A stretch of DNA of 64,000 nt from a virus. The position numbers and the translations under genes are program-made. The first letter of the stretch is position 1, and each line of letters begins with the position of its first letter. Below the pieces are notes generated by a model, which saw only the letters and a list, made by a program, of their open reading frames with translations, made no database searches and was not told the origin of the DNA. The stretch covers positions 1-64,000 of the IMG/VR virus record IMGVR_UViG_3300027365_000011, one strand, 5' to 3'. Shown piece after piece: positions 1-64,000 of the stretch.

Positions 1-600
1 CCCTTCGATTAACCACCTCAGACAAGGTATCTCTCCCCCTTTCCCGCCGCCGCAGACCTGGACGCCTTGGCACTGCCAACAATCCGTCCCTATATAACGC
101 CCACCCGGTGCCTGCCGTCCTCTCGCCGCCGTCAGGGAAACCAACACATATCGGAACCACCTGGGCAACAAGGTATCTCTCCCCCTTTCGGCCCGCCGGG
201 CGGCGAGCACCGGGCAACGGGGAAGCCTTCCACCCATCACCGTCAATCTGTCCCATTTCCCCGGCCACCAGCCCTGCCGAACAGTCAATCTCTCCCCCTT
301 TCGGGCCTCGTCAGGGAAACCAACACATATCGGCCGGGGCCGGACAGCCCGAGTACAAGGTATCTCTCCCCCCCATCGACGCCCTGGAGGCCGCGCCACG
401 GCGCCCCTGGGCAGCCGCGGGGAATCCTTCTCCCGTTGACCTGGCCACCCGGCGGCCGCCAAACGGGGGAGAAATACCTTGCGTGCCGATCGCCACCAAC
501 AATCCGTCCCTTTATCGGAGACGACCCCGGCCACCGGACGCTGCCAGCCCGACCGTCAATCTGTCCCCTTTCGATCATCGGTCATCGCTTATACCGTTAA
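1..600. repeat. Degenerate short-repeat array in non-coding left region
   Basis: No convincing gene is present here. The core CAATCTGTCCCCTTTC and close variants recur near 22, 78, 168, 242, 283, 355, 496 and 554, with an inverted copy at 464-482. One subset reads ACAAGGTATCTCTCCCCC, another AACAATCCGTCCCT. Copies lie roughly 40-110 bp apart with GC-rich DNA between them. The first bases of the window look like the end of another copy, so the array probably continues to the left. It could be an iteron-type origin, a cluster of protein-binding sites or a packaging region; the sequence does not decide. Confidence 0.6.
131..333 (+). repeat. Pair of perfect 24-bp direct repeats
   Basis: Positions 131-154 and 310-333 are identical over 24 bases; both begin GTCAGGGAAACCAACACATA. 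They lie 179 bp apart inside the degenerate array and each is followed by one of its core repeats. The perfect match against a degenerate background suggests a recent duplication or a conserved protein site. Confidence 0.8.
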
Positions 601-686
601 CACCTGCCGCACTCTGCGGATCCACCCCGGTTTCGCCACCCCGTCGAGGGGACGGCTGGCGCCCCTGGTGACGCCGATCCGCCGGC

Positions 687-780
687 TCAAGATAAGACCG
701 ATAATCTTGAAATTGGCGCAGCGCAGCACGCCGCTGCCGCCTATCGCGTTAGTTTATAACGCCAAAGTTTCACAGCTGTG
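687..780. promoter_or_regulatory. Cluster of inverted repeats upstream of the first operon
   Basis: Three dyads sit close together: TCAAGAT/ATCTTGA at 687-693 and 704-710; GCGTTA/TAACGC at 746-762 with a 5-bp loop; and the perfect 10-bp palindrome CACAGCTGTG at 771-780. No gene overlaps them. They are plausible operator or replication-protein sites. Nothing else recognisable lies between 600 and 860. Confidence 0.4.
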
Positions 781-861
781 ATGGCCGCTTGCCGTGCTGT
801 CGCCGGTATGCGACGTTGACGACGACCCCCGGCGACCTATTTACCGGAGGGGTTATACAAT

Positions 862-892
862 CGTTGCCAAGTAATGAAGGCAACGGTATAAG
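862..892 (+). promoter_or_regulatory. Sigma70-type promoter overlapped by an inverted repeat
   Basis: TTGCCA (864-869) and TATAAG (887-892) are separated by exactly 17 bp. The arms CGTTGCC (862-868) and GGCAACG (879-885) form a dyad over the -35 and spacer, so a bound regulator could block it. The same GGCAACG/CGTTGCC arms occur around the promoter near 6166-6203. Confidence 0.6.
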
Positions 893-918
893 AATTGTCA
901 CACCGCAGGGGAGCCCCG

Positions 919-1392
919 ATGCTATCCACTCTCAAGACCCCGATCCTGCTGGCCGCCATGGCCATCCCCGCCAGCGCCAGCGCCCTTCCCGGCGAGCCTC
1001 GGCCGGTCGACATGACGCCCGAAGCCGTGATGGCCTTCCTCCGCGACCTGCCCAGTGACGACGTGATCGCCAACGGGATGCAGCGCGCCATGAGCGAGTG
1101 CGAGTGCAGCAAGGCCGAAGCGCTCACCGGCTACATGGACGGGCTGTTCGACTACTACGGGTACGACTACAGCGGCACGCTCCAGGGCTACGCCCAGGCC
1201 TACCTCGACTTCGGTGAGCCCGGCGGCATGACCCGCGAGCTGGACACCTTCCTGCAGCGCTCGGGATTCGCCTCGCTGATGATGCCGCCCATGCAGTTGG
1301 TGAAGGCTGACGGGGCGCAGCCGCTGGTCAGCCGCGGCGTGCTGACCGATCAGGCCGTCGAGACGGTGCAGGCCATGCTTGCCCAGGGCTGA
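919..1392 (+). CDS. Small secreted protein with signal peptide
   Basis: The product is 157 aa and I do not recognise its family. The N-terminus MLSTLKTPILLAAMAIPA is followed by ASA-LPG, a typical Sec signal peptide with a cleavage site near residue 22, so the mature protein should be periplasmic or exported. A short ECECSK motif may bind metal or form a disulfide. The ATG at 919 is preferred over an in-frame TTG at 895 because AGGGGAG lies 5 bases upstream. It has its own promoter at 864-892 and is followed by an operator-controlled promoter. A host-surface or exclusion role is possible but unproven. Confidence 0.65.
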   Translation: MLSTLKTPILLAAMAIPASASALPGEPRPVDMTPEAVMAFLRDLPSDDVIANGMQRAMSECECSKAEALTGYMDGLFDYYGYDYSGTLQGYAQAYLDFGEPGGMTRELDTFLQRSGFASLMMPPMQLVKADGAQPLVSRGVLTDQAVETVQAMLAQG

Positions 1393-1410
1393 AACCCCGG
1401 ATACCCGCAG

Positions 1411-1439
1411 TTACCTGACAGGTAAACCGTTGTTACAAT
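1411..1439 (+). promoter_or_regulatory. Promoter with perfect operator palindrome (site O1)
   Basis: TTACCTGACAGGTAA (1411-1425) is a perfect dyad. Its first six bases also serve as a -35, 17 bp from the -10 TACAAT (1434-1439). Repressor bound here would occlude RNA polymerase and silence the virion operon that starts at 1470. Confidence 0.75.
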
Positions 1440-1469
1440 GACCGCATCTTCCCCGGAGCGGTCATTGCC

Positions 1470-2129
1470 ATGTCAGAGCCCATCGCCCAGCGCATCCTTG
1501 CCGTCTCCCTGCTGTCGTCCGAGCGGGTCAAGCTGCGCTGCGTCTATGACGGCACGGTCCTGCTGGTGGCCGGCATGGAGCGTGTCACCGGCAACCTGTT
1601 CACCTGGCGCAAGCGGCTCGCCGGCGAGGTCCAGAAGGCCCAGGCCAATGGCTGGTCGGTGCTGGTCGAGGAAATGGGCGACACGATCAGCCAGTACGCC
1701 ACGCCGGTGCTGTTCAGCGACCCCCACCCCCAGGAACAGCGCCCCATGCTGTCGGTGGCGCTGGACTGGTATTTCGCCATGCACAACGCCGGCGCCCTGC
1801 AGTTCCAGGGCGGCACCGAGCTGTGCCGCATCACCGAATCGGCGGTCGACGTGTCCGTGGACGAGCGCGGCCGCAACCGCTACGACCTCGACTGGCAGCG
1901 GGTCAAGGGGCCGCAGCGCGCGATGATGCTGGCTTGCCTGGCCGCCGAAGGCATCCAGCCGATGTCCGCCGCCTGGCTCGAGGAAGTCTTCGAGGCGATC
2001 GCCGCCCCGACCCCGGCGGAGCGCCCCGATACGCGCTTTCGGCGCCAGCTCGACCAGTGGGACCAGGACCGCGAGCGCCAGCGCCAGAAGGCCCTCGGCC
2101 TGATCGACGGGGGCCGCGATGTTCAGTAA
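1470..2129 (+). CDS. Virion-operon protein of unknown function
   Basis: This 219-aa protein is the first gene after the operator-controlled promoter at 1411-1439. I do not recognise a family. The C-terminal 40 residues are charged and probably helical (around RQLDQWDQDRERQRQK). The ATG at 1470 follows GGAGCGG about 8 bases upstream, and the 3' end overlaps the next gene by 11 bp, typical of a translationally coupled operon. The neighbours are structural proteins, so a virion or assembly role is likely. Confidence 0.7.
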   Translation: MSEPIAQRILAVSLLSSERVKLRCVYDGTVLLVAGMERVTGNLFTWRKRLAGEVQKAQANGWSVLVEEMGDTISQYATPVLFSDPHPQEQRPMLSVALDWYFAMHNAGALQFQGGTELCRITESAVDVSVDERGRNRYDLDWQRVKGPQRAMMLACLAAEGIQPMSAAWLEEVFEAIAAPTPAERPDTRFRRQLDQWDQDRERQRQKALGLIDGGRDVQ

Positions 2130-2685
2130 CCGATTCAGCCCCGACAAGCTCGCCGACCCCATGGTGCGCGCCCGCCTGTATCGCGAGATCCGTCGCCGCA
2201 CCCCGCGCATCAGCCAGGCCTCGTGGCAAGATCGCGTGGTCGAACCGGCCGAAACCCTGCTGCCCGAGTTGATCGCCCACCGGGAGTACGGCGACCACCG
2301 GCTCAAGTGGGTCATCCTGGTGGCCGCCGGGCTGGACGATTACCGGCTGGCGCTGGAATCCGGCGAGACACTGGTGCTGCCGACCATCGAGTGGCTGCGC
2401 GATCGCTTCCGGCACTATCAGGGCGTCGAGGCGGTGTCGCCGGTGCTCGAGCCGGTCAAGGATCGCGCCGCCCTGGCCGCCAACCAGCCGGCGATCAAGG
2501 CAGCGCCTGACACGGACGCCCAGGATGCGCTCCAGCGCGCCCTCGAGGCCTTGGACGCCCCCACGCCGCTGGTCTCGCCCCGCGATGCCGTCAACGATGA
2601 ATCCCTCAACCGCCAGCGCAACGCCATCGAGGACAAGCTGCAGGCGGTGCGTGACGCCCTCGCCCGCCTCGAGGTGTCGCCATGA
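2119..2685 (+). CDS. gp53-like baseplate wedge protein (probable)
   Basis: The product is 188 aa. Residues about 40-100 carry the pattern HREYGDHRLKWVILVAAG, then LESGETLVLP. This resembles the gp53/LysM-like segment of T4-type baseplate wedge proteins, where YGN..LYWVLL is followed by a proline-rich turn. The C-terminal third is a low-complexity helical tail. It overlaps the genes on both sides. The gp53 assignment rests on motif resemblance only; a neck or connector role cannot be excluded. Confidence 0.5.
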   Translation: MFSNRFSPDKLADPMVRARLYREIRRRTPRISQASWQDRVVEPAETLLPELIAHREYGDHRLKWVILVAAGLDDYRLALESGETLVLPTIEWLRDRFRHYQGVEAVSPVLEPVKDRAALAANQPAIKAAPDTDAQDALQRALEALDAPTPLVSPRDAVNDESLNRQRNAIEDKLQAVRDALARLEVSP

Positions 2686-3899
2686 CGTTCAGCACCCCGC
2701 AGACCGGCGACCAGGCGCCCACGCGCGTCATGGACTTCAAGGAGTTCGAGAAGGCCTTCAACGCCTACCGCCGCGGCGACAACCGCATCGAGCGCGAGCG
2801 CGCCACCGGCACCCTGTCGCCGTCCGCCATCGAGCGCGGCATTCGCACCGGCAAGGGCGTCTCGCTGGACGAGAAGCAGGGCAGCGGCGAGTACAGCGCC
2901 GAGGAATTGAAGGCCTTTCGGCGGCTCATCAAGAAGGTCCAGAAGGACTACGCCAACGGCAAGCGTGGCGCGCCGGCGAAGCAGCTCATCGCCACCACGC
3001 GCAAGGTCGACGTGGACCGCGCCAACCGCCAGATCCGCTACGCGCGGCTGTATCAGGTGCGCGGCAACCTGCTCAAGTTCGCGGTGCCGGCCTCCGGCGA
3101 GAACGGCTACCACGGCAGCTATCAGGTACGCATCCGCCTCGAGGGCTGGGACGCCGCGCTGGTCTCCGGCCAGAAGTGGGACAAGGCCGCCCAGGCCGCC
3201 GCCACCGGCCGCGTGTCGATCGACTGCCAGTGCGGACGTCACCAGTTCTGGTATCGCTACCTGGCCGGCGTGGGCGGCTATGCCGTCGAGCCGCCCCAGG
3301 AAAAGGATTTCCCCAAGGTCCGCAACCCGTCGCTGTCCGGGGCCTGCTGCAAGCATGTCATCAAGACGCTCCAGACCCTGGCCAGCCCCACCGTGCAGCG
3401 CGTGCTCGCCGGCGAGCTGGAGCGCCAGTCCGATGCCGCCGGCTTCGGCAAGGTGGGCAGCCGCTACCTGACCGCCGCCGAGCTGAAAACCCTCAAACGC
3501 GCCCGCCCCCGCCAGGCCGACCAGAAAAGCGCGGCCGCCGCCTACCGCGACTACCTCAAGAGCCAGAAGGGCATGAAGCGGGCCACCAGCAAGGCCAGGA
3601 GCAAGATGGATACCGACGCCGAGAACCGCAAGCTGCGGGCCAAGGACAAGGCCCGCCAGGCGCAGCTCAAGAAGGAACGCCAGCAACGCGAGGCGCTGCA
3701 GAAGGAAGCCGACCTCTCGAAGCTGTCGGCGGCGCTCAACAAGGCGCGCATGGACGCGGTGATGAAGGCCGCCACCAGCGGCAACGACCCCCAGGCCGCC
3801 CAGTCCCGAGCGACCCGCGACTTCGCCGAGGGCTGGGCCAAGAACCACGGCACCAGCGCCGAGGCGGTCATGACCACCATCAAGGAGAACAGCCTGTGA
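2682..3899 (+). CDS. Virion-associated protein with CxC...CCKH zinc-binding motif
   Basis: The product is 405 aa. A cluster DCQCGRHQFWYRY, followed about 35 residues later by GACCKHVIKTLQ, has the CxC...CxH layout of a SWIM-like zinc motif. The last 130 residues are rich in Lys, Arg, Gln and Ala and probably form long helices. It overlaps its upstream neighbour by four bases and its stop TGA overlaps the GTG start of the next gene. Its place in a virion operon suggests a structural or internal capsid protein; the biochemical role is unknown. Confidence 0.6.
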   Translation: MTFSTPQTGDQAPTRVMDFKEFEKAFNAYRRGDNRIERERATGTLSPSAIERGIRTGKGVSLDEKQGSGEYSAEELKAFRRLIKKVQKDYANGKRGAPAKQLIATTRKVDVDRANRQIRYARLYQVRGNLLKFAVPASGENGYHGSYQVRIRLEGWDAALVSGQKWDKAAQAAATGRVSIDCQCGRHQFWYRYLAGVGGYAVEPPQEKDFPKVRNPSLSGACCKHVIKTLQTLASPTVQRVLAGELERQSDAAGFGKVGSRYLTAAELKTLKRARPRQADQKSAAAAYRDYLKSQKGMKRATSKARSKMDTDAENRKLRAKDKARQAQLKKERQQREALQKEADLSKLSAALNKARMDAVMKAATSGNDPQAAQSRATRDFAEGWAKNHGTSAEAVMTTIKENSL

Positions 3900-5215
3900 G
3901 CGGGACCAAGCCCCCTTCCTCGGTCGCCTGGGCCATCGACGCCATTCCCGGGGCATCCGACTTCAAGGGCGTGGAGCGCGCCCTGCTCAGTGTGCTCAAC
4001 GACTGGATGCGCGGCCAGATCAACCGCGCGCTGGATGCCGACACCCTCGAGCGCGACGACTACCGGCGGCTCATCGCCCTGGCCGAGAACAACCCCATGG
4101 CGCAGCACCACCTGACGCTGACCGGGGGCGTCGGCAAGGCCAAGGTGGCGCTGGGCGAGACGCTGCTGAACGAGAGCCATGCCGCCCAGGCGGCCGCCAT
4201 CGACCGGCTGCTGACCGAGCATGTCGGCAACCGCGACGAACAGGACGCCCTGGCCAACCTGGACCCGCGGGAAGCGACCCGCAGCTACGTCCAGGAGAAG
4301 GGCAACGCCACGATCAGTCGGGCGTTCTTCCAGGAGCTGGTCGACACCGGCGAGTATCCCACGCTTACCGCCGCGGCCATGTCCGTGTCGCAGACCCACG
4401 GCGCCAGCCCGGAAACCGCTCGACGCATGAAGCGCCGCTACAACGACTACATCGCCGAGCGCGCCCGGGAGGAAAGCCCCGACCTGCGTGAAGCCGAGGC
4501 CAAGACGCTGGCGCTGGGCCAGGCGATCATCGACCAGGCCAAGGCCAATATCGGCCTGTCGCCCCGCCACGCCGCCCAGGTGATGGGCCGCAGCGTGGTT
4601 TCCGGGCGCGGGGCGCGGGGCATCGCCAGCCGTGCCGGCTGGGCGCCGAAGCAGATGGATCAGGACACCGCCGAGCTGATGCAGCTTGTCGGCAAGGCGC
4701 TGCCCCGCGACGGCAAGGTGGTCATCGGCAGCAAGAAGGACATCGAGGATCAGTTGCAGGTGCGCCTGCCCCACCCCAAGGGCCGCTCGTTTCAGGTGGC
4801 CAAGCCGTCGTCGCGGGCCGATCGCTCCGAGACGGCCGCCGTCTGCCTGTCGGGCAACATCTCCAAGCGCGTGCTGTTCCACGAGGTCGGTCACGCCCTG
4901 GAGACCCTGAATCCGGCGGCGAACGCCGTGGCCTACGCTTGGCTCAAGCGGCGCACCCAGGGCTACCAGGAGCAGTCCCTGCGCGAGCTGACCGGCATCC
5001 GCTACGACCGCAGCGAACGGGCGATCCGTGACGAGTTCGTGGACGCCTATGTGGGCAAGACCTACCGCCCCTATGGCGGCGTGCAGCTCAACGAAGCGCT
5101 GGCGATGGGCCTCGAGCGCCTGTCCGACCCGCGCGCGGCCGGCGAGCTGGCGCTGCGCGACCCCGACCACCTGGCCATGGTGCTGACCGCACTGCAACAG
5201 GAGCCGATGGCATGA
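3896..5215 (+). CDS. HEVGH metallopeptidase-domain protein of the virion operon
   Basis: The product is 439 aa from a GTG overlapping the previous stop (GTGA). The much longer upstream extension of this frame is a shadow of the two preceding genes. Residues 329-333 are HEVGH within RVLFHEVGHALE, the zinc-binding HExxH of metallopeptidases. The N-terminal half is helical and resembles internal or minor head proteins. Such domains recur in large phage virion proteins, but whether this one cuts capsid proteins, host proteins or nothing is unknown. The third zinc ligand is not obvious; E/D residues around DEFVDAYVGK are candidates. Confidence 0.6.
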   Translation: MSGTKPPSSVAWAIDAIPGASDFKGVERALLSVLNDWMRGQINRALDADTLERDDYRRLIALAENNPMAQHHLTLTGGVGKAKVALGETLLNESHAAQAAAIDRLLTEHVGNRDEQDALANLDPREATRSYVQEKGNATISRAFFQELVDTGEYPTLTAAAMSVSQTHGASPETARRMKRRYNDYIAERAREESPDLREAEAKTLALGQAIIDQAKANIGLSPRHAAQVMGRSVVSGRGARGIASRAGWAPKQMDQDTAELMQLVGKALPRDGKVVIGSKKDIEDQLQVRLPHPKGRSFQVAKPSSRADRSETAAVCLSGNISKRVLFHEVGHALETLNPAANAVAYAWLKRRTQGYQEQSLRELTGIRYDRSERAIRDEFVDAYVGKTYRPYGGVQLNEALAMGLERLSDPRAAGELALRDPDHLAMVLTALQQEPMA

Positions 5216-5541
5216 ACCTGACCCTGGAAGCCCGCCTGGGCGGCGACACTGTGACGATCGACCTCGAGGCCGCCGACGCCGAGAGCCGCGAAGTCGGCTT
5301 CGACAGCGACGACCCCGGCGCCTACGCCCACGTCACCGCCGCCATGCACTACCTGTCCGGACTGGACGGCAAGACCGTGACGCCCGAGACCGCCACCCTG
5401 CCCGACTGGGCCATCATCATCGGCAAGCTGGCCGAGGGCGACATGCGCGTGACCGCGGGCCGGCTCCCCAAGGCCCTGCTGGGCGACCCCATGGGCGAGG
5501 CCAACACCCCGGATGACGAAGCGGGAGGCGACGACACATGA
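5212..5541 (+). CDS. Hypothetical acidic protein
   Basis: The product is 109 aa and unrecognised. It is strongly acidic, with an Asp/Glu-rich C-terminus (DDEAGGDDT). The ATG overlaps the upstream stop as ATGA and the next gene starts before this one ends, so it is translationally coupled within the 1470-6137 virion operon. Confidence 0.6.
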   Translation: MNLTLEARLGGDTVTIDLEAADAESREVGFDSDDPGAYAHVTAAMHYLSGLDGKTVTPETATLPDWAIIIGKLAEGDMRVTAGRLPKALLGDPMGEANTPDDEAGGDDT

Positions 5542-6137
5542 GCCTCCGCCCCGTCAATCAGCACCGCCCGGTCACGGACCAGCTCCGGCAGGATCTCGCC
5601 GCGACGATCGCCGGGCACCCCATGAGCTTCGACGTGGTGGTGTTTCCCGCCGCCAACCAGCGCCAGGAGGACGTGACCGCCCCCGCGCTGGGCGGCGACG
5701 TGGTGGGCACCCTGGAGGCCAGCGAGCGCGACCTGGAGTACGGCGAGCCGTTCGTGAGCGCGGCCCTGGAGCCGAACAACGCCCTCGAGCACTACCCCAT
5801 GCTGGATGCCGGCAGCGGCTACGGGCTGGAAAGCGACGACAGCGAGCCCTACCGGCTGCTGCTCAAGGAGGGGCCGGTGCCCAAGCGCAGCGTGGTGGCC
5901 TTCGTGGTCGATACCGGCAACGGGCTGGCGATGCGAGCCATGTACGTGCTCAAGGGCGACACCATCGGCAGCAAGGCGCCCGCCGGCACGGTCTACAGCC
6001 TGATTCCCTACCTGGGCGGCATGGACTCCCTGGACGGGCTGACGCTGCCGGACAGCGACCCGAGCGCCGACACCCTGATCGAGCGACTGGATGACCTGCT
6101 GGCATCGGTTTCGCTGGCGGGGACCACGCCGCCCTGA
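5538..6137 (+). CDS. Hypothetical virion-operon protein
   Basis: The product is 199 aa and unrecognised. It is predicted to be largely beta-stranded with an acidic middle. It is the last gene of the overlapping run that begins at 1470, and the next promoter lies directly downstream. A structural role is inferred from position only. Confidence 0.6.
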   Translation: MSLRPVNQHRPVTDQLRQDLAATIAGHPMSFDVVVFPAANQRQEDVTAPALGGDVVGTLEASERDLEYGEPFVSAALEPNNALEHYPMLDAGSGYGLESDDSEPYRLLLKEGPVPKRSVVAFVVDTGNGLAMRAMYVLKGDTIGSKAPAGTVYSLIPYLGGMDSLDGLTLPDSDPSADTLIERLDDLLASVSLAGTTPP

Positions 6138-6184
6138 TTACCTATCAGGCAATCTGTACCGTGCAGGCAACGGAGTGTTACAAT
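6138..6184 (+). promoter_or_regulatory. Promoter with two tandem operators (O2, O3)
   Basis: TTACCTATCAGGCAA (6138-6152) and GTACCGTGCAGGCAA (6156-6170) are two diverged copies of the dispersed operator. GTACCG (6156-6161) is placed as a -35, 17 bp from the -10 TACAAT (6179-6184), the same geometry as at 1411-1439. The promoter would drive the tail-fibre genes from 6218. Two weaker sites may bind cooperatively. Confidence 0.65.
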
Positions 6185-6217
6185 AATCGCGTGATTCGTT
6201 GCCTACGGTGAGCAGCC

Positions 6218-6787
6218 ATGTCGTCCCGCGATGGGTCCATTGACCGTCTGCTGGAAGCCCTGAACCGAACCCCGGTAACGGCGGTGGTCCGGCACACGAT
6301 CGATACCCTGACCGGGACTGACACGGTGCCCATCGGCGACCTGGCCCCGGCGGGGAGTCGGGAGCTGGCCATCGTGCAGGCAGCCACCGGGCGGCATGAC
6401 GTGACCCTGGACTGTTCGCTGGCGCCCGACCACCTGGCGCTGGCGCTGTACAGCCGCGGGATTCACTTCACCCCGCAGCCCTGGGATGCGCTGGCTGATC
6501 CGGTCGAGACGACCATCACGGTCTCCTACCTGCGACCGGCGCTATCGACGGACGCAAGCGCGGACCTGCGCCATTACAGCGTCACGCTGCCCGCGGGCCT
6601 GGAGCATGTCGTGGTACACGGCATGGGCTCCGAGAAGTTCGTGGAGCGCGTGACCTCACTGGCCGGCGATCCGCAGTTCGCGGCCGTCGAGGCCATGGAT
6701 GCCGACCGGCTGCGCGTCACGCTGACCGAGGCAATCCCGGTACGCCTGGATGCCGTTTTTCTCCCCGACCTGGAAGGTGACGCATGA
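6218..6787 (+). CDS. Hypothetical protein at the head of the tail-fibre operon
   Basis: The product is 189 aa and unrecognised. Its composition suggests alternating beta strands without membrane segments. It is the first gene after the tandem-operator promoter and overlaps the next gene by four bases. A tail or baseplate role is inferred from its neighbours. Confidence 0.6.
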   Translation: MSSRDGSIDRLLEALNRTPVTAVVRHTIDTLTGTDTVPIGDLAPAGSRELAIVQAATGRHDVTLDCSLAPDHLALALYSRGIHFTPQPWDALADPVETTITVSYLRPALSTDASADLRHYSVTLPAGLEHVVVHGMGSEKFVERVTSLAGDPQFAAVEAMDADRLRVTLTEAIPVRLDAVFLPDLEGDA

Positions 6788-6990
6788 ACGAGGTCGTTGT
6801 CGGTCGTCGGGAAATGCACCTGGCGGCTTACATGAAGTTCCGAGGGGCAACCCTTGTGAAAGGCGGACGCGATGGTTTCGTCTTCGAGACCGACCGTTCC
6901 CTGGATGAGTGGCGCGTGGAGCACGGCAATTCGTGCTGCCTGCAAGTGGATCGTGAGCTGCTGACGCTCAAGCACTTCCTGGCCGGCTGA
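6784..6990 (+). CDS. Small DUF5659-like protein (tentative)
   Basis: The product is 68 aa. The start MNEVVVGRREMHLAAYMKF followed by GRDGFVFETD resembles DUF5659-type small phage proteins, in which a short N-terminal helix precedes a beta hairpin ending in F.F. It overlaps the previous gene (ATGA). The match is by eye and the function is unknown. Confidence 0.5.
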   Translation: MNEVVVGRREMHLAAYMKFRGATLVKGGRDGFVFETDRSLDEWRVEHGNSCCLQVDRELLTLKHFLAG

Positions 6991-7060
6991 CGCCGGCACG
7001 CGCGAGATGAAGACGTTGTGGCGTGGAGAGAATCGCTAACCATCCTGGAGAAACACGCCC

Positions 7061-8320
7061 ATGGCCTTTCCTAAGTTTCATGGCATCAATCTGGCCGCCA
7101 ACGGTTTCATCGAAAACCTGCGCGTCGAACGCCTGGCCGCCGACCCCTCGCCGGTCAGCGCCGGCCGCGTCTGGTACAACACCACCGAAAAGGCGCTCAA
7201 GTATTCGTCCCTGGACGACACGGGCGCCGTGGTGGTGCAGGCCTTCGGCAACGTCACCTACATCGACAGCCAGGTTTCCAGCGAAGCCCAGGCCCGCAGC
7301 GACGCCGACGATGCACTCGATGCCCGCCTGACCACGGTTGAAACCGACTACGCGCAGACCAGCTACGTCGATCAGAAGATCGCCTCGCTGGGCAATGCGT
7401 TCGAGTATGTCGGCACCATCGACGGTGGCGTCGACGCGGCTTCCGCCCTCGACCTGTCCACCCTGAGCCAGACCGCCGCCGGTGACTACTACAAGGTCAC
7501 GACCGCCGGTTACTTCAAGGCGACTTCCGGCGATACCGCGTTCTACCTGAACGCCAATGACGGCGTTCTGTTCAACTCGGCCGGTGGCGTCGATACCGTC
7601 GACAACACCAACGCCCAAGTACAGGGCACCACGGATTTCGTCACCGTCACCGGATCGGCCGATACCGGCTTCACCGTCGACGTGGCCCAGGCGTTCAAGG
7701 ATCGCGTTTCCACCCTGGAAACCGAAGCTGGCGACCTGACCACTCTGACCACCGATGCCAAGGGCGACCTGGTATCCGCGCTCAACGAAGTCGACGCCAA
7801 CGCCGATGCGGTCCAGGGCGAACTGGACACCACGCAGACCGGTGCCGGCCTGGGCACTGACGGCACCTACGCCGCCAATGCCGGTGCCAACTACATCGCT
7901 TCCGCGACCAGCCTCAAGGATGCCGACGACAAGCTCGACGCCGCCCTCAAGTCCGAGGCCAACCGCGCCAAGGCGGCCGAAGGCGACCTGTCGACCCTGA
8001 GCACGACTGCCAAGGCGTCGCTGGTGGCCGCGATCAACGAGGTCGACGCCGCTGCCGGCGAGGGTGCCGCCCAGCTCAAGACCGACATCAACAACCAGCG
8101 CGCGACCTTCCAGTCCGGCGCGGCGGCGCTGAACCACAGCGTTGCCCACGGCCTGAACAGCGCGTTCGTGTCGGTACAGGTGTGGGTCGAAGGTAGCGAT
8201 GGCATCTATCGCAACGACATCGTGGCTGTCGAGGAAACTGACAACAACACCGTCAGCATTTCCCTGACCGAAGCCGCCAACGTGAAAGTGGCCGTCCAGT
8301 CGCTGACTGACCTGGCCTGA
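7061..8320 (+). CDS. Tail-fibre-like protein
   Basis: The product is 419 aa. The N-terminus (residues 1-70) has the phage attachment layout NGFIENLRVE...RVWYNTTEKALKY. The middle is a long alanine- and aspartate-rich, coiled-coil-prone shaft with repeats such as VSALNEVDANA and VAAINEVDAAA. The C-terminal 60 residues (HSVAHGLNSAFVSVQVWV onward) form a beta module that reappears in the protein at 8795-9310. GGAGAA precedes the ATG. The layout is that of a trimeric fibre with a proximal anchor and a distal beta domain. Confidence 0.7.
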   Translation: MAFPKFHGINLAANGFIENLRVERLAADPSPVSAGRVWYNTTEKALKYSSLDDTGAVVVQAFGNVTYIDSQVSSEAQARSDADDALDARLTTVETDYAQTSYVDQKIASLGNAFEYVGTIDGGVDAASALDLSTLSQTAAGDYYKVTTAGYFKATSGDTAFYLNANDGVLFNSAGGVDTVDNTNAQVQGTTDFVTVTGSADTGFTVDVAQAFKDRVSTLETEAGDLTTLTTDAKGDLVSALNEVDANADAVQGELDTTQTGAGLGTDGTYAANAGANYIASATSLKDADDKLDAALKSEANRAKAAEGDLSTLSTTAKASLVAAINEVDAAAGEGAAQLKTDINNQRATFQSGAAALNHSVAHGLNSAFVSVQVWVEGSDGIYRNDIVAVEETDNNTVSISLTEAANVKVAVQSLTDLA

Positions 8321-8327
8321 GCCTGAC

Positions 8328-8347
8328 GGGCCGGGTTCGCCCGGCCC
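8328..8347 (+). other. Strong hairpin with UUCG loop after fibre gene
   Basis: GGGCCGGG TTCG CCCGGCCC forms a perfect 8-bp stem with an exceptionally stable tetraloop, 8 bp after the fibre stop codon. There is no U-run, so it is more likely an mRNA-stabilising, processing or partial-attenuation element than an intrinsic terminator. Confidence 0.6.
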
Positions 8348-8370
8348 GACTGACATGAGAGCGCGCTGAC

Positions 8371-8595
8371 ATGGATGAGCCCGTCTTCCGCTACATCGAC
8401 CCGACGACCCTGCTGACCGCCGATGCAGCGCTGCAGGAAGTCGACCGGCTGCTGGCCCACCTGCAACTGGTGGCCGGGCGACTGACCCCGGACGACCTGG
8501 CCGATGGGGAGACGCTGGAGTGGTTCGGTCAGCGCGTTGACTGGATCAAGCGTTATTTCGAGCGCGCCGAGACGCTGGTGACGACGAGTGAGTAA
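8371..8595 (+). CDS. Small hypothetical protein in fibre operon
   Basis: The product is 74 aa and unrecognised. It is acidic and helical with no signal peptide or zinc motif. It lies between two fibre genes and overlaps the next small gene by 8 bases. A chaperone or structural accessory role is possible from position only. Confidence 0.55.
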   Translation: MDEPVFRYIDPTTLLTADAALQEVDRLLAHLQLVAGRLTPDDLADGETLEWFGQRVDWIKRYFERAETLVTTSE

Positions 8596-8791
8596 ACCGC
8601 ACCCCGCCCACCTGGTCAGTTGGACCGAACGGTGCAGAGACAATCTGCAGCGGCTGCGCAGCGATCTACCGGAAATGCCTCGCGAGCAGGCCCTGACGGC
8701 GATCCGCGGGCAGTACCAGGTGCTGGCGAATATCAAGACCGTTTGCATGGGGCGTGCCTACTTCGCCGGCGTGCCCCACCGGAGATCCTAA
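8588..8791 (+). CDS. Small hypothetical protein in fibre operon
   Basis: The product is 67 aa and starts at GTG inside the end of the previous gene. It is basic, helical and unrecognised. It ends 3 bp before the next fibre gene, so it is co-translated with the fibre module. Confidence 0.5.
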   Translation: MSKPHPAHLVSWTERCRDNLQRLRSDLPEMPREQALTAIRGQYQVLANIKTVCMGRAYFAGVPHRRS

Positions 8792-8794
8792 CTC

Positions 8795-9310
8795 ATGGCC
8801 AACGTATCCGTTCGCACCAACCTGGATTTGCGCGGCCACCTGCAGTTTCAGCAGGTCGCCGACTTTCCCGCCAGCCCGAAGCCGGGCCAGACCTGTTTCA
8901 AGGGCGGCATCCTGTTCATTTTCGCCACCATTGGCGGGATTGAAACGTGGTATCCGACCAACCGCCCCCAGTCGAGCTATGTGCATAGCCAGGGGCTGGA
9001 AAGCCTGACGTGGACGCTGCGCCACAACCTGGGCACCACTGACGTGATCGTGGCGGTCTATGACACCGCCGGGCAGATCGTCAACGCCAGCATCACCATC
9101 ACCGATGCCAACACCGTCGTCGTGGAACTGACCGAGGCGATTGCCGGGCATGCCGTGGTGTTCGGCCATGAGCAGATTTCCGCACCCGTCGTGACCGCCC
9201 AGAAGATCAATGCCGACGAAATCACCGTCCAGAACCAGCCGGTGGCGGTCGAGGACGACGTGGCGACGGCCTTCGATGGCATGGCGACCGAATTTGAACA
9301 GTCTGCGTAA
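8795..9310 (+). CDS. Tail-associated protein sharing a beta module with the upstream fibre
   Basis: The product is 171 aa. Residues about 65-120 (LTWTLRHNLGTTDVIVAVYD, then NTVVVELTEAIAG) match the C-terminal module of the 7061-8320 protein (HGLN...VSVQVWVEGSDG, then NTVSISLTEAANV). This is the fold often found at tips or joints of phage fibres. The N-terminus (NLDLRGHLQFQQVADFPASP) resembles a virion-attachment segment. It is probably a short fibre or connector made by duplication of the distal domain. Confidence 0.6.
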   Translation: MANVSVRTNLDLRGHLQFQQVADFPASPKPGQTCFKGGILFIFATIGGIETWYPTNRPQSSYVHSQGLESLTWTLRHNLGTTDVIVAVYDTAGQIVNASITITDANTVVVELTEAIAGHAVVFGHEQISAPVVTAQKINADEITVQNQPVAVEDDVATAFDGMATEFEQSA

Positions 9311-9321
9311 GGAATCCGATC

Positions 9322-10896
9322 ATGGCTGACATCAATACCAGTTTGACCAACCTGCGCGCCAAGATCAGTGCCGCGCTCCAGAAGCACCGTGACGGCATCG
9401 CCCAGAACGCCGGCGACATCAGCGACCTGCAGACCGCGCTGGGCACCAAGCTCGACGCCAGCGGTTTTACCGCCGCCGACATTCTGGCCAAGTTGCTGAC
9501 CGTCGATGGCGCGGCATCCGGCCTGGACGCCGACACCCTGGATGGCAAACAACTGGCCACACTTGAATCCGAGCGTGACAGCGCGATTGCCGCTGCCGTG
9601 TCCGCGTTGGTGGACACCTCGCCGGAAACCCTGGACACCCTGAGCGAACTGGCCGCCGCGCTGGGCAATGACCCGGATTTCGCCACTACCATCGCCAACC
9701 AGATCGGCCAGAAGCTCGACAGCGCCAGCTACACGGCTGCTGACGTGCTCGCCAAGTTGCTGACAGTGGATGGGGCCGGCACCGGACTCGACGCTGACAA
9801 GCTCGACGGCAAGCAACTGGCGACCATTGAGAGCGAGTACCAGGCCGCCGCCAGCGCTGCCGAGGGTGCCGCCAAAACCCATGCCGACAATGTCGTCGCG
9901 CCCAAGCTTGACGCCAGCGCCTATACCGCCAGCGACGTGCTGACCAAGGTCAAGACCGTGGACGGCGCCGGGTCAGGGCTCGATGCCGACCTGCTGGACG
10001 GCAAGCAGGCTGCCGACTTCGCCACGTCTGCCCAGGGCGGCAAGGCGGATAGCGCGGTCCAGCCGGCTGACCTGGCGAGTGTCGCCACGTCCGGCGAGTA
10101 CAGCGACCTGGCGGGCCGTCCCGGTAACGCTACCACCACCACCGGCGGGCTCATGGCGTCCGGTGACAAGGCCAAGCTCGATGGTATCGAAGACGGCGCC
10201 CAGGCCAACGTGGGTGATGAGTTCAGCGTCAGCGGCGACTATGCGGGCCTGCGCGCGCGGGCAACCACGCAAGCCGACGTGGGCCTGGATAGCGTCGACA
10301 ACACCAGCGATGCCGACAAGCCGGTTTCCTCCGCGCAGCAGGCCGCGCTGGACCTGAAGGTCGACATCGACAGCGTGGTCGATGGCTTGGCCAGCCTGTC
10401 CGCCGCGTCGCCGCTAAGCGCCAATCAGGGACGGGTACTCAAGGGGCTGATCGACAACATCAACACCCTGCTGGCCAGCGATGACACCACCCTGGATGAA
10501 CTGCAGGAAGTGGTCACCTACATCAAGGCCAACCGCCAGACCCTGGATGCACTGGGGATCAGCAACATCGCCGGGCTGAGCGATGCACTGGCCGGTAAGG
10601 TCGACGTGGTAGCTGGAAAAGGCCTGTCGAGCGAGGACTACACCGGCACCGAAAAGACCAAGTTGGCCGGTATCGAGGCAGGCGCCACCGGCGACCAGAC
10701 CAAGGCCGACATCGACGCGCTGGGCATCAATGCCGACACGGTAGACGGCAAGCATGCCGCCGACTTCGCCGATGCCGCGCACACCCACGATTACCTGCCG
10801 ACCACCGGCACGGCGACGGATTCCAGCAAATTGGGCGGCATTGCTGCCGACCAGTACCTCACTGTGAACGACGCGATTGACCTGGGAGAGTTGTGA
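9322..10896 (+). CDS. Repeat-containing tail fibre
   Basis: The product is 524 aa. A unit of the type LLTVDGAGTGLDADKLDGKQ occurs at least three times in the first 235 residues and a shorter copy (NADTVDGKHAADFA) near residue 475. This is a classic trimeric fibre-shaft repeat. Segments such as KAKLDGIEDGAQANV and KTKLAGIEAGATGDQ form a second repeat type. The C-terminus ends ...YLTVNDAIDLGEL, a motif shared with the next protein. AAGGAA precedes the ATG and the stop overlaps the next start. It is probably the long fibre that carries or adjoins the diversified protein. Confidence 0.75.
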   Translation: MADINTSLTNLRAKISAALQKHRDGIAQNAGDISDLQTALGTKLDASGFTAADILAKLLTVDGAASGLDADTLDGKQLATLESERDSAIAAAVSALVDTSPETLDTLSELAAALGNDPDFATTIANQIGQKLDSASYTAADVLAKLLTVDGAGTGLDADKLDGKQLATIESEYQAAASAAEGAAKTHADNVVAPKLDASAYTASDVLTKVKTVDGAGSGLDADLLDGKQAADFATSAQGGKADSAVQPADLASVATSGEYSDLAGRPGNATTTTGGLMASGDKAKLDGIEDGAQANVGDEFSVSGDYAGLRARATTQADVGLDSVDNTSDADKPVSSAQQAALDLKVDIDSVVDGLASLSAASPLSANQGRVLKGLIDNINTLLASDDTTLDELQEVVTYIKANRQTLDALGISNIAGLSDALAGKVDVVAGKGLSSEDYTGTEKTKLAGIEAGATGDQTKADIDALGINADTVDGKHAADFADAAHTHDYLPTTGTATDSSKLGGIAADQYLTVNDAIDLGEL

Positions 10897-11393
10897 TGAG
10901 TACAGAAATTGAAATCGGAAATCTGGTAGCGACCGCGAGGTCGCTCACCACTCGCGCGCAAGCAATCATCGACCTGGGTGCGTCGCCCGACGCTATGGCG
11001 GTGATTTTCGAGGAGGTTCTGAAAACCGGCGATGCTGCTGTGGATGCAGTAATTGCCAGCGCGGTGAATACAGCGATTGCCAGCCATGGCGACGTAGCCG
11101 CTGCCGTAGAGGGTGCCATCCAGGCCGGCATTGATGCCGGGCAGATCACCGGCGTATCCCAGACGGAACTGGATACGGCGATTGCCGGTGCCGTTTCGGC
11201 GGGCAACGTAGCGACTCCATCCACTGTCGACGACAAGCTGCAGGCAGCCATTGACGGCGGCAGCGTGGAAACCCCGGCGGGCGCAGCTTCGCGCGCTCGC
11301 CAGGAAATCAAAAACACCACGACCATTGGGGGCATCCCGCTCTCCAACATCCTGACCATTGACGACCGTATTGACCTGGGAGTGATTAACTAA
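10896..11393 (+). CDS. Fibre-associated protein, C-terminal motif shared with upstream fibre
   Basis: The product is 165 aa from the ATG at 10896; an in-frame GTG at 10893 is also possible. It is alanine-rich and helical, ending ...ILTIDDRIDLGVIN, closely matching the end of the 9322-10896 protein. A shared ending on two adjacent proteins suggests a common docking site, for example for the DGR target encoded next, whose ATG overlaps this gene's stop. No catalytic motif is seen. Confidence 0.6.
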   Translation: MSTEIEIGNLVATARSLTTRAQAIIDLGASPDAMAVIFEEVLKTGDAAVDAVIASAVNTAIASHGDVAAAVEGAIQAGIDAGQITGVSQTELDTAIAGAVSAGNVATPSTVDDKLQAAIDGGSVETPAGAASRARQEIKNTTTIGGIPLSNILTIDDRIDLGVIN

Positions 11394-12391
11394 TGGCCAC
11401 TAAAGTCATGACGCAGCCGCTGACATGGAAGCGGTTTACCAGTAACGCGATTGACACTTATGTGGGTGAGCCCGGCGAGCCGATTATTGATTTTCGGGGC
11501 AGTAAGCCGGAATTGCGCATCTGCGATGGCGTGACTGAAGGTGGGCATTTCGTCGGTGGCGGTGAGGCCCTGTCCGGCGTGGCGATCCCCCAGATCATTT
11601 CACCGCTGGATGGCGCCAGCAACGTAGCTCAGTCGCCGATCATTACCGCCAGTCAATTCAACGGTATCAAGGCGGACGGCACCGCCGACACCCATGCGGC
11701 GTCCATCTTCGAGTTTGCCAGTGATGCCGGCTTCACCAACATCATCCACACCAGTGGGCGCGATACCGTCAACCTGACCAGCTACGACCTGGCAGAAGCG
11801 GGCGTGACGTTCGAGGGTGGATCGACCGTCTACGCGCGGCTGACCTACGAAGGCGAAAGCACCAACGCCGCCACAAGCTCGGTCGTGTCGTTCAGCATCA
11901 TCGCAATTTCCGAAGGCGCGGTTATCGACGGCGACATCGTGGTCGGTCAGATCAACGGCTACTGGCTGCTGGCAGCCCCGGCGAGCAAGCGGGCGCAGAA
12001 GGAGTGGGGCAGCTACGGCACGGATACCAGCCTGCCGAATATTGGAAGTTCCGGCACACCCGACCCAAACAGTGGCGAATACAACACCGACGTTCTCGTG
12101 GCTCGTGGCTCAGGCCAGCATCCAGCCGCCGAGTATTGCCGATCCATGGGGTACGACCTTCCGAACAAGGAAGAGCTCGACTTCATGTTCGATAACCACG
12201 ACATGATCGACTCGGTTGACCCATCCGGCGGCAGCAATACGTTTACCTCCTTCGGCTCCAGCTACATCTGGTCCTCCACTGAGTACTCCAGCGGCAACGC
12301 CTGGATTCAGAGTTTCAGTGACGGCAACCAGTACGGCAACGGCAAGGGCAGCAGCAACTGGGTGGCGCCCGTGCGGAGGGTTTCTGTTTAA
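11393..12391 (+). CDS. DGR target: tail tip/receptor-binding protein with C-type-lectin-like domain
   Basis: The product is 332 aa. Residues 1-55 (GEPIIDFRGSKPELRICDG) resemble the Mtd N-terminal domain. Residues about 60-185 look like an Ig/FnIII-type beta domain (IISPLDGASNVAQSP). The last 140 residues form a DUF1566/Lcl-type lectin fold with AAEYCRSMGYDLPNKEEL, IWSSTEY and WVAPVRRV. The variable repeat encodes the final part of this domain, exactly where DGR targets vary. By analogy with Mtd it should sit at the fibre tip and bind the receptor. It overlaps the previous gene and precedes Avd, the template repeat and the reverse transcriptase. Confidence 0.9.
   Translation: MATKVMTQPLTWKRFTSNAIDTYVGEPGEPIIDFRGSKPELRICDGVTEGGHFVGGGEALSGVAIPQIISPLDGASNVAQSPIITASQFNGIKADGTADTHAASIFEFASDAGFTNIIHTSGRDTVNLTSYDLAEAGVTFEGGSTVYARLTYEGESTNAATSSVVSFSIIAISEGAVIDGDIVVGQINGYWLLAAPASKRAQKEWGSYGTDTSLPNIGSSGTPDPNSGEYNTDVLVARGSGQHPAAEYCRSMGYDLPNKEELDFMFDNHDMIDSVDPSGGSNTFTSFGSSYIWSSTEYSSGNAWIQSFSDGNQYGNGKGSSNWVAPVRRVSV
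12272..12379 (+). repeat. DGR variable repeat (VR)
   Basis: These 108 bases align without gaps to the template at 13001-13108. There are 12 mismatches and every one is at an adenine of the template. They change eight codons of the target gene: five AAC codons and one AGA among them become TAC, GGC, AGC or AGT. Identity resumes at the GC-rich end GGTGGCGCCCGTGCGGAGG, the expected initiation-of-mutagenic-homing segment. It then breaks at 12380-12382, where VR and TR differ at a non-A base, consistent with IMH versus IMH*. Confidence 0.95.
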
Positions 12392-12407
12392 CCTTTTGTT
12401 TTTAAAG

Positions 12408-12431
12408 GGGTCGGGCGTTCAAGCCCGGCCC
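12408..12431 (+). promoter_or_regulatory. Hairpin/cruciform downstream of VR
   Basis: A 9-bp stem (GGGTCGGGC paired with GCCCGGCCC, one G-T pair) with a 6-base loop lies 28 bp past the VR. DGR targets are known to need a GC-rich inverted repeat just downstream of VR for efficient homing. No U-run follows on either strand, so a terminator role is less likely. Confidence 0.65.
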
Positions 12432-12435
12432 AACC

Positions 12436-12849
12436 ATGAATTTAGCGCAGCAAGAGATTGTGATGGAAAAGCTACAGGCTTACGAGAAAACACCGATTTA
12501 CAGAAAGGCCAGATATTTGCTGCGTGACGCGCATGTCATCACCGCCAGAATGAGCAAGTCGTACAAGTACACGCTTGGCCGGAAGATTCTCGACGCCGCT
12601 CAGGAAATGGCGGAGGCGGTGTTTTTGGCCTACGAGGAACGCGACAATCTTTCCGTGAAGCTGCGCTTTATCGAAGACATCAAGCGCAGCACACAGACGA
12701 TGCTGATCAACTACCGCATCGCCAGCGAGTTGCAGCAGGTGCCGCACAAGCGCTATGGCGAACAGGTGTCCATCGTCGTCAATATCATCAAACAGTGCCG
12801 AGGCTGGGAGCAGTCCACGCGCGATCAGATCATGAGCAAGGCGCTCTAA
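12436..12849 (+). CDS. avd: Avd-type DGR accessory protein (four-helix bundle)
   Basis: The product is 137 aa from ATG 12436; ATG 12463 would give 128 aa and is an alternative. The pattern MSKSYKYTLGRKILDAAQEM, followed by helical segments to the end, is that of bAvd-like four-helix-bundle proteins, which form basic pentamers and bind the reverse transcriptase and template RNA. It sits between the target gene and the template repeat, as in Bordetella phage BPP-1. Net charge is positive, as expected. Its codon use is less GC-biased than the structural genes, shared with the RT gene, suggesting the cassette moved as a unit. Confidence 0.9.
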   Translation: MNLAQQEIVMEKLQAYEKTPIYRKARYLLRDAHVITARMSKSYKYTLGRKILDAAQEMAEAVFLAYEERDNLSVKLRFIEDIKRSTQTMLINYRIASELQQVPHKRYGEQVSIVVNIIKQCRGWEQSTRDQIMSKAL

Positions 12850-13000
12850 CGTGTTAAGCATGCGTCACCCAGCCAGAGTGTGCTTAGGCCAAGGCCGGCA
12901 CAGTGAGCTTATTACCTCGGGTTGCAGCGCCCATGTGGCAAAAAGCGAAAGCATTCTTTCGGGCGCGGTGACGTGCCCGGCGGATTTGAGACTGCATCCT
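12850..13000 (+). ncRNA. Leader between Avd and template repeat (part of the DGR RNA)
   Basis: No credible gene lies here. The stretch separates the avd stop from the template repeat and would be transcribed as part of the avd-TR-rt RNA. In characterised DGRs, sequence flanking TR, including the 3' end of avd and the spacer after TR, is needed for cDNA priming. The RNA ends are not defined. Confidence 0.5.
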
Positions 13001-13108
13001 TCCTCCACTGAGAACTCCAGCAACAACGCCTGGATTCAGAGATTCAGTGACGGCAACCAGAACAACAACAACAAGAACAACAGCAACTGGGTGGCGCCCG
13101 TGCGGAGG
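13001..13108 (+). repeat. DGR template repeat (TR)
   Basis: The 108-bp invariant template contains 36 adenines, concentrated in AAC codons around 13021-13088, with runs such as AACAACAACAACAAGAACAA. AAC is the codon whose A-mutagenesis reaches the widest amino-acid range without making stops. It lies 151 bp after avd and 16 bp before the RT start codon. An open frame running through it is not a gene; it mirrors the target's C-terminus. Confidence 0.95.
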
Positions 13109-13124
13109 TTATCTGGGGTGGCGC

Positions 13125-14240
13125 ATGCTTAAACTACACCATCGCTATACCTATCAGGATATATTTCAGGCGTACATCGACTGTCGGCGTGCCAAGCGCA
13201 ACAAAAACAGCACGATTGCCTTTGAGACTCGCTTCGAGAAGAACCTGGATCGCCTGCTGGATGATGTCAATTCCGGCGAATATCAGATAGGCCGGTCGGA
13301 AGTGTTTGTTGTCGAGCGCCCCAAGGCCAGAGAGATATGGGCGGCCAAGTTCCGTGATCGAATCGTTCACCACCTTGTTTACAACGACATCGGCGAGCAT
13401 TTCGAGGAGCGGTTTATCGAGGACACGTTCAGCTGCATCAAGGGGCGCGGCACACTGACGGCTTCTAACCGATTGTCTACTTTTCATCGGAGAATCACGA
13501 ACAACTATGCAGATGACTGCTGGTTTCTACAGTTCGACATCAAGAATTTCTTTGTTTCCATCAACAAAGACATTCTGTGGAAGGCCCTGGAACCAAAAAT
13601 AGGCGATGAGCTAGGCGACCACACGCTTACGACACGGTTGGTCAAGCAGATCATTGAAAATGATCCTACGGTAAGCCCCATCATCAAGCCGAACAGCCGG
13701 TTCGAGCTTGTGCCCAAGCACAAGTCACTATGGCATTGCCCGAAGCACAAAGGTCTGCCCATCGGGAACCTGACCAGTCAGTTTTTCAGCAATGTCTACA
13801 TGGACGCGATGGACAAATTCATCAAGCATGTGCTGAAAGCAAAGTATTACGTTCGCTATGTGGACGATGCCGTGATCCTGTCGAAAGACAGGGCGTATCT
13901 TGAGTGGTGCCTTGATGAAATAGATCGCTTTATTCGCGAGCGACTCGACTTGGTGCTTCATCCCGACAAGTGCATGATAAAGAAGGCATCGCAAGGGATA
14001 AATTTTGTCGGTTACATCGTCAAGCCGTACCGGAGATACACGCGGAGAATGACGGTAGAATCGGCAAAGGTGCTGGCAGGAAGCCAGCCTACAGAGGCCA
14101 ATATATCGTCGATCAACAGCTATCTTGGTATCATGAAGCACTCGGATAGCTACAACTTGAGAAAGGCGATTTGCGTTGCCGTTGCTGTACCCACCCTGGT
14201 CGGACACGACTCAGGCTTCAACAAGCTAGTCTTACTATAG
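13125..14240 (+). CDS. DGR reverse transcriptase
   Basis: The product is 371 aa from ATG 13125. RT motifs are in order: FDIKNFF (137-143), GLPIGNLTSQ (210-219, the DGR-specific IGxxxSQ form of motif 4) and the catalytic YVDD (245-248). NFVGYIVKPY follows, the thumb-proximal motif of DGR and group II-like RTs. No maturase or endonuclease domain is present. The enzyme copies the template RNA with errors at adenines and the cDNA replaces the VR of the target gene. The GGAGG at the end of TR is 16 bases upstream; GGGGTGG is a closer possible ribosome site. GC is clearly lower than in the neighbouring virion genes. Confidence 0.95.
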   Translation: MLKLHHRYTYQDIFQAYIDCRRAKRNKNSTIAFETRFEKNLDRLLDDVNSGEYQIGRSEVFVVERPKAREIWAAKFRDRIVHHLVYNDIGEHFEERFIEDTFSCIKGRGTLTASNRLSTFHRRITNNYADDCWFLQFDIKNFFVSINKDILWKALEPKIGDELGDHTLTTRLVKQIIENDPTVSPIIKPNSRFELVPKHKSLWHCPKHKGLPIGNLTSQFFSNVYMDAMDKFIKHVLKAKYYVRYVDDAVILSKDRAYLEWCLDEIDRFIRERLDLVLHPDKCMIKKASQGINFVGYIVKPYRRYTRRMTVESAKVLAGSQPTEANISSINSYLGIMKHSDSYNLRKAICVAVAVPTLVGHDSGFNKLVLL

Positions 14241-14249
14241 GTGACCCCT

Positions 14250-14954
14250 ATGCAGTGCGAAATCCTCCGTAATAACGAACGTATTGCTGGCCCCATGCCC
14301 TACGATGCCGGCCAGGTTCGCGACATCATCATGCGCCAAGGTGGCGATTACCGCCTGGTGCCCAACGGCATTGTCGGCGCCATCAAGGTTGGCGCTCTTA
14401 GCGTGCTTCCGGTCAAGGTTGTAAAGCCTTCTGCCGACCGCATGACGGAGCTTGGCGCCGCTGAGCGTGCCGTATCGGAAAGCGAGGTGACTTACACGCA
14501 CACCTTGCAGGAGCGCGATGTCGATGCTGTGCGTGATGAATTGCTAGGCGAGCTTGCCCGAATCCACGATAACTACGATAGCGGTCGTTTCGAGTATCGG
14601 GGCGTCAATATTGCCAGCGACCTGGAGGCTCGCGTCAATGCCGAGGGCATTCTCAGCAAGTTCAAGGCAGGTGAGATGACAGCGGCCATGTGGCGCGGCA
14701 AGCCTGTCACCACCACCGAAACCGATGCCGATGGCAACGAAGTTCAGGTGGAGGGACCGAGCAAATTCCCGGTCGCCAGCACCGAGGAAATGCAGGCGGT
14801 GTATGACGCGGTTTTCGCGCACCTGAATGCCGGTTTTGCGGCCCGTGAAATCGTTGAAGACCTGCTGAACGCCGCAAACGAGGTCGACCTGGCCGACCTC
14901 GACGTGAATGCTGAGTGGAACGACGCACTGGCTCAGGTTTCGGCAGCAGCCTGA
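14250..14954 (+). CDS. DUF4376-like fibre-assembly or accessory protein (tentative)
   Basis: The product is 234 aa from ATG 14250, chosen because AGGTG lies 7 bases upstream. Residues about 100-190 (LARIHDNYDSGRFEYRGV, then a Trp-containing loop) resemble DUF4376-type C-terminal domains of phage fibre-assembly proteins. It lies immediately after the RT and before another Mtd-N-like gene, so a role in folding or attaching the diversified fibre protein is plausible. The match is by eye. Confidence 0.5.
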   Translation: MQCEILRNNERIAGPMPYDAGQVRDIIMRQGGDYRLVPNGIVGAIKVGALSVLPVKVVKPSADRMTELGAAERAVSESEVTYTHTLQERDVDAVRDELLGELARIHDNYDSGRFEYRGVNIASDLEARVNAEGILSKFKAGEMTAAMWRGKPVTTTETDADGNEVQVEGPSKFPVASTEEMQAVYDAVFAHLNAGFAAREIVEDLLNAANEVDLADLDVNAEWNDALAQVSAAA

Positions 14955-15004
14955 CCATCAACCACCGCGCCGCCCGTCTGGGCGGCAGCTTAGAGAGGTG
15001 ACTC

Positions 15005-15166
15005 ATGCAGCAATTTGAGAGCATTCAGCTCAAGCGTGGCGACGAAAGCAAGGCGGATGCCTACACCGGGCCTGCCGGTGAAATCGTGGTAGACACCACC
15101 AACTGGACGCTGCGCCTGCAGGATGGCCAGACCAGCGGCGGCACCCAGGCGGGCACGCCTCAATAG
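15005..15166 (+). CDS. Stand-alone Mtd-N-like attachment domain, 53 aa
   Basis: ATG 15005 follows GAGAGGTG and the frame runs to TAG at 15164-15166. The protein has QLKRGDESKADAYTGPAGEI, then TLRLQDGQTSGG. This is the hallmark of the major-tropism-determinant N-terminal domain found at the base of phage receptor-binding proteins. Here nothing follows it. A related segment starts the DGR target at 11393. It could be a capping or docking subunit, or the remnant of a second target protein that lost its lectin domain. Confidence 0.65.
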   Translation: MQQFESIQLKRGDESKADAYTGPAGEIVVDTTNWTLRLQDGQTSGGTQAGTPQ

Positions 15167-15179
15167 GTAGTTACAAATC

Positions 15180-15214
15180 GTTACACAAGCCCCCGCACCC
15201 CGTACAATACGGGG
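15180..15214 (+). promoter_or_regulatory. Promoter with CCCCGTA/TACGGGG dyad
   Basis: GTTACA (15180-15185) and TACAAT (15203-15208) are 17 bp apart. The -10 sits in the loop of a perfect dyad CCCCGTA CAA TACGGGG (15198-15214). No copy of the common operator is evident, so control here may differ from the other late promoters. It drives the hub and spike genes from 15233. Confidence 0.6.
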
Positions 15215-15232
15215 AAATTGAGGGGCTTTCTT

Positions 15233-15937
15233 ATGTCTGACTATTCCGTCATTCAGGCCGTCGACTTCGGCCTGGGCCAGAAATTGGCCACAATCTACGC
15301 CACCGGCGCGATGGATGGTCCGCGCCAGTGGCAACGCTTTCTCCAGCGCCAGCCCCAGCACAAGATATTCCGCGGCGACTTTGACGAGCCGGAAGGCATC
15401 GTGCGCGCCATCGAGGCCAGCGCCGCCCATCGCCAGAAGGCCGGGCAACTGAGCAGCAACAGCCCCGCCCTGCCGTTGATCGCCTACGGCCGCAAGCCGG
15501 CGATCGAAGTCATCGAGCCCGAGGCCGGCGACTACCAGTACGATCGCCATGCCATCACCGACAGCGGCCAGCAACTGCGCCTGTCGTTCGCCATGGTGGC
15601 CATCGAGTACCGTCTGACGCTGATGGCCTGGGACAAGCCGACCCTGGACACCATGCAGCTCGCCTGGCTGTTCCACGTCAGCAACCGCGCTGCCCGCGGC
15701 CACAAGTTCGACCTGGCCTACGAGGTCGCCGGTGAGCCCCTGGAGGGCATCACCGCCGAGATCATCGACCCCAAGACGGTCGCTTTCGAGGATGCCAGCC
15801 TCGAGCGTGACAACGGCCGCCTTCACGCCGTCACCCTGCCCGTGCGCGTGCGCGCCTACGCCATTCAGGGCGCCCGGGTCAGCCTGCCCGACACCCTGCG
15901 CTGGCAGCTCGAGCTGTGGGTCATGGAGGGCAACTGA
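15233..15937 (+). CDS. Baseplate/hub-associated protein (unrecognised)
   Basis: The product is 234 aa from ATG 15233, with GAGGGG 7 bases upstream. It is predominantly beta (RLSFAMVAIEYRLTLMAWD) with no catalytic motif. It precedes the probable hub and spike genes, with a TGATG overlap to the next gene, so a tail-completion or hub-associated role is likely. The family is not recognised. Confidence 0.6.
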   Translation: MSDYSVIQAVDFGLGQKLATIYATGAMDGPRQWQRFLQRQPQHKIFRGDFDEPEGIVRAIEASAAHRQKAGQLSSNSPALPLIAYGRKPAIEVIEPEAGDYQYDRHAITDSGQQLRLSFAMVAIEYRLTLMAWDKPTLDTMQLAWLFHVSNRAARGHKFDLAYEVAGEPLEGITAEIIDPKTVAFEDASLERDNGRLHAVTLPVRVRAYAIQGARVSLPDTLRWQLELWVMEGN

Positions 15938-16905
15938 TGCGCCAGGCGCTGATCCAGAAGATGACCATTGACGGCCAGCCGCTGGACCTGGGCATGTTCC
16001 AGCGCCTGAGCTACGTCGAGACGCTGGACCTGTCCGGTCCGCGGCTGCTGCTGGAGGCTGACGACGTGGAGCGCACCCTGCGCGACGACTTCGGGGTTCG
16101 CGAGGGGGCGATCATCGCCGCGCAGATCGATGACAGCGAAATGGGCGGCACGCTCGATGTCAGCGAGGCCTTCGTCATCAAGTCCGTGGACAGCGACGCC
16201 CGCAACCGGCTGTCGATCCAGTGCCTGGCGGCGCCGGTCGACGCCCTCAAGGCCCCGGCCGAGGGGCCGCTGTTCCAGGCCCTCAAGAGCCCTGGGCAGA
16301 TCCTGGGCGCGGCCACCGGGCTGGCGCTGGATATGGGCGACTTCCCGTTGGTCGATGCCTGGCACCTGCTGCCCGGCGAGCGCACCAGCAAGAAGCTGCG
16401 CACCCTGGGCCGGGAGCTGGGCGCGGCCGTGTGGTACAGCCGCGGCCGGCTTCACTGTCACCCGCTGCGCCGGCTGTGGGCGGGCGCCCCGGTGGCGACG
16501 CTGCATTATGCCGACCGGCGCCAGCCCGAGCCCGACCAGATCCGCGACTGGGCGCTGACCTACCGCAAGGACGTGGTGAACGACCGCATCCGCCGCGGCT
16601 ACGGCGGCTGGAGCATGACCGAAGGCCCGCTGGGCGGCGGCGGCCGATACGAGGCCACGCAGTACCATCAGCGCGCGACCCTCGACAACCTCAACCTGGC
16701 CACGGTGCCGGCCATCGACCTGCTGCTGGACGGTCAGGGGCGCTTCGCCCCGGGGCAGCGCCTGGCGCTGAAATTCCACCGTTCGGTGCAGGGCCGCCCG
16801 TTCGATGAATCCGTGCCCGAGCACGTCATGATCGCCTCCATGGCCTGCCAGCAGCGCAAGGACAGCTACCAGACCCGCATCAAGGGAGTCATCCTCAATG
16901 AGTGA
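15937..16905 (+). CDS. Baseplate hub protein (gp27/gpD-like, probable)
   Basis: The product is 322 aa. Alternating beta domains and the position directly before a gpV-type spike fit the hub that anchors the spike at the end of the tail tube. Segments such as GRELGAAVWYSRGRLHCHPL match the LysM-adjacent region of gpD-like hubs. Start and stop overlap both neighbours. The assignment depends on context as well as sequence. Confidence 0.6.
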   Translation: MRQALIQKMTIDGQPLDLGMFQRLSYVETLDLSGPRLLLEADDVERTLRDDFGVREGAIIAAQIDDSEMGGTLDVSEAFVIKSVDSDARNRLSIQCLAAPVDALKAPAEGPLFQALKSPGQILGAATGLALDMGDFPLVDAWHLLPGERTSKKLRTLGRELGAAVWYSRGRLHCHPLRRLWAGAPVATLHYADRRQPEPDQIRDWALTYRKDVVNDRIRRGYGGWSMTEGPLGGGGRYEATQYHQRATLDNLNLATVPAIDLLLDGQGRFAPGQRLALKFHRSVQGRPFDESVPEHVMIASMACQQRKDSYQTRIKGVILNE

Positions 16906-17674
16906 ACACGCCCTGACATTCCGCGCCGACGACCAGATGGGCGAATACCGCGCGCAGGTGGTCAGCACCCAAGACCCCAAGCGCCTGCTGCGCGTGCAGG
17001 TGCGCGTGCATGGCTGGTGGGCCGGTGTGCCCGACCAGGACCTACCCTGGGCGGAGTACAAGCTGGCCAGCGCCCGGCCCAACGCCGGCGACTTCGAGCC
17101 GGCCGAGGTGGGCGACTGGGTATGGGTCGACTTCCCCGGCGGCGACACCCGCTACCCGCGCATCACCGGCTGGTGCCACTTCGCCCCCGGCGGCGCCCCC
17201 AACCTGCCCCACGAAGCCTGGCAGGGGCCGCAAGCCTACGCCCACCAGCGCCTTGACGTGCAGCCGACGCCGGCCGCCCCGCCCTACCATGGCGCGCGCG
17301 TGTCGACCAAGCACGGCACGACCATCGAGCGCGCCCCGGACGGTTCCTGCCGCGTGACCCAGCGCGCCAGCGGTACCGCCCTGGAAATCACCGCCGACGG
17401 CCATATCGTGCTTCACGGCGCGGCCGACGTGTTCCACTCCAGCGACGGCGACACCCGCCAGAACGTGGGCGCCAACCTGATCGTCAAGGTGGCGGGCAAT
17501 GCCCGGATGGAGGTGGGCGGCGACATGACCGCGGAAGTCGCCGGCACGGCCAAGGTCAATGCCAAGAGCATCCACCACAACGACGGCAGCCCCGTCGTGA
17601 CCACCGCCCATATCTGCCACTTCACCGGCAACCCGCATGGCGACGGGTCCAGCACCGTAACCGCAGGGAAATAA
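16898..17674 (+). CDS. Baseplate central spike (gpV/gp5-like)
   Basis: The product is 258 aa. An N-terminal OB-fold-type domain (residues about 15-90: RLLRVQVRVHGWW, then EVGDWVWVDFPGGD) is followed by a repetitive beta region (LEITADGHIVLHGA, AGNARMEVGGDMTAEVAG) typical of a beta-helical needle. The tip HICHFTGNPHGDGS has His and Cys placed as in metal-binding apices of phage spikes. It should form a trimer that pierces the outer membrane. No lysozyme domain is fused; the tape measure carries one instead. Confidence 0.8.
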   Translation: MSEHALTFRADDQMGEYRAQVVSTQDPKRLLRVQVRVHGWWAGVPDQDLPWAEYKLASARPNAGDFEPAEVGDWVWVDFPGGDTRYPRITGWCHFAPGGAPNLPHEAWQGPQAYAHQRLDVQPTPAAPPYHGARVSTKHGTTIERAPDGSCRVTQRASGTALEITADGHIVLHGAADVFHSSDGDTRQNVGANLIVKVAGNARMEVGGDMTAEVAGTAKVNAKSIHHNDGSPVVTTAHICHFTGNPHGDGSSTVTAGK

Positions 17675-17677
17675 GCC

Positions 17678-17875
17678 ATGGCACTGAGCAAGGACGCCCT
17701 CAAAGGGCGCATCGTCAGCGAAATGGAGAGCCAGGGGGCCACCGCCACCGGCGAATACTCCTGGGTCAATCGCATGGCCGAGGCCATCGCCAACGCCGTG
17801 GTCGACGAGATCCACAGCAACGCCCAGGTGCCCGTCTCCAGCGGCTCGAGCGCGGGCAACTACCCGGTGCAATAA
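17678..17875 (+). CDS. Small spike- or baseplate-associated protein
   Basis: The product is 65 aa: a helical N-terminal half and a Ser/Gly-rich tail (SSGSSAGNYP). It begins 3 bp after the spike gene and is the last gene before a terminator. Small proteins of this kind commonly follow spike genes in contractile phages, but the role is not known. Confidence 0.55.
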   Translation: MALSKDALKGRIVSEMESQGATATGEYSWVNRMAEAIANAVVDEIHSNAQVPVSSGSSAGNYPVQ

Positions 17876-17899
17876 GCCCTTCGCCCCTGCATAGCCCCT

Positions 17900-17918
17900 C
17901 TCTCGACACGCCGGCCCG
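17900..17918 (+). repeat. 19-bp direct repeat, copy left of the capsid gene
   Basis: CTCTCGACACGCCGGCCCG occurs here and again, identical, at 19655-19673. The two copies bracket the terminator, promoter and major capsid gene. They may mark a module boundary exchanged by recombination, or share a structural RNA role. Confidence 0.75.
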
Positions 17919-17930
17919 ACCCCGCCTAGT

Positions 17931-17967
17931 AACCTTGGAGGTACTGTTTTACTTCCAAGGTTGCTTT
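17931..17967 (+). terminator. Intrinsic terminator
   Basis: The stem AACCTTGGAGGTA/TACTTCCAAGGTT (13 bp, one G-T pair) is followed by GCTTTTTG. It ends the fibre, DGR and spike transcription block just before the capsid promoter. Confidence 0.75.
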
Positions 17968-17971
17968 TTGT

Positions 17972-18000
17972 GTGATTCCGCTTTACCTGTCGTGTAAAAT
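17972..18000 (+). promoter_or_regulatory. Capsid-operon promoter with operator O4 over the -10
   Basis: TTACCTGTCGTGTAA (17983-17997) runs into the -10 TAAAAT (17995-18000). The best-spaced -35 is the weak GTGATT (17972-17977, 17 bp). The arrangement matches that at 41592-41620 (GTGACC, operator, TAAAAT), so these two form a second promoter class in which the repressor covers the -10. Confidence 0.6.
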
Positions 18001-18089
18001 CCAGAAACGACCCGTCACAGACGGTTACAAATCCGGGGGCGGTGCCACGCAGCCGGCCTTGGAGGCCAGTCGAAACCAACGGAGAGTAT

Positions 18090-19652
18090 ATGGCTTCTCA
18101 GCAGGACTACGCCCAGCGCCTGGCAAACATCAATCGCGATGCCAAGGCCATGATGGATGCCGTGGTGTCACCGCAGATGGACGGCGGCGACTTCATCACC
18201 GAATCCAAGGAACGTAACGCACAGCTCACGGATGCAGTCCAGGGCAGCGTGTTCGAGTCATTCGGCGACAGCGCCGGCATGATTCTCGCCACCCAGGCCA
18301 ATGCCGTGCGCGCCTACCACCGCCAGACCGGCCGCTTGCCCAGTGCCGAGCAACTGGCCGCCGGCCAGCGCGCGATGGAAAACCTCGCGACCCTGTGCAG
18401 CCCCGGCGGCGGCGCCCCCGAGCAGATCATGGAAAGCGTGGGGCCGATGAGCACGTCCGAAGGCCAGGTGCTGCGCGACCATATGGCCGCCCTGGTACTG
18501 CCGGTGCAGCTCCACTCGATCACCAACGAGATGGTCACGACCGTACCGGCCAACTTCGACCGCACCGAAATCTTCCGCGTGCGTCGCCTCGCCGGCTCCA
18601 CCTTCGGCGATCTGACCAAGGGCGAGGAGATCGACCAGTTCTACCGCGGTCAGTACAGTTCCATGGACCAGCGCCAGCCGCTGGGCGTCGCCGACGGCAC
18701 CAAGACCGCTTTCACCTACGACGTGGGGATGCCGCTGCGCAACTCCGGCGCCAACGTCGGCGGCTTCATCAAGATTTACCAGGACCGCGACGAAGTGGGG
18801 TCCGACGACGGCCGCGGCAATATCTACGGCCCGTCCCTGAGCGGCACCGTCGATTACGACACCGGCGCGATCAACGTCACTTTCTCCGCGGCGCCGGCCA
18901 ACGGCGCCGAGCTGCATGTCGGCTATGACGTGTCGATCGAGAAAGACCCGTCGCTGATCCCCACCGTCGATCATGACATCCTGAGCTGGGTCATCCTGCC
19001 GCACGAAGCCGCCATCAGCGGCCAGACCACCGTGCAGGCGCTGTTCCAGGCCCGTCGCGAGTTCGGCCTGGACATGACCAGCATGACCGCCACCGCGATG
19101 CGCAACACCCTGGCGGCCGACAAGGACCGCAAGCGCCTCAACGATATGTGGTTCTTCGCCAAGGGCCTGACCACCTGGGACATGACCGTGCCCAGCGCGC
19201 TCACCTACCAGGAGCACTACGAGTCGCTGCGCGAGGTGCTGCTGAATATCTCCACCGACCTGATGATGGACAACCGCCTGTCCGGCCTGCGCGGCGTGGT
19301 CGCCGGCCGCAGCGCCTGCAACATCTTCAAGTCGCTCAACAGCACCCACTTCACGCCGGCACCGGGCTATCGCGAGTCCCCGCAGCCGCACTACGTGGGC
19401 CGCCTGTTCGGTCTCTACGACCTGTTCTGCGACCCGCAAGCGGACGAGTGGGAGTGTCTGTGCTACGCGAAGGGCGACAACCACGGCGATGCCGGCTATG
19501 TCGCGGCCGACGCCATCACCGCGGTGCCGTTCAAGCACCCGGTCGGCACCGACCTGCGCCACCGCGACACCCTCTATGAGCTGGCGTACCGGACCATCCA
19601 CCCCTACAACGGCCGGGCCTGGTTCCGCCGCCTCAAGTTCGTCAAGGCATAA
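18090..19652 (+). CDS. Major capsid protein
   Basis: The product is 520 aa from ATG 18090, with GGAGAG directly upstream. Residues about 120-170 (MSTSEGQVLRDHMAALVLPV) and the C-terminal part (VGTDLRHRDTLYELAYRTIH) fit gp23-type HK97-fold capsid proteins of large myophages. A beta insertion at about 210-290 (TKTAFTYDVG to ELHVGYDVS) is also typical of this class. It has its own promoter and terminator-insulated context, as expected for the most abundant virion protein. No N-terminal cleavage site can be assigned. Confidence 0.75.
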   Translation: MASQQDYAQRLANINRDAKAMMDAVVSPQMDGGDFITESKERNAQLTDAVQGSVFESFGDSAGMILATQANAVRAYHRQTGRLPSAEQLAAGQRAMENLATLCSPGGGAPEQIMESVGPMSTSEGQVLRDHMAALVLPVQLHSITNEMVTTVPANFDRTEIFRVRRLAGSTFGDLTKGEEIDQFYRGQYSSMDQRQPLGVADGTKTAFTYDVGMPLRNSGANVGGFIKIYQDRDEVGSDDGRGNIYGPSLSGTVDYDTGAINVTFSAAPANGAELHVGYDVSIEKDPSLIPTVDHDILSWVILPHEAAISGQTTVQALFQARREFGLDMTSMTATAMRNTLAADKDRKRLNDMWFFAKGLTTWDMTVPSALTYQEHYESLREVLLNISTDLMMDNRLSGLRGVVAGRSACNIFKSLNSTHFTPAPGYRESPQPHYVGRLFGLYDLFCDPQADEWECLCYAKGDNHGDAGYVAADAITAVPFKHPVGTDLRHRDTLYELAYRTIHPYNGRAWFRRLKFVKA

Positions 19653-19654
19653 CC

Positions 19655-19684
19655 CTCTCGACACGCCGGCCCGCCAGGGCCGGC
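19655..19684 (+). repeat. 19-bp direct repeat, right copy, leading into a hairpin
   Basis: The repeat at 19655-19673 is identical to 17900-17918. Here it overlaps a perfect 8-bp stem GCCGGCCC GCCA GGGCCGGC (19665-19684) just after the capsid stop. There is no U-run. The hairpin may stabilise capsid mRNA or reduce readthrough. Confidence 0.65.
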
Positions 19685-19707
19685 CCTGACGCAAGGACCA
19701 GGCAGCT

Positions 19708-20076
19708 ATGACGCAGACCACTATCGAGATCCACAACCCCACCGGCTCCAGTGTCACCTACCTGAGCCGTGGGGTCCGCCTGCGCGCGCCGAGCGGCCGC
19801 AGCCGGCACATCGTCAGCCACGCGGATGCCGACCTGCTGCGCGACCATTTCAAGGCTTACGCGCCGCGCGTGACGGTAACGGGCGTGCCAGCACCGGATG
19901 CTCCGGCCGAGACGGCAGACGCCGAGACGGACCCGGCCGAGGATGCCGCGGGCGACGACACCGAAACGACCCAGGCGGACGACGCACAGGCCACCACTCG
20001 CAACACCGGCAGGGCACAGCGCGCCCGGCGTTCCGCCAAGGGCAAGACTTCCGGCGATGAAGGCGACAGCGCATGA
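19708..20076 (+). CDS. Hypothetical protein with acidic linker, before sheath
   Basis: The product is 122 aa. A short beta domain (residues 1-55) is followed by an Asp/Glu/Ala-rich disordered stretch and a basic end (RAQRARRSAKGKT). The layout resembles small DUF2635-like proteins that precede sheath genes in Mu-type phages, but the similarity is weak. It overlaps the sheath start by four bases. Confidence 0.5.
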   Translation: MTQTTIEIHNPTGSSVTYLSRGVRLRAPSGRSRHIVSHADADLLRDHFKAYAPRVTVTGVPAPDAPAETADAETDPAEDAAGDDTETTQADDAQATTRNTGRAQRARRSAKGKTSGDEGDSA

Positions 20077-21632
20077 TTAAGCAGACCATCACCAATGCGG
20101 CCGGCGTGAGCGTCCTGCCGCTGATCGACAACACCTACCGCACCTCGACCGGCGGCGTCGGCGTGGCGGCCTGTGCGCTCGAAGCCCCCAAGGGGCCGGT
20201 CGGGCGCCCGGTCTATGTCACCGACGCCACCTGGCGCGACGTGTTCGGCAAGCCCTACCATCCCCGCGAGGGCGGCAAGGCGGAAGGCCTGCGCCACCTG
20301 GGCGAAGCGGCCAAGGAATGCCAGGGCGTGCAAGTCATGCGCGTGCTGGCCGAGGATGCGCAGTTCCCGAGCATCACCTTCAACAGCGCCGGGTCCACCG
20401 AAGCTGTCACCACCGACGCCCATGCCTATGGCACCAGCCTGACCGCCGGCGCGGGCATCGCCCTGATCGTCTACCCCAAGGACGGCGATCCCTCGACCCG
20501 GCGCAAGCTCAACGTCAGCAAGGTCGACACCGACAAGCAGCGCGTCACCCTGCAGGTGCTCGAGCCCGACAGCCTGGGCGACGACCAGGTGGTCGAATCG
20601 CTGACCTTCGGCTTCGACCCCGACGACGTGGACGACATGGGCGCCCCGGCGTTCGTGGAAGCCGTGTTCGAGAACCAGTCCACGCGCCTCGAGGCCGTGC
20701 TGGGGCCGGACGCCAGCCTGGCGGATTTCACCGCCTCCAGCGCGCCGATTGCCTTCGCCGGCGGCACCAACGGCAGCGCCCCGACCGCGGCCGATTACAT
20801 CGCCGCCTGGGACGCCTTCCGCGACATGCGGGTCGACCTGGACTTCATGTTCGCCGCCGGCACCTATGACGAGACCGTGCTGGGCAACGCCAAGGACATC
20901 GCCGATGGCCGCCTGGTGCAGTTCTACTATGACGCGCCGCCGACGATGCGCAACGCCGCGGCCGCCCAGTGGCTCATGGATCTCGGCATCAGCTCCCGCC
21001 AGATTCAGGCCGCCCACGGCGCCTACAGCTTCATCGACCCCTACTACGGCGGCCGCGCGGTGTGGGGCTATTCCGGGGCCATGGCCGCAGCGCGGGCACG
21101 CAGCAACGCCCGCGTTACCGGCAACGTGCCGGGCGTGCATTACTCGCTGGCCGGCACCAAGCGTGGCTATGTCGATCGCCGCGGCGCACGCCCCCTGTAC
21201 GGCGACGACCCGCTCAACAAGGAAGCCCTCTATGACGCGCGGCTCAACCCGATCCTCGCCAACGCGGGCGGCTCCGGGGTCATCATCGGTGACGACCTGA
21301 CCACCCACTACGAGGAAAACTACAGCCGCTTCGGCTGGGTCACGAGCATTTCCAACTACATCACCCAGCGCTTCCTGCTGGCGGCGGCCGCGGCCAAGTT
21401 CGAGCCGGACGGCCTGACGCGCGAACTCCTTCACGACCTTCTCAGCGAGATCATGGAGGAAATGGTCACGGCCGGCGCCCTGGTGCCGCCGCGCAATCCC
21501 GAGGTGGACGGCACGTCGCCCTACATTCTCACCATCGAACAGCTCGAAATCGACCTGTGGAAAGCGACTTGGGAAATCTGCCCGACCGGGGCGGCCCGTC
21601 GCATCGCCGGCCAGCCGGCGCTTATCAAGTAA
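20073..21632 (+). CDS. Contractile tail sheath protein
   Basis: The product is 519 aa. The N-terminal beta handshake region (PLIDNTYRTSTGGVGVAAC), the central Rossmann-like variable domains and the C-terminal domain (ITQRFLLAAAAAKFEPDGLT, then LEIDLWKATWEICPTGAARR) match tail sheath organisation. Length is normal for the family. Its position after capsid and before tube-type proteins supports it. It forms the contractile outer tail layer. Confidence 0.75.
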   Translation: MIKQTITNAAGVSVLPLIDNTYRTSTGGVGVAACALEAPKGPVGRPVYVTDATWRDVFGKPYHPREGGKAEGLRHLGEAAKECQGVQVMRVLAEDAQFPSITFNSAGSTEAVTTDAHAYGTSLTAGAGIALIVYPKDGDPSTRRKLNVSKVDTDKQRVTLQVLEPDSLGDDQVVESLTFGFDPDDVDDMGAPAFVEAVFENQSTRLEAVLGPDASLADFTASSAPIAFAGGTNGSAPTAADYIAAWDAFRDMRVDLDFMFAAGTYDETVLGNAKDIADGRLVQFYYDAPPTMRNAAAAQWLMDLGISSRQIQAAHGAYSFIDPYYGGRAVWGYSGAMAAARARSNARVTGNVPGVHYSLAGTKRGYVDRRGARPLYGDDPLNKEALYDARLNPILANAGGSGVIIGDDLTTHYEENYSRFGWVTSISNYITQRFLLAAAAAKFEPDGLTRELLHDLLSEIMEEMVTAGALVPPRNPEVDGTSPYILTIEQLEIDLWKATWEICPTGAARRIAGQPALIK

Positions 21633-21644
21633 CGGAGACCGATC

Positions 21645-22328
21645 ATGCACAACCTGCTGCTGGGGAGCGCCGATGCCGACGTGTTCGGCGACTTCCGCCC
21701 CGGGAATCACCCGGTGCTCGAAAGCGCCGGGCAGCCGCGCAGCGACAGCGAGATGGATGCCCTCATCCTCGAGGCGGCCGAAACCCAGCTTCGCGCCGCC
21801 GCCATGGGCGCGGCGCTGACCTGGATCGACGACGGCGACTGGACCGCCGACACCCTGGACGCCCTCGCCCAAGGGCTCTCCGCCGGTGACGAGGGTGATG
21901 AAGACGACGAAGGCGACATGAGCGATGACGAACAGGCGGAGTACGACGCCCTGCTCGACACGCTCGGCGACGCCTTCGTCTACCTCGGCGCCGATGAAGA
22001 CAACGTGGAGCAGGCGATCAACGGCGACGACGACGCCTGCCAGCTACTCGGGCAGCGGCTGTCCGACCGCCTGGACGAAACGACTCAGGATGACGATGAC
22101 CTGGTGAGCGAGTTTTCCGTGGGCGGCACGCTGGTCATGGAGAGTCTCAAGAAAGTCATTCGCGACGGCGAAGTGAAGTGGGTCCGCAAGAAGAAGCGCC
22201 GCCGCAAGAAGCGTCTGACCGCGAAGCAGCGGGCCGCGCTCAAGAAGGCGCGCCGCAAGTCCAACAACGCGGCCGCCAAGCGCTCTCGCAAGCGCTCCAT
22301 GCGCCGCCGCCGGCAGATGGGGCTGTAA
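21645..22328 (+). CDS. Acidic protein with extremely basic C-terminal tail
   Basis: The product is 227 aa. Residues 75-95 and 145-160 are Asp/Glu-rich. The last 55 residues are about half Lys and Arg (KKKRRRKKRLTAKQRAALKK, then RSRKRSMRRRR). Such a tail could bind DNA or the negatively charged lumen of a tube. It lies between sheath and tube-type genes with its own ribosome site (CGGAGACC), so it is likely virion-associated. I do not recognise a family. Confidence 0.6.
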   Translation: MHNLLLGSADADVFGDFRPGNHPVLESAGQPRSDSEMDALILEAAETQLRAAAMGAALTWIDDGDWTADTLDALAQGLSAGDEGDEDDEGDMSDDEQAEYDALLDTLGDAFVYLGADEDNVEQAINGDDDACQLLGQRLSDRLDETTQDDDDLVSEFSVGGTLVMESLKKVIRDGEVKWVRKKKRRRKKRLTAKQRAALKKARRKSNNAAAKRSRKRSMRRRRQMGL

Positions 22329-22331
22329 GCC

Positions 22332-22907
22332 ATGTCATCGCGTGTCGGCAACAACGACTCGGAACTGTCCGATCATCTTAAGGCCTTCATCCAGACCCGG
22401 GATGCCCTGGTGGTGGGGATCATCGGCGAGGGCTCGAGCCGTGAGCTGACCGCGATGTGGGAAGCGCCGTTCGAGAACGAGACGCCCGGGGCGATGCTCT
22501 CCAAGACCTCCGGGCTGGCGCAGATGGGCACGGACACGACCTCGAAGACCAAGCTCAACACCACCCAGGTATGGTCCGGCACCATGCCGCTGGTGTTTTC
22601 CCTGGTCCTCGAGCTGTACGCCATCCATGACGCCTACGCCGAAGTGCAGGCCGCCGTGGTGGAGCTGGAAAAGGCCGCCTCGCCCGAGCTCAACGGCGCG
22701 ACCCCCATGGGGCGCATCCCCGAGAAGACGATCGCGCTCAACGCCGGGCGCCAGATCATCTACCCGGAGTGCGTCATCACCAGTATCAGCCGACAACTCG
22801 ACGGGCCGATCAGCCACGAAGGCTACCCGCTCCAGGGCCAACTGACCCTGCAGCTCGAGACGGTCGGCACCGTCAATCGCTCAGACATACCCAGCACCTT
22901 CGGGTAA
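22332..22907 (+). CDS. Tail-tube-cap/initiator-like protein (tentative)
   Basis: The product is 191 aa. The second half (LVLELYAIHDAYAEVQAAV to RQIIYPECVITSISRQLDG) follows the pattern of contractile-injection-system tube-cap proteins, which carry a hydrophobic L-x-L-Y segment, a proline-rich turn and a beta strand ending in G.P. Its location between sheath and tube genes agrees. The evidence is moderate. Confidence 0.45.
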   Translation: MSSRVGNNDSELSDHLKAFIQTRDALVVGIIGEGSSRELTAMWEAPFENETPGAMLSKTSGLAQMGTDTTSKTKLNTTQVWSGTMPLVFSLVLELYAIHDAYAEVQAAVVELEKAASPELNGATPMGRIPEKTIALNAGRQIIYPECVITSISRQLDGPISHEGYPLQGQLTLQLETVGTVNRSDIPSTFG

Positions 22908-22918
22908 AGGAGACCCAC

Positions 22919-23425
22919 ATGGCAAAGATCACCGGGGCGTCCGGCAACACCGAGCTGTTCCAGAAGTCCTACAACACGCATGTCGCCAAGGGCGAAGGCC
23001 TCATCGGCACCGACTTCCTGCTCGAGATCGAGGGGTTCGAGGATAACGCCACGCTGATTCAGGCCGCCCAGCTCCCGCCGCTGATGCGCGAGATGATCGA
23101 GTCCTACGGCCCGATGGGCGTGCGCGTGCTCCAGCAGGGCAACTACAACAACGCCGCCGAGATCCCGATCACCTTCAAGGAGGTCATCAAGGGCGACGTG
23201 TACAAGATGGTCCGCGATTGGGTCGTCAACAAGCGTTACCTGCGCTGCCGGCTCAAGGCCACCCCGGAGTCGATGAACGGCAAGGGCGCCAGCGCCCACA
23301 ACTTCACCATGCACGACTGCTGGCTGAGCCTCGATGGCGTCGACCTGTCGGTCGAGGACCGTGCCGCCCTGGTCAAGCCGGCCGGCACGCTCTACGCCAA
23401 CTACATCGAGCCCGAAGTCGCATAA
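22919..23425 (+). CDS. Tail tube protein (probable)
   Basis: The product is 168 aa from ATG 22919, after AAAGGAG. It has the length and all-beta character of tail tube subunits, with GTDFLLEIEGFEDNATL and EIPITFKEVIKGDVY as edge strands and a C-terminal DCWLSLDGVDLS strand pair. Position after sheath supports it. The protein at 24007 is a second tube-type candidate, so which one forms the main tube is uncertain. Confidence 0.6.
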   Translation: MAKITGASGNTELFQKSYNTHVAKGEGLIGTDFLLEIEGFEDNATLIQAAQLPPLMREMIESYGPMGVRVLQQGNYNNAAEIPITFKEVIKGDVYKMVRDWVVNKRYLRCRLKATPESMNGKGASAHNFTMHDCWLSLDGVDLSVEDRAALVKPAGTLYANYIEPEVA

Positions 23426-23434
23426 GGAGCCCCC

Positions 23435-24004
23435 ATGACCCCGCTGGACCTGCTGGACGACGTGAAAGCCCGCTTCCCGCTGCTGCTGGTGCAGGACACC
23501 GGCCAGCAGCAGCGCCTGCTGCGCCTGGCGCTTCGCACCTACCAGGACAAGGCGGGGCATATCGCGGCGCTGCGTCTCGACGGCTCGAGCCTGGCGGCCG
23601 ATCCCGTCGTCACCGCCCCGCCGCACGCCCTCGCCCCGATCGGGGGCGTGGACGCGCGCGGCAAGACCGTGTTTCTCCACGAACAGGATAGTGTCAGCGG
23701 CCCGCAATGGGCGCTGGCACTGGATGCGACCCATGAGCCGCCCTTCACCCTGCGCTACTTCTTCGACTTCGCCGGCCTGGACCTCGCCGCCGACTCCCTG
23801 CCGCACGGCACGGTGGGCCTGATTGGCGACTACCTGTATGCCCTGCTGGACATTCTTAACACCCAGCGCCAGCGCCAGGTTAACCAGGCCAGCGAGATCC
23901 CCGCAGACCACCTGCGCGGCGACGCCGAGCTGCTGCAAGCCAAGGAGAACGTCGAGCTGGCCATGCAGGAGCAACAAGCCATCATCCCGAGCATCATGGC
24001 CTAA
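23435..24004 (+). CDS. Virion protein between tube genes (connector candidate)
   Basis: The product is 189 aa. Its N-terminus MTPLDLLDDVKARFPLLLVQ and a C-terminal helix (ELLQAKENVELAMQEQQA) flank a beta domain. This fits head-tail connector or tail-completion proteins in broad outline but no family is recognised. It is spaced 9 and 2 bp from its neighbours. Confidence 0.5.
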   Translation: MTPLDLLDDVKARFPLLLVQDTGQQQRLLRLALRTYQDKAGHIAALRLDGSSLAADPVVTAPPHALAPIGGVDARGKTVFLHEQDSVSGPQWALALDATHEPPFTLRYFFDFAGLDLAADSLPHGTVGLIGDYLYALLDILNTQRQRQVNQASEIPADHLRGDAELLQAKENVELAMQEQQAIIPSIMA

Positions 24005-24006
24005 AC

Positions 24007-24570
24007 ATGGCACTGACCCGACCGCCCCGAGCCGGCACGCCGCGCTCCACGCCCCGCCGCTACGGCGACTCCAACCTGTCGGCGATGAAGGCCCTCTCGA
24101 AGCGGATGGTCAATACGCACTTCCGCGAAGGCTGGCAGTACCGGGTCGAGATCGAGGAGGCCCCGGCCGACTGGGAGCTGTACTGCAAGGGCGTGTCGTT
24201 CACGCCGATCGAGCTGGAGTCCGCCGAGCAGCGGGTCGGCGCCCACTACCTCAACTACCTCAACGGCATCCGCCCGGTGGCGGTATCGATGACGATGCGG
24301 GACAACCAGGACGGGCGCATTGTCGACTGGTTCGAGGCCTGGACGGCGAAAATCGTCTCCCCGGCGGGCACCTGGAGCCTGCCGGCCGATTACCTGCGCA
24401 CCCTGCGCCTGTTCCGGCTCGACTACAACGGCGGCGCCACGCTGTACAAGGAGCTGCGCGTCCAGCCGCAAATGTGCGGCGAGCTGACCGAATCCGTGGA
24501 GCCCGGCGGCGGGCTGCTGGAGTTCCCGCTGACGGTCCAGGAGTTCCGCGGCTTCGGCAAGCACTACTGA
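24007..24570 (+). CDS. gp19-like tail tube-type protein (probable)
   Basis: The product is 187 aa. FREGWQYRVEIEEAPADWEL, VSMTMRDNQDGRIVDWFEAW and a Pro-rich LPADYLRTLRLFRLD segment match the strand order of T4 gp19-type tube or tube-initiator proteins. It is the last gene before a promoter. With the 22919 protein it may give tube plus initiator; the sequence does not tell which is which. Confidence 0.6.
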   Translation: MALTRPPRAGTPRSTPRRYGDSNLSAMKALSKRMVNTHFREGWQYRVEIEEAPADWELYCKGVSFTPIELESAEQRVGAHYLNYLNGIRPVAVSMTMRDNQDGRIVDWFEAWTAKIVSPAGTWSLPADYLRTLRLFRLDYNGGATLYKELRVQPQMCGELTESVEPGGGLLEFPLTVQEFRGFGKHY

Positions 24571-24571
24571 C

Positions 24572-24612
24572 TTTCCTATCGAGTAACAGTCCGTTACCTC
24601 AGATGATAGAAT
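24572..24612 (+). promoter_or_regulatory. Promoter with operator O5 and GTAAC/GTTAC dyad
   Basis: TTTCCTATCGAGTAA (24572-24586) matches the operator at 11 of 15 positions. A second dyad GTAAC AGTCC GTTAC (24583-24597) overlaps it. TAACAG (24584-24589) and TAGAAT (24607-24612) are 17 bp apart. It drives the chaperone, tape-measure and baseplate genes. Confidence 0.55.
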
Positions 24613-24644
24613 CGGCACCATGACACCGCCTCATGGAGCCGCCC

Positions 24645-25424
24645 ATGTCGATCCCCCCTTTCAACCTGCCCTCGGACCCCGGCACGACCGTTCACCTGCG
24701 CGAAGCGACCGTGGCGGACTGCGAACAGTTTGCCGACACCGAGCCGGGTCACACCGAGCGCGTGGCCAGCACCGTGCTCAACACCCTGCAGGCCGATCCG
24801 GCGGCCTTCACCGATGCCCGCGACTGGACGGCCGACGATCGCATCCTGGCGGCGTTCTGGTATCACGCCCACACCGCGACGGATACCAGCATCCACCTTC
24901 CCTACGGCTGCCCGCACTGTGGCGATGAGCATGACGCCCTGATCCACCTCAACGACCTGGCGGCCGGCTACCGGGCCATTCAGGGGCGGGCCTACCGGAA
25001 CATCGAGCACGACGGCCAGACGCTGGAGGTGCGCCCCCTGGACGGCCACGCCATGGAGGAGATCGAGCAGCTTCGGAGCGAGGCCGGCGAGCCGGGCACC
25101 GCCGATTACGAACGCATCATGGCGCTGATCGAGCGCCACCGGATCGTCGCCGCCCTGACCCCGCCCGACTACCAGGGCGTTAGAGACTCACGCATTGCCG
25201 ACATGGAGCGCGTCGTGCGCGGGCTGACCCTGAGCCGCTTCGAGGCCTTGCGCGAAAGCGTCGAGGCCGCCTGGCGTGACATGGCCCACGGGCTGGAGAC
25301 GGAGCTGGTCGATGGCGAGTGCCTGCTACTCACGCCGCCGGTGAACTGCGACCAGGAGGCCGGGCACAACACCCGGCTCAGGTTTCCGGTTCGGTGGGGC
25401 GACTATCTTCCGCGACTACGGTAA
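24645..25424 (+). CDS. Tail assembly chaperone (frame-0 product) with CPHC zinc knuckle
   Basis: The product is 259 aa from ATG 24645, preferred over ATG 24633 because GGAG lies 7 bases before it. YGCPHCGDEHDALIHLNDL is a zinc-knuckle-like element seen in T4 gp26-type hub or chaperone proteins. The gene sits directly before the tape measure. It ends at TAA 25422-25424, and the +1 frame (equivalent to -2) stays open to 25572 with clearly protein-like coding, so a longer frameshift product is likely. Such overlapping pairs are typical of chaperones that wrap the tape measure during tail assembly. Confidence 0.6.
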   Translation: MSIPPFNLPSDPGTTVHLREATVADCEQFADTEPGHTERVASTVLNTLQADPAAFTDARDWTADDRILAAFWYHAHTATDTSIHLPYGCPHCGDEHDALIHLNDLAAGYRAIQGRAYRNIEHDGQTLEVRPLDGHAMEEIEQLRSEAGEPGTADYERIMALIERHRIVAALTPPDYQGVRDSRIADMERVVRGLTLSRFEALRESVEAAWRDMAHGLETELVDGECLLLTPPVNCDQEAGHNTRLRFPVRWGDYLPRLR

Positions 25425-25572
25425 GAGCGCATGGCTGACGATCATCAACAACCTGGCCCTGTGGGCGAATCAGGACGCGGCGAGCGTGCTGGCGCTGCCC
25501 AAGACGACCGCCCTGAACCTCGAGCGCGGCCTGCACAAGAAGCTCAAGGAAATGGAAAAGGCGCACCGGTAG
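25345..25572 (+). CDS. Alternate-frame extension of the tail chaperone (programmed frameshift candidate)
   Basis: This is the +1 frame relative to the gene at 24645. It is open from 25345 to TAG 25570-25572 and has no good start codon of its own. From 25408 it reads FRDYGKSAWLTIINNLALW and continues ASVLALPKTTALNLERGL, ending KEMEKAHR. That is a plausible helical protein, unlike the Arg/Gly/Ala-rich reading of the same DNA in the tape-measure frame. Ribosomes would have to change frame (+1 or -2) between 25345 and the frame-0 stop at 25422. The exact slip site is not identifiable by eye. Confidence 0.55.
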   Translation, partial: TATRRPGTTPGSGFRFGGATIFRDYGKSAWLTIINNLALWANQDAASVLALPKTTALNLERGLHKKLKEMEKAHR

Positions 25573-28517
25573 TCACACCGATCGATCTGTCGCCGTTGGA
25601 CCCGGCGCGCAACGGCGTGCTCGAGGCCCTGGGGCGCATCGAGCGCAACACCGCCGGCACGCGCCAGGCCGTCCGGCGTGACGGCGCGACAACGGCTCGG
25701 GCCGAGCCTCGCCGGGATGCCCGAGGACGTTTCGTGGCGGACGGGGGGCAAGGCAGCCTGCGCCAGCAGATTACCCGCGTCCGACGCATCGAACGCAGCG
25801 TGGAGCGCTCCCTGCCCGATCGGCCCGCGCCGGCCCCCGCCGAACGTCGAGCCCCCGGCGTGCCGACGACAGAACGGGGCGCGCCCCCGGCGATAGATAC
25901 CCGCCCTGCCCCGCGGCGGCGCTCCCCGGCATCCACGTCGGGCACCGATGACACGCCCCAGGCCGCGGCCAAAGCCGCCGCCCGAGCCACGGCGGAGGCC
26001 ACCACCCAGGCGGAGTCCGCGCCGGCCGGGCGGGACGTGGATGCCCCGCGACAGGACCAGGCGACGGGCAATGACGCCCCCGCACGCGAGCGCACCGCCC
26101 CCGTGCTGACACCCGCCCAGTTGCGCGCGCTGGCGTTGCGCGATGACAGCGGCCGGTTCCTGTCCCGCGAGGAAAAGGACCGCATGAGCCCGGCGGAGCT
26201 GGCCCAGGCCCGGTTGCGCGAGCAGCGCGACGCCGCCGGCGAGGACAAGCGGGACGGCGACCCGACGCTGCTGAACCGGACGCTCAAGCTGATCGGCGAC
26301 AACCTGACCGATGACGGCGATGCCACGGATGCCGCCGGCACCGCGGTCGGTAATGCGTTCTATTCCTCGGCCAAGGAGTTGGGACAGGCGTACCAGGAGC
26401 TGACCGGCGAGGACTCCAACGCCCGCAAGGCCTATGAGTGGGTCCGCAACAAGCGGGCCGCCAGGGCGGGGGCTTCCGGGCAAGAGGGTTCACGCGGCAC
26501 GGCCGAGGCGATCGCCGATGCCGACGCCAACCAGGCCCGGCGCGCCGACAACGCGCGGGACGCCCGCCAGGACGACCAGGAAGCGCGGCAGGCCGCCCGG
26601 GTCGAGCAGACCGACGCCCTGACCGACCAGGCCGACGACCGCCACGACGAGACGCTGGAGGCGACCGAATCGCAGACCGAGGCGATCGAGGATGGCCTGG
26701 ATGACGTGGTGGACGCCATCGAGCGCATTCCCCCGCCCGGCGGTGGCGGCGGCGGGTTCTCGCCGCTGGACATGCTGCGCGGCCGGGAGCGCGGCGGCCG
26801 ATCGCCGCGGACACGCCCCGGTCGCGGTGGTCGACTGGGCCGGCTGTGGGAGGGGGTTCGCTCGCGCCTGCCCGGGCTGGGCGGAGCCGCAGCCGAAGCG
26901 GCCAGCGGCGGCGGTGCCGCCGGCTGGGGGAGCAAGCTGCTGGCCGGGGGCTCACGCCTGGCCGGGGCCGCAGCGGTTCCGTTGACGGCCCTGCTGGCCT
27001 TCCAGGGCACCAAGGACTCGCTGGGCGACAACCTCAGCGACGGCCAGAAGAACGTCGTCGCCGGCAGCGCGGCGGTGGGATCGGGCGGCGGTGCCCTGGC
27101 CGGGGCTGGCGCCGGTGCAGTGGCCGGGGCCGCCATGGGCTCCGTGGTCCCCGTGCTGGGGACCGGCATCGGTGGCGTGCTGGGCGGGCTGATCGGCGGC
27201 GCCCTGGGGGCCTGGGGCGGCGAGGAAGCCGGCAAGAAGGTCGGCGAGGCCGTGGCCGGCACCATGGACCAGGTGAAGGACGCCGCCGAGGACACCCTGG
27301 ACGACCAGGAGAAAGAGCGAGCGCGGCAGGATGGCGGCGCCCGCTGGTACAACCCGCTGTCGTGGTTTTCCGGCCAGCCGGCCAGCACGCCGACCCGTTC
27401 GGCCAGCACCCCGGCCGGGGCATCCGGCGGCCGCGACGAAACGCTGCTGGAAAGCGACGAGCTGGGGCGCGTGTCCGAGAAGTACGAGTCGGGCGGCCGC
27501 GGCGTCGGCACGGTGTCCAGCGGCATCGGGGATGCCGGCGGCGTGTCCTACGGGGAGCACCAGCTTGCCTCGAGGACCGGCACCATGCAGGCGTTTCTCG
27601 ACAGCAAGGAAGGCGAGCCCTACCGCGCCGAGTTCAAGGGGATGCGCGCCGGGTCCGAGGCGTTCAGCAGCAAGTACCGCGAGATCGCCCAGCGTGACCC
27701 CGAGGGCTTCGAGAAGGCCCAGCAGGACTACATCACCCGCACCCACTACAAGCCGGTGGAGGCGATCGCCAAGGATGCGGGGATGGACACCAGCAGCGAG
27801 GCGATCCAGGAGGCCCTGTACTCGCAGTCGGTCCAGCATAGCCGCCAGGGCAACCGCATCATCATCGAGAATGCGGTGGAGAAGGCCGGCAAGGACGCCA
27901 GCGAGGAGGAGATGGTCAACGCCATCTATGACGCCCGCACGGACTATGCCAGCCGCTACGCCAGCGCGTCGGCCACCACCGACCGCTACCGTCGCGAGCG
28001 CCGGGACGTGCTGGCCATCGCCGGCGAGGACGACACCCCGGGCGAAACGCCCACCGTGGATGAGTCCGCCGCCCTGGCCGCCGCCGGGCAGGCCCCGACC
28101 AGCGACACGCCCGCGCGCGAGCCGCGAGTCGGCCGGCGCACCACCGCCACCATCGCCGCGGCGACCACCGATGTCACCACACCCACCGCGGCGCGCGCCA
28201 CGGCGTCCGAAGGCTCACGGGCGACCGCCCGCGCCACCCGCCTACCCGAGCCCACCACGGAGCCGGTGGACGATCGCCAGGCCGCCAAGGCCCTGCATCC
28301 GGCGCCGAAGGCCGACGAGTCGTCGCCCTCGTCGCCGCGGCGCAGCCGCCCCGCCCCATCGCCGCAACCGCCGGCCGTGGCCGCCCGCGATGGCCGTGAC
28401 GGCAAGGACGGCAGCACCGGCCGCAACGGCAAGGATCGCAAGAGCGAGGGGCTGCGCGACGTGGCCATGGAGTTCGATGACACCACGCTGACGCTGATGG
28501 CTTACGACAGGGTTTGA
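25431..28517 (+). CDS. Tail tape measure protein with lysozyme-like domain
   Basis: The frame gives 1028 aa. The first 45 codons overlap the chaperone extension, so the true start may be later; TTG 25596 and GTG 25617 are in-frame candidates. A disordered Ala/Arg-rich region leads to a hydrophobic Gly/Ala segment at about 500-610 (GALAGAGAGAVAGAAMG, GGVLGGLIGGALGAWG), as in tape measures that form a membrane channel. Residues about 675-860 match the VgrG3-type peptidoglycan hydrolase fold (SEKYESGGRG...GGVSYGEHQL). The C-terminus has a short collagen-like run (GRDGKDGSTGRNGKD). It sets tail length and probably opens the cell wall. Confidence 0.8.
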   Translation: MADDHQQPGPVGESGRGERAGAAQDDRPEPRARPAQEAQGNGKGAPVVTPIDLSPLDPARNGVLEALGRIERNTAGTRQAVRRDGATTARAEPRRDARGRFVADGGQGSLRQQITRVRRIERSVERSLPDRPAPAPAERRAPGVPTTERGAPPAIDTRPAPRRRSPASTSGTDDTPQAAAKAAARATAEATTQAESAPAGRDVDAPRQDQATGNDAPARERTAPVLTPAQLRALALRDDSGRFLSREEKDRMSPAELAQARLREQRDAAGEDKRDGDPTLLNRTLKLIGDNLTDDGDATDAAGTAVGNAFYSSAKELGQAYQELTGEDSNARKAYEWVRNKRAARAGASGQEGSRGTAEAIADADANQARRADNARDARQDDQEARQAARVEQTDALTDQADDRHDETLEATESQTEAIEDGLDDVVDAIERIPPPGGGGGGFSPLDMLRGRERGGRSPRTRPGRGGRLGRLWEGVRSRLPGLGGAAAEAASGGGAAGWGSKLLAGGSRLAGAAAVPLTALLAFQGTKDSLGDNLSDGQKNVVAGSAAVGSGGGALAGAGAGAVAGAAMGSVVPVLGTGIGGVLGGLIGGALGAWGGEEAGKKVGEAVAGTMDQVKDAAEDTLDDQEKERARQDGGARWYNPLSWFSGQPASTPTRSASTPAGASGGRDETLLESDELGRVSEKYESGGRGVGTVSSGIGDAGGVSYGEHQLASRTGTMQAFLDSKEGEPYRAEFKGMRAGSEAFSSKYREIAQRDPEGFEKAQQDYITRTHYKPVEAIAKDAGMDTSSEAIQEALYSQSVQHSRQGNRIIIENAVEKAGKDASEEEMVNAIYDARTDYASRYASASATTDRYRRERRDVLAIAGEDDTPGETPTVDESAALAAAGQAPTSDTPAREPRVGRRTTATIAAATTDVTTPTAARATASEGSRATARATRLPEPTTEPVDDRQAAKALHPAPKADESSPSSPRRSRPAPSPQPPAVAARDGRDGKDGSTGRNGKDRKSEGLRDVAMEFDDTTLTLMAYDRV

Positions 28518-28519
28518 GC

Positions 28520-28888
28520 ATGTACGACGAATTGGACCACTACCTGGCCATGGATACGGCCGGGATCAAGCAATACGCCGGAGGCGCGGGACTCAACAAC
28601 CGCATCCACGACTGGCTGGCCACCCCCGAGGGAACGGTGGCGGACGATCCGGGCTGGGGGCATCCGCTGCGCCCCCTGTGGCACGACCCGCAATCCCCAA
28701 CCCTGTCGCTGCAGATCGAAATGGCCATCGTGCGCAAGCTGCCCGCGGACGTGCGCGACGTGCGCATCCGTCGGATCGGCGTAGCGTTCACGGCCATCGA
28801 CCGCTGCGCGGTGGAGGTCGTTCACGACCTGGGCACCTACCAAGACGAGATCACGCTGGGAGAGGACGCATCCCGTGGCACTATCTGA
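28520..28888 (+). CDS. Baseplate wedge protein gp25/gpW-like
   Basis: The product is 122 aa from ATG 28520. PTLSLQIEMAIVRKLPADVR followed by a V.F strand is the signature of the gp25/W lysozyme-like fold family, which joins sheath and baseplate. It sits between the tape measure and a gp6/J-like gene in the usual order and overlaps the latter by 14 bases. Confidence 0.75.
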   Translation: MYDELDHYLAMDTAGIKQYAGGAGLNNRIHDWLATPEGTVADDPGWGHPLRPLWHDPQSPTLSLQIEMAIVRKLPADVRDVRIRRIGVAFTAIDRCAVEVVHDLGTYQDEITLGEDASRGTI

Positions 28889-30269
28889 AATGTTCATCGA
28901 TGAAGACCAGGCGCTGGCGGAGTTCAAGCGCATCCTGACCGGCCTCCCGGGGTACGCCCACCTGGAGAACAGCCAGATCATCGAGTCGATGTCGCTGTTC
29001 CAGTCGTGGGCGCTGCGCCATGCCAACTGGCGCGCCGAGCGCGTCTATCAGGAGGCGTTCCTGAGCACCGCGCTCAATCGCTCGAGCGTGCTCGCCCACG
29101 CCGAAGGCCGCCAGTATGTCCCGCGCAAGCCGACCCCCAGCCGCGGCACGGTGGCGCTGGCCAACAATGGCGACCAGCCGGTGGTGTTCCCGGCCGGGAC
29201 GCGCTGGATCGGCGCCAACCAGCTCCCCTACCAGAACGTCGATGACGTGGTGGTCCCGGCCGGGGGCGCAACCACGGCCGAGTTCCGGCAGACGGAGCCG
29301 CAGTCGTTCCGCTTCACTGTCGAGGAACGCACCCCCTTCTACGAGGTGGCCCTGGACCGTGGCGCGTCCCGGGAGGTCGCCGAGATTGGCGTCACGATCG
29401 ATGGCGAGCCCTGGGTCTATCGCTCGCGCCTGATGAACACCGGGCGCGATGACCACGCCTATGACGAGTTCTACACCACCCTGGACGAGATCGGGATTCG
29501 CTTCGGCAACGGTATCTTCGGCGCCATGCCGCCCGGCGGGGCGAGCATCGAGGTCGAGGCCAGCATGACCCGCGGGCAGACCGAGCTGCTGCCCGGGCAG
29601 GAGATGCGTTACCTGAGCGGCAGCCCCGATCGCAACGTCGGGATGGTGGAGGCGCGCACCCGGACGGCGATCACCGGCGGCCGCCCGCGCGAGGACATCG
29701 AGGAAATCCGGCGCAATGCGCTGTACTACCCGCTGTATGACGAGCAACTGACCTGGCGCGACGACTACCGCTTCACGATCCGCCGCCAGTGGCCCGAAGT
29801 GGTATGGGTCAGCGTGTGGGGAGAGCAGGAGCAGGAGCGCGTGCATGGCCCCAGCGTCGACCATATCGGCAAGATATACGTCAGCGCCTATGCCCCCGAC
29901 AGGCCCGATGTCCTGGACGAGATCGTGACTCGCCTGGAGGCGCCCATCAGCCGCGGCTATGTCGCGGTTCCCCCCAAGCTCAAGCCGTTCGCCATCCGGC
30001 TGCAGGGCACGATTGCCCGCGACATCCCCATGTCCAGCGCCGTCAGCGACGTGAAGCGCGTCCTACATGACGCTTACCACCGGGACAGCCCCAAGCGGCG
30101 CGAAACGATCAAGCTCAAGGACTTCTACCGGCTGGTCAGCAGCACCGGGCACTTCGAGATGGGCGACTTCACCGTGGAGCTGTTCGGCGACAAGGAGAGC
30201 AACGGGCTCAACGATCTGGTCTACCTGGACTTCACCCAGTCCGAGATCGATGTGGGGTATGACGGATGA
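28875..30269 (+). CDS. Baseplate wedge protein J/gp6-like
   Basis: The product is 464 aa, starting at GTG 28875 inside the gp25-like gene. RGTVALANNGDQPVVFPAGT and IGIRFGNGIFGAMPPGG are typical of baseplate J-like proteins, as is the C-terminal region with DEIVTRLEAPISRGYVAVPP. It forms the dimeric wedge core around the hub that triggers sheath contraction. Confidence 0.8.
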   Translation: MALSEMFIDEDQALAEFKRILTGLPGYAHLENSQIIESMSLFQSWALRHANWRAERVYQEAFLSTALNRSSVLAHAEGRQYVPRKPTPSRGTVALANNGDQPVVFPAGTRWIGANQLPYQNVDDVVVPAGGATTAEFRQTEPQSFRFTVEERTPFYEVALDRGASREVAEIGVTIDGEPWVYRSRLMNTGRDDHAYDEFYTTLDEIGIRFGNGIFGAMPPGGASIEVEASMTRGQTELLPGQEMRYLSGSPDRNVGMVEARTRTAITGGRPREDIEEIRRNALYYPLYDEQLTWRDDYRFTIRRQWPEVVWVSVWGEQEQERVHGPSVDHIGKIYVSAYAPDRPDVLDEIVTRLEAPISRGYVAVPPKLKPFAIRLQGTIARDIPMSSAVSDVKRVLHDAYHRDSPKRRETIKLKDFYRLVSSTGHFEMGDFTVELFGDKESNGLNDLVYLDFTQSEIDVGYDG

Positions 30270-31405
30270 GCTGGCTACTGGAGAGGCTGACCCCCTACAA
30301 GCAGTCCCAGCCCCGCTGGGCGGATCTGGCGCGCGCCCTGGAGACCTACTGGGACACCTACAACGCCCCGGCCCTGGATCGCATCGAGGCCATGCGGTCG
30401 GTGTTTTCCGCTGACGAAGAAGACATCAGGGCGCTGCTGGACGAGGCCGGCATCAAGTTCGAGGTGGCCGTGCCGCTGGTCCGCGAGAACCGCGCGTTCG
30501 CCTATGCGTGGCGCGCCTACGAAGTGCATCGCAAGGATCGCCAGGCCACGCTCGAGCAGATACTGGCTCGCGACTACTCGGGGACGTTCGTGCGCTGGAT
30601 GCCGCTGTATGCCCCGCGCAACCTGCCCTACGGCGATATGTTCCTGGCGGAGCCAGAAGTGACCGCCATGGGGATGACCCGCGCCGATGTTCATGACACC
30701 TACCGCGGCAAGGTGGCGGCCAACCTGACCGGGCTGACCGCCAGCGGGATTCGCAAGGAGGCCTTTCGCTCCGCGGTACGCCGCAAGGTCGAGACCCTGC
30801 GCCCGGCGCATATCGTCTACGACGGCGAGATGTTCTTCCAGGTGTTCCGGGCAGAGATCGACCCGTTCCAGTCGGGCAGCACGACCCGCAAGAGCGCGTC
30901 GCACACTCACCTGATGCTGGCGCTGTCTCCCTACCGTTTCGATGACCTGGCCGCGGACGTGGCCATCCTGGATCACCAGCCCCTGGGCACGCTGCGCCAC
31001 AAGGACGGCCGCCGTCACCATGTCGAGGCCTGGCCGGCAGGCCAGCCCTGGAGCCTGGACGCCGGCAGCACGGTCGACGGCGATTATCTGCCACTCCCCG
31101 GTATCGAGGGGGATTCCCGGTCGCGCGTCGGCTCGCTGGGGAAAGGCGCGTCCCAGTCTTTCCTGACAGGAAAAATTACCCTTAAAGCTACTGCCGAGAC
31201 GGCTTTTTCGTTACCATTTGATACGCTGATTAACCACTCATTTACATTGGCTGCCAGTGCCAGCGCGGAAACCAATCGTGACACGGTGGCCCGGAGCGCC
31301 CCCGCCGCCACCCGGCGAGCAGCCATAAGCGGAGGCCCCCGGATGGATGACGTGCCCGCTGACTTCGCCCCACTGGACATGATCTACGAGGCTGCCCATG
31401 GCTGA
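30266..31405 (+). CDS. Baseplate wedge/tail protein, gpI-like position
   Basis: The product is 379 aa. The helical N-terminal 110 residues fit P2 gpI or T4 gp7-type wedge partners, which follow the J-like gene. The remainder is unrecognised. Codons from about 31170 to 31260 are markedly AT-richer than the surroundings (LTGKITLKATAETAFSLPF), suggesting an inserted or exchanged C-terminal segment. It overlaps both neighbours. Confidence 0.5.
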   Translation: MSWLLERLTPYKQSQPRWADLARALETYWDTYNAPALDRIEAMRSVFSADEEDIRALLDEAGIKFEVAVPLVRENRAFAYAWRAYEVHRKDRQATLEQILARDYSGTFVRWMPLYAPRNLPYGDMFLAEPEVTAMGMTRADVHDTYRGKVAANLTGLTASGIRKEAFRSAVRRKVETLRPAHIVYDGEMFFQVFRAEIDPFQSGSTTRKSASHTHLMLALSPYRFDDLAADVAILDHQPLGTLRHKDGRRHHVEAWPAGQPWSLDAGSTVDGDYLPLPGIEGDSRSRVGSLGKGASQSFLTGKITLKATAETAFSLPFDTLINHSFTLAASASAETNRDTVARSAPAATRRAAISGGPRMDDVPADFAPLDMIYEAAHG

Positions 31406-31847
31406 CGATTTGACCTGGAAAAGCGCCAAGCTACTGCCGCGCTTCTACGACAGCATTGCTCGCTCACTTATCGGCGCGGCGCCCTGCCGGCCCATCGTCA
31501 AGTTCAAGGCGGGGCATGGCTATGTGGACGAAAGCGTTGACCCGCCCGTGTTCCTCGAGGTGCCGGACGACCTGATCGACGTGCCCAACGTCTTCTATGA
31601 AGGCACCCCCGAGCTAGCGCACTCGGACGGTCGCATCCTGGCCCGCTGCCATATTCCCAAGGGCAGCGTGACCGACCCTCGCAAGTACAGCATGACGGGG
31701 CTGTACGACGACCAGGGCAGCCTGGTGGCTGTCTGCCTCGATCTTCCCGACTGGCTGGTGCCCAGCGACTGGCACACCACGTTCGCCTACATCGACTTCC
31801 CCAACGTGGGGGAAAACCCGCCCCAGGTACTTGAGGATGTCGTGTAA
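31398..31847 (+). CDS. Tail-fibre/baseplate attachment protein (tentative)
   Basis: The product is 149 aa. The pattern SMTGLYDDQGSLVAVCLDLP resembles the N-terminal collar domain of gpH-like fibres, where a short beta sandwich binds the baseplate. It is followed directly by another small virion protein. Function is inferred from context. Confidence 0.45.
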   Translation: MADDLTWKSAKLLPRFYDSIARSLIGAAPCRPIVKFKAGHGYVDESVDPPVFLEVPDDLIDVPNVFYEGTPELAHSDGRILARCHIPKGSVTDPRKYSMTGLYDDQGSLVAVCLDLPDWLVPSDWHTTFAYIDFPNVGENPPQVLEDVV

Positions 31848-32371
31848 TGGCTATCCAGGCTGACATTTCCTGGCGAGAGCAGTATGTCTCGCACGCGCTC
31901 AACCGGAAGTTCACCGGCATCATCCCCATCGGGGTCTACCAGGGGTTCGCCTGCACGGTCGACGCTGCCGGCGCTGTCACCGTGGGCAACGACGGTGTGG
32001 CCGGCGTGGCCGTTGCCGAAGTGAACGGCTATTCGGTGACAGTCCGCATGGATGCCCCCGAAACCGTACAGACGGCCCCGGCTGCGCCCTATGTCGTGCT
32101 GGTGCCCTACTACGCCATCGGCGTTGCCACCCGCGTCGACCTGCAAGCCGTCGCCACTCCGGAAAGCCACCACCTGATTCTCACGAAAGCGGTCCAGGGC
32201 AGCGATGGCGCGTGGCAACTGGACGACAGCGAGCGCCAGGTTGCCACCTGGCGAACCGCCGACAGCGAGACGCTGGCGCAGATGGCCTCGGCCCAGGTAG
32301 AGACGATGGAGCGCCAGCTTGCCCTCCAGGAGCGCGTCTATGCGCTCGAACAAGCCAGTACGACAGGATAG
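31847..32371 (+). CDS. Virion protein with beta head and coiled-coil tail
   Basis: The product is 174 aa. Residues 1-130 are beta-rich with a Gly/Val/Ala pattern (VTVGNDGVAGVAVAEVNGYS). The last 35 residues form a likely coiled coil (METMERQLALQERVYALEQA). It is the last gene of the baseplate run, starting on the final base of the preceding stop. It may be a decoration or fibre-stem protein. Confidence 0.5.
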   Translation: MAIQADISWREQYVSHALNRKFTGIIPIGVYQGFACTVDAAGAVTVGNDGVAGVAVAEVNGYSVTVRMDAPETVQTAPAAPYVVLVPYYAIGVATRVDLQAVATPESHHLILTKAVQGSDGAWQLDDSERQVATWRTADSETLAQMASAQVETMERQLALQERVYALEQASTTG

Positions 32372-32376
32372 TCACC

Positions 32377-32928
32377 ATGCGACAGAACTATGCGACATTC
32401 GACTTTGCCAACTTCGACGAGAAGGGCTTGTCGGGCGTCAAGGAGGCGTTCGAGCGCGCCGGCGTCACGGTCATCGACCTCGAGGCCAGCAACCGCTCCC
32501 GCCGCATGTCCGGCTTCGCCACCAAGTCCGCCACGTTCTATTTCGAGGATGGCCAGACCATCACCCTGCGCATCAAGGGCGACGGCGACGTGTTCCAGGT
32601 GAAGCTCAACAGCCGCGTCGTGCCGATCCGCAACGTCCACAGCATGAAAGAGGCCGTGGGCGAGATGGCCCGCTACCTGCAGGCCAATGCGCCGGCGTGG
32701 AAGAAGGCCCAGCGGCGCAAGCAGCAGCGCGCCAAGGTTGACGAAAAGGACATGAAGGCCAAGCCGCTGCCCCGCGCCAAGAAGATCGAGGCGCTGGAAG
32801 CCGATGTGGCCGAGCTGGATTCGTCGCTGTCCGACCTCGCCAGCGAGAAGGACGACCTTACCAAGCAGCTCGATGAGCGCCAGCAGACCATCCAGACCCT
32901 GGAGCAGCAGATCCAGGACGCCGCATAA
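32377..32928 (+). CDS. DarA-N-like small protein with coiled-coil tail
   Basis: The product is 183 aa from ATG 32377. Its first 100 residues (ATFYFEDGQTITLRIKGDGD...NVHSMKEAVGEMARYL) parallel a segment of the next protein (VTFTFSDGQTVSILFHSPGS). This is the N-terminal domain associated with P1-type defence-against-restriction proteins. A basic linker and a heptad-like coiled coil (LTKQLDERQQTIQTLEQQI) follow. It is likely packaged in the head and injected with the DNA. Confidence 0.55.
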   Translation: MRQNYATFDFANFDEKGLSGVKEAFERAGVTVIDLEASNRSRRMSGFATKSATFYFEDGQTITLRIKGDGDVFQVKLNSRVVPIRNVHSMKEAVGEMARYLQANAPAWKKAQRRKQQRAKVDEKDMKAKPLPRAKKIEALEADVAELDSSLSDLASEKDDLTKQLDERQQTIQTLEQQIQDAA

Positions 32929-32938
32929 GGAGCCCCCA

Positions 32939-35428
32939 ATGACCCCGATCAACGATGGCATCGCCATCCGCGACGTGGTGCTGCCCGCCCAGGGCTTCAC
33001 CGATGCCCAGCTACGCTCGGCCTTCTACGACCTGACCGCCAGCCCCGAGCAAGCGGACCTGCTGCTCGAGGACTGTACCCCGGAAGATGCCGACGCCATT
33101 CTCAATCCCGGCCAGGATCTCGTCACCGAGGCCGTGTCGACGGTCAAGAACCGCATCGACCGCACCATGTCGGCCGTCGCGCGCGTGCTCAAGCGCTACG
33201 CCAGCGATGACGTGACGCCCTATGACATGCCCAGCATCGGCCCCGATCGCAAGAACAGCCTGTTCGCCTACAAGACGGTGACATTCACGTTCAGCGACGG
33301 GCAAACGGTCTCGATCCTGTTCCACTCCCCGGGCAGCGACCCGATGAAGCTGCGCGCCGACGACACCCTGATCGCCTATCGCTGGATGCTCAACAAGCGC
33401 GACATCACCGCCACGGTTTCCCCGGAAGGCGGCCGCGACATCGACATCAACACCATGGGCAAGCGGATCATGCAGTTGGTGTCGGCGAACAGCGAGAAGT
33501 TCAAGGCCAACAACGCCAAGCGCCAGGAACAGCAGGCGAAGCTGGACGACCTGCAGAGCCAGCAGGCCGAGAAAAGCCAGCGCGTCGATGCGCTGACCCA
33601 GGAGAACGCCGACCTGACGAAGCAGGTCGAGGCGGCCGACGCTCGCATCGAGAAGCTGCGCGACAAGCTCGCCGACCTGGGCGAAGGCAGCCGCGACGGT
33701 AGCGGTGCCGGGGCGGGTAGCGGGCGGGCCACGCGCGAGGCTGAACAGTCGGCCAACAGTCCTGAGCAGGTCGACACCGTGGACGGCTGGCAAGTCAGCA
33801 CCGGGCCGTTTGTCGACTTCACACTGACCGCGCAATCCGCGCTGGGCGTCGACTCCACGCTAGTCAACGTCACGTCGACCGACGGGACCGCCATCGGGAC
33901 CATCGACCGCTCGGACCTCGACGCCTTCATCCGCGGCGATGTCGCCGTTTTCACGCCGGTCGATAACTGGGAAGCGAAGTTCTCGCAGTCGCTGAAAGAA
34001 AAGATGGGGCTGGCCGAGCCGTCAGGCGGCGAACCCACCCCGCCGTCCGATCTCGCCGCGCTTGACCAGCGGCTGGCGCGCGACATCGCCGGCAGCATTG
34101 GCATGGTCATGCGGATTGACAACGGGGAGGAGCCGGGCATGAACCGCTCCGCGTTCACGTCCAGCATCGCCGGCAAGATCAAGACTCAGGCCCGGAACGG
34201 CAACACCGAAATCGTCGATGCCATCCTGCTGAAAGTCGCCAAGGCCTCGCTCGAGCATTCCAAGCCGGTGCTGGCCGCCCGCAACGCCGCCTGGAAGGCC
34301 AACGGCCACGACATGGATTACTACCTGGAGATGGCCAAGGGCCAGGCTGGCGGCGGCGAAGGCACCACATGGGGCGATGAGAAAACCAGTGGTAGCGAAT
34401 CCGGCGAGACAACGGACCCCAACATCGGTCGCGAATGGGGCTCTGAGTGGGGGCGTCAGCGCATTGTCGAGCGCGAACAGCACCCGACTGGCGATATGTA
34501 CCTGGTCGAGACCGTTGATGGCGAGAAGATTGGCCAGCAGCGGAAGTACCCCGTCGAAGGTATCGACGAGACGATTCGCCGCCAGGAATACAAGCTGACC
34601 GACGCCTATCAGGATGAGCAGCGCCAAGCCGAGGAAGATCGACGCCTCCGCGAAGAACGCGATCAGCGCCAGGCCGCCGAGCGTGACGCACAGAACGCGG
34701 AAATCCAGGCGTTTGCCGACTCTCGCGGCATGTCCACCCCCGGCGCAGCCAAGGCGCGCGATGCGCTCCTGGTCAAGATGAGATTCGACGGCTCTGTCAT
34801 GACTCGGAAGAAAGCCATTGAAGGCGTGGTGGCTGATGGCGGCACGATCACCGGCGAAGGCGCGGAGCGACGCCTGATGATGGGTGATGGCTCGTTCTAC
34901 GAGCAAAAGACCATCACCAAGACAGGTATGGACTATGCCGAATACCTGATTTCTCAGCGCACCACCGGCGAGGAAACCACCGTGACCGACACCGACCGCG
35001 GCTCATCGAAGGCGCGCCGAGAGGCTGCGAAAGAAACCATTGCGCCCTGGAGAAAAGCGATTGAGTCGGGCGTCTCCCCCTCTGCTGACGAAGCGGCGGC
35101 TTGGGCCGAGTTTCAGCGGGCCTACCCTATCGAAGCCGCCGGAGTGAAAAACGAGCTTTCCGAGGCCATCGGCTGGGAGAGGTTTGTAGAGCTTGCCGAA
35201 GGTGGCAAGGAAGGCGGCGAGAGCGGCACCGAAACCGACCGCATCCGGGGAGAACTGCAGTCGTTGATCGACAGCGAGACGGATACCGGCGTGTTCGACC
35301 AGCGCCTGGATGAACTGGCCGACGAGGCGGAGAAGGCTGACGCCATGGACGAGCTGGACGACGTTCTGAACGCCGCCGCTGACCGCCTGACCGAGCTGCT
35401 GAACCAGGAGGCCGCCAATGTCGCTTGA
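32939..35428 (+). CDS. DarA-like virion anti-restriction protein
   Basis: The product is 829 aa from ATG 32939, after AAGGAG. Residues about 60-190 carry the DarA-type domain also seen in the preceding gene. A coiled coil (about 195-245), a Gly/Ser linker, a small beta domain (about 270-340) and a charged helical C-terminal half follow. In P1, Dar proteins are packed in the capsid and protect incoming DNA from type I restriction. Assignment rests on the N-terminal domain and the neighbouring DdrB- and DarB-like genes. No enzyme motif is evident. Confidence 0.55.
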   Translation: MTPINDGIAIRDVVLPAQGFTDAQLRSAFYDLTASPEQADLLLEDCTPEDADAILNPGQDLVTEAVSTVKNRIDRTMSAVARVLKRYASDDVTPYDMPSIGPDRKNSLFAYKTVTFTFSDGQTVSILFHSPGSDPMKLRADDTLIAYRWMLNKRDITATVSPEGGRDIDINTMGKRIMQLVSANSEKFKANNAKRQEQQAKLDDLQSQQAEKSQRVDALTQENADLTKQVEAADARIEKLRDKLADLGEGSRDGSGAGAGSGRATREAEQSANSPEQVDTVDGWQVSTGPFVDFTLTAQSALGVDSTLVNVTSTDGTAIGTIDRSDLDAFIRGDVAVFTPVDNWEAKFSQSLKEKMGLAEPSGGEPTPPSDLAALDQRLARDIAGSIGMVMRIDNGEEPGMNRSAFTSSIAGKIKTQARNGNTEIVDAILLKVAKASLEHSKPVLAARNAAWKANGHDMDYYLEMAKGQAGGGEGTTWGDEKTSGSESGETTDPNIGREWGSEWGRQRIVEREQHPTGDMYLVETVDGEKIGQQRKYPVEGIDETIRRQEYKLTDAYQDEQRQAEEDRRLREERDQRQAAERDAQNAEIQAFADSRGMSTPGAAKARDALLVKMRFDGSVMTRKKAIEGVVADGGTITGEGAERRLMMGDGSFYEQKTITKTGMDYAEYLISQRTTGEETTVTDTDRGSSKARREAAKETIAPWRKAIESGVSPSADEAAAWAEFQRAYPIEAAGVKNELSEAIGWERFVELAEGGKEGGESGTETDRIRGELQSLIDSETDTGVFDQRLDELADEAEKADAMDELDDVLNAAADRLTELLNQEAANVA

Positions 35429-36275
35429 TTTCCGTGAAAAACGCCGCTTGCAGAAGGTCGTTGCCGAGAAGCAGGCCGCCCTCCGGGGCGGCGACCTGGG
35501 CTTCAAGGCCAAGCGGGAAGCGCAGAAGGCCATGCGCGACGCCCTGACCAAGCTGGGGGCCGGTGGCAAGGCGCCAGCACCCGCTGGCCCCTCCCCCATC
35601 GACCCGGCCAAGCTGAGCCCCGGCGATCCCGTCGAATGGCGCAACGAGATGGGCACAATCCGCGGCAACTACCGCGGCGTGACCGACGACGGCCGCCATG
35701 CGGTGATTGTCCATGACGGCGGCAAGCAGACCTCCGCCCCGGTCGGCGAGGTGTTCCCGGTGGAGGAGCGTGCCCCGGAGATTCCGCCCCGTGCGCGCAA
35801 GGCCTTTGATCGACTCGTACTTCCCCTGACCGGCGTGGCCGAGGGGCTGGAGAGCGCCCGCGCGACCGACCGCAAGTTCAACGGCGACGGCCGCTATGCC
35901 GGCGAGTTCATGGCCAAGGAAGAAACCCGGGGGCGCCTTGCGGATGCGGAGAAGGCTATCAGCGAGCGATTGGGACGGATCGAGGATCAGTCCATGCTGG
36001 AAGCGGCGCGCGCCTATATCGACGCCCAGCGCCCGGACCTGACGCTGACCCAGGCCGAGCAAGAATGGCGCGACAGCATCGCCAATGACGAGCCGGTGGC
36101 CGGCAATGTCACCCTCACCGCCCAGGCCGTGCGCGGTGACTTCAATGACCTGGCCCTGCCCGAGTTCATCAACAAGCTGAAAGAAGCCTACGGCGCGGAT
36201 GAAGACCTCGACGGCGCGAAGAATGCGGCCGTGGGCTACCTGGAAGCCAACCGGGACGAGCTGGAGGCCGCCTGA
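35418..36275 (+). CDS. Dar-cluster protein with small SH3-like segment
   Basis: The product is 285 aa. The N-terminal 45 residues are basic and helical. Residues about 65-115 (GDPVEWRNEMGTIRGNYRGV, then HDGGKQTSAPVGEVF) have the spacing of an SH3-like beta barrel. The rest is helical. It overlaps both neighbours in the anti-defence operon, so a role in the packaged Dar complex is likely, but no family is recognised. Confidence 0.5.
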   Translation: MSLDFREKRRLQKVVAEKQAALRGGDLGFKAKREAQKAMRDALTKLGAGGKAPAPAGPSPIDPAKLSPGDPVEWRNEMGTIRGNYRGVTDDGRHAVIVHDGGKQTSAPVGEVFPVEERAPEIPPRARKAFDRLVLPLTGVAEGLESARATDRKFNGDGRYAGEFMAKEETRGRLADAEKAISERLGRIEDQSMLEAARAYIDAQRPDLTLTQAEQEWRDSIANDEPVAGNVTLTAQAVRGDFNDLALPEFINKLKEAYGADEDLDGAKNAAVGYLEANRDELEAA

Positions 36276-39046
36276 TGAACATTGACGGCATGATGAAGGC
36301 CGTCCGTGATGCCGCCACCATGGATGCCGTGGTGGCGGCGTTGCGTGGCGGAGCAGCCGACGCCACCTTCGAGCAACGCCTGGCAGCCGCCGGCCTGCAA
36401 TCCCAGGAGCTGCCCACCGGCCTCAAGCGCGACAAGCGCTTCATGGTCAGCCGGTCCGATGGCGGCCAGGACGCCGCCGTGGTGGCGCAGTCCGGCAGCG
36501 CTTACCGCCTGCTGCAGCCGGCCAGCGATGATGGCCTGACGGCCGACGTGCGCGCGGTGGTGGACGCCATGAACGGCGCCGTGGCCGACAAGCTGGGCAA
36601 GGCCGCTGCCGAAAGCGGGAATGCCGACGACTACGCAGCCGCCCCGGCGCTGGTGCTCCCCGCCAGCGTGGCCGACCAGCCGCTGTCCGCCTTCGAGGGG
36701 CAGGATCTGGCCACGGTGCGCGGCAATGCGTCCGGTGGCGGCACCTTCACCGGCACGCTGCGCCTCAAGCGCCTGACCGGCGAGCGCCGCGAAATGTTCG
36801 ACGTGTTGGTCAAGATCCCCAAGGTGCGCCCGGAATCGCTGACCCGCGTGTCGGAAAGCATGACGGTCAAGGCGCTGGCGGACCTGCTGGCGGTCGACAT
36901 GGACCACCTCAAGCTGGATTTTTCGCGGCTGGCGCCCGACGACGCCCTGCTGTCCACCTACTCGGAAGCCGAGCTGGCCGAGCGTGACAAGGCGCGCCGC
37001 GATGCCGAGGCCGCCGCCCAGGTGCAGCGCGATGCGGAGGAACGCCGCGCCCAGGCCGATCGCGAGCGCGATGACTTCCGCCTGTCCGGCAGCGACAGCG
37101 CCAGCGACGTGGCCGCCAGCTACGGCCAGGCCGACATGCTGGGCGCCAGCGCACCGCCGGATGACGCCGGCCAGCGTGAGCCCGACGACTTCCCCGGCCC
37201 CAGGGGCAAGGAAATGACCGTCAAGACCGCCAAGGGGACCAAGGTGGATACCCGGTTCACCATCCTCGAGGCCGACGACCTGATCGCCAGCCACACCGCC
37301 GACGGCCGCGAGAATCCCGCCTTTCCCCAGGCGTTGCAGCCGCGCGACCGCTCCCGGGACGCCAGCCGGGCATGGATTCAGAAGACCGCCAAGGATCTCG
37401 ACCCGGGCCTGCTGGGCAAGACCAAGAAGGCCGACAGCGGCGCGCCGATCATCGGCAAGGATCGCGTGGTCGAGTCGGGCAACGGGCGTACCCTGGCGAT
37501 CATGGAGGCCTATCGGCTGGGCACCGCGGACGAGTACAGGCAATGGCTGGTCGAGGACGCCGACAGCTACGGGCTCGACTCGGCCAGGGTCGCCGCGATG
37601 AAGGCCCCGGTGCTGGTGCGGGTGCGGACCAGCGACATCGACCGCGAGGCCTTCGCGGTGGAGGCCAACCAGGACGATAAGCTGTCGATGAGCGCAACGG
37701 AAAAGGCCCGCGCCGACGCCAACCGCCTGACGCCCGAGCTGATGGCCAAGTTCGACCCCGGCGCGGATGGCGACCTGCTGGTGGCCAGCAACCGCGGCTT
37801 CATTCAAGGGTTTCTGCAGTCGCTGGGCGATGCCGAGGCCGCCCAGTACCTGACCAGCACCGGCGACTTCACCGGGCCGCTGATCGCCCGCATCCAGGCC
37901 GCGGTGTTCGCCAAGGCGTACCAGGATGAGCGCCTGCTGGAGCTGATGGCGGACAGCGCCAAGCCCGAGAACCGCAACATCATCGCCGCCCTGTCCGCCG
38001 CCGCCCCGGAGTTCATCCAGGCGCGCACCGCCAACGAAAGCGCCGCCCAGGGCACCGCCGAGCAACTGGCGTCGTCGGTCGAAATGTCGCTGGACAGCGA
38101 GGCGGTCAAGTCGCTGATCGACGCCACCAACGTTGTGCGCCAGGCCAAGCGCGATGGCATGGACGTGGCCGAATACGTGTCGCAGATGGGGCTGTTCGGC
38201 GACGTGGACCCCGGCGTGGCGGCCATGGCCGTGTTCATCGCGCAGAACAACCGCAGCGCCAAGCGCATGAGCACCGCGTTCAAGGCGATGGCGGCGTTCG
38301 TGCGCCAGGAGCTGGAGCGCGACAACGCCGCCGGGGGCGATATGTTCGGCGAGGCGCCGGTATCCATGAGCGACGTGGTGGAAGCCGCCAACCGGGTCAT
38401 GGAGCGCGAGTACGGCGAAGGCCAGTACCGCATCGACGCCTCACCCCCGTCGGGCGGCCTGTTCGAGAGCGTGGCCAGCGAGAACCTGCAGCGCATCGAC
38501 ATCGACGCCGCCGCGGCGACCACGGACCCGTCGCCCTCCCCCGCCCAGGCGGCGGCCGGCAACTACCGCAAGGGCAAGGTCAGCATTCACGGGCTGACCA
38601 TCGCCATCGAGAACCCCAAGGGGACGGTACGCCGCGGCGTCGACCCGGACGGCACCGAATGGGCGAACGAGCTGGCCTGTCACTACGGCGACATCAAGGG
38701 CGCCCGGGGCGCGGACGGCGACAACCTGGACGTGTTCCTGGGCGACAACCCGGCGTCGCGCGTCGTCTACGTGGTCGACCAGATGACGCCTGACGGTGCC
38801 TTCGATGAGCACAAGATCATGCTCGGCTTCGACTCCCTCGAGGCCGCCAGGGCCGGCTATCTGGCCAGCTATGAGGACGGCTGGCAGGGGCTCGGCGACA
38901 TCACCCGCGCCTCGCTGCCGGGCTTCAAGGCCTGGCTGCGCCGTGGCGACCCGAGCCGGCCGTTTCATGCCCAGGGCAACGCCGGCATCTTCGAGTCCGC
39001 CGCGGCGATCCGCCGCCGGGCCTTGCAGGACTACCTGCTGGGCTGA
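36275..39046 (+). CDS. DdrB-like ParB-domain protein with C-terminal pyrophosphatase-like domain
   Basis: The product is 923 aa. Residues about 315-480 contain ILEADDLIASHTADGRENPA, LQPRDRSRDASRAWI and GAPIIGKDRVVESGNGRTLA. This is the ddrB-ParB domain of phage defence-related proteins, whose ParB/sulfiredoxin fold may act as a nuclease or CTPase. The C-terminal 150 residues (KVSIHGLTIAIENPKGTVRR, then GADGDNLDVFLGDNP) match the inorganic-pyrophosphatase-like domain often fused in such polyvalent proteins. It follows the DarA-like gene and ends in a strong terminator. Confidence 0.75.
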   Translation: MNIDGMMKAVRDAATMDAVVAALRGGAADATFEQRLAAAGLQSQELPTGLKRDKRFMVSRSDGGQDAAVVAQSGSAYRLLQPASDDGLTADVRAVVDAMNGAVADKLGKAAAESGNADDYAAAPALVLPASVADQPLSAFEGQDLATVRGNASGGGTFTGTLRLKRLTGERREMFDVLVKIPKVRPESLTRVSESMTVKALADLLAVDMDHLKLDFSRLAPDDALLSTYSEAELAERDKARRDAEAAAQVQRDAEERRAQADRERDDFRLSGSDSASDVAASYGQADMLGASAPPDDAGQREPDDFPGPRGKEMTVKTAKGTKVDTRFTILEADDLIASHTADGRENPAFPQALQPRDRSRDASRAWIQKTAKDLDPGLLGKTKKADSGAPIIGKDRVVESGNGRTLAIMEAYRLGTADEYRQWLVEDADSYGLDSARVAAMKAPVLVRVRTSDIDREAFAVEANQDDKLSMSATEKARADANRLTPELMAKFDPGADGDLLVASNRGFIQGFLQSLGDAEAAQYLTSTGDFTGPLIARIQAAVFAKAYQDERLLELMADSAKPENRNIIAALSAAAPEFIQARTANESAAQGTAEQLASSVEMSLDSEAVKSLIDATNVVRQAKRDGMDVAEYVSQMGLFGDVDPGVAAMAVFIAQNNRSAKRMSTAFKAMAAFVRQELERDNAAGGDMFGEAPVSMSDVVEAANRVMEREYGEGQYRIDASPPSGGLFESVASENLQRIDIDAAAATTDPSPSPAQAAAGNYRKGKVSIHGLTIAIENPKGTVRRGVDPDGTEWANELACHYGDIKGARGADGDNLDVFLGDNPASRVVYVVDQMTPDGAFDEHKIMLGFDSLEAARAGYLASYEDGWQGLGDITRASLPGFKAWLRRGDPSRPFHAQGNAGIFESAAAIRRRALQDYLLG

Positions 39047-39075
39047 CACCGCCCTGTCCCCTGAGCCCGCCCCTG

Positions 39076-39102
39076 AGCCCGCCGCGACTGGCGGGCTTTT
39101 TT
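39076..39102 (+). terminator. Intrinsic terminator
   Basis: The stem AGCCCGCC/GGCGGGCT (8 bp, 6-base loop) is followed by six T. It closes the operon that runs from 24645 through the DdrB-like gene. Confidence 0.85.
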
Positions 39103-39174
39103 GTTCGCTATATTGCGCCGCATGAAATGCGTGGATAGGGTGAAACTGCCCATGCTCACTCCCCCGGAGACCCC

Positions 39175-39567
39175 ATGCACGCCATCGCACTGACCCGTGA
39201 GGAATCCCGCTTGTTCGAGGAAGCGCTGGACGCCGCTGTCCGTCTCTACCAGCACCGCGCCAAGGTCGCGACCCAGGCGGCCGACATGGTAACGGCATCC
39301 GCCCTGAAAGCGACTTTTGTGGCCTTGCGCACTACCGCGGGAGACTTGCGAGGGACACGGATCGGCAGCCAACAGCGTGGCCCCTTGGCCCTGAGCTGGC
39401 GCTGGGCCGATGAGGGCGACGAAAACAGCATGGAGACGGTTATCACGATCCACCGGGGCGACCCGGATACCACCGGCTACGCGATGCTGGCCGCCATTCT
39501 CAGCGCGAATCGTCAGGGCGAGGCACCCCACGAGATTATCGCCTTGCTGGAGCGCCTGACATCCTGA
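39175..39567 (+). CDS. Hypothetical protein, paralogue of the next gene
   Basis: The product is 130 aa. LTREESRLFEEALDAAVRLY near the start and the ending AAILSANRQGEAPHEIIALL align with LTLRETDLFREAVQVAIGAY and LAIFNANLAQAERHVPTMTL in the gene at 39689. The two are tandem paralogues, helical at both ends with a short beta hairpin between. The GGAG at 39164-39167 is the likely ribosome site. They lie just upstream of an AcrVA2-like gene, so an anti-defence or regulatory role is possible. Confidence 0.65.
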   Translation: MHAIALTREESRLFEEALDAAVRLYQHRAKVATQAADMVTASALKATFVALRTTAGDLRGTRIGSQQRGPLALSWRWADEGDENSMETVITIHRGDPDTTGYAMLAAILSANRQGEAPHEIIALLERLTS

Positions 39568-39579
39568 CTCCGTTGGCCG

Positions 39580-39618
39580 GTATTGCATCTTGTGAAATAT
39601 CAAAAGGGCTGATACATT
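39580..39618 (+). promoter_or_regulatory. Promoter with second-family operator (site B1)
   Basis: TTGTGA (39590-39595) and TACATT (39613-39618) are 17 bp apart. The -35 lies inside a 21-bp dyad starting GTATTGCATCTTGTGAAATA (39580-39600), closely related to dyads at 55542-55562 and 56149-56169. This suggests control by a regulator other than the CI-type repressor. Confidence 0.65.
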
Positions 39619-39688
39619 AGTATCCAGAGTCGCACGACAGCGGCTCGCCGCGCCGGCGAAATCCGGTAAATCTCGACAGGAGATCATC

Positions 39689-40144
39689 ATGAAAACCATC
39701 CAGCGCACCACCGAAGGGCTGACGCTTCGTGAAACCGACTTGTTCCGGGAGGCGGTTCAGGTGGCAATCGGCGCCTACCATAGCCAGCTCCCCGACACGA
39801 CGCCGGCCTTCGGCGTGGATGACCAGCCTTCCCGGCGCCCCGACCCGGATGCCGACACCCTGATGCGCGCCAGCGCCACCCTGGCCATGATCGCCGGCCT
39901 CAAGACGCTGCTGGATGACATCGGCCGCGCCGACCGTGGACTGGCCCCGAACGGCCCCATCGAGTTCCTGTTTTTTGCCGACGATGGCGACCCGGCAGAC
40001 CGTGACAGCCTCGAGGTCACGCTGGCCTATGATGGCAGCCCCACGTCACCGGCTCACCTGATCCTGCTGGCCATCTTCAACGCCAATCTGGCGCAGGCGG
40101 AACGCCATGTCCCGACCATGACGCTGCTGGGACGGCTGCTGTAA
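39689..40144 (+). CDS. Hypothetical protein, paralogue of the previous gene
   Basis: The product is 151 aa. It shares the LxxxExxLFxEAV start and the LLAIFNAN end with the 130-aa protein at 39175. Relative to it, a Pro/Asp-rich insertion (about residues 35-55) lengthens it. It has its own promoter with the second operator type and a CAGGAG ribosome site 9 bases upstream. The function is unknown. Confidence 0.65.
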   Translation: MKTIQRTTEGLTLRETDLFREAVQVAIGAYHSQLPDTTPAFGVDDQPSRRPDPDADTLMRASATLAMIAGLKTLLDDIGRADRGLAPNGPIEFLFFADDGDPADRDSLEVTLAYDGSPTSPAHLILLAIFNANLAQAERHVPTMTLLGRLL

Positions 40145-40209
40145 CAGCCATGGTCCGCCTTCGGGCGGGCCTGTTTCCCGTTGTCGCTGCCGGACAGGTA
40201 GCCCACCCA

Positions 40210-40231
40210 GCCCCGGTCGTCGGGGCCTTTT
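40210..40231 (+). terminator. Intrinsic terminator
   Basis: GCCCCG GTCGT CGGGGC is followed by CTTTTC. It is short but well formed, between the paralogue gene and the DUF1456-like gene, and may allow partial readthrough. Confidence 0.65.
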
Positions 40232-40247
40232 CGTGAAGGGAAGGAGC

Positions 40248-40517
40248 ATGGACAACAACCGCCGCTTGAAGCTGATCCACGGCGCGCTGCGCCTGAATGA
40301 CAAGGACGTGGCCCGGGCCGTCACCCTGGGCGGCGTCGAGGTCAGCCGGCACAAGGCCAAGTCATGGCTTCGCCTGAAATCCACCAGCCGATTGCGCGAG
40401 GGACGCCGCCAGCAGCGCTACATCGACATGACGCAGGAACAGTTCGACGCTTTCCTGATCGGCCTGAAACCGATGCTGGATGAAATCGACGCCGAGGAAT
40501 CCCCGAATGACGAGTAA
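40248..40517 (+). CDS. DUF1456/YehS-like small protein (single repeat)
   Basis: The product is 89 aa from ATG 40248, after AAGGAG. NNRRLKLIHGALRLNDKDVA, then LGGVEVSRHKAKSWLR and FDAFLIGL, match one of the two repeats of YehS-type DUF1456 proteins. These bacterial proteins are helical and of unknown function. The end overlaps the AcrVA2-like gene by 11 bases, so the two are co-translated. Confidence 0.6.
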   Translation: MDNNRRLKLIHGALRLNDKDVARAVTLGGVEVSRHKAKSWLRLKSTSRLREGRRQQRYIDMTQEQFDAFLIGLKPMLDEIDAEESPNDE

Positions 40518-41574
40518 CGCCCCTCGCCCCAAACAGCACCTGGCCGCCGCCGGCAAGCTGTACAAGGGCGCCTGGAAGCAGATCGACGGCTTCCGCGCCG
40601 AACGCGGCACCCACGTCCCCGACTGGCCCGACTGGTGCTTCATCCCCATCGCCGCCACTCAGGCCATCGTCGCCGAGGATGCGGGCGTCGACGGCGCGCA
40701 ACTGGCCTTCACCCACCCCGAGCGCCTGGCTGACGCGGCGCGCCTGGCGGCACTGGCGACATGGCGCGTCACCCAGGGCATCTATCGCTTCGACCCGACG
40801 CTGTACGCCAGCGTGATCGACACCCCCGTCGAGCGCGACATTCCCGCGGACGTGCTTTATCGGCTGCCCGAGTGGTGCGTCTACGTCGAGACGCCGGGGC
40901 TCGGCTGGCTGGGCGACACGCTCCACGGCTACTGGGCGCACCTCGAGCACGACATCAATACCGGCCGGGCGGAGCTGCGCCTGCTGCTGGACACCGAGGG
41001 CGCGCTCGAGCCGCTGCCTCTGCACCTGGGCGACTGGCCGCTGATCGAGGCCGTCGAGCGCATGGTCGGCGAGGCCTCCCGGCAGACGATCATCCACGGG
41101 CTGACGCGCTGGACCGAGGGGCTGGCCCGGGATGACCTGGCCCCCGGCATTGCGGGCGATGTCGCCCCGCTGCTCTCGCTGCTGCTGTACCTGTGCAGCC
41201 AGTCCGACGAGATCGGCGCGCCCGGCCATCGCCCGGCCTATCCCCGGCCCAAGCGCACCAAGCGCGGCTGGCGCCTGTTCCCGGCCGACAAGCCCTCGAC
41301 ATGGAATGTCGGCGTGCGCATCGGCAGCGCGTTGAGACGTGCCCAGGGCCAAGGCGAGTCCGGTGAGCGGCCGGTGGCCGGCGCGGATCGGGCGCGCCCG
41401 CGGGCGCATATCCGCCGCGCGCACTGGCACGGCTACTGGACGGGGCCACGCGATCCCGAGCGGGTCGATGAACGCCGCTTCCAGCTACGCTGGCAGCCGC
41501 CCATCCCGGTCAACGTGAGCGACGTTGACGACCTGCCGGCGACCGTGCGGCCAATCCAGCAATCGGACGAGTAA
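40507..41574 (+). CDS. AcrVA2-like protein (anti-CRISPR family homologue)
   Basis: The product is 355 aa. It matches the Moraxella AcrVA2 layout: LPEWCVYVETPG (120-131; LPDWCVYVD in AcrVA2), followed by a Gly-Tyr-Trp-Ala motif and LLLDTEG; then RPKRTKRGWRLFPA and VGVRIGSALRR; and the diagnostic C-terminal HIRRAHWHGYW (301-311) with LRWQPPIPVNV. AcrVA2 lowers Cas12a levels by acting on its nascent chain and mRNA. AcrVA2-like genes are widespread on mobile elements, including where no Cas12a is known, so this one may have another target. Context with Dar genes supports an anti-defence role. Confidence 0.8.
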   Translation: MTSNAPRPKQHLAAAGKLYKGAWKQIDGFRAERGTHVPDWPDWCFIPIAATQAIVAEDAGVDGAQLAFTHPERLADAARLAALATWRVTQGIYRFDPTLYASVIDTPVERDIPADVLYRLPEWCVYVETPGLGWLGDTLHGYWAHLEHDINTGRAELRLLLDTEGALEPLPLHLGDWPLIEAVERMVGEASRQTIIHGLTRWTEGLARDDLAPGIAGDVAPLLSLLLYLCSQSDEIGAPGHRPAYPRPKRTKRGWRLFPADKPSTWNVGVRIGSALRRAQGQGESGERPVAGADRARPRAHIRRAHWHGYWTGPRDPERVDERRFQLRWQPPIPVNVSDVDDLPATVRPIQQSDE

Positions 41575-41582
41575 CGAAGCGC

Positions 41583-41620
41583 TTACCTTTCGTGACCGAA
41601 TGTTACCCCTCGGGTAAAAT
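41583..41620 (+). promoter_or_regulatory. DarB promoter with tandem operators O6 and O7
   Basis: TTACCTTTCGTGACC (41583-41597) is a partial operator over the -35. TTACCCCTCGGGTAA (41603-41617) is a perfect dyad running into the -10 TAAAAT (41615-41620). The weak -35 GTGACC is at 41592-41597 (17-bp spacer). This is the same class as the capsid promoter. Confidence 0.7.
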
Positions 41621-41651
41621 GTGGCGATCGCCCATCCTCAAGGGGTAACTC

Positions 41652-44600
41652 ATGACGCAACAGATTCTCGAGCGGGCCACCCAGGGGCCGCTCGACGCCG
41701 CGCTGGGCTCGGCTCGGCAGGCTTCGACCTTCGGCCAGCTTATCGGCGCTCTCTCCACCCTGGCCGACGCGCTCGGCGACACCGATACCGCCGACGCCCT
41801 GCAGGGGCAGATGCAGTACGGGCTGCGCAAGCGCGGCCAGCAGGCCCGCAAGGCCATCAATGCCAAGACCCGCGAGATACTGGCGCGGGTCGACGGCGAC
41901 CCCGACGCCCTGAGCGACGCCGACCGCGACGTGTTGCGCCAGTACAGCGGCCGCGGCGGCATCGCCGATGACAACAGCCTCTCCGAATACTACACGCCGC
42001 AGCCGATCGCCGAAGGCGTGTGGGATGCGCTCAAGGCCAACGGCTTCGAGAACGGTAATGTCCTGGAGCCATCCACCGGCGCCGGCGTGTTCCTCGCCAC
42101 CAAGCCCGCCGGCACGAAGGTCAGCGGCGCGGAGATCGACCCCACCAGCTCCAGCGTGGCCGCCCTGCTCCACCCCGACGACGACGTGAGCAATCAGTCC
42201 TTCGAGCAACTGTGCGCCACCGCCAAGGACAACACCTATGACAGCGTGGTCGGCAACGTGCCGTTCGGGGATGCCCGGGGCAAGTGGGCGAAGTTCGACC
42301 CCGAGTACCAGGACATCAAGGAGATGGAGCGTTATTTTATAACGCGCGCCATCGACAAGGTGCGTTTCGGCGGCCTGCTGTGCCTGATCGTGCCGCCCAA
42401 CATCGTCAGCAAGCGCTCCAAGACCTTCACCCGCTGGCGCCGCGACATTTCCCGCAAGGCCGAGTTCCTGGGCGCCCACAAGCTGCCCAGCGGCACCTTC
42501 GGCGGGGCCAACGGCAACGGCACCGACACCGTGGTCGACGTGCTGGTGATGCGCAAGCACAGCCGCGAGCTGACCAACCGGATTCCCGACCTGACCACCG
42601 ACGCCCTGACCGGGGCCAACGTCTACTGGGACCAGTTCATCGAGGGCCGCTGGTTCGAGCGTGACGGCAAGCGCTTCGTGCATGGCGAGATCGTGGAGGG
42701 CTTCCGCACCCAGGTGAAGTCCGAGATCGACAACGCCGGGCTCAAGCGCCTGCTGGCGCGCAAGTTCGACAGCCGCATCGACTTCGCCGCCCTGGACAGC
42801 GCCGAGACGGTGACGCGCAACTACCAGGACGGCGACCGCCGGGTCATCGGGATGCAGATGCACGAGTTGGCCGGCGGCGAATGGGTCAAGGTCGACGCCG
42901 CCGACGGCGTGTATCGTGACGGCGCCCTCGATGCCGAGCGCTACGGTGCGGCCAGCCAGGAAGAACTGACCGGCATCCTGGGCGGCGAGCCGGCCGGGGC
43001 GCTGGCGCTGTCCCACCGTCAGGCGGCCAATGCCGTCAACGGGCGCTTCGCGGACGCGGCCAGCGGCGCCATCCGCAACGCCGTGCGCCTGGCCGACCAG
43101 GCCGACGAGGGCGTGCGCGAGCGGGTCTACCGGGCGGCACTGGTCGGCAACGAGGTCAACCGCTACGCCCGCGCGGTCTCGGAAACCGGCCAGGCCGACG
43201 ACGCCGCCCGCGAGCGCCTGCAACGGCTCGTCACCGCCGAGGTCGAGCAGTACGGCAACCCGTCACGCAGCACCGCGCTGCGCCAGGTGAGCGGCCCCGG
43301 CGCCAGCGATGTCGGCGCCTTCATGCGCTCAGTGCGCCGCGATGGCGGCTTCTCCGACCTGCTGACCGGCAAGCGCGACGGCTCCCGCGGCGAGGCGGTC
43401 GACACCACGGACCCGGCGGACGTGCTGCGCTTCCTGGCCGCCAGCCAGGGCAACGGCGCCGTCACCCTGGACGACGTGAAGGCGATGTACAGCGGCGACC
43501 GGGCGCTGACCATCGAGTCGCTGGCCGAAAGCGACGCCATCGCGGTCACGGCCGATGGCCACCTCCAGCCCATGGAGCATTTCGCCAGCGGCAACGTGGT
43601 GAGCAAGATCGCCCGCCTGCGCGAAGCCCTCGCCGGCGAGCTCTCCCCGGCCCTGGCCGACAAGTTCCGCGGCCAGATTGACGAGATGAACCGCCGGCGC
43701 ACCTTCACCGATGTCGATGACATCGACTTCTCGCTGCGCGGCAAGTGGTTCGATCGCGAGCTGGTGGCGGAATTTCTCAACGCGCGCGGCTATGACTTCG
43801 TGCGCTATGACGCCACCCGGGGGCAGTTCACCAACGGCCGCTTCGGCACCAAGCCCGAGCGCTTCAACAAGCAACTGCTCAACTTCCTGAACGGCCAGAC
43901 CGTGCGCTCCAAGGACGCTCAGGCGACCGCCGAGTACAAGCAACAGATCCGCGACCTGGCCGACGAGTTCGGCACCTGGATGCGCCAGCGCGACGACATC
44001 GATGAGCTGGTCGCCCGCTACAACGACGCCTTCAACGATCATGTGCCGGTGGAATACGACGGCTCCGACCTGGGGCTCGAGAACGTCGCCGACTGGATCA
44101 CCCCGCACGACTACCAGGCCGCCGGGGTGCGCCGCCTGAGCGACGAAGGCCGCGGCGTGCTGGCCTTCGACGTGGGGCTGGGTAAAGCTCAGCCCATGGA
44201 TGCCAAGATTCTTACGCCGGATGGCTGGCGCCGCATGGGCGATATTGCTGCGGGTGACATGGTGATGGCCGCTGACGGAACACCGACACGGGTTACCGGC
44301 GTGTTTCCCCAGGGCGAAAAGGAAATCTTCGAGGTCGTTTTCAGCGACGGGGCTGTGACGCGCTGCTGTGACGAGCACCTGTGGCTGACGCAGACCGAGA
44401 AGGACCGCAAGAAGGAACGCTATTCTCGCCGCAAGGGGCTGGAGCGCTCCGAGCCCGGCACCGTCAAGCCCCTCAGCGAGATTCGCGACACGCTGGTCTA
44501 CCAGACACAGAAGAACCACCGCATTCCCATGGCGGCACCGGCTCAGATGCCTGAGCGAGACGTGCTCATCGACCCCTATGTCATGGGCGTGCTGATCGGG

Positions 44601-47600
44601 GATGGCGCCCTTTCGCACACTGCCATCACCTTCACGCCCGGGGATGACGAGATTGCCGAGCGAGTCAGCCGCATCATTGCCAACGCCGGCACTCCGGTCG
44701 AGGTCCGCCAGCGTGCCAAGCAAGCAGGCAAGGCCACCACCTACGGCATTTCCCGTCTCAGCAACACGATACCCAACGTCTATCACGACGAGCTGCAGCG
44801 ACTGGCGCTCATGGGGTCCATGTCGCATGAGAAGTTCATCCCCGACGAGTACAAACTGGGGTCGATTGAGCAGCGCACCGAGCTGCTGCGCGGCCTCATG
44901 GATACGGACGGCTATGTCAGCAAGGACGGGGTGACGGTACAGTTTTCCAGCACCAGCGCCGCCCTCGCAGGCGATGTGCGGGAGCTGGCGCAGAGTCTTG
45001 GTGGCATCGCGTGGACCAGCAGCAGGGAGCCGACCTACACCCACAATGGCGAGAAGCGCCAAGGGCGGACCTCCTACACCGTGTCAATGCGCCTTCCGGC
45101 TGCGCTCAACCCGTTCTGGCTGGCCCGCAAGGCAGAGCGCGTTCGCCCCAGGACCAAGTACCAGCCGGTGCGCTACATCACCGAGGTCAATCCGGTCGGG
45201 CGCGAACTGGCGCAGTGCATCAGCGTTGAGCACTCCGAGCACCTGTATGTGACCGACGACTATATCGTCACTCACAACACGCTCTCCGCCCTGTCGCTGG
45301 CCCAGTACAACGCACAGAAGGGGCGCGCCAAGCGGACCTGCATCACCGTGCCCAAGGCGGTGCTGGAAAACTGGTATCACGAGTCTCGCCAGTTCCATAA
45401 GTCCATGGGCCATGTGCTGTTCGTCGGCTTCACGCCCAAGATGAAGGGCGGCGAGGTCGAGCGCGAGCCGGTGCTGGATGCCGAGGGCAACCCCAAGGTC
45501 GGCCGCAACGGCGAGGTGCAGTACCGCGACGTGCTCCTCGAGGACAGCGCCGAGACCATCTTCGAGAAGATGAACGACATCCCGCAGACCAGCAAGACGC
45601 TGGTGGTCATGTCGCGGGAGCGCTTCGGCATGATTCCCATGCGCCCGGAGTCCCGCGAGGCCTATGCCGACAAGATGGTCAGCAAGAACCTGCTGCGCGA
45701 CAGCGAGGCCGCCAGTCTCGCCCAGGGCGAGGACGTGAAGCTGGGCCGCGGCGGGTCGTATGACGAGGCGAAGCAGACCGAGCGCTACCAGCAGAAGTTC
45801 AACGACGACGGCACCCGCAAGCAGGACGCCTACCCGTTCTTCGAGGACATGGGCTTCGATTCGGTCATCGTCGACGAGGGCCACGAGTACAAGAACACCT
45901 ATCAGGCCGGCGGCGACACCCAGCGCCTGGCCTACCTGCCGACGCCGCAGCCGTCCAAGCGCGCGCTCGACATGGCAATGAAGATGGACCACCTGCGCGG
46001 CCGCAACCAGGGCGCGGGGCCGGTCATGCTCACGGCCACCCCGGTGACGAACAGCCCGGTGGAGGTCTACAACATGCTCAGTCACATCGTGCCGTCCGAG
46101 CAGTTCGAGCAGATGGGGATCAGCAACGTCGATGACTTCGTGGACACCTTCTGCGAAGTCACCGAGGTTCAGCGCACCAAGCTGTCCGGGGAGGTCGTCA
46201 CCGAGGAAGGCGTGGCGGGCTTCAAGAACCTCGACGGGCTGCGCTCGATCTTCCACCGCTATACCAACATGAAGTCCGCCCAGGACGTGAACGACGAGGC
46301 CAACAGCCTCAAGATTCCCGACCACACCGAAGTTCACGCCTCCGTCGACATGACCGCCGAGCAGGCGCGGATCTATGAGCAGCTTCGCGAGGAAGCCGAC
46401 AATGCCAACCAGGAGGTGGTGAAGCAGGCCGAGGATGGCAGCGTCACGCTCGAGGATGCCCGCCCGGTGTTCGCGATCATCCGCGACATGGACCGCATCA
46501 CCACGGACATGGACCTGTACCTGCACACCATGACCTTCACCCTGCCCGCCGGGCAGCGCGAGGCCGTGGACCGGCTGGTGGCCGACCTCCCCGCGCGCAT
46601 CAATCGCCGCCTGCGCGACGAGGAAACCGGCGAGATGGAGACCGTGCCGGTCGAGCTGGACGAGACCCTGAGCCTGACGGAAGACGGCGACACCCTGACG
46701 CTGGTGGTGCATGAACTCTACGAGTCCGAGGTGGTCAAGCGGCTCAAGAAGGTCGGCATCGATGAGAAGGACGTGGCCCACCCGGTCATGCCCAAGTACG
46801 CCAAGCTGCTGGAGAACCTGCGCAGCGACCACGAGAACGGCGGCAAGCAGATCGTGTTCACGGAGGAAAAGAGCCAGCACGACAAGCTCAAGCGCATCAT
46901 CGTCCACCACCTGCCGATCGAGGCCAAGGAAATCGGCATCATCAACGCCGACACCGCCGGCGGCGACAAGCTCGAGAAGATCAGCAGCGACTACAACACC
47001 GGCAAGGTGCGCATCGTGCTCGCCAACCGCAAGGCGGAAGTGGGCGTGAACCTGCAGAAAGGCACAACGGCGATTCACCACCTCACCCTGCCCTGGACCC
47101 CGGCGAGCATCCAGCAGCGCAACGGCCGCGGCGTGCGCCAGGGCAACACGGTGTCGAACGTCAACGTCATCTACTACATGGGCAAGGGCAGCTTCGACGG
47201 CTACCGCCTCGACATGCTCAAGCGCAAGGCCAACTGGATCAACGACCTGTTCTTCGGCGACGCGGCCCGCGCCGACAACGCCAACGCCGGCAGCGACGAG
47301 GACGTGTCGGTGATGCTGGCGGCCAACCCCGAGGAACAGCGCCGCCGCATCGCCGAGGCCCGCGAACAGAAGGAACAGCAGGCCCGCGAGCGCGCCAACA
47401 AGCGCGCCACCATCGACCTGACCAACTACCAGAAGCACAAGGCGTTCCTGGCCGGGTACGACGCGGCCGAGCAACGCGCCGTGGACAACGCCCGCGAGCG
47501 CGGCCGCAGCGAGGACGACGCCCGCGCGCGGATGCAGAAGAAGCGCGACAAGGCCCAGGGCGAGCTGCGCCAGATCGAGGGCCGCCTGACCACCGCCCAG

Positions 47601-49016
47601 GAGAAGGGGCGCATCGACATCGACGCCAAGCGGCTGATGCAGGGCGGCGAGTACCTGACCACGCTCGACGGCCAGGTGATTGAAGCCGGTCAGTGTTACG
47701 AGACGCCCCGCGGGATGCTGATGAAGGTCAGCGCCATCGATACCGCCTCGGGTTCTGTCACGCTCAAGTCGATCGACATGCCCAACGTGCCGGCCTCCCG
47801 GGAGGCGGCGAACAAGCTGGGCGGCTACAAGCGCGTCGAGATGAGCGAGGAAGCCATCGACCAGCGCATCCTGAGCCGTGGCGGCTGGCGCTACCATGAG
47901 CTGGCCAACTACCGCGTCGATGCCGCCTTCCTCCGCGAGAACGCCGGCCGACTGGTGCGCCAGTGTGTCGATCGCCGCCTGCTGATGGTCGATGACGACG
48001 GCGAGCTGCACGCCATGGAGCTGGGCGACGCCGAAAAGGCCGCCGAGGCCGGCATGGGCATCGCCAAGCCCCGCCCGAGCGATGCCGAATGGCACCGCCG
48101 CGCCAGCGCCGCACTGTTCGCGGGCCACCGCCAGGCCCCCAGCTTCGGGCGCTCGGCCATCGATCGCTTCGGCCGCGCCCTGCTGGGTGATGACTGGCTC
48201 AAGGCGGCCACCGACGCCTTCGGCAACCCGCCCAGTGATGCCGATGTGGCGGCCACGTTCGGCGAGATCGCCAGCCAGGAATGGCAGGCCTACCAGGACA
48301 ACAAGCTGGACGTGCTGGCCGACATCATGGAGCGCGTGCAGGGCGACGCCGGCGCCAGCATCATCGACAGCGAGATCCAGCGCGCCGTGTCTCGGGCCAC
48401 CGCCAACTACAGCCGCTACCGGACCAAGCACCGCCTGAGCAGTGCCGCCCGTCAGTCGCTGGTCGAGGCCGGCTATGACGTGACCGACGCCACGCTGGAG
48501 GACGCCGCCCGGTCCCATGCCGAGCAGCTCGACCAGCGGGTCGAGGGCGACGCCCAGACCGTGGCCGACAACATCAAGGCGATGCGCGACAAGCGGGCCG
48601 AACAGGCCGCCGCCGACCGCGAGGCCGCCGCGGCCGAGGGCGCACAGATGGCCGCCGATGCGGTCCCCGAGACGCTGCGAGAGCGGCTGGACGAGCTGGG
48701 CATCGAGGTCAAGGTGAACACCCAGCCGATGAGCTGGAAGCCCAAGGGCGGCGGCAAGCGCCCGGCGAAGGGCATGTCGATCGAATCCGAGGCCGGATCG
48801 CGGCTGATGCTGTTCGACCCCCAGGGCTACGGCGGCCCCTTGTCCCAGGCGCTTTCGGGACGCAACAATCCGTTACAGAAGCGATACAATGCGGTCTGGA
48901 CGATCTTTGAACCCGGCACCGTTCGCATGAACCTGATCCCCGGCAAGGGCGATCTGTGGTGGCACATGCCGCTGGACGGGCTCGACTTCGACGCACTGAT
49001 GGAGGCCTTCGAGTGA
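41652..49016 (+). CDS. DarB-like methyltransferase-helicase, interrupted by an intein
   Basis: The frame gives 2454 aa; about 2090 aa after removal of the intein. Residues about 110-330 are an N6-adenine-type methyltransferase with catalytic NVPF (202-205) and SAM region LEPSTGAGVF. The SNF2-like helicase has Walker A GLGK-T (842-845 and 1210) split by the intein, DEGHEYKN (1408-1415), LTATPVTNSP and the motif VI segment QQRNGRGVRQG. The C-terminal 700 residues are helical. P1 DarB has this architecture, enters with phage DNA and protects against type I restriction. Ribosome site AAGGGG; own promoter upstream. Confidence 0.8.
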   Translation: MTQQILERATQGPLDAALGSARQASTFGQLIGALSTLADALGDTDTADALQGQMQYGLRKRGQQARKAINAKTREILARVDGDPDALSDADRDVLRQYSGRGGIADDNSLSEYYTPQPIAEGVWDALKANGFENGNVLEPSTGAGVFLATKPAGTKVSGAEIDPTSSSVAALLHPDDDVSNQSFEQLCATAKDNTYDSVVGNVPFGDARGKWAKFDPEYQDIKEMERYFITRAIDKVRFGGLLCLIVPPNIVSKRSKTFTRWRRDISRKAEFLGAHKLPSGTFGGANGNGTDTVVDVLVMRKHSRELTNRIPDLTTDALTGANVYWDQFIEGRWFERDGKRFVHGEIVEGFRTQVKSEIDNAGLKRLLARKFDSRIDFAALDSAETVTRNYQDGDRRVIGMQMHELAGGEWVKVDAADGVYRDGALDAERYGAASQEELTGILGGEPAGALALSHRQAANAVNGRFADAASGAIRNAVRLADQADEGVRERVYRAALVGNEVNRYARAVSETGQADDAARERLQRLVTAEVEQYGNPSRSTALRQVSGPGASDVGAFMRSVRRDGGFSDLLTGKRDGSRGEAVDTTDPADVLRFLAASQGNGAVTLDDVKAMYSGDRALTIESLAESDAIAVTADGHLQPMEHFASGNVVSKIARLREALAGELSPALADKFRGQIDEMNRRRTFTDVDDIDFSLRGKWFDRELVAEFLNARGYDFVRYDATRGQFTNGRFGTKPERFNKQLLNFLNGQTVRSKDAQATAEYKQQIRDLADEFGTWMRQRDDIDELVARYNDAFNDHVPVEYDGSDLGLENVADWITPHDYQAAGVRRLSDEGRGVLAFDVGLGKAQPMDAKILTPDGWRRMGDIAAGDMVMAADGTPTRVTGVFPQGEKEIFEVVFSDGAVTRCCDEHLWLTQTEKDRKKERYSRRKGLERSEPGTVKPLSEIRDTLVYQTQKNHRIPMAAPAQMPERDVLIDPYVMGVLIGDGALSHTAITFTPGDDEIAERVSRIIANAGTPVEVRQRAKQAGKATTYGISRLSNTIPNVYHDELQRLALMGSMSHEKFIPDEYKLGSIEQRTELLRGLMDTDGYVSKDGVTVQFSSTSAALAGDVRELAQSLGGIAWTSSREPTYTHNGEKRQGRTSYTVSMRLPAALNPFWLARKAERVRPRTKYQPVRYITEVNPVGRELAQCISVEHSEHLYVTDDYIVTHNTLSALSLAQYNAQKGRAKRTCITVPKAVLENWYHESRQFHKSMGHVLFVGFTPKMKGGEVEREPVLDAEGNPKVGRNGEVQYRDVLLEDSAETIFEKMNDIPQTSKTLVVMSRERFGMIPMRPESREAYADKMVSKNLLRDSEAASLAQGEDVKLGRGGSYDEAKQTERYQQKFNDDGTRKQDAYPFFEDMGFDSVIVDEGHEYKNTYQAGGDTQRLAYLPTPQPSKRALDMAMKMDHLRGRNQGAGPVMLTATPVTNSPVEVYNMLSHIVPSEQFEQMGISNVDDFVDTFCEVTEVQRTKLSGEVVTEEGVAGFKNLDGLRSIFHRYTNMKSAQDVNDEANSLKIPDHTEVHASVDMTAEQARIYEQLREEADNANQEVVKQAEDGSVTLEDARPVFAIIRDMDRITTDMDLYLHTMTFTLPAGQREAVDRLVADLPARINRRLRDEETGEMETVPVELDETLSLTEDGDTLTLVVHELYESEVVKRLKKVGIDEKDVAHPVMPKYAKLLENLRSDHENGGKQIVFTEEKSQHDKLKRIIVHHLPIEAKEIGIINADTAGGDKLEKISSDYNTGKVRIVLANRKAEVGVNLQKGTTAIHHLTLPWTPASIQQRNGRGVRQGNTVSNVNVIYYMGKGSFDGYRLDMLKRKANWINDLFFGDAARADNANAGSDEDVSVMLAANPEEQRRRIAEAREQKEQQARERANKRATIDLTNYQKHKAFLAGYDAAEQRAVDNARERGRSEDDARARMQKKRDKAQGELRQIEGRLTTAQEKGRIDIDAKRLMQGGEYLTTLDGQVIEAGQCYETPRGMLMKVSAIDTASGSVTLKSIDMPNVPASREAANKLGGYKRVEMSEEAIDQRILSRGGWRYHELANYRVDAAFLRENAGRLVRQCVDRRLLMVDDDGELHAMELGDAEKAAEAGMGIAKPRPSDAEWHRRASAALFAGHRQAPSFGRSAIDRFGRALLGDDWLKAATDAFGNPPSDADVAATFGEIASQEWQAYQDNKLDVLADIMERVQGDAGASIIDSEIQRAVSRATANYSRYRTKHRLSSAARQSLVEAGYDVTDATLEDAARSHAEQLDQRVEGDAQTVADNIKAMRDKRAEQAAADREAAAAEGAQMAADAVPETLRERLDELGIEVKVNTQPMSWKPKGGGKRPAKGMSIESEAGSRLMLFDPQGYGGPLSQALSGRNNPLQKRYNAVWTIFEPGTVRMNLIPGKGDLWWHMPLDGLDFDALMEAFE
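44187..45278 (+). mobile_element. Intein with LAGLIDADG endonuclease, in the Walker A of the DarB-like helicase
   Basis: The element is 364 aa (residues 846-1209 of the precursor). It starts AQPMDAKILTPDGW and ends VTDDYIVTHN before Thr+1. Splicing motifs include the TRCCDEHLWL block and the terminal His-Asn. Residue 1 is Ala rather than Cys or Ser, as in the less common Ala1 inteins. DOD endonuclease motifs are YVMGVLIGDGAL (976-987) and LLRGLMDTDG (1078-1087). Insertion lies between the Lys and Thr of GxGKT, so ATPase activity requires splicing. Exact removal restores GLGKTLSALSLAQ. Confidence 0.9.
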
Positions 49017-49453
49017 CCATTTCCCGCTTTGACCCTGCCGACCTCGAGCGCCTGATTGCCGAGGAAGTCGGCAGCGAGGATTTCCTGACCGACTACCTGG
49101 ACGGCGTGGCCCGCACCCTGGACGCCCAGCCGGAGACCTATCGGGGCTTCGGCCCCTACTGGTGGCCGCTCAAGCGGCTGCTGATCGACGCCGGGCACTC
49201 CCAGTTCGGCGACACCGTGGACGATGCCGAGACGGCCGACGCGCTGACCTACGACCGCCCTGCCCTGACCGCGGCGGCGGCCTACACGTTCGCCGAGCAC
49301 GCCCGGGGCGCGGGGATGCAGTTCAGCCCCGCGCACACGATTGCCCGCGAGGATGGGGAGCTGGACACCTACCTGATCGCCGATGAAGACATCGAGGGGC
49401 CGGTCATCGCCCGGCAGCTCGTCCAGCAAGGGGGCACCGATGGCGCGGACTAA
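49013..49453 (+). CDS. Hypothetical acidic protein following DarB-like gene
   Basis: The product is 146 aa from GTG 49013, overlapping the DarB stop (GTGA). It is acidic and helical (DAETADALTYDRPALTAAAA) and overlaps the portal start by 14 bases. It is unrecognised. The position links the anti-defence operon to head genes, so it may be a head-internal protein. Confidence 0.55.
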   Translation: MTISRFDPADLERLIAEEVGSEDFLTDYLDGVARTLDAQPETYRGFGPYWWPLKRLLIDAGHSQFGDTVDDAETADALTYDRPALTAAAAYTFAEHARGAGMQFSPAHTIAREDGELDTYLIADEDIEGPVIARQLVQQGGTDGAD

Positions 49454-51203
49454 GCGCAAGGCCAAGGGCAGCGTCTGGAGCCAGATTTTCGGGGCGAGCC
49501 GCCCCGATGACATGGACACCAGCCCGCTGTCCGTGCAATCCGGCGGCACCGCCAGCACCACGCCCGGCGCCGGGGCCAACTCGCTGCTCGATGATGTCGA
49601 GAAGGGCCTGGAGAGCCAGCGGGAGGCGGTGAAGTCCGCCCCCGATGGCAACCTGCTGATCCGGCGGATGCCGGTCTACCGGCTGGAGAAGTACGCCACG
49701 CTGCGCACCATGGCGAAAGACCCGACGATCGACAGCGCGCTCAAGATGCACATTTCCCAGGCGCTCGCCGCCAAGCCGGACACCGGCGAGATCGTCACCA
49801 TCGAGAGCCGCGACGGCAAGGACGACGATGCGGTCGTCCAGGACCTTCGCGAAACCTTCAAGTCGATGCTCAACAACAACCTGGAGAAGTGGGCCTACGG
49901 CGCCGCCCTGCTGGGCTGGCAGCCGTTGCGGGTCTACGGCAAGGAAGGCGTGGGCGTCACCCAGGTTCGCCACGACTACTACACCCTGCCCGACTTCACC
50001 AGCCGCTTCGAGCGTGTCGGCAACCTGGCCGGCTTCGCCAGCGCCTGGCAGCAGCTCACCGGGCAGGAGAAGTCCAAGGGGATGCTCCGGCTCATGCCGC
50101 CCTGGTCCTACGTCGAGATCAAGATGCCCAACTGGGGCCTGGACCACTTCAACCGCGAGCCCCACCGCCACAACGGCGACGTGTTCAGCATCGACAACGA
50201 GGACTGGGAAAACGAGGGCTATATCGAGTCCCAGGACTACGGCACCAGCCTGGTCGAAACCGCGTATGAGCCGTGGGTCGACCTGCAGGAAGCCATCCTC
50301 TCGCTCAACATGAGCCGCAAGAACGCCGCCAACGTCGAACGCCTGATCGGCGTGCAGACCGGCAAGCTCAACCCGCAGAAGGCCGCCCAGTACCTCAACA
50401 CGATCGGCGAGCAGATGCGCAAGACCAGCCAGGCCCAGGCCGAGCACAGCTTGCGCAAGGGCTACGTCCAGACCGTGTGGAACCACATCATCCCGATTTT
50501 CTCGACCGGCCAGGGCCAGCTCGACATTTCCACCGTCGAGGGCAAGCCGGACATCGCCGAGATCGAGGACATCAAGTTCCACGTCAACCGGCTGGGCAGC
50601 GCGGTGGGCGTGGAGCCCTCGCTGCTGGGCTTCGGCGAGCAGATGAGCGGCGGGCTGGGCGACGGCGGCTTCTTCCGCATGTCGGTCATGGCGGCGATGA
50701 AGTCGGCGATGATCCGCACCGCGGTCGAGAACATGATTCACCGGCTGTTCGAGATCCATGTCGCCTACAAGTACGGCAAGGTCTACAGCGATGCCGAGCG
50801 CCCTTGGAAAATCAACTTCCACTCGCTCAACACCGCCATCGCCCGGGAGCAGTCCGAGGAAGCCGAGCGCCATGCGCAGCTCGCGACCACCATCACCAGC
50901 CTGTTGCAGATGATCGACCCGATGCTGGGCAACGTCGAGCCCAACGCCTACCAGCGCTGGCTGCTGGCGGACCTCATCAAGATCGATGACGCCAAGGTCG
51001 AGGAAATGCTGGCCAAGATCGACAAGGCCAAGGGCGACCCGAACGCCGGCCAGGGTCCGGGTGGCGGCCCGCCCGGGGCCGGTGGAGCCCCTGGGGGGCC
51101 GCCGGGGGCGATCAACGAAGACGCCCGCGACACGCACGATGACCACTTCAAGGCCGCCGTCTACGAAGCCGTTTCCGAATTTCTGATGGAGAATGCCGCA
51201 TGA
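49440..51203 (+). CDS. Portal protein
   Basis: The product is 587 aa from ATG 49440, with AAGGGGG upstream. YATLRTMAKDPTIDSALKMH is typical of gp20-like portal N-terminal regions. The central portion (DYGTSLVETAYEPWVDLQEA, then LGSAVGVEPSLLGFGEQMSG) is typical of the portal clip and stem. A Gly/Pro-rich linker (GPGGGPPGAGGAPGG) precedes a short C-terminal helix. It forms the dodecameric DNA gate of the head. The terminase that would dock on it is not in the window. Confidence 0.75.
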   Translation: MARTKRKAKGSVWSQIFGASRPDDMDTSPLSVQSGGTASTTPGAGANSLLDDVEKGLESQREAVKSAPDGNLLIRRMPVYRLEKYATLRTMAKDPTIDSALKMHISQALAAKPDTGEIVTIESRDGKDDDAVVQDLRETFKSMLNNNLEKWAYGAALLGWQPLRVYGKEGVGVTQVRHDYYTLPDFTSRFERVGNLAGFASAWQQLTGQEKSKGMLRLMPPWSYVEIKMPNWGLDHFNREPHRHNGDVFSIDNEDWENEGYIESQDYGTSLVETAYEPWVDLQEAILSLNMSRKNAANVERLIGVQTGKLNPQKAAQYLNTIGEQMRKTSQAQAEHSLRKGYVQTVWNHIIPIFSTGQGQLDISTVEGKPDIAEIEDIKFHVNRLGSAVGVEPSLLGFGEQMSGGLGDGGFFRMSVMAAMKSAMIRTAVENMIHRLFEIHVAYKYGKVYSDAERPWKINFHSLNTAIAREQSEEAERHAQLATTITSLLQMIDPMLGNVEPNAYQRWLLADLIKIDDAKVEEMLAKIDKAKGDPNAGQGPGGGPPGAGGAPGGPPGAINEDARDTHDDHFKAAVYEAVSEFLMENAA

Positions 51204-52189
51204 CCCAGCAAGTCACCCTGTCCTTCAACCTGTTCGACTACGGGCGCCACGTCGAGGGCAACTTCCGCAAGTACGACGTGGACAACGTGCGCCAGACACT
51301 CGCCTCCCCCGCGACGCGCGAGCGCCTGCGCCTGCGCGAAGCGGTCGGCTACCTGGGCCACGGCCGCCGCCAGATCGCCGGCAAGCTCGACGTGGGCGAG
51401 GTCGAGACGATCCAGACCCCGAGCGGTGCCATCGTGGTCGAGAACGTCCCCGCCTGCGTGACGACGGACGTGTCGATCGAGGATGACGGCACCATCCACC
51501 ACACCCAGGACGTGCTCGACACCGACCCGGGCAAGGTCGTCCAGGCGCTCATGGAGTCCAAGGTGGGCGGCTTTTCGTGGGCCACCGGCGGCCGCGACGG
51601 GCGCCGCGGCGGCACGACGCTGCTCAACTCGTTTCACGGCTTCGACTACGTGATGACGCCGGGCTACGCGACCAATCGCAGCTACGCGATTCTCGAGTCC
51701 GCCAACCAGGTGGCCGATGAGCGCGAGCAGATTTTCGAGGCCATGCGGTCCTGCGGGCTGGACGCGGAAAAGGCCCGGCTCTACACCGACACCTTCACCA
51801 GCCCGTACCTGGCGGCGGCCGACATGCAGGCACGCCACGACGAGATTCTGGAGGCCCTGGGCAGCCGGGAAGGCCGCATCGCCGAGCTGGAGGCCGAGCT
51901 GGAGGCCGCCCGCCAGGCGGATGACGTGCGCGCCGCGCGGCTCACGGAATGGGCCAAGGAGTACCACGTCGCGGTGCCGGATCATGTCCTCGAGGCGATC
52001 AAGGGCGGGGATTTCAGTGCCGAACGGGCCTTCTTCGAGTCCGTGGCCCGGGTCGAGCGCCACAAGGCCGGCGGCCTGCCCCTGGGCGGCAATCCGGAGC
52101 GTCCCGAAGCGCCCCGCCCGCGCGGGATGCGCCGCCACGACGACCCGCCGGTGTACGGGTCCGTCGCGGCCGCCCCGACCTTCGACTGA
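51200..52189 (+). CDS. Prohead protease/scaffold-type protein
   Basis: The product is 329 aa. The N-terminal 150 residues carry a protease-like layout: GYLGHGRRQIAG with a candidate catalytic His, beta strands VVENVPACVTTDVSIEDDG, and VGGFSWATGG with a candidate Ser. The middle is unknown. Residues about 205-245 form a coiled coil (GRIAELEAELEAARQ), as in proteases fused to scaffolds. It overlaps the portal gene by four bases, the usual neighbourhood of head maturation proteases. It is the last rightward virion gene. Confidence 0.65.
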   Translation: MTQQVTLSFNLFDYGRHVEGNFRKYDVDNVRQTLASPATRERLRLREAVGYLGHGRRQIAGKLDVGEVETIQTPSGAIVVENVPACVTTDVSIEDDGTIHHTQDVLDTDPGKVVQALMESKVGGFSWATGGRDGRRGGTTLLNSFHGFDYVMTPGYATNRSYAILESANQVADEREQIFEAMRSCGLDAEKARLYTDTFTSPYLAAADMQARHDEILEALGSREGRIAELEAELEAARQADDVRAARLTEWAKEYHVAVPDHVLEAIKGGDFSAERAFFESVARVERHKAGGLPLGGNPERPEAPRPRGMRRHDDPPVYGSVAAAPTFD

Positions 52190-52207
52190 GCGCCCTGCCC
52201 CACCACG

Positions 52208-52232
52208 AAACCCCGGCCAGGTGCCGGGGTTT
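52208..52232. terminator. Bidirectional terminator between convergent operons
   Basis: The 10-bp perfect stem AAACCCCGGC/GCCGGGGTTT with a 5-base loop lies between the protease stop and the convergent minus-strand gene. It has T-runs at both ends, so it can stop transcription from either side. Confidence 0.75.
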
Positions 52233-52251
52233 GCTATGCTCCAGCGAGGGC

Positions 52252-52875
52252 TTACCCTCCGGGTTTCGGTTGAAGGCGGATTGCTAATGCGTGCCCGATA
52301 CTTGAAGGAACTCCGGTTAGGCGGATTGTGTCAACAGCCTCCTCGCCTTCAATCTCGCTTTCAATAGGCTCAGGCTTTCCTTTCCAGCACCACTCGCCGC
52401 TACCCTTGTCCATTAGGGCCGAAAACCCCTCTCCAAGAAGCAAGTCAATAAATCCTTCAGCCCACCTCATAATGCACTCGTCAAGCGATCCAGAAAAGCT
52501 TTGGAAACTGCCGGCCACCTTCATATCCCGAAGTTCATCTTCGGCATCATTGGCCCCAAAAGTTGCGGGAGGGACAAAAGGCCGATCTTTAACCTCATGG
52601 ACGTATGAAGTTATGTCGCCTACAAGCCACCCCTCTCTCAGTTTAACTCTCTCATTCCCGTGATTCTGGTAAGTCTCAGAAAAAACCTGGATTCCGATAA
52701 CAGGCAGCTTTGACCTTCCCTCAAAAACGCTTTCGCACTCGCCACACCTAATTACGTACGCATCCATCCCATTGTCCGAAAACGCTTTGCTGCGAACAAC
52801 AGAAAGCATTTGCTCGCCGCAATCAGGGCACGGCTTATCTTCTTCACCAAGTATTTCTCTGAAAGCGTAACTCAT
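52252..52875 (-). CDS. Zinc-ribbon protein of unknown function (accessory gene)
   Basis: The product is 207 aa. CPDCGEQM near residue 16 and RCGECESVF near residue 44 make a four-cysteine zinc ribbon; the rest is unrecognised. GGAGAT precedes the start. The DNA is visibly AT-richer than the rest of the window, which suggests a recently acquired accessory (moron) gene. It is last in the operator-controlled operon starting at 53612. A host-interaction or exclusion role is possible. Confidence 0.6.
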   Translation of the reverse strand: MSYAFREILGEEDKPCPDCGEQMLSVVRSKAFSDNGMDAYVIRCGECESVFEGRSKLPVIGIQVFSETYQNHGNERVKLREGWLVGDITSYVHEVKDRPFVPPATFGANDAEDELRDMKVAGSFQSFSGSLDECIMRWAEGFIDLLLGEGFSALMDKGSGEWCWKGKPEPIESEIEGEEAVDTIRLTGVPSSIGHALAIRLQPKPGG

Positions 52876-52905
52876 ATCTCCACTCCTTCACTTATTTGCG
52901 AGCGC

Positions 52906-53370
52906 TTACCCGTCCCACTTTTCTACAAGCCTCTTGGCGTCTGCGCCGCTGGACTCGCTCGGCCAGCAACCATGCTTTTTGAAGAAAGCCGACCTCTCAT
53001 GCTCTCGCTTTCTCCATGCCATGGTTCGGCATTCGATACATGCGTCGTCTGTATTTCTCTCATTCCTGATGGCCTTCGTACTCCTGGCCTCATAGGCGCC
53101 ACACACGCAGCGTACCAGCCACTTTTTGGGTATATCTCTTAGAAGGCCGATAACCCTTAGCTTTCCAAAGGTGTGTCCCCTCAAGTCAGGAATGTTTGGC
53201 GCGTTCGCAGGGAGCCCCCTAGTTGGCTGCGGAGTTGCCCAATGGCGTCGGTGTTCAGTCTTTTTCTGATAGTCCAGAAAGCTGTATGAAAAACCCTTAC
53301 TGGCCACCCTTCGAGCAGTCATGTTGACAGGGATTGCTAGAATTGGAGATTCTTTCGGCACCCAGATCAC
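52906..53370 (-). CDS. Zinc-binding protein with DLRG..FG..RV..L motif (start uncertain)
   Basis: The product is about 154 aa from GTG 53370; ATG 53322 is an alternative. The longer frame to 53622 overlaps a separate gene and is not credible. DLRGHTFGKLRVIGLLRDIP, then WLVRCVCGAYEAR and DACIECRTMAWR, form the zinc-bearing core seen in many small phage proteins next to homing-endonuclease-like domains. No HNH catalytic motif is seen. It lies in the AT-rich accessory operon. Confidence 0.5.
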   Translation of the reverse strand: MIWVPKESPILAIPVNMTARRVASKGFSYSFLDYQKKTEHRRHWATPQPTRGLPANAPNIPDLRGHTFGKLRVIGLLRDIPKKWLVRCVCGAYEARSTKAIRNERNTDDACIECRTMAWRKREHERSAFFKKHGCWPSESSGADAKRLVEKWDG

Positions 53371-53411
53371 CTTGATTTCATCTGTCGAGCATGTTTTTAA
53401 TGATTCTAGGG

Positions 53412-53612
53412 CTACTCCTTTCCACCCGCCTGCCTTCGCTCCAGTGCATCGACGGTCAGCAGCCAGCCGGCAGCGTGAATATCGCCGGCATCGGCCGCTT
53501 CGCGCAGGGTGCGGCGGTATTCGCGCAGCCGCGCGGGGCTGGGAAGGGCATTCTTCGAGCCTTTGGGTCGGCCACGGCCGGGCGGCGGAGTGATGGGGGT
53601 AGGGTTGGCCAT
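53412..53612 (-). CDS. Small basic protein with AT-hook-like motif
   Basis: The product is 66 aa. PPPGRGRPKGSKN near the N-terminus contains GRP, the core of AT-hook DNA-binding motifs, followed by a basic helix (SPARLREYRRTLREAADA). It is the first gene after the operator-controlled promoter at 53646-53674. It may bind DNA or act in regulation or packaging of the accessory operon; unproven. Confidence 0.6.
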   Translation of the reverse strand: MANPTPITPPPGRGRPKGSKNALPSPARLREYRRTLREAADAGDIHAAGWLLTVDALERRQAGGKE

Positions 53613-53645
53613 AAAGCGACACCTCAGTGCGTGTATGTCCGGGAG

Positions 53646-53674
53646 AAATTACCTCGCAGGTAATAAATTGTCAA
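53646..53674 (-). promoter_or_regulatory. Consensus promoter with operator O8 in the spacer
   Basis: Reading leftward, TTGACA (53674-53669) and TAATTT (53651-53646) are exactly 17 bp apart. The perfect dyad TTACCTCGCAGGTAA (53649-53663) fills the spacer and overlaps the -10. This is the clearest repressor-controlled promoter in the window and would drive the accessory genes at 52252-53612. Confidence 0.85.
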
Positions 53675-53740
53675 AAAAATGGCATTCCCCAGGCAAATAG
53701 ATTGCTTTACTGGCTTTCGCTACTAGGTGAGCGCCCACGA

Positions 53741-53766
53741 AAAACCCCGCCGGATGGCGGGGTTTT
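53741..53766. terminator. Bidirectional terminator
   Basis: AAAACCCCGCC GGAT GGCGGGGTTTT is a perfect 11-bp stem with A- and T-runs on both sides. It ends the partition operon (leftward) and insulates the accessory promoter. Confidence 0.85.
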
Positions 53767-53783
53767 CAGGTCGCTCGAGAGTG

Positions 53784-54095
53784 TCAGCCATTCAGGCCAA
53801 CCCGGATCAGCGTGACGCCTTCGCCATCGGCGATCAGATCGTTCCAGGTCAGGTCGACCGCATCACCACGCAGCCCGCAGTGCTCATCGAGGGCGTCCTT
53901 CTCGATGAGCGTGAACTCATCGTGACCGAAGGCGCACTCACCCGGCATGAGGTCAAGCTGCACGACTTCCTCGGCAGCCGCCTCTTTCTCCCACTCGCTC
54001 AAGAGGGCGTCGCGCCGGCCTTCGGTATCCGCGACGATGGCGACATCGGCAAAAGAGAACTTGGAAGCGGTTGTGGTGGTCCAGATACGGCTCAT
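53784..54095 (-). CDS. Hypothetical protein downstream of ParA
   Basis: The product is 103 aa from ATG 54095, with GGGAGAAG upstream. The longer frame starting at 54245 overlaps the ParA end and lacks a ribosome site. It is acidic and unrecognised. It is third in the partition operon and lies before the bidirectional terminator. Confidence 0.55.
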   Translation of the reverse strand: MSRIWTTTTASKFSFADVAIVADTEGRRDALLSEWEKEAAAEEVVQLDLMPGECAFGHDEFTLIEKDALDEHCGLRGDAVDLTWNDLIADGEGVTLIRVGLNG

Positions 54096-54121
54096 GGGTC
54101 TTCTCCCGCGATGGTGAGTCC

Positions 54122-54145
54122 GAGCCCCGGCTGTCACCGGGGCTC
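54122..54145 (-). other. Intercistronic hairpin
   Basis: The perfect 9-bp stem GAGCCCCGG/CCGGGGCTC with a 6-base loop lies between the ParA stop and the next gene. It has no U-run. It probably tunes mRNA stability or lowers expression of the downstream gene. Confidence 0.55.
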
Positions 54146-54165
54146 TCTGCTGCGTTGTGCGGCCG

Positions 54166-55014
54166 TCAGGCGTCCGCCTTGGCCTTCCCCTTCCCTTGGG
54201 CGCTATCGGCGTCCTTGCCACCCTTGGCGGCCTGTGTGATGGCACGCAGATCGAGAATCTTGTCCAGGTTCTCGAATTGGGTGCTCAGGTAGTCGCGCAT
54301 CTTGAGCGAATCGGACACCACGCTGTTGAGCATGGCCATTTCCTCCCGGCGGCCGGCATCGCCGCGGGTCTTCTTCATCGCCTCGCGAAGCTGGCCCTTC
54401 AAGTCCTCGCCCTGCTGGGCAATCTCCCACACGCTCATTTTCAGCGTGCGCGACAGCGGGAAGGCGTTGTCGGTGGGCAGGATGATCGGGCCGTCCAGCT
54501 TCTCGCGATCGAGCAGCGCGAAGGCGTCGGGCATCCGGCGGCGCACGGTGCGAACGTCGGTGCTGGTGGTGCGGGTCATGACCATCAGGATCTTGCCGGC
54601 GTAGTCCGGCATCAGCTCGCGCACATGGTCGAGCGTCTTCTTGGCGTTGAGCACGTCCTGACCGGGGCCGCTGACCGGGACGACGATCATGTCGATGAAG
54701 GCATCATAGCCGCGGGCGCCGATGTGCTGCAGGGCCATGGCGCTGGTGCGGTTGCCGCCGATGTCGGCGACGACATAGGCATCGTCCGTCCGGGCCATCA
54801 GCTCATCGATGGCGAACTCGGCATCCACTTCCTGACCGACCCGAACGCGCTCGGAATGGATGGCGCTATCGGTGAAATCGGCGCTATCGTGATTCTCGTC
54901 ATCCAGCTCGACCACCGCCGCCTTGCCGGTGCGCTCCAGCACCCAGGGCGCCAGCAGTTGCATGGACGTGGTGGACTTGCCGCTGCCGCCTTTCGTGTTG
55001 ATAACCAGGATCAT
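54166..55014 (-). CDS. parA: ParA-type partition ATPase
   Basis: The product is 282 aa. The deviant Walker A KGGSGKST (residues 8-15) is diagnostic of ParA/MinD ATPases. VVELDDENHDSADF resembles the switch region and YVVADIGGNRTS the Walker B area, where the usual D..P is altered. It lacks the N-terminal helix-turn-helix of long ParA proteins, so it is a small type Ib-like ParA. It starts 3 bases after a small upstream gene, the likely centromere-binding protein, with an iteron array beyond. Together they form a plasmid-type partition locus. Confidence 0.8.
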   Translation of the reverse strand: MILVINTKGGSGKSTTSMQLLAPWVLERTGKAAVVELDDENHDSADFTDSAIHSERVRVGQEVDAEFAIDELMARTDDAYVVADIGGNRTSAMALQHIGARGYDAFIDMIVVPVSGPGQDVLNAKKTLDHVRELMPDYAGKILMVMTRTTSTDVRTVRRRMPDAFALLDREKLDGPIILPTDNAFPLSRTLKMSVWEIAQQGEDLKGQLREAMKKTRGDAGRREEMAMLNSVVSDSLKMRDYLSTQFENLDKILDLRAITQAAKGGKDADSAQGKGKAKADA

Positions 55015-55017
55015 GGG

Positions 55018-55494
55018 TCAGTCTCCGCTCTCGTTTGTTTCTAACGCCTTCCCGTTCGAGAAGTCGCTCATGCTTTTGGCCATGTCATCGATATTCAGGC
55101 GCTTTGCCTGACGATTCGCGTCATCCTTTCGGACGGTTTCTGCCGTTTCCAGCGTGGGGTTGATCGGCACCCTTTCCGGCTTTTTCCGCGCCGCTTCCGG
55201 TGGCGATCCCCCCACATCATCCCCGCTCATGATGCGTTCCGCCGTGACCTTCTTCGCGTAGTAGCGGGCATATTCCTCGGGGAACTCATCAATCAGGAAC
55301 TGCCTGACCGTCTCCCGGCGCCGCGTGATTTCCAGCGGCTCAAGCAACCGCAACAGGTGCTTGATCGGGATTCCCTTTTCGATCAGCGGCGCCAGGTCTT
55401 CCCGGATATAGCGCAGCTTCACGCTTGCCCAGCTCGACACGCCGTTGATCTCGGCTTTACGGGGCAGCAAATGCTCAAGGTTTTCGTCGGTCAT
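55018..55494 (-). CDS. Probable centromere-binding partner of ParA
   Basis: The product is 158 aa. The N-terminal 80 residues are helical (PLIEKGIPIKHLLRLLEPLE, then RRRETVRQFLIDEF) and could form a helix-turn-helix DNA-binding domain. The C-terminal half is charged and disordered. It is not a ParB/Srx protein and no family is recognised. Position directly before parA, with a dyad on its promoter and iterons just upstream, is the standard layout for type Ib centromere-binding proteins that also autoregulate. Confidence 0.55.
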   Translation of the reverse strand: MTDENLEHLLPRKAEINGVSSWASVKLRYIREDLAPLIEKGIPIKHLLRLLEPLEITRRRETVRQFLIDEFPEEYARYYAKKVTAERIMSGDDVGGSPPEAARKKPERVPINPTLETAETVRKDDANRQAKRLNIDDMAKSMSDFSNGKALETNESGD

Positions 55495-55523
55495 CGCGAC
55501 CCCCTTTGTCGACTGCCCATGCA

Positions 55524-55562
55524 GTCTAGCTCACCTTTTCATATTGCATCAAGTGTAATATC
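55524..55562 (-). promoter_or_regulatory. Partition-operon promoter with second-family operator (site B2)
   Basis: Leftward TTGATG (55553-55548) and TAGACT (55529-55524) are 18 bp apart. The -35 lies in a 21-bp dyad starting ATATTGCATCAAGTGTAATA (55542-55562), related to the dyads at 39580 and 56149. This suggests autoregulation by the centromere-binding protein or another regulator. Confidence 0.55.
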
Positions 55563-55563
55563 G

Positions 55564-55832
55564 CGCAAACCGCGCACGAAACCCGAGCAAAACCCGAGCG
55601 AAAGCCGCGCATCGCCCAAAACGCGCGCAAAAGGCGTGCAAAAGGCGTGCAAAAGGCGAGCAAAACCCGAGCCATAGCGTTGAAAGCGGGCGCGCAAAAT
55701 CCGCGCAAAGGGCGAGCGAAACCCGAGGTGCCGCCCATTGCACGCGCAAAACCCGAGCAAAAGGCGAGCAACCGGGCAGGGCAGGGGCGAGCAAAACCCG
55801 AGCAAACCACGCGCCACCGCCGAGCGAGCGCC
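55564..55832. repeat. 11-bp iteron array, candidate centromere (parC)
   Basis: Units of 11 bp of the form AGCAAAACCCG and AGCAAAAGGCG recur about 16 times, many directly abutting (for example 55626-55670), so the sites lie on nearly the same helical face. The array lies immediately upstream of the partition operon, where such systems keep their centromere. Long frames through it give only repeats like GFCSPFAR and are not genes. An origin of replication is the alternative reading. Confidence 0.75.
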
Positions 55833-55835
55833 CAC

Positions 55836-55859
55836 GAAAAAGGGCTCCCGAAGGAGCCC
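55836..55859 (-). terminator. Intrinsic terminator (leftward)
   Basis: On the minus strand GGGCTCC TTCG GGAGCCC is followed by TTTTTCG. The UUCG tetraloop makes it very stable. It ends the small secreted-protein gene at 55882 and protects the iteron array from transcription. Confidence 0.85.
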
Positions 55860-55881
55860 CTTGTGACGATTCGCTGGTCGA

Positions 55882-56103
55882 TCAGCGACAGGCCGTGTCG
55901 GCAATGTCACGCCAATCTGGCGTCCCTGTGCGCTGATTCATGGGGACATTATGGCGCTGTTCATACTGCCATTGGGCCACGTCCTGACAATACTGGTCGG
56001 CCTGAATTTCATGCAATTCCGGCCCCTTTTGCCCGGCGAGTGCCAGGCCGATCAGGCTGGCGGACAGGGCGGCGGCGATGGCGATGGCAATCAGCTTTTT
56101 CAT
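55882..56103 (-). CDS. Small exported protein
   Basis: The product is 73 aa. MKKLIAIAIAAALSASLIGLALA-GQ is a textbook Sec signal peptide (written here only to its cleavage point), leaving a mature protein of about 50 aa with two Cys (YCQD and TACR) that could form a disulfide. AGGAG precedes the start and it has its own promoter and terminator. Monocistronic exported proteins next to maintenance genes often act in superinfection exclusion, but that is only an inference. Confidence 0.7.
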   Translation of the reverse strand: MKKLIAIAIAAALSASLIGLALAGQKGPELHEIQADQYCQDVAQWQYEQRHNVPMNQRTGTPDWRDIADTACR

Positions 56104-56137
56104 GGGGTGGCTCCTTGTGTGCGTTTCGATGCCTCAC

Positions 56138-56169
56138 AAGATAGCCCGGTATTACATTTAATGCAATAC
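56138..56169 (-). promoter_or_regulatory. Promoter with second-family operator (site B3)
   Basis: Leftward TTGCAT (56166-56161) and TATCTT (56143-56138) are 17 bp apart. The -35 lies in the 21-bp dyad at 56149-56169 (arms GTATTACAT and ATGCAATAC, 8 of 9 paired). It shares 17 of 21 positions with site B2. Confidence 0.7.
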
Positions 56170-56196
56170 CCTGTTTCCGATTGCCACCACCTGACG

Positions 56197-56451
56197 CTAC
56201 ACCAGGGGCTGGGGCTGCATGTTCCCCGGCCATTCGGCCAGCCTCATCGCGAGGATTCCCGCGGGCTTTTCCAGGGGCGAGTAGAACACCACCGGCGCCC
56301 CGGACAGCGAACCCCGTCCCCGGGCCACGGCCTCCACCCGGTAGGTGATTCCGCTGTCGGGGCAATGCCAGGCGCGGTGAATCAGCGCCTCGAGGTCGCG
56401 GCCTTCGGGCAGGGAGTGGCCCGGATCAGGCTGTCGTTGCAATGCGGTCAT
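56197..56451 (-). CDS. Hypothetical protein at the end of the recombination operon
   Basis: The product is 84 aa. HRAWHCPDSGITYRVEAVAR and VVFYSPLEKPAGILAMRLAE loosely recall DUF1653-type beta domains, but the resemblance is weak. It follows the SSB gene by 17 bp and is last in the leftward replication/recombination operon. Confidence 0.5.
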   Translation of the reverse strand: MTALQRQPDPGHSLPEGRDLEALIHRAWHCPDSGITYRVEAVARGRGSLSGAPVVFYSPLEKPAGILAMRLAEWPGNMQPQPLV

Positions 56452-56468
56452 GGAGCCTCCAGTCGTCC

Positions 56469-57011
56469 TTAGAACGGTATTTCGTCATCTCCGAAGTCGC
56501 CATCGAAGCCGCCCTGGGCTGGCGCCTGGGGCGCCGGCGTTGGGGGCTGTGCCGGCGGCGCCTGACGAGTCGGCTGCTGGGCCGGCTGCGAATAGCCCGG
56601 GCCGCCCTGGGGGGCACCATTCGGCGGTGCGCCCGGGGGCTGCCCGGCCGGGCGGGACTGACCGCCGCCGGTGCCGCCATCACCGAGCATCTGCATGTCG
56701 TTGGCAACGATCTCCGTGGAGTAGCGGTCCTGGCCGTTCTGGTCCTGCCACTTGCGGGTCTGCAGGCGCCCCTCGATGTAGACCTTGGCGCCTTTCTTGA
56801 GATACTGCTGGGCGACTTCGGCCTGTTTGTTGAACAGCACCACGCGGTGCCACTCGGTGCGCTCCTGGCGCTGGCCGGATTGCTTGTCCATCCAGCTATC
56901 GCTGGTGGCCACGCTCAAGTTGGCCACCGCCGTGCCGCCGGGCGTGAAGCGCACCTCGGGGTCTTGCCCGAGGTTGCCAATCAGAATCACCTTGTTGATG
57001 CCGCGTGCCAT
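56469..57011 (-). CDS. ssb: Single-stranded DNA-binding protein
   Basis: The product is 180 aa. The OB fold begins [20 protein letters not shown] and continues [19 protein letters not shown] and [18 protein letters not shown]. The linker is rich in Gly, Pro and Gln and the acidic tip ends DDEIPF, which bacterial SSBs use to recruit partner enzymes. It lies in one operon with the Sak4-like ATPase and exonuclease, so it should support phage recombination and replication. Confidence 0.95.
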
Positions 57012-57542
57012 TTAGTCGGCCTCCTGGGCCAGTTGATCGAGGGTGGCGTGGTGTTCGTCCACCACGTTCGCGAGGGTTTCGGGGAGCTGGTCGGCGGCGA
57101 GAATCCCGCTCATCAGCCGGTCGCGTTCGTTCCAGCCGGTGTCGGTATTCGCGAAGGCCATGCTCAGGGCGCTTTGCACGCCCCGGTACTGCGTGACCAG
57201 CCGGATCGCCGGCGCTTCATCGTCGTTGGTGTCGGCGACCAGCAGCACCTGGCGGCTGTTGCGCTCGAAGACGCGGGCGAAGCGCTCGCCGGGGTCCGCC
57301 AGCGTGATGCGGCTGACCCGCTGCGTGCCTTCCTCTTGGACCTCGAGCCAGCGATGGCTCTTGCCGTCATCCACCCAGGTCATCGGAAAGACCGGCGCCA
57401 GCTCTGTTTCGGGGTGATCTTCCACCGTTTGCTTGGCGGCCTGCAGGATGCCGGCGATCTCGCTCAGGCACAGCGGGATGCGCGCGGCCGGCACCTTGTC
57501 GTACACGTCCTGCAAGGTGGTCAGGTCGTAATGCGGGCTCAT
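57012..57542 (-). CDS. Hypothetical protein between SSB and MazG-like genes
   Basis: The product is 176 aa and unrecognised, an alpha/beta protein without zinc or P-loop motifs. The stop abuts the SSB start and its ATG overlaps the MazG-like gene end, so it is tightly coupled to the replication operon. Confidence 0.55.
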   Translation of the reverse strand: MSPHYDLTTLQDVYDKVPAARIPLCLSEIAGILQAAKQTVEDHPETELAPVFPMTWVDDGKSHRWLEVQEEGTQRVSRITLADPGERFARVFERNSRQVLLVADTNDDEAPAIRLVTQYRGVQSALSMAFANTDTGWNERDRLMSGILAADQLPETLANVVDEHHATLDQLAQEAD

Positions 57543-58267
57543 GCGGCGGCCTCGGGAGCGGGGTAGGGGAGGGTGTAGACCAGCCAGTAGTCGGGCTGGC
57601 GCTCGTCATTCAGGGGCAGCCTGGCGGTCCAGGCATCGCTGCCCAGCCAGTCCCGCACGGCATCGACCTCGTTTTCTCGGCACAGCCACCAGGCGGTTGC
57701 CTCGCGGATGACGGGGAGGGCCGATTCGCGGGCTTGGAACAGGGCGCGCTCGGCGGCGCGGCTACGCGGCAGATCCGCGGGGAGCCCGAAACGCGCCGGG
57801 TGGCGCAGGGTGAGCTTGTACAGGTTGAGCTCCACCACGTCGCCCAGGGACAGCCCCAGCCGTTCGGCGATGGCGTCGATGGCGGAGAGGATCTTGTGAG
57901 CCTCGTGCCAGATGCCGGGGCGCATCATCGGCTCCGGCCGGCCATCGGCATAGGTGGCCTTGACCACGCCCTGCAGGCGCAGCGCCGCGACCACGATGTC
58001 ATAGGGCGTCACGCTGTCGTCGTCGCGTTCGCCGGCCAGGTAGCGCGTGAACAGTTCGCCGCGGGTGTCCTTGTCGATCAGTGCGCAGTACCACAGCAGG
58101 TCGCCCAGCTCCTCGAGCATTTCGGCGCCGGTCTTGGCGTCCAGCAGCTTGGCGGATTCCGCGCACAGGCCCTGGAGGGCGTGGATCAGGTCCGCGCTGA
58201 CGCCATTGCCGCCGGTGATGCTGGCGGCGGTCTTCATCGCTTCGGCGGGGTAGTCGGTCAGGTTCAT
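57539..58267 (-). CDS. MazG-like nucleotide pyrophosphohydrolase
   Basis: The product is 242 aa from ATG 58267. LCAESAKLLDAKTGAEMLEE followed by LGDLLWYCALI supplies the ExxK/E-EExxD-type acidic helices of the all-alpha MazG fold, and GLSLGDVVELNLYKLTLRHP is the usual Lys-containing helix after it. The C-terminal 70 residues are an extra domain of unknown role. Such phage enzymes cleave NTPs, dNTPs or alarmones and may counter starvation-type defence signalling. Confidence 0.7.
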   Translation of the reverse strand: MNLTDYPAEAMKTAASITGGNGVSADLIHALQGLCAESAKLLDAKTGAEMLEELGDLLWYCALIDKDTRGELFTRYLAGERDDDSVTPYDIVVAALRLQGVVKATYADGRPEPMMRPGIWHEAHKILSAIDAIAERLGLSLGDVVELNLYKLTLRHPARFGLPADLPRSRAAERALFQARESALPVIREATAWWLCRENEVDAVRDWLGSDAWTARLPLNDERQPDYWLVYTLPYPAPEAAA

Positions 58268-58473
58268 GCCCGCATCCCCCGTTTCATGAGTCGATCCCAG
58301 CCCCGCGCGCAGTCGGCATCGCAGAACAGCCGGGGGCTCTCGACGGGTTCGCCGCAGTGATGGCACTCGCCGGACGGCTTGGGCGAAGCCGGGACGGGGG
58401 CGCGCGCAGCGCCCAGGGCGGCTTCCTGGAAGGCTTCATTGCGTTCGTTGGCCTGGTCGGCTAGATCAGCCAT
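58264..58473 (-). CDS. Small zinc-finger protein
   Basis: The product is 69 aa. CHHCGEPV, then LFCDADCARGWDRL, is a CxxC...CxxxC zinc ribbon of the type found in many small phage proteins. An N-terminal helix precedes it. It overlaps both neighbours by a few bases. A nucleic-acid or polymerase-binding role is typical, but the partner is unknown. Confidence 0.65.
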   Translation of the reverse strand: MADLADQANERNEAFQEAALGAARAPVPASPKPSGECHHCGEPVESPRLFCDADCARGWDRLMKRGMRA

Positions 58474-58673
58474 TGGCGTTCTACCTCGGTGGTGACTGTC
58501 AGGATGGTGTCGCGAGCCGCCCGCCAGGCCTCGCAGCCGGTGCGGTGACAGCCAATGACCAGGGCGTCACCGTCGACATAGATCCGGTAATGGAAGGGCA
58601 CCTCGAAGCGCTGGCGCCCTCCATCGCGCCGCCAGATACAGGCGACGCGCCGCTGACGGGCGGGCAGGGTCAT
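58461..58673 (-). CDS. Small hypothetical protein
   Basis: The product is 70 aa and unrecognised. It is basic at the N-terminus (RQRRVACIWRRDGGRQRF) with a beta hairpin (YRIYVDGDALVIGC) and a helix. It overlaps both neighbours (13 bases and 4 bases) in the recombination operon. Confidence 0.5.
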   Translation of the reverse strand: MTLPARQRRVACIWRRDGGRQRFEVPFHYRIYVDGDALVIGCHRTGCEAWRAARDTILTVTTEVERQWLI

Positions 58674-59698
58674 ACTTCGGGCTGTTCCGCGGCCGGGGCG
58701 GCCGCCGTCTCGTCAGCCGGGGCGGCCTCGTCAATGAGCCCGGCGATTTCCGCGTGACTGGAGCTGCCGCCGGCGGTCTGCCGCTGCGACTGGCGGTGCT
58801 CGTCATGCGCCCGCGCGCTGGCGAGGACCGTCTGCAGGAAGTCGTCGCCCAGAGCCTCGCGCACCTTCTCGGGGGTCTGGTTCCAGGCGTCGCGCACGTA
58901 CTGTTCGCCGTGTTCGGTGATTGACTGCAGGCGGTGGCGCCACTTCTCCAGGGTCTGGCTGCCGCCGGCACCGTCGATCCAGCGACGCAGGGCCTGGCCA
59001 TCGGCCGCGCCGATATAGCCCTCGCCGCGGCCGAGGATGCCTTTCAACTCGGACGGGCACTTGAGCACCTGCTGGTGGTAGCCCTCGTTCCACATCATCA
59101 GGCTGGCCGTCATCTCGAACATGAAGTTCTTTTCCTGAATCGGCTGGATGCCCAGGCTCACCGGCTTCTTGGGATCGGCGAAGTCCATTTTCTCGCGGGC
59201 GCGGATGCAGAAGATGACGTGCATGTCGCACTGCAGGACCGCGTTCATGAAGCGCTTGTGTTCGGCCTTGGCCTTCTTCCAGTCCGCCATTCGCGAGCTG
59301 GTGATGGTGGCGATTTCCTCGCAGCCGCCGGTGCCTTCCCATTCGTGGGTCACGGAGTCGATGACCAGCACCTCGACGCCGGCCTGCTGGAACGCCTGAA
59401 TGGCGTCGATGTAGCGCTGGGGCGAGAACGGCGCGTAAAGGTCGCCGATCAGGAAGGGGGAGGGCAGTTCCTGCATTCCCATCGACTGGGCGACCATCCG
59501 GTAGGTGTCGTCGCTGGCGTACAGCGAGCCGCGGCGGTTTTCGGTGTCGAGGAAGCCGACCTTGTTGCCCTGGCCGTTGGTCAGGCCGTAGGCAAGCTGC
59601 AGGGCGGTGAAGGTCTTGCCCGACCCGGAAATACCGGACAGGCCGATGACCATGCGGGCGCCGCGGCGTTCGGCCTGGCGGATCTCGATGACTGACAT
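58670..59698 (-). CDS. Sak4-like/RecA-fold ATPase for recombination
   Basis: The product is 342 aa from ATG 59698, with AAGGAG upstream. Walker A SGISGSGKT (21-29), VEVLVIDSVTHEWEG as Walker B and HVIFCIRAREKM are the features of phage Sak4-type AAA/RecA-like ATPases. The C-terminal 70 residues are acidic and disordered. With SSB in the same operon this is the expected Sak4 annealing system, fed by the exonuclease encoded just upstream. Confidence 0.8.
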   Translation of the reverse strand: MSVIEIRQAERRGARMVIGLSGISGSGKTFTALQLAYGLTNGQGNKVGFLDTENRRGSLYASDDTYRMVAQSMGMQELPSPFLIGDLYAPFSPQRYIDAIQAFQQAGVEVLVIDSVTHEWEGTGGCEEIATITSSRMADWKKAKAEHKRFMNAVLQCDMHVIFCIRAREKMDFADPKKPVSLGIQPIQEKNFMFEMTASLMMWNEGYHQQVLKCPSELKGILGRGEGYIGAADGQALRRWIDGAGGSQTLEKWRHRLQSITEHGEQYVRDAWNQTPEKVREALGDDFLQTVLASARAHDEHRQSQRQTAGGSSSHAEIAGLIDEAAPADETAAAPAAEQPEV

Positions 59699-59712
59699 GC
59701 GTGCTCCTTGGA

Positions 59713-61065
59713 TCAGGGGGCGGCGGTGGCGGGCAGTTGCCGGCGCACGTACCACTCGGGAAGGGAAAGGGTCTGGATGCCGTCGCCGTAGCCCGGCCAG
59801 TGGTCATCCCGACGGGCATCGGCATAGGCGGCCAGATCGGCGCGGTACTCGAGGCGGCCGATCGCGATGGAGTCGTCGTCCAGGACGTAGACGGCGACGT
59901 TGTAGGGGGGCTGCTTTTCCACCACCACGAAGGCGAACAGCCGCTGTTCGGGCCAGTCGAGCCCGGCCTGGCGGATGGCGGCATTGCAGCCGTCGAGGTA
60001 CATGGGGTGCTGGACGTGGTAGCGCCACTTCATGATCGACCGCGCGAAGGCCTCCGGGCCGGCGTTGTCGGTGGTCTTGAGATCGACCAGCAGGCCTTTC
60101 TGCGGCACCCAGTAGTCGGGGCGGCAGCGGCACAGCTCGCCGGTTTCCTCGTCCTGCCAGTAGACGCTGCGTTCGGCGATGCCCTGGCGCAGCAGGGCGG
60201 CCGCAGCCGGGTGGCGGGCAACGGCGTCGCGCATCGCCAGCACCTGGTCGTACTCGGCATCCTTGAGCACGGTGCGATGGCCGTTGTTCTCGAGCCATTC
60301 GGCCTGCACGTCGGACCACAGCGTCACATCGACGCCGTTGGCGTTGAGCCATTCGGCCATGGCGTGACGGCTGACGTTGGTGCCCAGCGTGTAGGTGAAA
60401 CCGTGCTCGGCCTCGAAGGAGTCACAGATTTCCGACCACAGCTCGACCGTTTCGCCGTTGTCGCGCAGCAGCGCAGCCAGCGCCTTGCGGTCGCCGCTGG
60501 TGGACAGCAGCCCCGAGCGGTTCTCGTTCTCGGCCTGGATGATGGCCTTGAGCTCGCCGACCTTCATGGCCTCCAGCTCGTGCGCCGCATCGCCGTCGCC
60601 ACCGTGAATCTCGTCCACGATCCGCGCGATCAGTTCCTCTTTCTTGCCGGCGATGGAGAGCTTGGGCATCCGATCCTTGTTCAGCTCCTGAATCCGGGCG
60701 ACCAGCTCGTCAGTGCCCCGGATGGCGTGGGGGTGGGCGGCGATGCGCTCCTGGTTCAGCTTCTCGACCATGGCCACCAGCTCGTCACGATCCTCGACGG
60801 CCTCGGGCACGTCCTGGCGGCGCAGCGCGCGGCAGTAGTCCCGCGTGAATGCTTCCGGCTCCAGCACCGCGGCGTGCAACGCGCTGCCGATGCGCTGATC
60901 GGGGGTCTCGCTGCGCTCGGACGGCGTGGTGACGACGTGGCGATAGGTCGCGAGGTTGCGATTGACGAGATCCAGCCCGGATTTCGAGATGCCCGGGCCG
61001 GTGTGGTAGTCGGCATTCGGAATATCGGCATAGACGCCGGGCGAGGGCGGTGCGGAAGGCTCCAT
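59713..61065 (-). CDS. Exonuclease VIII-like (RecE-type PD-(D/E)XK) nuclease
   Basis: The product is 450 aa from ATG 61065, preferred over ATG 61083 because GGGGT is properly placed. YHTGPGISKSGLDLVNRNLA and QRIGSALHAAVLEP open the nuclease fold, and CRCRPDYWV...LLVDLKTTDNA holds the catalytic D...D-K. A helical insertion (about residues 90-250) separates them, longer than in minimal homologues and containing two SAP-like helical pairs (LVARIQELNKDRMPKL). It should degrade dsDNA ends 5' to 3', providing ssDNA for the Sak4-like partner. Confidence 0.75.
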   Translation of the reverse strand: MEPSAPPSPGVYADIPNADYHTGPGISKSGLDLVNRNLATYRHVVTTPSERSETPDQRIGSALHAAVLEPEAFTRDYCRALRRQDVPEAVEDRDELVAMVEKLNQERIAAHPHAIRGTDELVARIQELNKDRMPKLSIAGKKEELIARIVDEIHGGDGDAAHELEAMKVGELKAIIQAENENRSGLLSTSGDRKALAALLRDNGETVELWSEICDSFEAEHGFTYTLGTNVSRHAMAEWLNANGVDVTLWSDVQAEWLENNGHRTVLKDAEYDQVLAMRDAVARHPAAAALLRQGIAERSVYWQDEETGELCRCRPDYWVPQKGLLVDLKTTDNAGPEAFARSIMKWRYHVQHPMYLDGCNAAIRQAGLDWPEQRLFAFVVVEKQPPYNVAVYVLDDDSIAIGRLEYRADLAAYADARRDDHWPGYGDGIQTLSLPEWYVRRQLPATAAP

Positions 61066-61096
61066 TTTTACCCCACATGGCATAAAGGTGAGTCAG

Positions 61097-61117
61097 CGCT
61101 TACCTGTCAGGTAAGCG
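61097..61117. promoter_or_regulatory. Perfect 21-bp operator palindrome (O9) before the recombination operon
   Basis: The core TTACCTGTCAGGTAA (61100-61114) is extended by CGC on the left and GCG on the right, making the longest and most symmetric copy of the operator. It lies 32 bp upstream of the exonuclease start. A consensus promoter is not obvious beside it. Confidence 0.8.
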
Positions 61118-61125
61118 AGAAAGCC

Positions 61126-61151
61126 AAAAAAGGGCAGCCGTCAGGCCGCCC
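61126..61151 (-). terminator. Repressor-gene terminator (leftward)
   Basis: On the minus strand GGGCGGCC TGAC GGCTGCCC (8 bp, one G-T pair) is followed by TTTTTT. It ends repressor transcription before operator O9. Confidence 0.8.
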
Positions 61152-61155
61152 GGTG

Positions 61156-61170
61156 TTACTTGAAAGGTAA
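61156..61170. promoter_or_regulatory. Operator copy O10 after the repressor stop
   Basis: TTACTTGAAAGGTAA matches the operator consensus at both outer arms. It lies between the repressor stop codon and its terminator, so it may serve as a roadblock or auxiliary site rather than a promoter operator. Confidence 0.55.
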
Positions 61171-61195
61171 TGCTATGGGGTTTTTCTCATCCTAG

Positions 61196-61786
61196 TCAAG
61201 CTCGGCTGCCGATCCAGACTACCCTCCCGGTAACGGGAAACGCGCTTTCCGGCCGATCATCGAAATTCGGGTAATCCTCATTGTCTGTTAATATGCTAAT
61301 TGAGTTATCGGTCAATCCGGGCATGACGCGGCGGATTCGCGGGCTGCTCGCCTCCGAGGCGCTGACGTACAACCCGGGTTTCTTCACCCGCTCGCATGGC
61401 TCGATCAATACAATGTCCCCGGGGTTCAATGTCGCCGACATCGCATCGTCCTCGACAATGAGCGCGGCCAGCTCCGAGGCCTTGGTCCCCGTGATAGTCG
61501 CCAGATACCGATTGTCGAAGGGCAGATCGGCGGCGCCTTCCATCAGGTTGCGCACCGTCACGATCGTCGGCGTCCGTCGGGCATATTCTATCGAGCTCGA
61601 GGGAGTGATGAGAGCCTGCGGGGGGACGCCCAGCACCTCGGCGATGCGCGTCAGCGTGACCAGGTTGATCCGCTGCGGGTCGCGCTCCCAACGACTCACA
61701 TTGGCCGCCGACGTATCCAGGCGGCGCGCCAGTTCGGTAATGCTCATGCCCTGCCGTGACCGGATTTCACGAATTGCCAGTTCCAT
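61196..61786 (-). CDS. CI-type repressor with degenerate S24 domain
   Basis: The product is 196 aa. The N-terminal HTH (residues 3-58: MSITELARRLDTSAANVSRW) is followed by an S24/LexA-like domain with VEDDAMSATLNPGDIVLIEP. In cleavable repressors the residue before Met is the nucleophile Ser; here it is Ala115. The partner Lys, normally in a V-K-R segment, appears to be Arg (PRIRRV). Both catalytic residues seem lost, so RecA-stimulated self-cleavage is not expected. It is divergent from the Cro-like gene across a 340-bp control region. It is the best candidate to bind the TTACCTNNNAGGTAA sites. Confidence 0.8.
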   Translation of the reverse strand: MELAIREIRSRQGMSITELARRLDTSAANVSRWERDPQRINLVTLTRIAEVLGVPPQALITPSSSIEYARRTPTIVTVRNLMEGAADLPFDNRYLATITGTKASELAALIVEDDAMSATLNPGDIVLIEPCERVKKPGLYVSASEASSPRIRRVMPGLTDNSISILTDNEDYPNFDDRPESAFPVTGRVVWIGSRA

Positions 61787-62126
61787 ACCCTCTCCCTAAT
61801 TTTGCGAAGGGCGTGACGCTCTCATGTCATGCCGAAATCGACGCATCAGTCGCCATCGCCAAAGAACACAACGTGGCTTCCCTGCCGGGCACGCCTTTTA
61901 TCTTATCGTGAGACATTCGGCATTTACTTAGGACGCCCCATCGTTGCGAATCGTGCCAAAGCGTTTCTTTTAAAGTTACACCGCATAATACTTTACCCTA
62001 AATTAAATATCCTGTCGCCAACACCCGCCGCAACGTCCCGCCAACGGTAACGGGCGGCCTACGCCTTGCCCCCTTCGTTACTTTTAAGGTAACTTCTCGC
62101 CTACTTTTCAGGTAACGGAGACGGCC
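61787..62126. promoter_or_regulatory. Divergent control region with operators O11 and O12
   Basis: No gene is supported here. TTACTTTTAAGGTAA (62078-62092) and CTACTTTTCAGGTAA (62101-62115) are two operator copies 23 bp apart just before the Cro-like start. The middle (about 61890-62010) is AT-rich and probably holds the repressor and early promoters, but no -35/-10 pair fits well enough to assign. A 73-aa open frame at 61829-62050 lacks a ribosome site. Confidence 0.65.
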
Positions 62127-62360
62127 ATGACACTGATCGAATACCGGCGGCACGTCACGGGCATGTCCGGACACGAAACCGCGCGCTGGCTGGGCGTGAA
62201 GCCGGCGATCTACTGGCGCTGGGAGCAGGGCCAGATGCCCAGCCCCGCCAACATGCGCGCGATCTATCGCTTCACCTGCGGGGCCGTGACGCCCAACTGC
62301 CTGGCCGGCATGGGCGAGCGCGCCAGCCATCCGCTGTTCGACGTGGGCGAGGCGGCATGA
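62127..62360 (+). CDS. Cro-like HTH regulator
   Basis: The product is 77 aa. MTLIEYRRHVTGMSGHETAR, then WLGVKPAIYWRWEQGQMPSP, is a helix-turn-helix of the Cro/XRE or YdaS-type class, with the recognition helix around VKPAIYWRW. GGAGACGG precedes the start. It is transcribed divergently from the repressor, behind two operators, the usual position of the lytic-switch antagonist. The stop overlaps the helicase start. Confidence 0.7.
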   Translation: MTLIEYRRHVTGMSGHETARWLGVKPAIYWRWEQGQMPSPANMRAIYRFTCGAVTPNCLAGMGERASHPLFDVGEAA

Positions 62361-64000
62361 GTCACATTCAGGCGATGACGATTCCGGTCGAGCGCCCGGA
62401 CGACAATGCCAACTGGCACCACCTGCGCGGCTACCAGCAGCACACCGTCAACGGCGTGCGCGTGGCCTTTTCCCAGGGCAGCCGGGCGCCGCTGCTGGTG
62501 CTCCCGGCCGGGGGCGGCAAGACGTTCACCTCGTGCTACATGATCGACCAGGCCCAGGGGCAGGGGCGCAACGTGCTGATCCTGGTGCATCGCCAGGAGC
62601 TGGCGCGGCAGTTCTCTCAGGCCCTGACGGCCTACGGGGTGGCCCACGGGCTCATCATGGCCCACGAACGCCCCGATCTCGCCAGGCGGGTCCAGGTCGC
62701 CAGCGTCCAGACCTATGCCAAGCGCATGGGCAAGATGAGCTGGCGCCCGCATCTCATCATCAGCGACGAAGCTCACCACGTTACGGAAGGCAGCCTGTGG
62801 GGCCGGGTGCTCGAGAACCATGCCGGCGCGCTGCGCATGGGGCTGACCGCGACGCCGATCCGGCTCGACGGCAAGGGGCTCGGCCAGGGCCACGGCGGCT
62901 ATTTCGACGCGATCGTGGAAGGCCCGTCGCCGGCCGAGCTCATGGCGCTGGGCAACCTGTGCGACTACAAGATGTTCGCCCCCGGCCAGGCGGTGGACAT
63001 GAAGGGCGTGCGCCGTACCGCCGGGGACTACAACCGCAAGGATGCCGAGGAGCGCATCAACAAGCCCACCATCACCGGCAACGCCATCGAGCACTACCGT
63101 CAGCACGCGGACGGCAAGCCCGCGGTGGTGTTCTGCATGTCCCGGCGCCACGCCGAGGACGTGTGCCAGCGCTTCAATGACGCGGGCTACCGCTTCGCGG
63201 TGCTCGACGGGACGCTGCGTGGCAAGGGGCGCGACGACGCCGGCAACGATCTGGTCGCCCAGCGCGTCGCGGCGCTGGCGGATGGCCGCCTGCACGGCCT
63301 GGTGACGGTGGATCTGGTCAGCGAGGGATTCGATTTGCCTGCTATCGAAGTGTGCATATCGCTCAGGGCCACTCAGTCGGAATCCCTCTGGATTCAGCAG
63401 TGTCTGGACGAGAAAACGGAAATACTCACTCAGCGCGGATGGGTTGGGCGTGAAGATATTAGCGATGACGACATCGTTGCGGCCTTTGATACCTCCATCG
63501 AGTCCATCCAATGGGAGCCGATTCTGAGTCGCGTGGATAGGCCGCTTGCCTCGGGCGAAGCCATGTATGCCGTTTCCGGCCCCCATCTCAACATTCGCGT
63601 CACTGACGGCCACCAGATGATCGTCAGGGGGAGGTCAGGCACTTCTAAGCGCTGGATCAAGGAAGATGCCCAGGCAGCGGCGCTGCGCCGGAGCATGTTT
63701 ACCGTCCCTGTTTCCGCCACGCAGGAGCCAGGCCACCCTGCACGCCTGGCCGATGACGAGCTGCGTTTTCTTGGCTGGTTCCTTTCTGATGGCACTCACG
63801 ACAAATCGAACAATGTGGTCAGGATTGGGCAGTCGTCAGCCAAACATCGCCACCTTGACTCTATTCGCCGCACGCTGCGCGGTTGCGGGTTCAAGTTCAG
63901 CGAATACCGCATCAAGCGAAAAGGCGATCAATCCCACTGCCCGGACCTCGTTCAGTTTCAGGTGTCTCGCGGACAGCCTCGCGGGCGAGACAAGCACCTT
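62357..64000 (+). CDS. DEAD/DEAH-box SF2 helicase (partial, with intein)
   Basis: The frame is open to the window edge (548 codons). Walker A AGGGKT (51-56), HRQELARQF (motif Ia), SDEAHH (DEAH 137-140), GLTATPIRLDG (motif III), AVVFCMSRRHAEDV and TVDLVSEGFDLPAIEV (motif V) are all present. At WIQQ, where motif VI (Q..GR..R) should follow, an intein begins at Cys349. The start overlaps the Cro-like stop, so it is an early gene, probably for replication or DNA handling. The remainder of the intein and the C-terminal extein are outside the window. Confidence 0.85.
   Translation, partial: MSHIQAMTIPVERPDDNANWHHLRGYQQHTVNGVRVAFSQGSRAPLLVLPAGGGKTFTSCYMIDQAQGQGRNVLILVHRQELARQFSQALTAYGVAHGLIMAHERPDLARRVQVASVQTYAKRMGKMSWRPHLIISDEAHHVTEGSLWGRVLENHAGALRMGLTATPIRLDGKGLGQGHGGYFDAIVEGPSPAELMALGNLCDYKMFAPGQAVDMKGVRRTAGDYNRKDAEERINKPTITGNAIEHYRQHADGKPAVVFCMSRRHAEDVCQRFNDAGYRFAVLDGTLRGKGRDDAGNDLVAQRVAALADGRLHGLVTVDLVSEGFDLPAIEVCISLRATQSESLWIQQCLDEKTEILTQRGWVGREDISDDDIVAAFDTSIESIQWEPILSRVDRPLASGEAMYAVSGPHLNIRVTDGHQMIVRGRSGTSKRWIKEDAQAAALRRSMFTVPVSATQEPGHPARLADDELRFLGWFLSDGTHDKSNNVVRIGQSSAKHRHLDSIRRTLRGCGFKFSEYRIKRKGDQSHCPDLVQFQVSRGQPRGRDKHL
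63401..64000 (+). mobile_element. Second intein, in motif VI of the DEAH helicase (partial)
   Basis: CLDEKTEILTQRGWVGREDI at the start is an intein N-terminal block with Cys1. NIRVTDGHQMIVRG is the block with the T..H motif. ELRFLGWFLSDGTH is a first DOD endonuclease motif. Base composition is lower in GC than the flanking helicase. The C-terminal His-Asn and the second DOD motif lie beyond the window. Insertion in a conserved helicase motif is typical, as loss by deletion would kill the enzyme. Confidence 0.85.

What the first reader, a model, noticed from the sequence alone, without database searches (positions are those of the whole stretch)
11393..14240. Complete phage diversity-generating retroelement driving a lectin-tipped tail protein
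Target gene with a DUF1566/C-type-lectin end, VR, hairpin, Avd, TR and a DGR-type RT (IGNLTSQ, YVDD) occur in one 2.8-kb block, in the same order as in Bordetella phage BPP-1. It lies among tail-fibre genes, so it very probably diversifies host-receptor binding. All required parts are present and intact.
Basis: partly seen in the sequence, partly recalled or inferred. Interest (0 to 1): 0.93.

Follow-up and report, generated by a model that had tools for sequence, protein, structure and literature searches.

The report
Tail-tip mutating retroelement in P1-like phage
A phage related to coliphage P1 carries a complete diversity-generating retroelement, a known kind of genetic cassette that rewrites one short stretch of a tail-tip gene and so probably lets the phage try new host receptors; the cassette is ordinary in kind, but where it sits and how its RNA is laid out are instructive.

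Summary
Window 11393-14240 holds a target gene, VR (12272-12386), Avd, TR (13001-13115) and a DGR-type reverse transcriptase (13125-14240). TR and VR differ at 14 of 115 positions, 13 at template adenines (P = 8e-7). The RT falls inside the DGR clade (99/99 against group II and RT-Cas1). All eight nearest characterised relatives scanned, and the BPP-1 control, carry adenine-specific TR/VR pairs.

New context: the 83-kb virus record is a P1-like myophage, nearest to an 86-kb Vreelandella alkaliphila contig (capsid 74% identical) that lacks a DGR. Vibrio plasmid p0908 and Alteromonas pAMBAS45 carry a different, non-orthologous DGR in the same tail-fibre slot (AU test p = 1.4e-4). Between those two, TR is identical while VR differs at 20 of 110 positions, 18 at adenines. 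So this slot gained DGRs at least twice.

Two details depart from BPP-1. The downstream hairpin has a 6-nt loop (GTTCAA) rather than GRNA. The non-coding spacer lies before TR (151 nt), not after it (9 nt).

Verdict: new member of a known kind. Activity and receptor binding in this phage are inferred, not shown.

The parts
11393..12391 (+). DGR target gene, 332 aa: N-terminal attachment part, Ig-like middle (about residues 65-178), Lcl_C/CLec-type C-terminal domain ending in VR
   Evidence: C-terminal 159 aa 51% identical to the VR-bearing tail fibre tip of IMG/VR contig L023
12272..12386 (+). variable repeat (VR), last 38 codons of the target
   Evidence: 88% identical to TR; 13 of 14 mismatches at TR adenines
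12352..12379 (+). GC-rich 3' part of VR identical to TR, candidate IMH (initiation of mutagenic homing) region
   Evidence: 28-nt exact identity followed by the first non-A mismatch (12380); role inferred from BPP-1
12408..12431 (+). inverted repeat, 9-bp GC-rich stem with 6-nt loop GTTCAA, about 22 nt after VR; candidate hairpin/cruciform
   Evidence: loop does not fit GRNA (PMC3240598)
12436..12849 (+). Avd (accessory variability determinant), 137 aa
   Evidence: 60% identical to the Avd of L023 over 114 aa
12850..13000 (+). 151-nt spacer between avd and TR, candidate structured 5' domain of the DGR RNA
   Evidence: sub-threshold Rfam RT-7 match at 12872-12917, E 0.003; Rfam RT-15 lies at the same place in six relatives; own fold z -0.81 only
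13001..13115 (+). template repeat (TR), non-coding, 37 A of 115, 11 AAC codons in register with VR
13125..14240 (+). DGR reverse transcriptase, 371 aa
14241..14954 (+). ORF after RT, weak DUF4376 match, possible tail-fibre assembly chaperone
   Evidence: E 0.001, below gathering score
7061..11393 (+). tail-fibre-type genes upstream of the target (7061-8320, 8795-9310, 9322-10896, 10893-11393)
   Evidence: 9322: phrog tail fiber 2e-35; 7061 and 8795 have homologues at the same place in Vreelandella contig L044
15233..19652 (+). P1 gp24, gp6, gp5 and gp23 (major capsid) homologues that bound the slot on the right

Best explanation
This is a bona fide diversity-generating retroelement in the receptor-binding (tail-fibre) slot of a P1-like myophage, probably a phage-plasmid of a Halomonadaceae host. 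An RNA spanning the avd-TR spacer and TR is bound by the RT and Avd. The RT copies TR into cDNA and misincorporates opposite adenines. The cDNA replaces VR at the 3' end of the target gene, so up to 37 template adenines, mostly in AAC codons of the surface-loop part of a C-type-lectin-like tip, are randomised while the rest of the protein is kept. The new tips alter receptor binding and hence which cells can be infected. The cassette belongs to an RT lineage shared with a P2-like phage contig and with temperate Pseudomonas, Burkholderia and Shewanella phages, and was exchanged into this slot. Shown here: the parts, adenine-specific divergence of TR and VR, DGR-clade RT, P1-like context, absence from the nearest relative, and an unrelated and evidently active DGR in the same slot of p0908-type phage-plasmids. 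Inferred: that this copy is active now, that the target is a tail tip, that it binds a receptor, and that the element lives as a plasmid.
For: A-specific TR/VR divergence, P 8e-7. RT: best PDB match is the RT entry 8ub7 (E 1e-30, next group II 3e-9), phrog_1423 1e-94, DGR clade 99/99 and sister to L023 100/100. TR/VR pairs with essentially only adenine mismatches in Haboob, SC_8, LPPA56, QDWS, Cruim01, phPA-G, Magia, Bacteroides F2, BPP-1 and IMG/VR contigs. Haboob and phPA-G share an identical TR but have different VRs. P1 gene order gp26-gp25-[slot]-gp24-gp6-gp5-gp23-gp22 and on to darA/darB/portal, collinear with p0908. Nearest relative L044 (Vreelandella alkaliphila, MCP 74%) has other fibre genes in the slot and no match to the RT anywhere in its genome. 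p0908 against pAMBAS45: TR 0 of 110 differences, VR 20 of 110 with 18 at adenines, rest of target 19 of 1104 with 17 at third codon positions. ParA-like ATPase at 54166-55014.
Against: No population data and no near-identical relative of this phage, so present activity is untested. The hairpin loop (6 nt, GTTCAA) departs from GRNA; in BPP-1 a loop enlarged by 2 nt fell to near background (PMC3240598), though a later study finds the stem-loop helpful but not strictly required (PMC12875486). Other members of this RT group also lack GRNA loops. Avd and Lcl_C matches are below curated cut-offs. CLec fold not confirmed. Placement at the virion tip is by gene neighbourhood only.
Confidence: 0.9

Rival explanations
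1. The DGR is a recently inactivated or rarely active relic: the VR was last rewritten some time ago and the element is now carried passively.
For: Non-canonical hairpin loop; only 13 of 37 template adenines differ; no VR variants of this phage could be observed.
Against: RT, Avd and target ORFs are open and RT motifs intact; all non-A positions of VR and TR are identical over the first 108 nt, which drift would erode; relatives show similar numbers of substituted adenines (7-19) and also lack GRNA loops.
Confidence: 0.12
2. The target is not a receptor-binding tail tip but a lysogenic-conversion or secreted lectin, as may be the case for the nearest RT relatives, whose targets sit in the early region of temperate phages rather than in the tail module.
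For: The closest annotated relatives (Haboob, Cruim01, Magia, QDWS) have their DGR beside methyltransferase, recombination and integrase genes with small stand-alone CLec targets.
Against: Here the target lies in the tail-fibre slot directly between fibre genes and P1 gp24/6/5 homologues; the 61%-identical RT of L023 serves a 697-aa tail fibre with a weak Phage_tail_fib N-terminus and the same tip.
Confidence: 0.07
3. The similar repeats are an ordinary gene-conversion duplicate and the RT is a defence-type (DRT/retron) or group II RT standing nearby by chance.
For: PADLOC DRT and NCBIfam group II models match weakly.
Against: The NCBIfam matches fall far below cut-offs (for example TIGR04416 93 bits against 300); SQ motif and tree place the RT with DGRs; adenine bias P 8e-7; Avd present.
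Confidence: 0.01

Closest known systems
IMG/VR contig 3300017916_000224 (L023), P2-like phage DGR
   Same: RT 61-63% and Avd 60% identical, target tip 51% identical, same order fibre-VR-avd-TR-RT, avd-TR spacer 135 nt and TR-RT gap 3 nt
   Different: Carried at the end of a long P2-type fibre (697 aa) in a phage stretch with no structural genes shared with the window
RT-15-type DGRs of Pseudomonas phages Haboob, SC_8, LPPA56, Cruim01, phPA-G, Burkholderia phage Magia, Shewanella phage QDWS
   Same: RT 41-45% identical, Avd, adenine-specific VRs, small lectin-like targets, spacer 5' of TR
   Different: Two or three targets, located in the early/lysogeny region, not in the tail module
Bordetella phage BPP-1 DGR (mtd-avd-TR-brt)
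   Same: Gene order, Avd, A-specific mutagenesis, C-terminal VR in a tail protein
   Different: RT on a separate branch; TR follows avd directly with a 144-nt spacer before brt, the reverse of the window; GAAA hairpin loop; target of another family
P1-like phage-plasmids p0908 (Vibrio sp. 0908) and pAMBAS45 (Alteromonas macleodii)
   Same: DGR in the same slot between gp25-side genes and gp24/6/5/23; collinear structural genes, MCP 47%
   Different: RT only 29% identical and not sister (AU p 1.4e-4), SUMF1-type target, TR close after avd with a GATA hairpin loop
Vibrio cholerae HE-09 kappa-like prophage (DiGReF paper, PMC3521204)
   Same: Precedent for a DGR-plus-target block replacing the tail-protein block of a phage
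   Different: BPP-1-type RT and Mtd target; kappa phage, not P1-like

Membership tests
Diversity-generating retroelement (DGR) | Reverse transcriptase of the DGR clade with the SQ-type motif | tested here: met
   IGNLTSQ, YVDD; ML tree, DGRs against group II and RT-Cas1 99/99; only three outgroup RTs, no retrons in the tree
Diversity-generating retroelement (DGR) | TR/VR pair with mismatches at template adenines | tested here: met
   13 of 14 at A, P 8e-7; above the 75% criterion of PMC8144416
Diversity-generating retroelement (DGR) | VR at the 3' end of a protein-coding target, TR non-coding near RT | tested here: met
   VR covers codons 294-331 of 332; TR intergenic, 9 nt before the RT start
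Diversity-generating retroelement (DGR) | Accessory protein Avd (common, not universal) | tested here: met
   PHROG 6e-10; NCBIfam/Pfam matches below cut-off; alignment
Diversity-generating retroelement (DGR) | C-type lectin fold of the variable domain | tested here: inconclusive
   Lcl_C E 9e-7, below gathering; AlphaFold2 pLDDT about 43, no fold search worth running
Diversity-generating retroelement (DGR) | GC-rich hairpin with GRNA tetraloop 4-34 bp after VR (phage DGRs) | tested here: not met
   9-bp stem at the expected distance but 6-nt loop GTTCAA. This is a frequent, not a defining, feature: related DGRs lack it too
Diversity-generating retroelement (DGR) | Mutagenic retrohoming in living cells | not testable with these tools
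   Only indirect: VR differences with constant TR in relatives
BPP-1 subtype | Non-coding spacer between TR and RT that recruits RT-Avd and primes cDNA | tested here: not met
   TR-RT gap 9 nt against 144 nt in BPP-1
P1-like phage (Punavirus relatives) | P1 structural genes in P1 order | tested here: met
   gp26, 25, 24, 6, 5, 23, 22, 21, pmgG, bplB, pmgC, pmgB, pmgA, bplA, 16, hdf, darA, ddrB, darB, portal, pro
Phage-plasmid | Plasmid replication and partition genes | tested here: inconclusive
   ParA-like ATPase 54166-55014, repeats at 22-572; P1 repA, repL, parA, parB not matched

The most novel reading that the evidence does not exclude
The window, L023 and the RT-15 group form a DGR subtype whose structured RNA domain lies 5' of TR instead of 3': avd-TR gaps of 135-173 nt and, in most members, RT genes that begin within about 15 nt of TR's end, with Rfam family RT-15 covering exactly the 5' spacer. 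If so, RT recruitment and cDNA priming, which in BPP-1 depend on the 3' spacer, must be done here by a 5' domain or by RNA inside the RT gene.
Probability: 0.35. Interest if true: 0.65.

Novelty: new member of a known kind. Interest (0 to 1): 0.42.

Why it matters
DGRs are the best-known natural system for targeted hypermutation, and tail fibres are their classical phage target. What this case adds: (1) P1-like phages, whose type member P1 switches fibres by Cin inversion, have acquired DGRs at least twice in one receptor slot, which suggests that the slot, not the cassette lineage, is under selection for variability; (2) p0908 and pAMBAS45 give a clean natural sign of DGR activity in that slot; (3) the reversed spacer layout makes the question of how DGR RTs are recruited and primed outside BPP-1 directly testable with small, sequenced phages.

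Tried and rejected
Single-protein scans of IMG/VR with the RT and the capsid protein found nothing; small alignments worked better. GTDB scan with the RT: none. tblastn of the target in phages: none. AlphaFold2 of the target and of its C-terminal domain: low confidence, so no fold search was run and the lectin fold rests on Lcl_C only. A second VR elsewhere in the 83-kb record: none. A P1-type invertible fibre system: a Cin-like serine recombinase exists (78343-78963) but no strong inverted repeats flank the fibre genes and it lies about 64 kb away; rejected as fibre switch. RNA fold z-scores of 5' and 3' spacers are mixed and do not decide between them. The MAFFT alignment of the 5' spacers did not align the hairpin well, so no covariance model was built.
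Full report
Observation. The target ORF runs 11393-12391 (332 aa). A 115-nt direct repeat lies at 12272-12386 (VR) and 13001-13115 (TR), 88% identical. The 14 mismatches are 13 A-to-other changes relative to TR and one T-to-G at the extreme 3' side; with 37 adenines in 115 the chance of 13 or more of 14 falling on A is 8e-7. The two repeats are in register: 11 AAC codons of TR lie in frame with the target, and only two TR codons (AGA, AAG) can yield a stop by adenine changes. Avd is at 12436-12849 and the RT at 13125-14240. TR has no other partner in the 83,477-base record.

RT identity. The RT matches phrog_1423 at 1e-94 and, among solved structures, the entries 8ub7-8ube (named 'Reverse transcriptase'; from my own knowledge these are the BPP-1 DGR complex) at 1e-30, against 3e-9 for the best group II RT. 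In a maximum-likelihood tree of 24 RTs the DGR RTs separate from group II and RT-Cas1 with 99/99 support, and the window RT is sister to that of IMG/VR contig L023 with 100/100. pXMO116, an unclassified plasmid RT, falls among the DGRs and was not counted. Retron RTs were not included. Nearest phage relatives are at 43-45% in Pseudomonas, Burkholderia and Shewanella phages. A scan that tolerates changes only at adenines found TR/VR pairs in each of them, and in BPP-1 as a control: 7-19 adenine changes and, with one exception of two, no other change. Further IMG/VR relatives behave alike.

What the element is. The major capsid protein is a P1 gp23 homologue. P1 proteins match the record in P1-like order from gp26 and gp25 through gp24, gp6, gp5, gp23, gp22, gp21, pmgG, bplB, pmgC, pmgB, pmgA, bplA and gp16 to hdf, darA, ddrB, darB, portal and pro. 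In plasmids, capsid proteins of 47-49% identity occur in P1-like elements of Vibrio, Photobacterium, Alteromonas and Spartinivicinus; one of this group, pVv01, is a proven inducible P1-like plasmid prophage with a contractile tail (PMC4132613). The closest relative found is an 86-kb contig of Vreelandella alkaliphila (L044; capsid 74%, gp24 66%, gp6 61%), which suggests a Halomonadaceae host; G+C is 65.8% in the record and 54% in L044. A ParA-like ATPase is present, P1 repA, repL, parA and parB are not matched, so a plasmid lifestyle is likely but not shown.

The slot. In this P1-like group the fibre genes sit between the gp25-side genes and gp24. In L044 that slot holds other fibre genes and no DGR, and its genome has no match to the RT. 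In p0908 and pAMBAS45 the slot holds a DGR with a SUMF1-type target, Avd and RT; a third copy is in a Kiloniella MAG contig, L046. Their RT is 29% identical to the window's; a tree with window, p0908 and pAMBAS45 RTs held together is rejected (AU p 1.4e-4), and the targets are of different families. V. campbellii, V. vulnificus p48/10, V. owensii and L048 keep the first 42-45 residues of the p0908 target but lack a DGR. So the slot has taken up DGRs at least twice and swaps tips behind a retained attachment part. The published V. cholerae HE-09 case, a DGR block replacing a tail block in a kappa phage, is a precedent (PMC3521204).

Activity. For the window's own DGR no sibling was found. Two indirect tests were possible. 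Haboob and phPA-G share an identical TR while their VRs differ. p0908 and pAMBAS45, nearly identical otherwise, differ at 20 of 110 VR positions, 18 of them TR adenines, with no difference in TR, two in 1144 nt of RT, and 19 in 1104 nt of the rest of the target, 17 at third codon positions. That is the signature of an active DGR in the homologous slot, though of another DGR lineage.

Departures from BPP-1. (a) Hairpin: 12408-12431 has a 9-bp stem with loop GTTCAA. Phage DGRs were described with 7-10 bp stems and GRNA tetraloops, and enlarging the BPP-1 loop by 2 nt nearly abolished homing (PMC3240598). The p0908 type (GATA), VP58.5 (GGTA), Bacteroides F2 and BPP-1 (GAAA) fit; the window's RT group does not (loops read by eye from the printed downstream sequences). 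A recent reconstitution found the stem-loop important but not strictly required (PMC12875486). (b) RNA layout: BPP-1 has avd and TR abutting and 144 nt between TR and brt; that 3' spacer recruits bRT-Avd and supplies the priming adenine (PMC12875486). The window has 151 nt before TR and 9 nt after; L023 135 and 3; Haboob 157 and 15; SC_8 8 after; QDWS 163 before but 92 after to its annotated start. Rfam family RT-15 covers exactly the pre-TR spacer in Haboob, SC_8, QDWS, Cruim01, Magia and L026; L023 and the window have sub-threshold RT-15 and RT-7 matches at that place (E 0.0035 and 0.003). Fold z-scores are mixed and do not settle which side is functional. No paper in the held library was found to link RT-15 to DGRs, but that library is partial.

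Verdict. A DGR, complete by the usual criteria, in the receptor slot of a P1-like phage. The large survey of PMC8144416 mined genomes and metagenomes for DGRs and found tail proteins to be the main viral targets; whether it contains this very contig could not be checked. The kind is known, hence 'new member of a known kind'. The interest lies in repeated acquisition at one P1 slot and in the reversed spacer layout.

Noticed in passing
window 15005-15166: A 53-aa ORF right after the DGR block matches Pfam Mtd_N (major tropism determinant N-terminal domain, E 1e-7, above gathering), perhaps a relic or spare attachment domain of another receptor protein.
   Followed up: partly
record 72074-73249 (L013 8574-9749, minus strand): A fusion of RdgC exonuclease with a FtsK gamma domain (E 2e-24), a homologue of P1 hrdC; an unusual domain pairing.
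   Followed up: no
window 22-572: Several dispersed copies of an iteron-like motif (about CAATCTSTCCC) plus a perfect 25-nt repeat at 130 and 309; candidate plasmid origin, partition site or operators.
   Followed up: no
L041 (V. parahaemolyticus pXMO116-1) 4971-6275: An RT with IGSVTSQ and FIDD, similar to RTs on many Vibrio and Shewanella plasmids, groups with DGR RTs; probably the 'inverted' DGR type described for Shewanella baltica OS155 in PMC3521204.
   Followed up: partly
L002, L003, L005, L006, L008, L026: Rfam family RT-15 lies exactly between avd and TR in all six, so it is most likely the 5' part of the DGR RNA.
   Followed up: partly
record 78343-78963 (L013 14843-15463): Cin/resolvase-type serine recombinase, about 64 kb from the fibre genes and without strong inverted repeats there.
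   Followed up: partly
L035, L036, L045, L048: P1-like phage-plasmids without a DGR keep the first 42-45 residues of the p0908 DGR target in their slot gene: modular tip exchange.
   Followed up: partly
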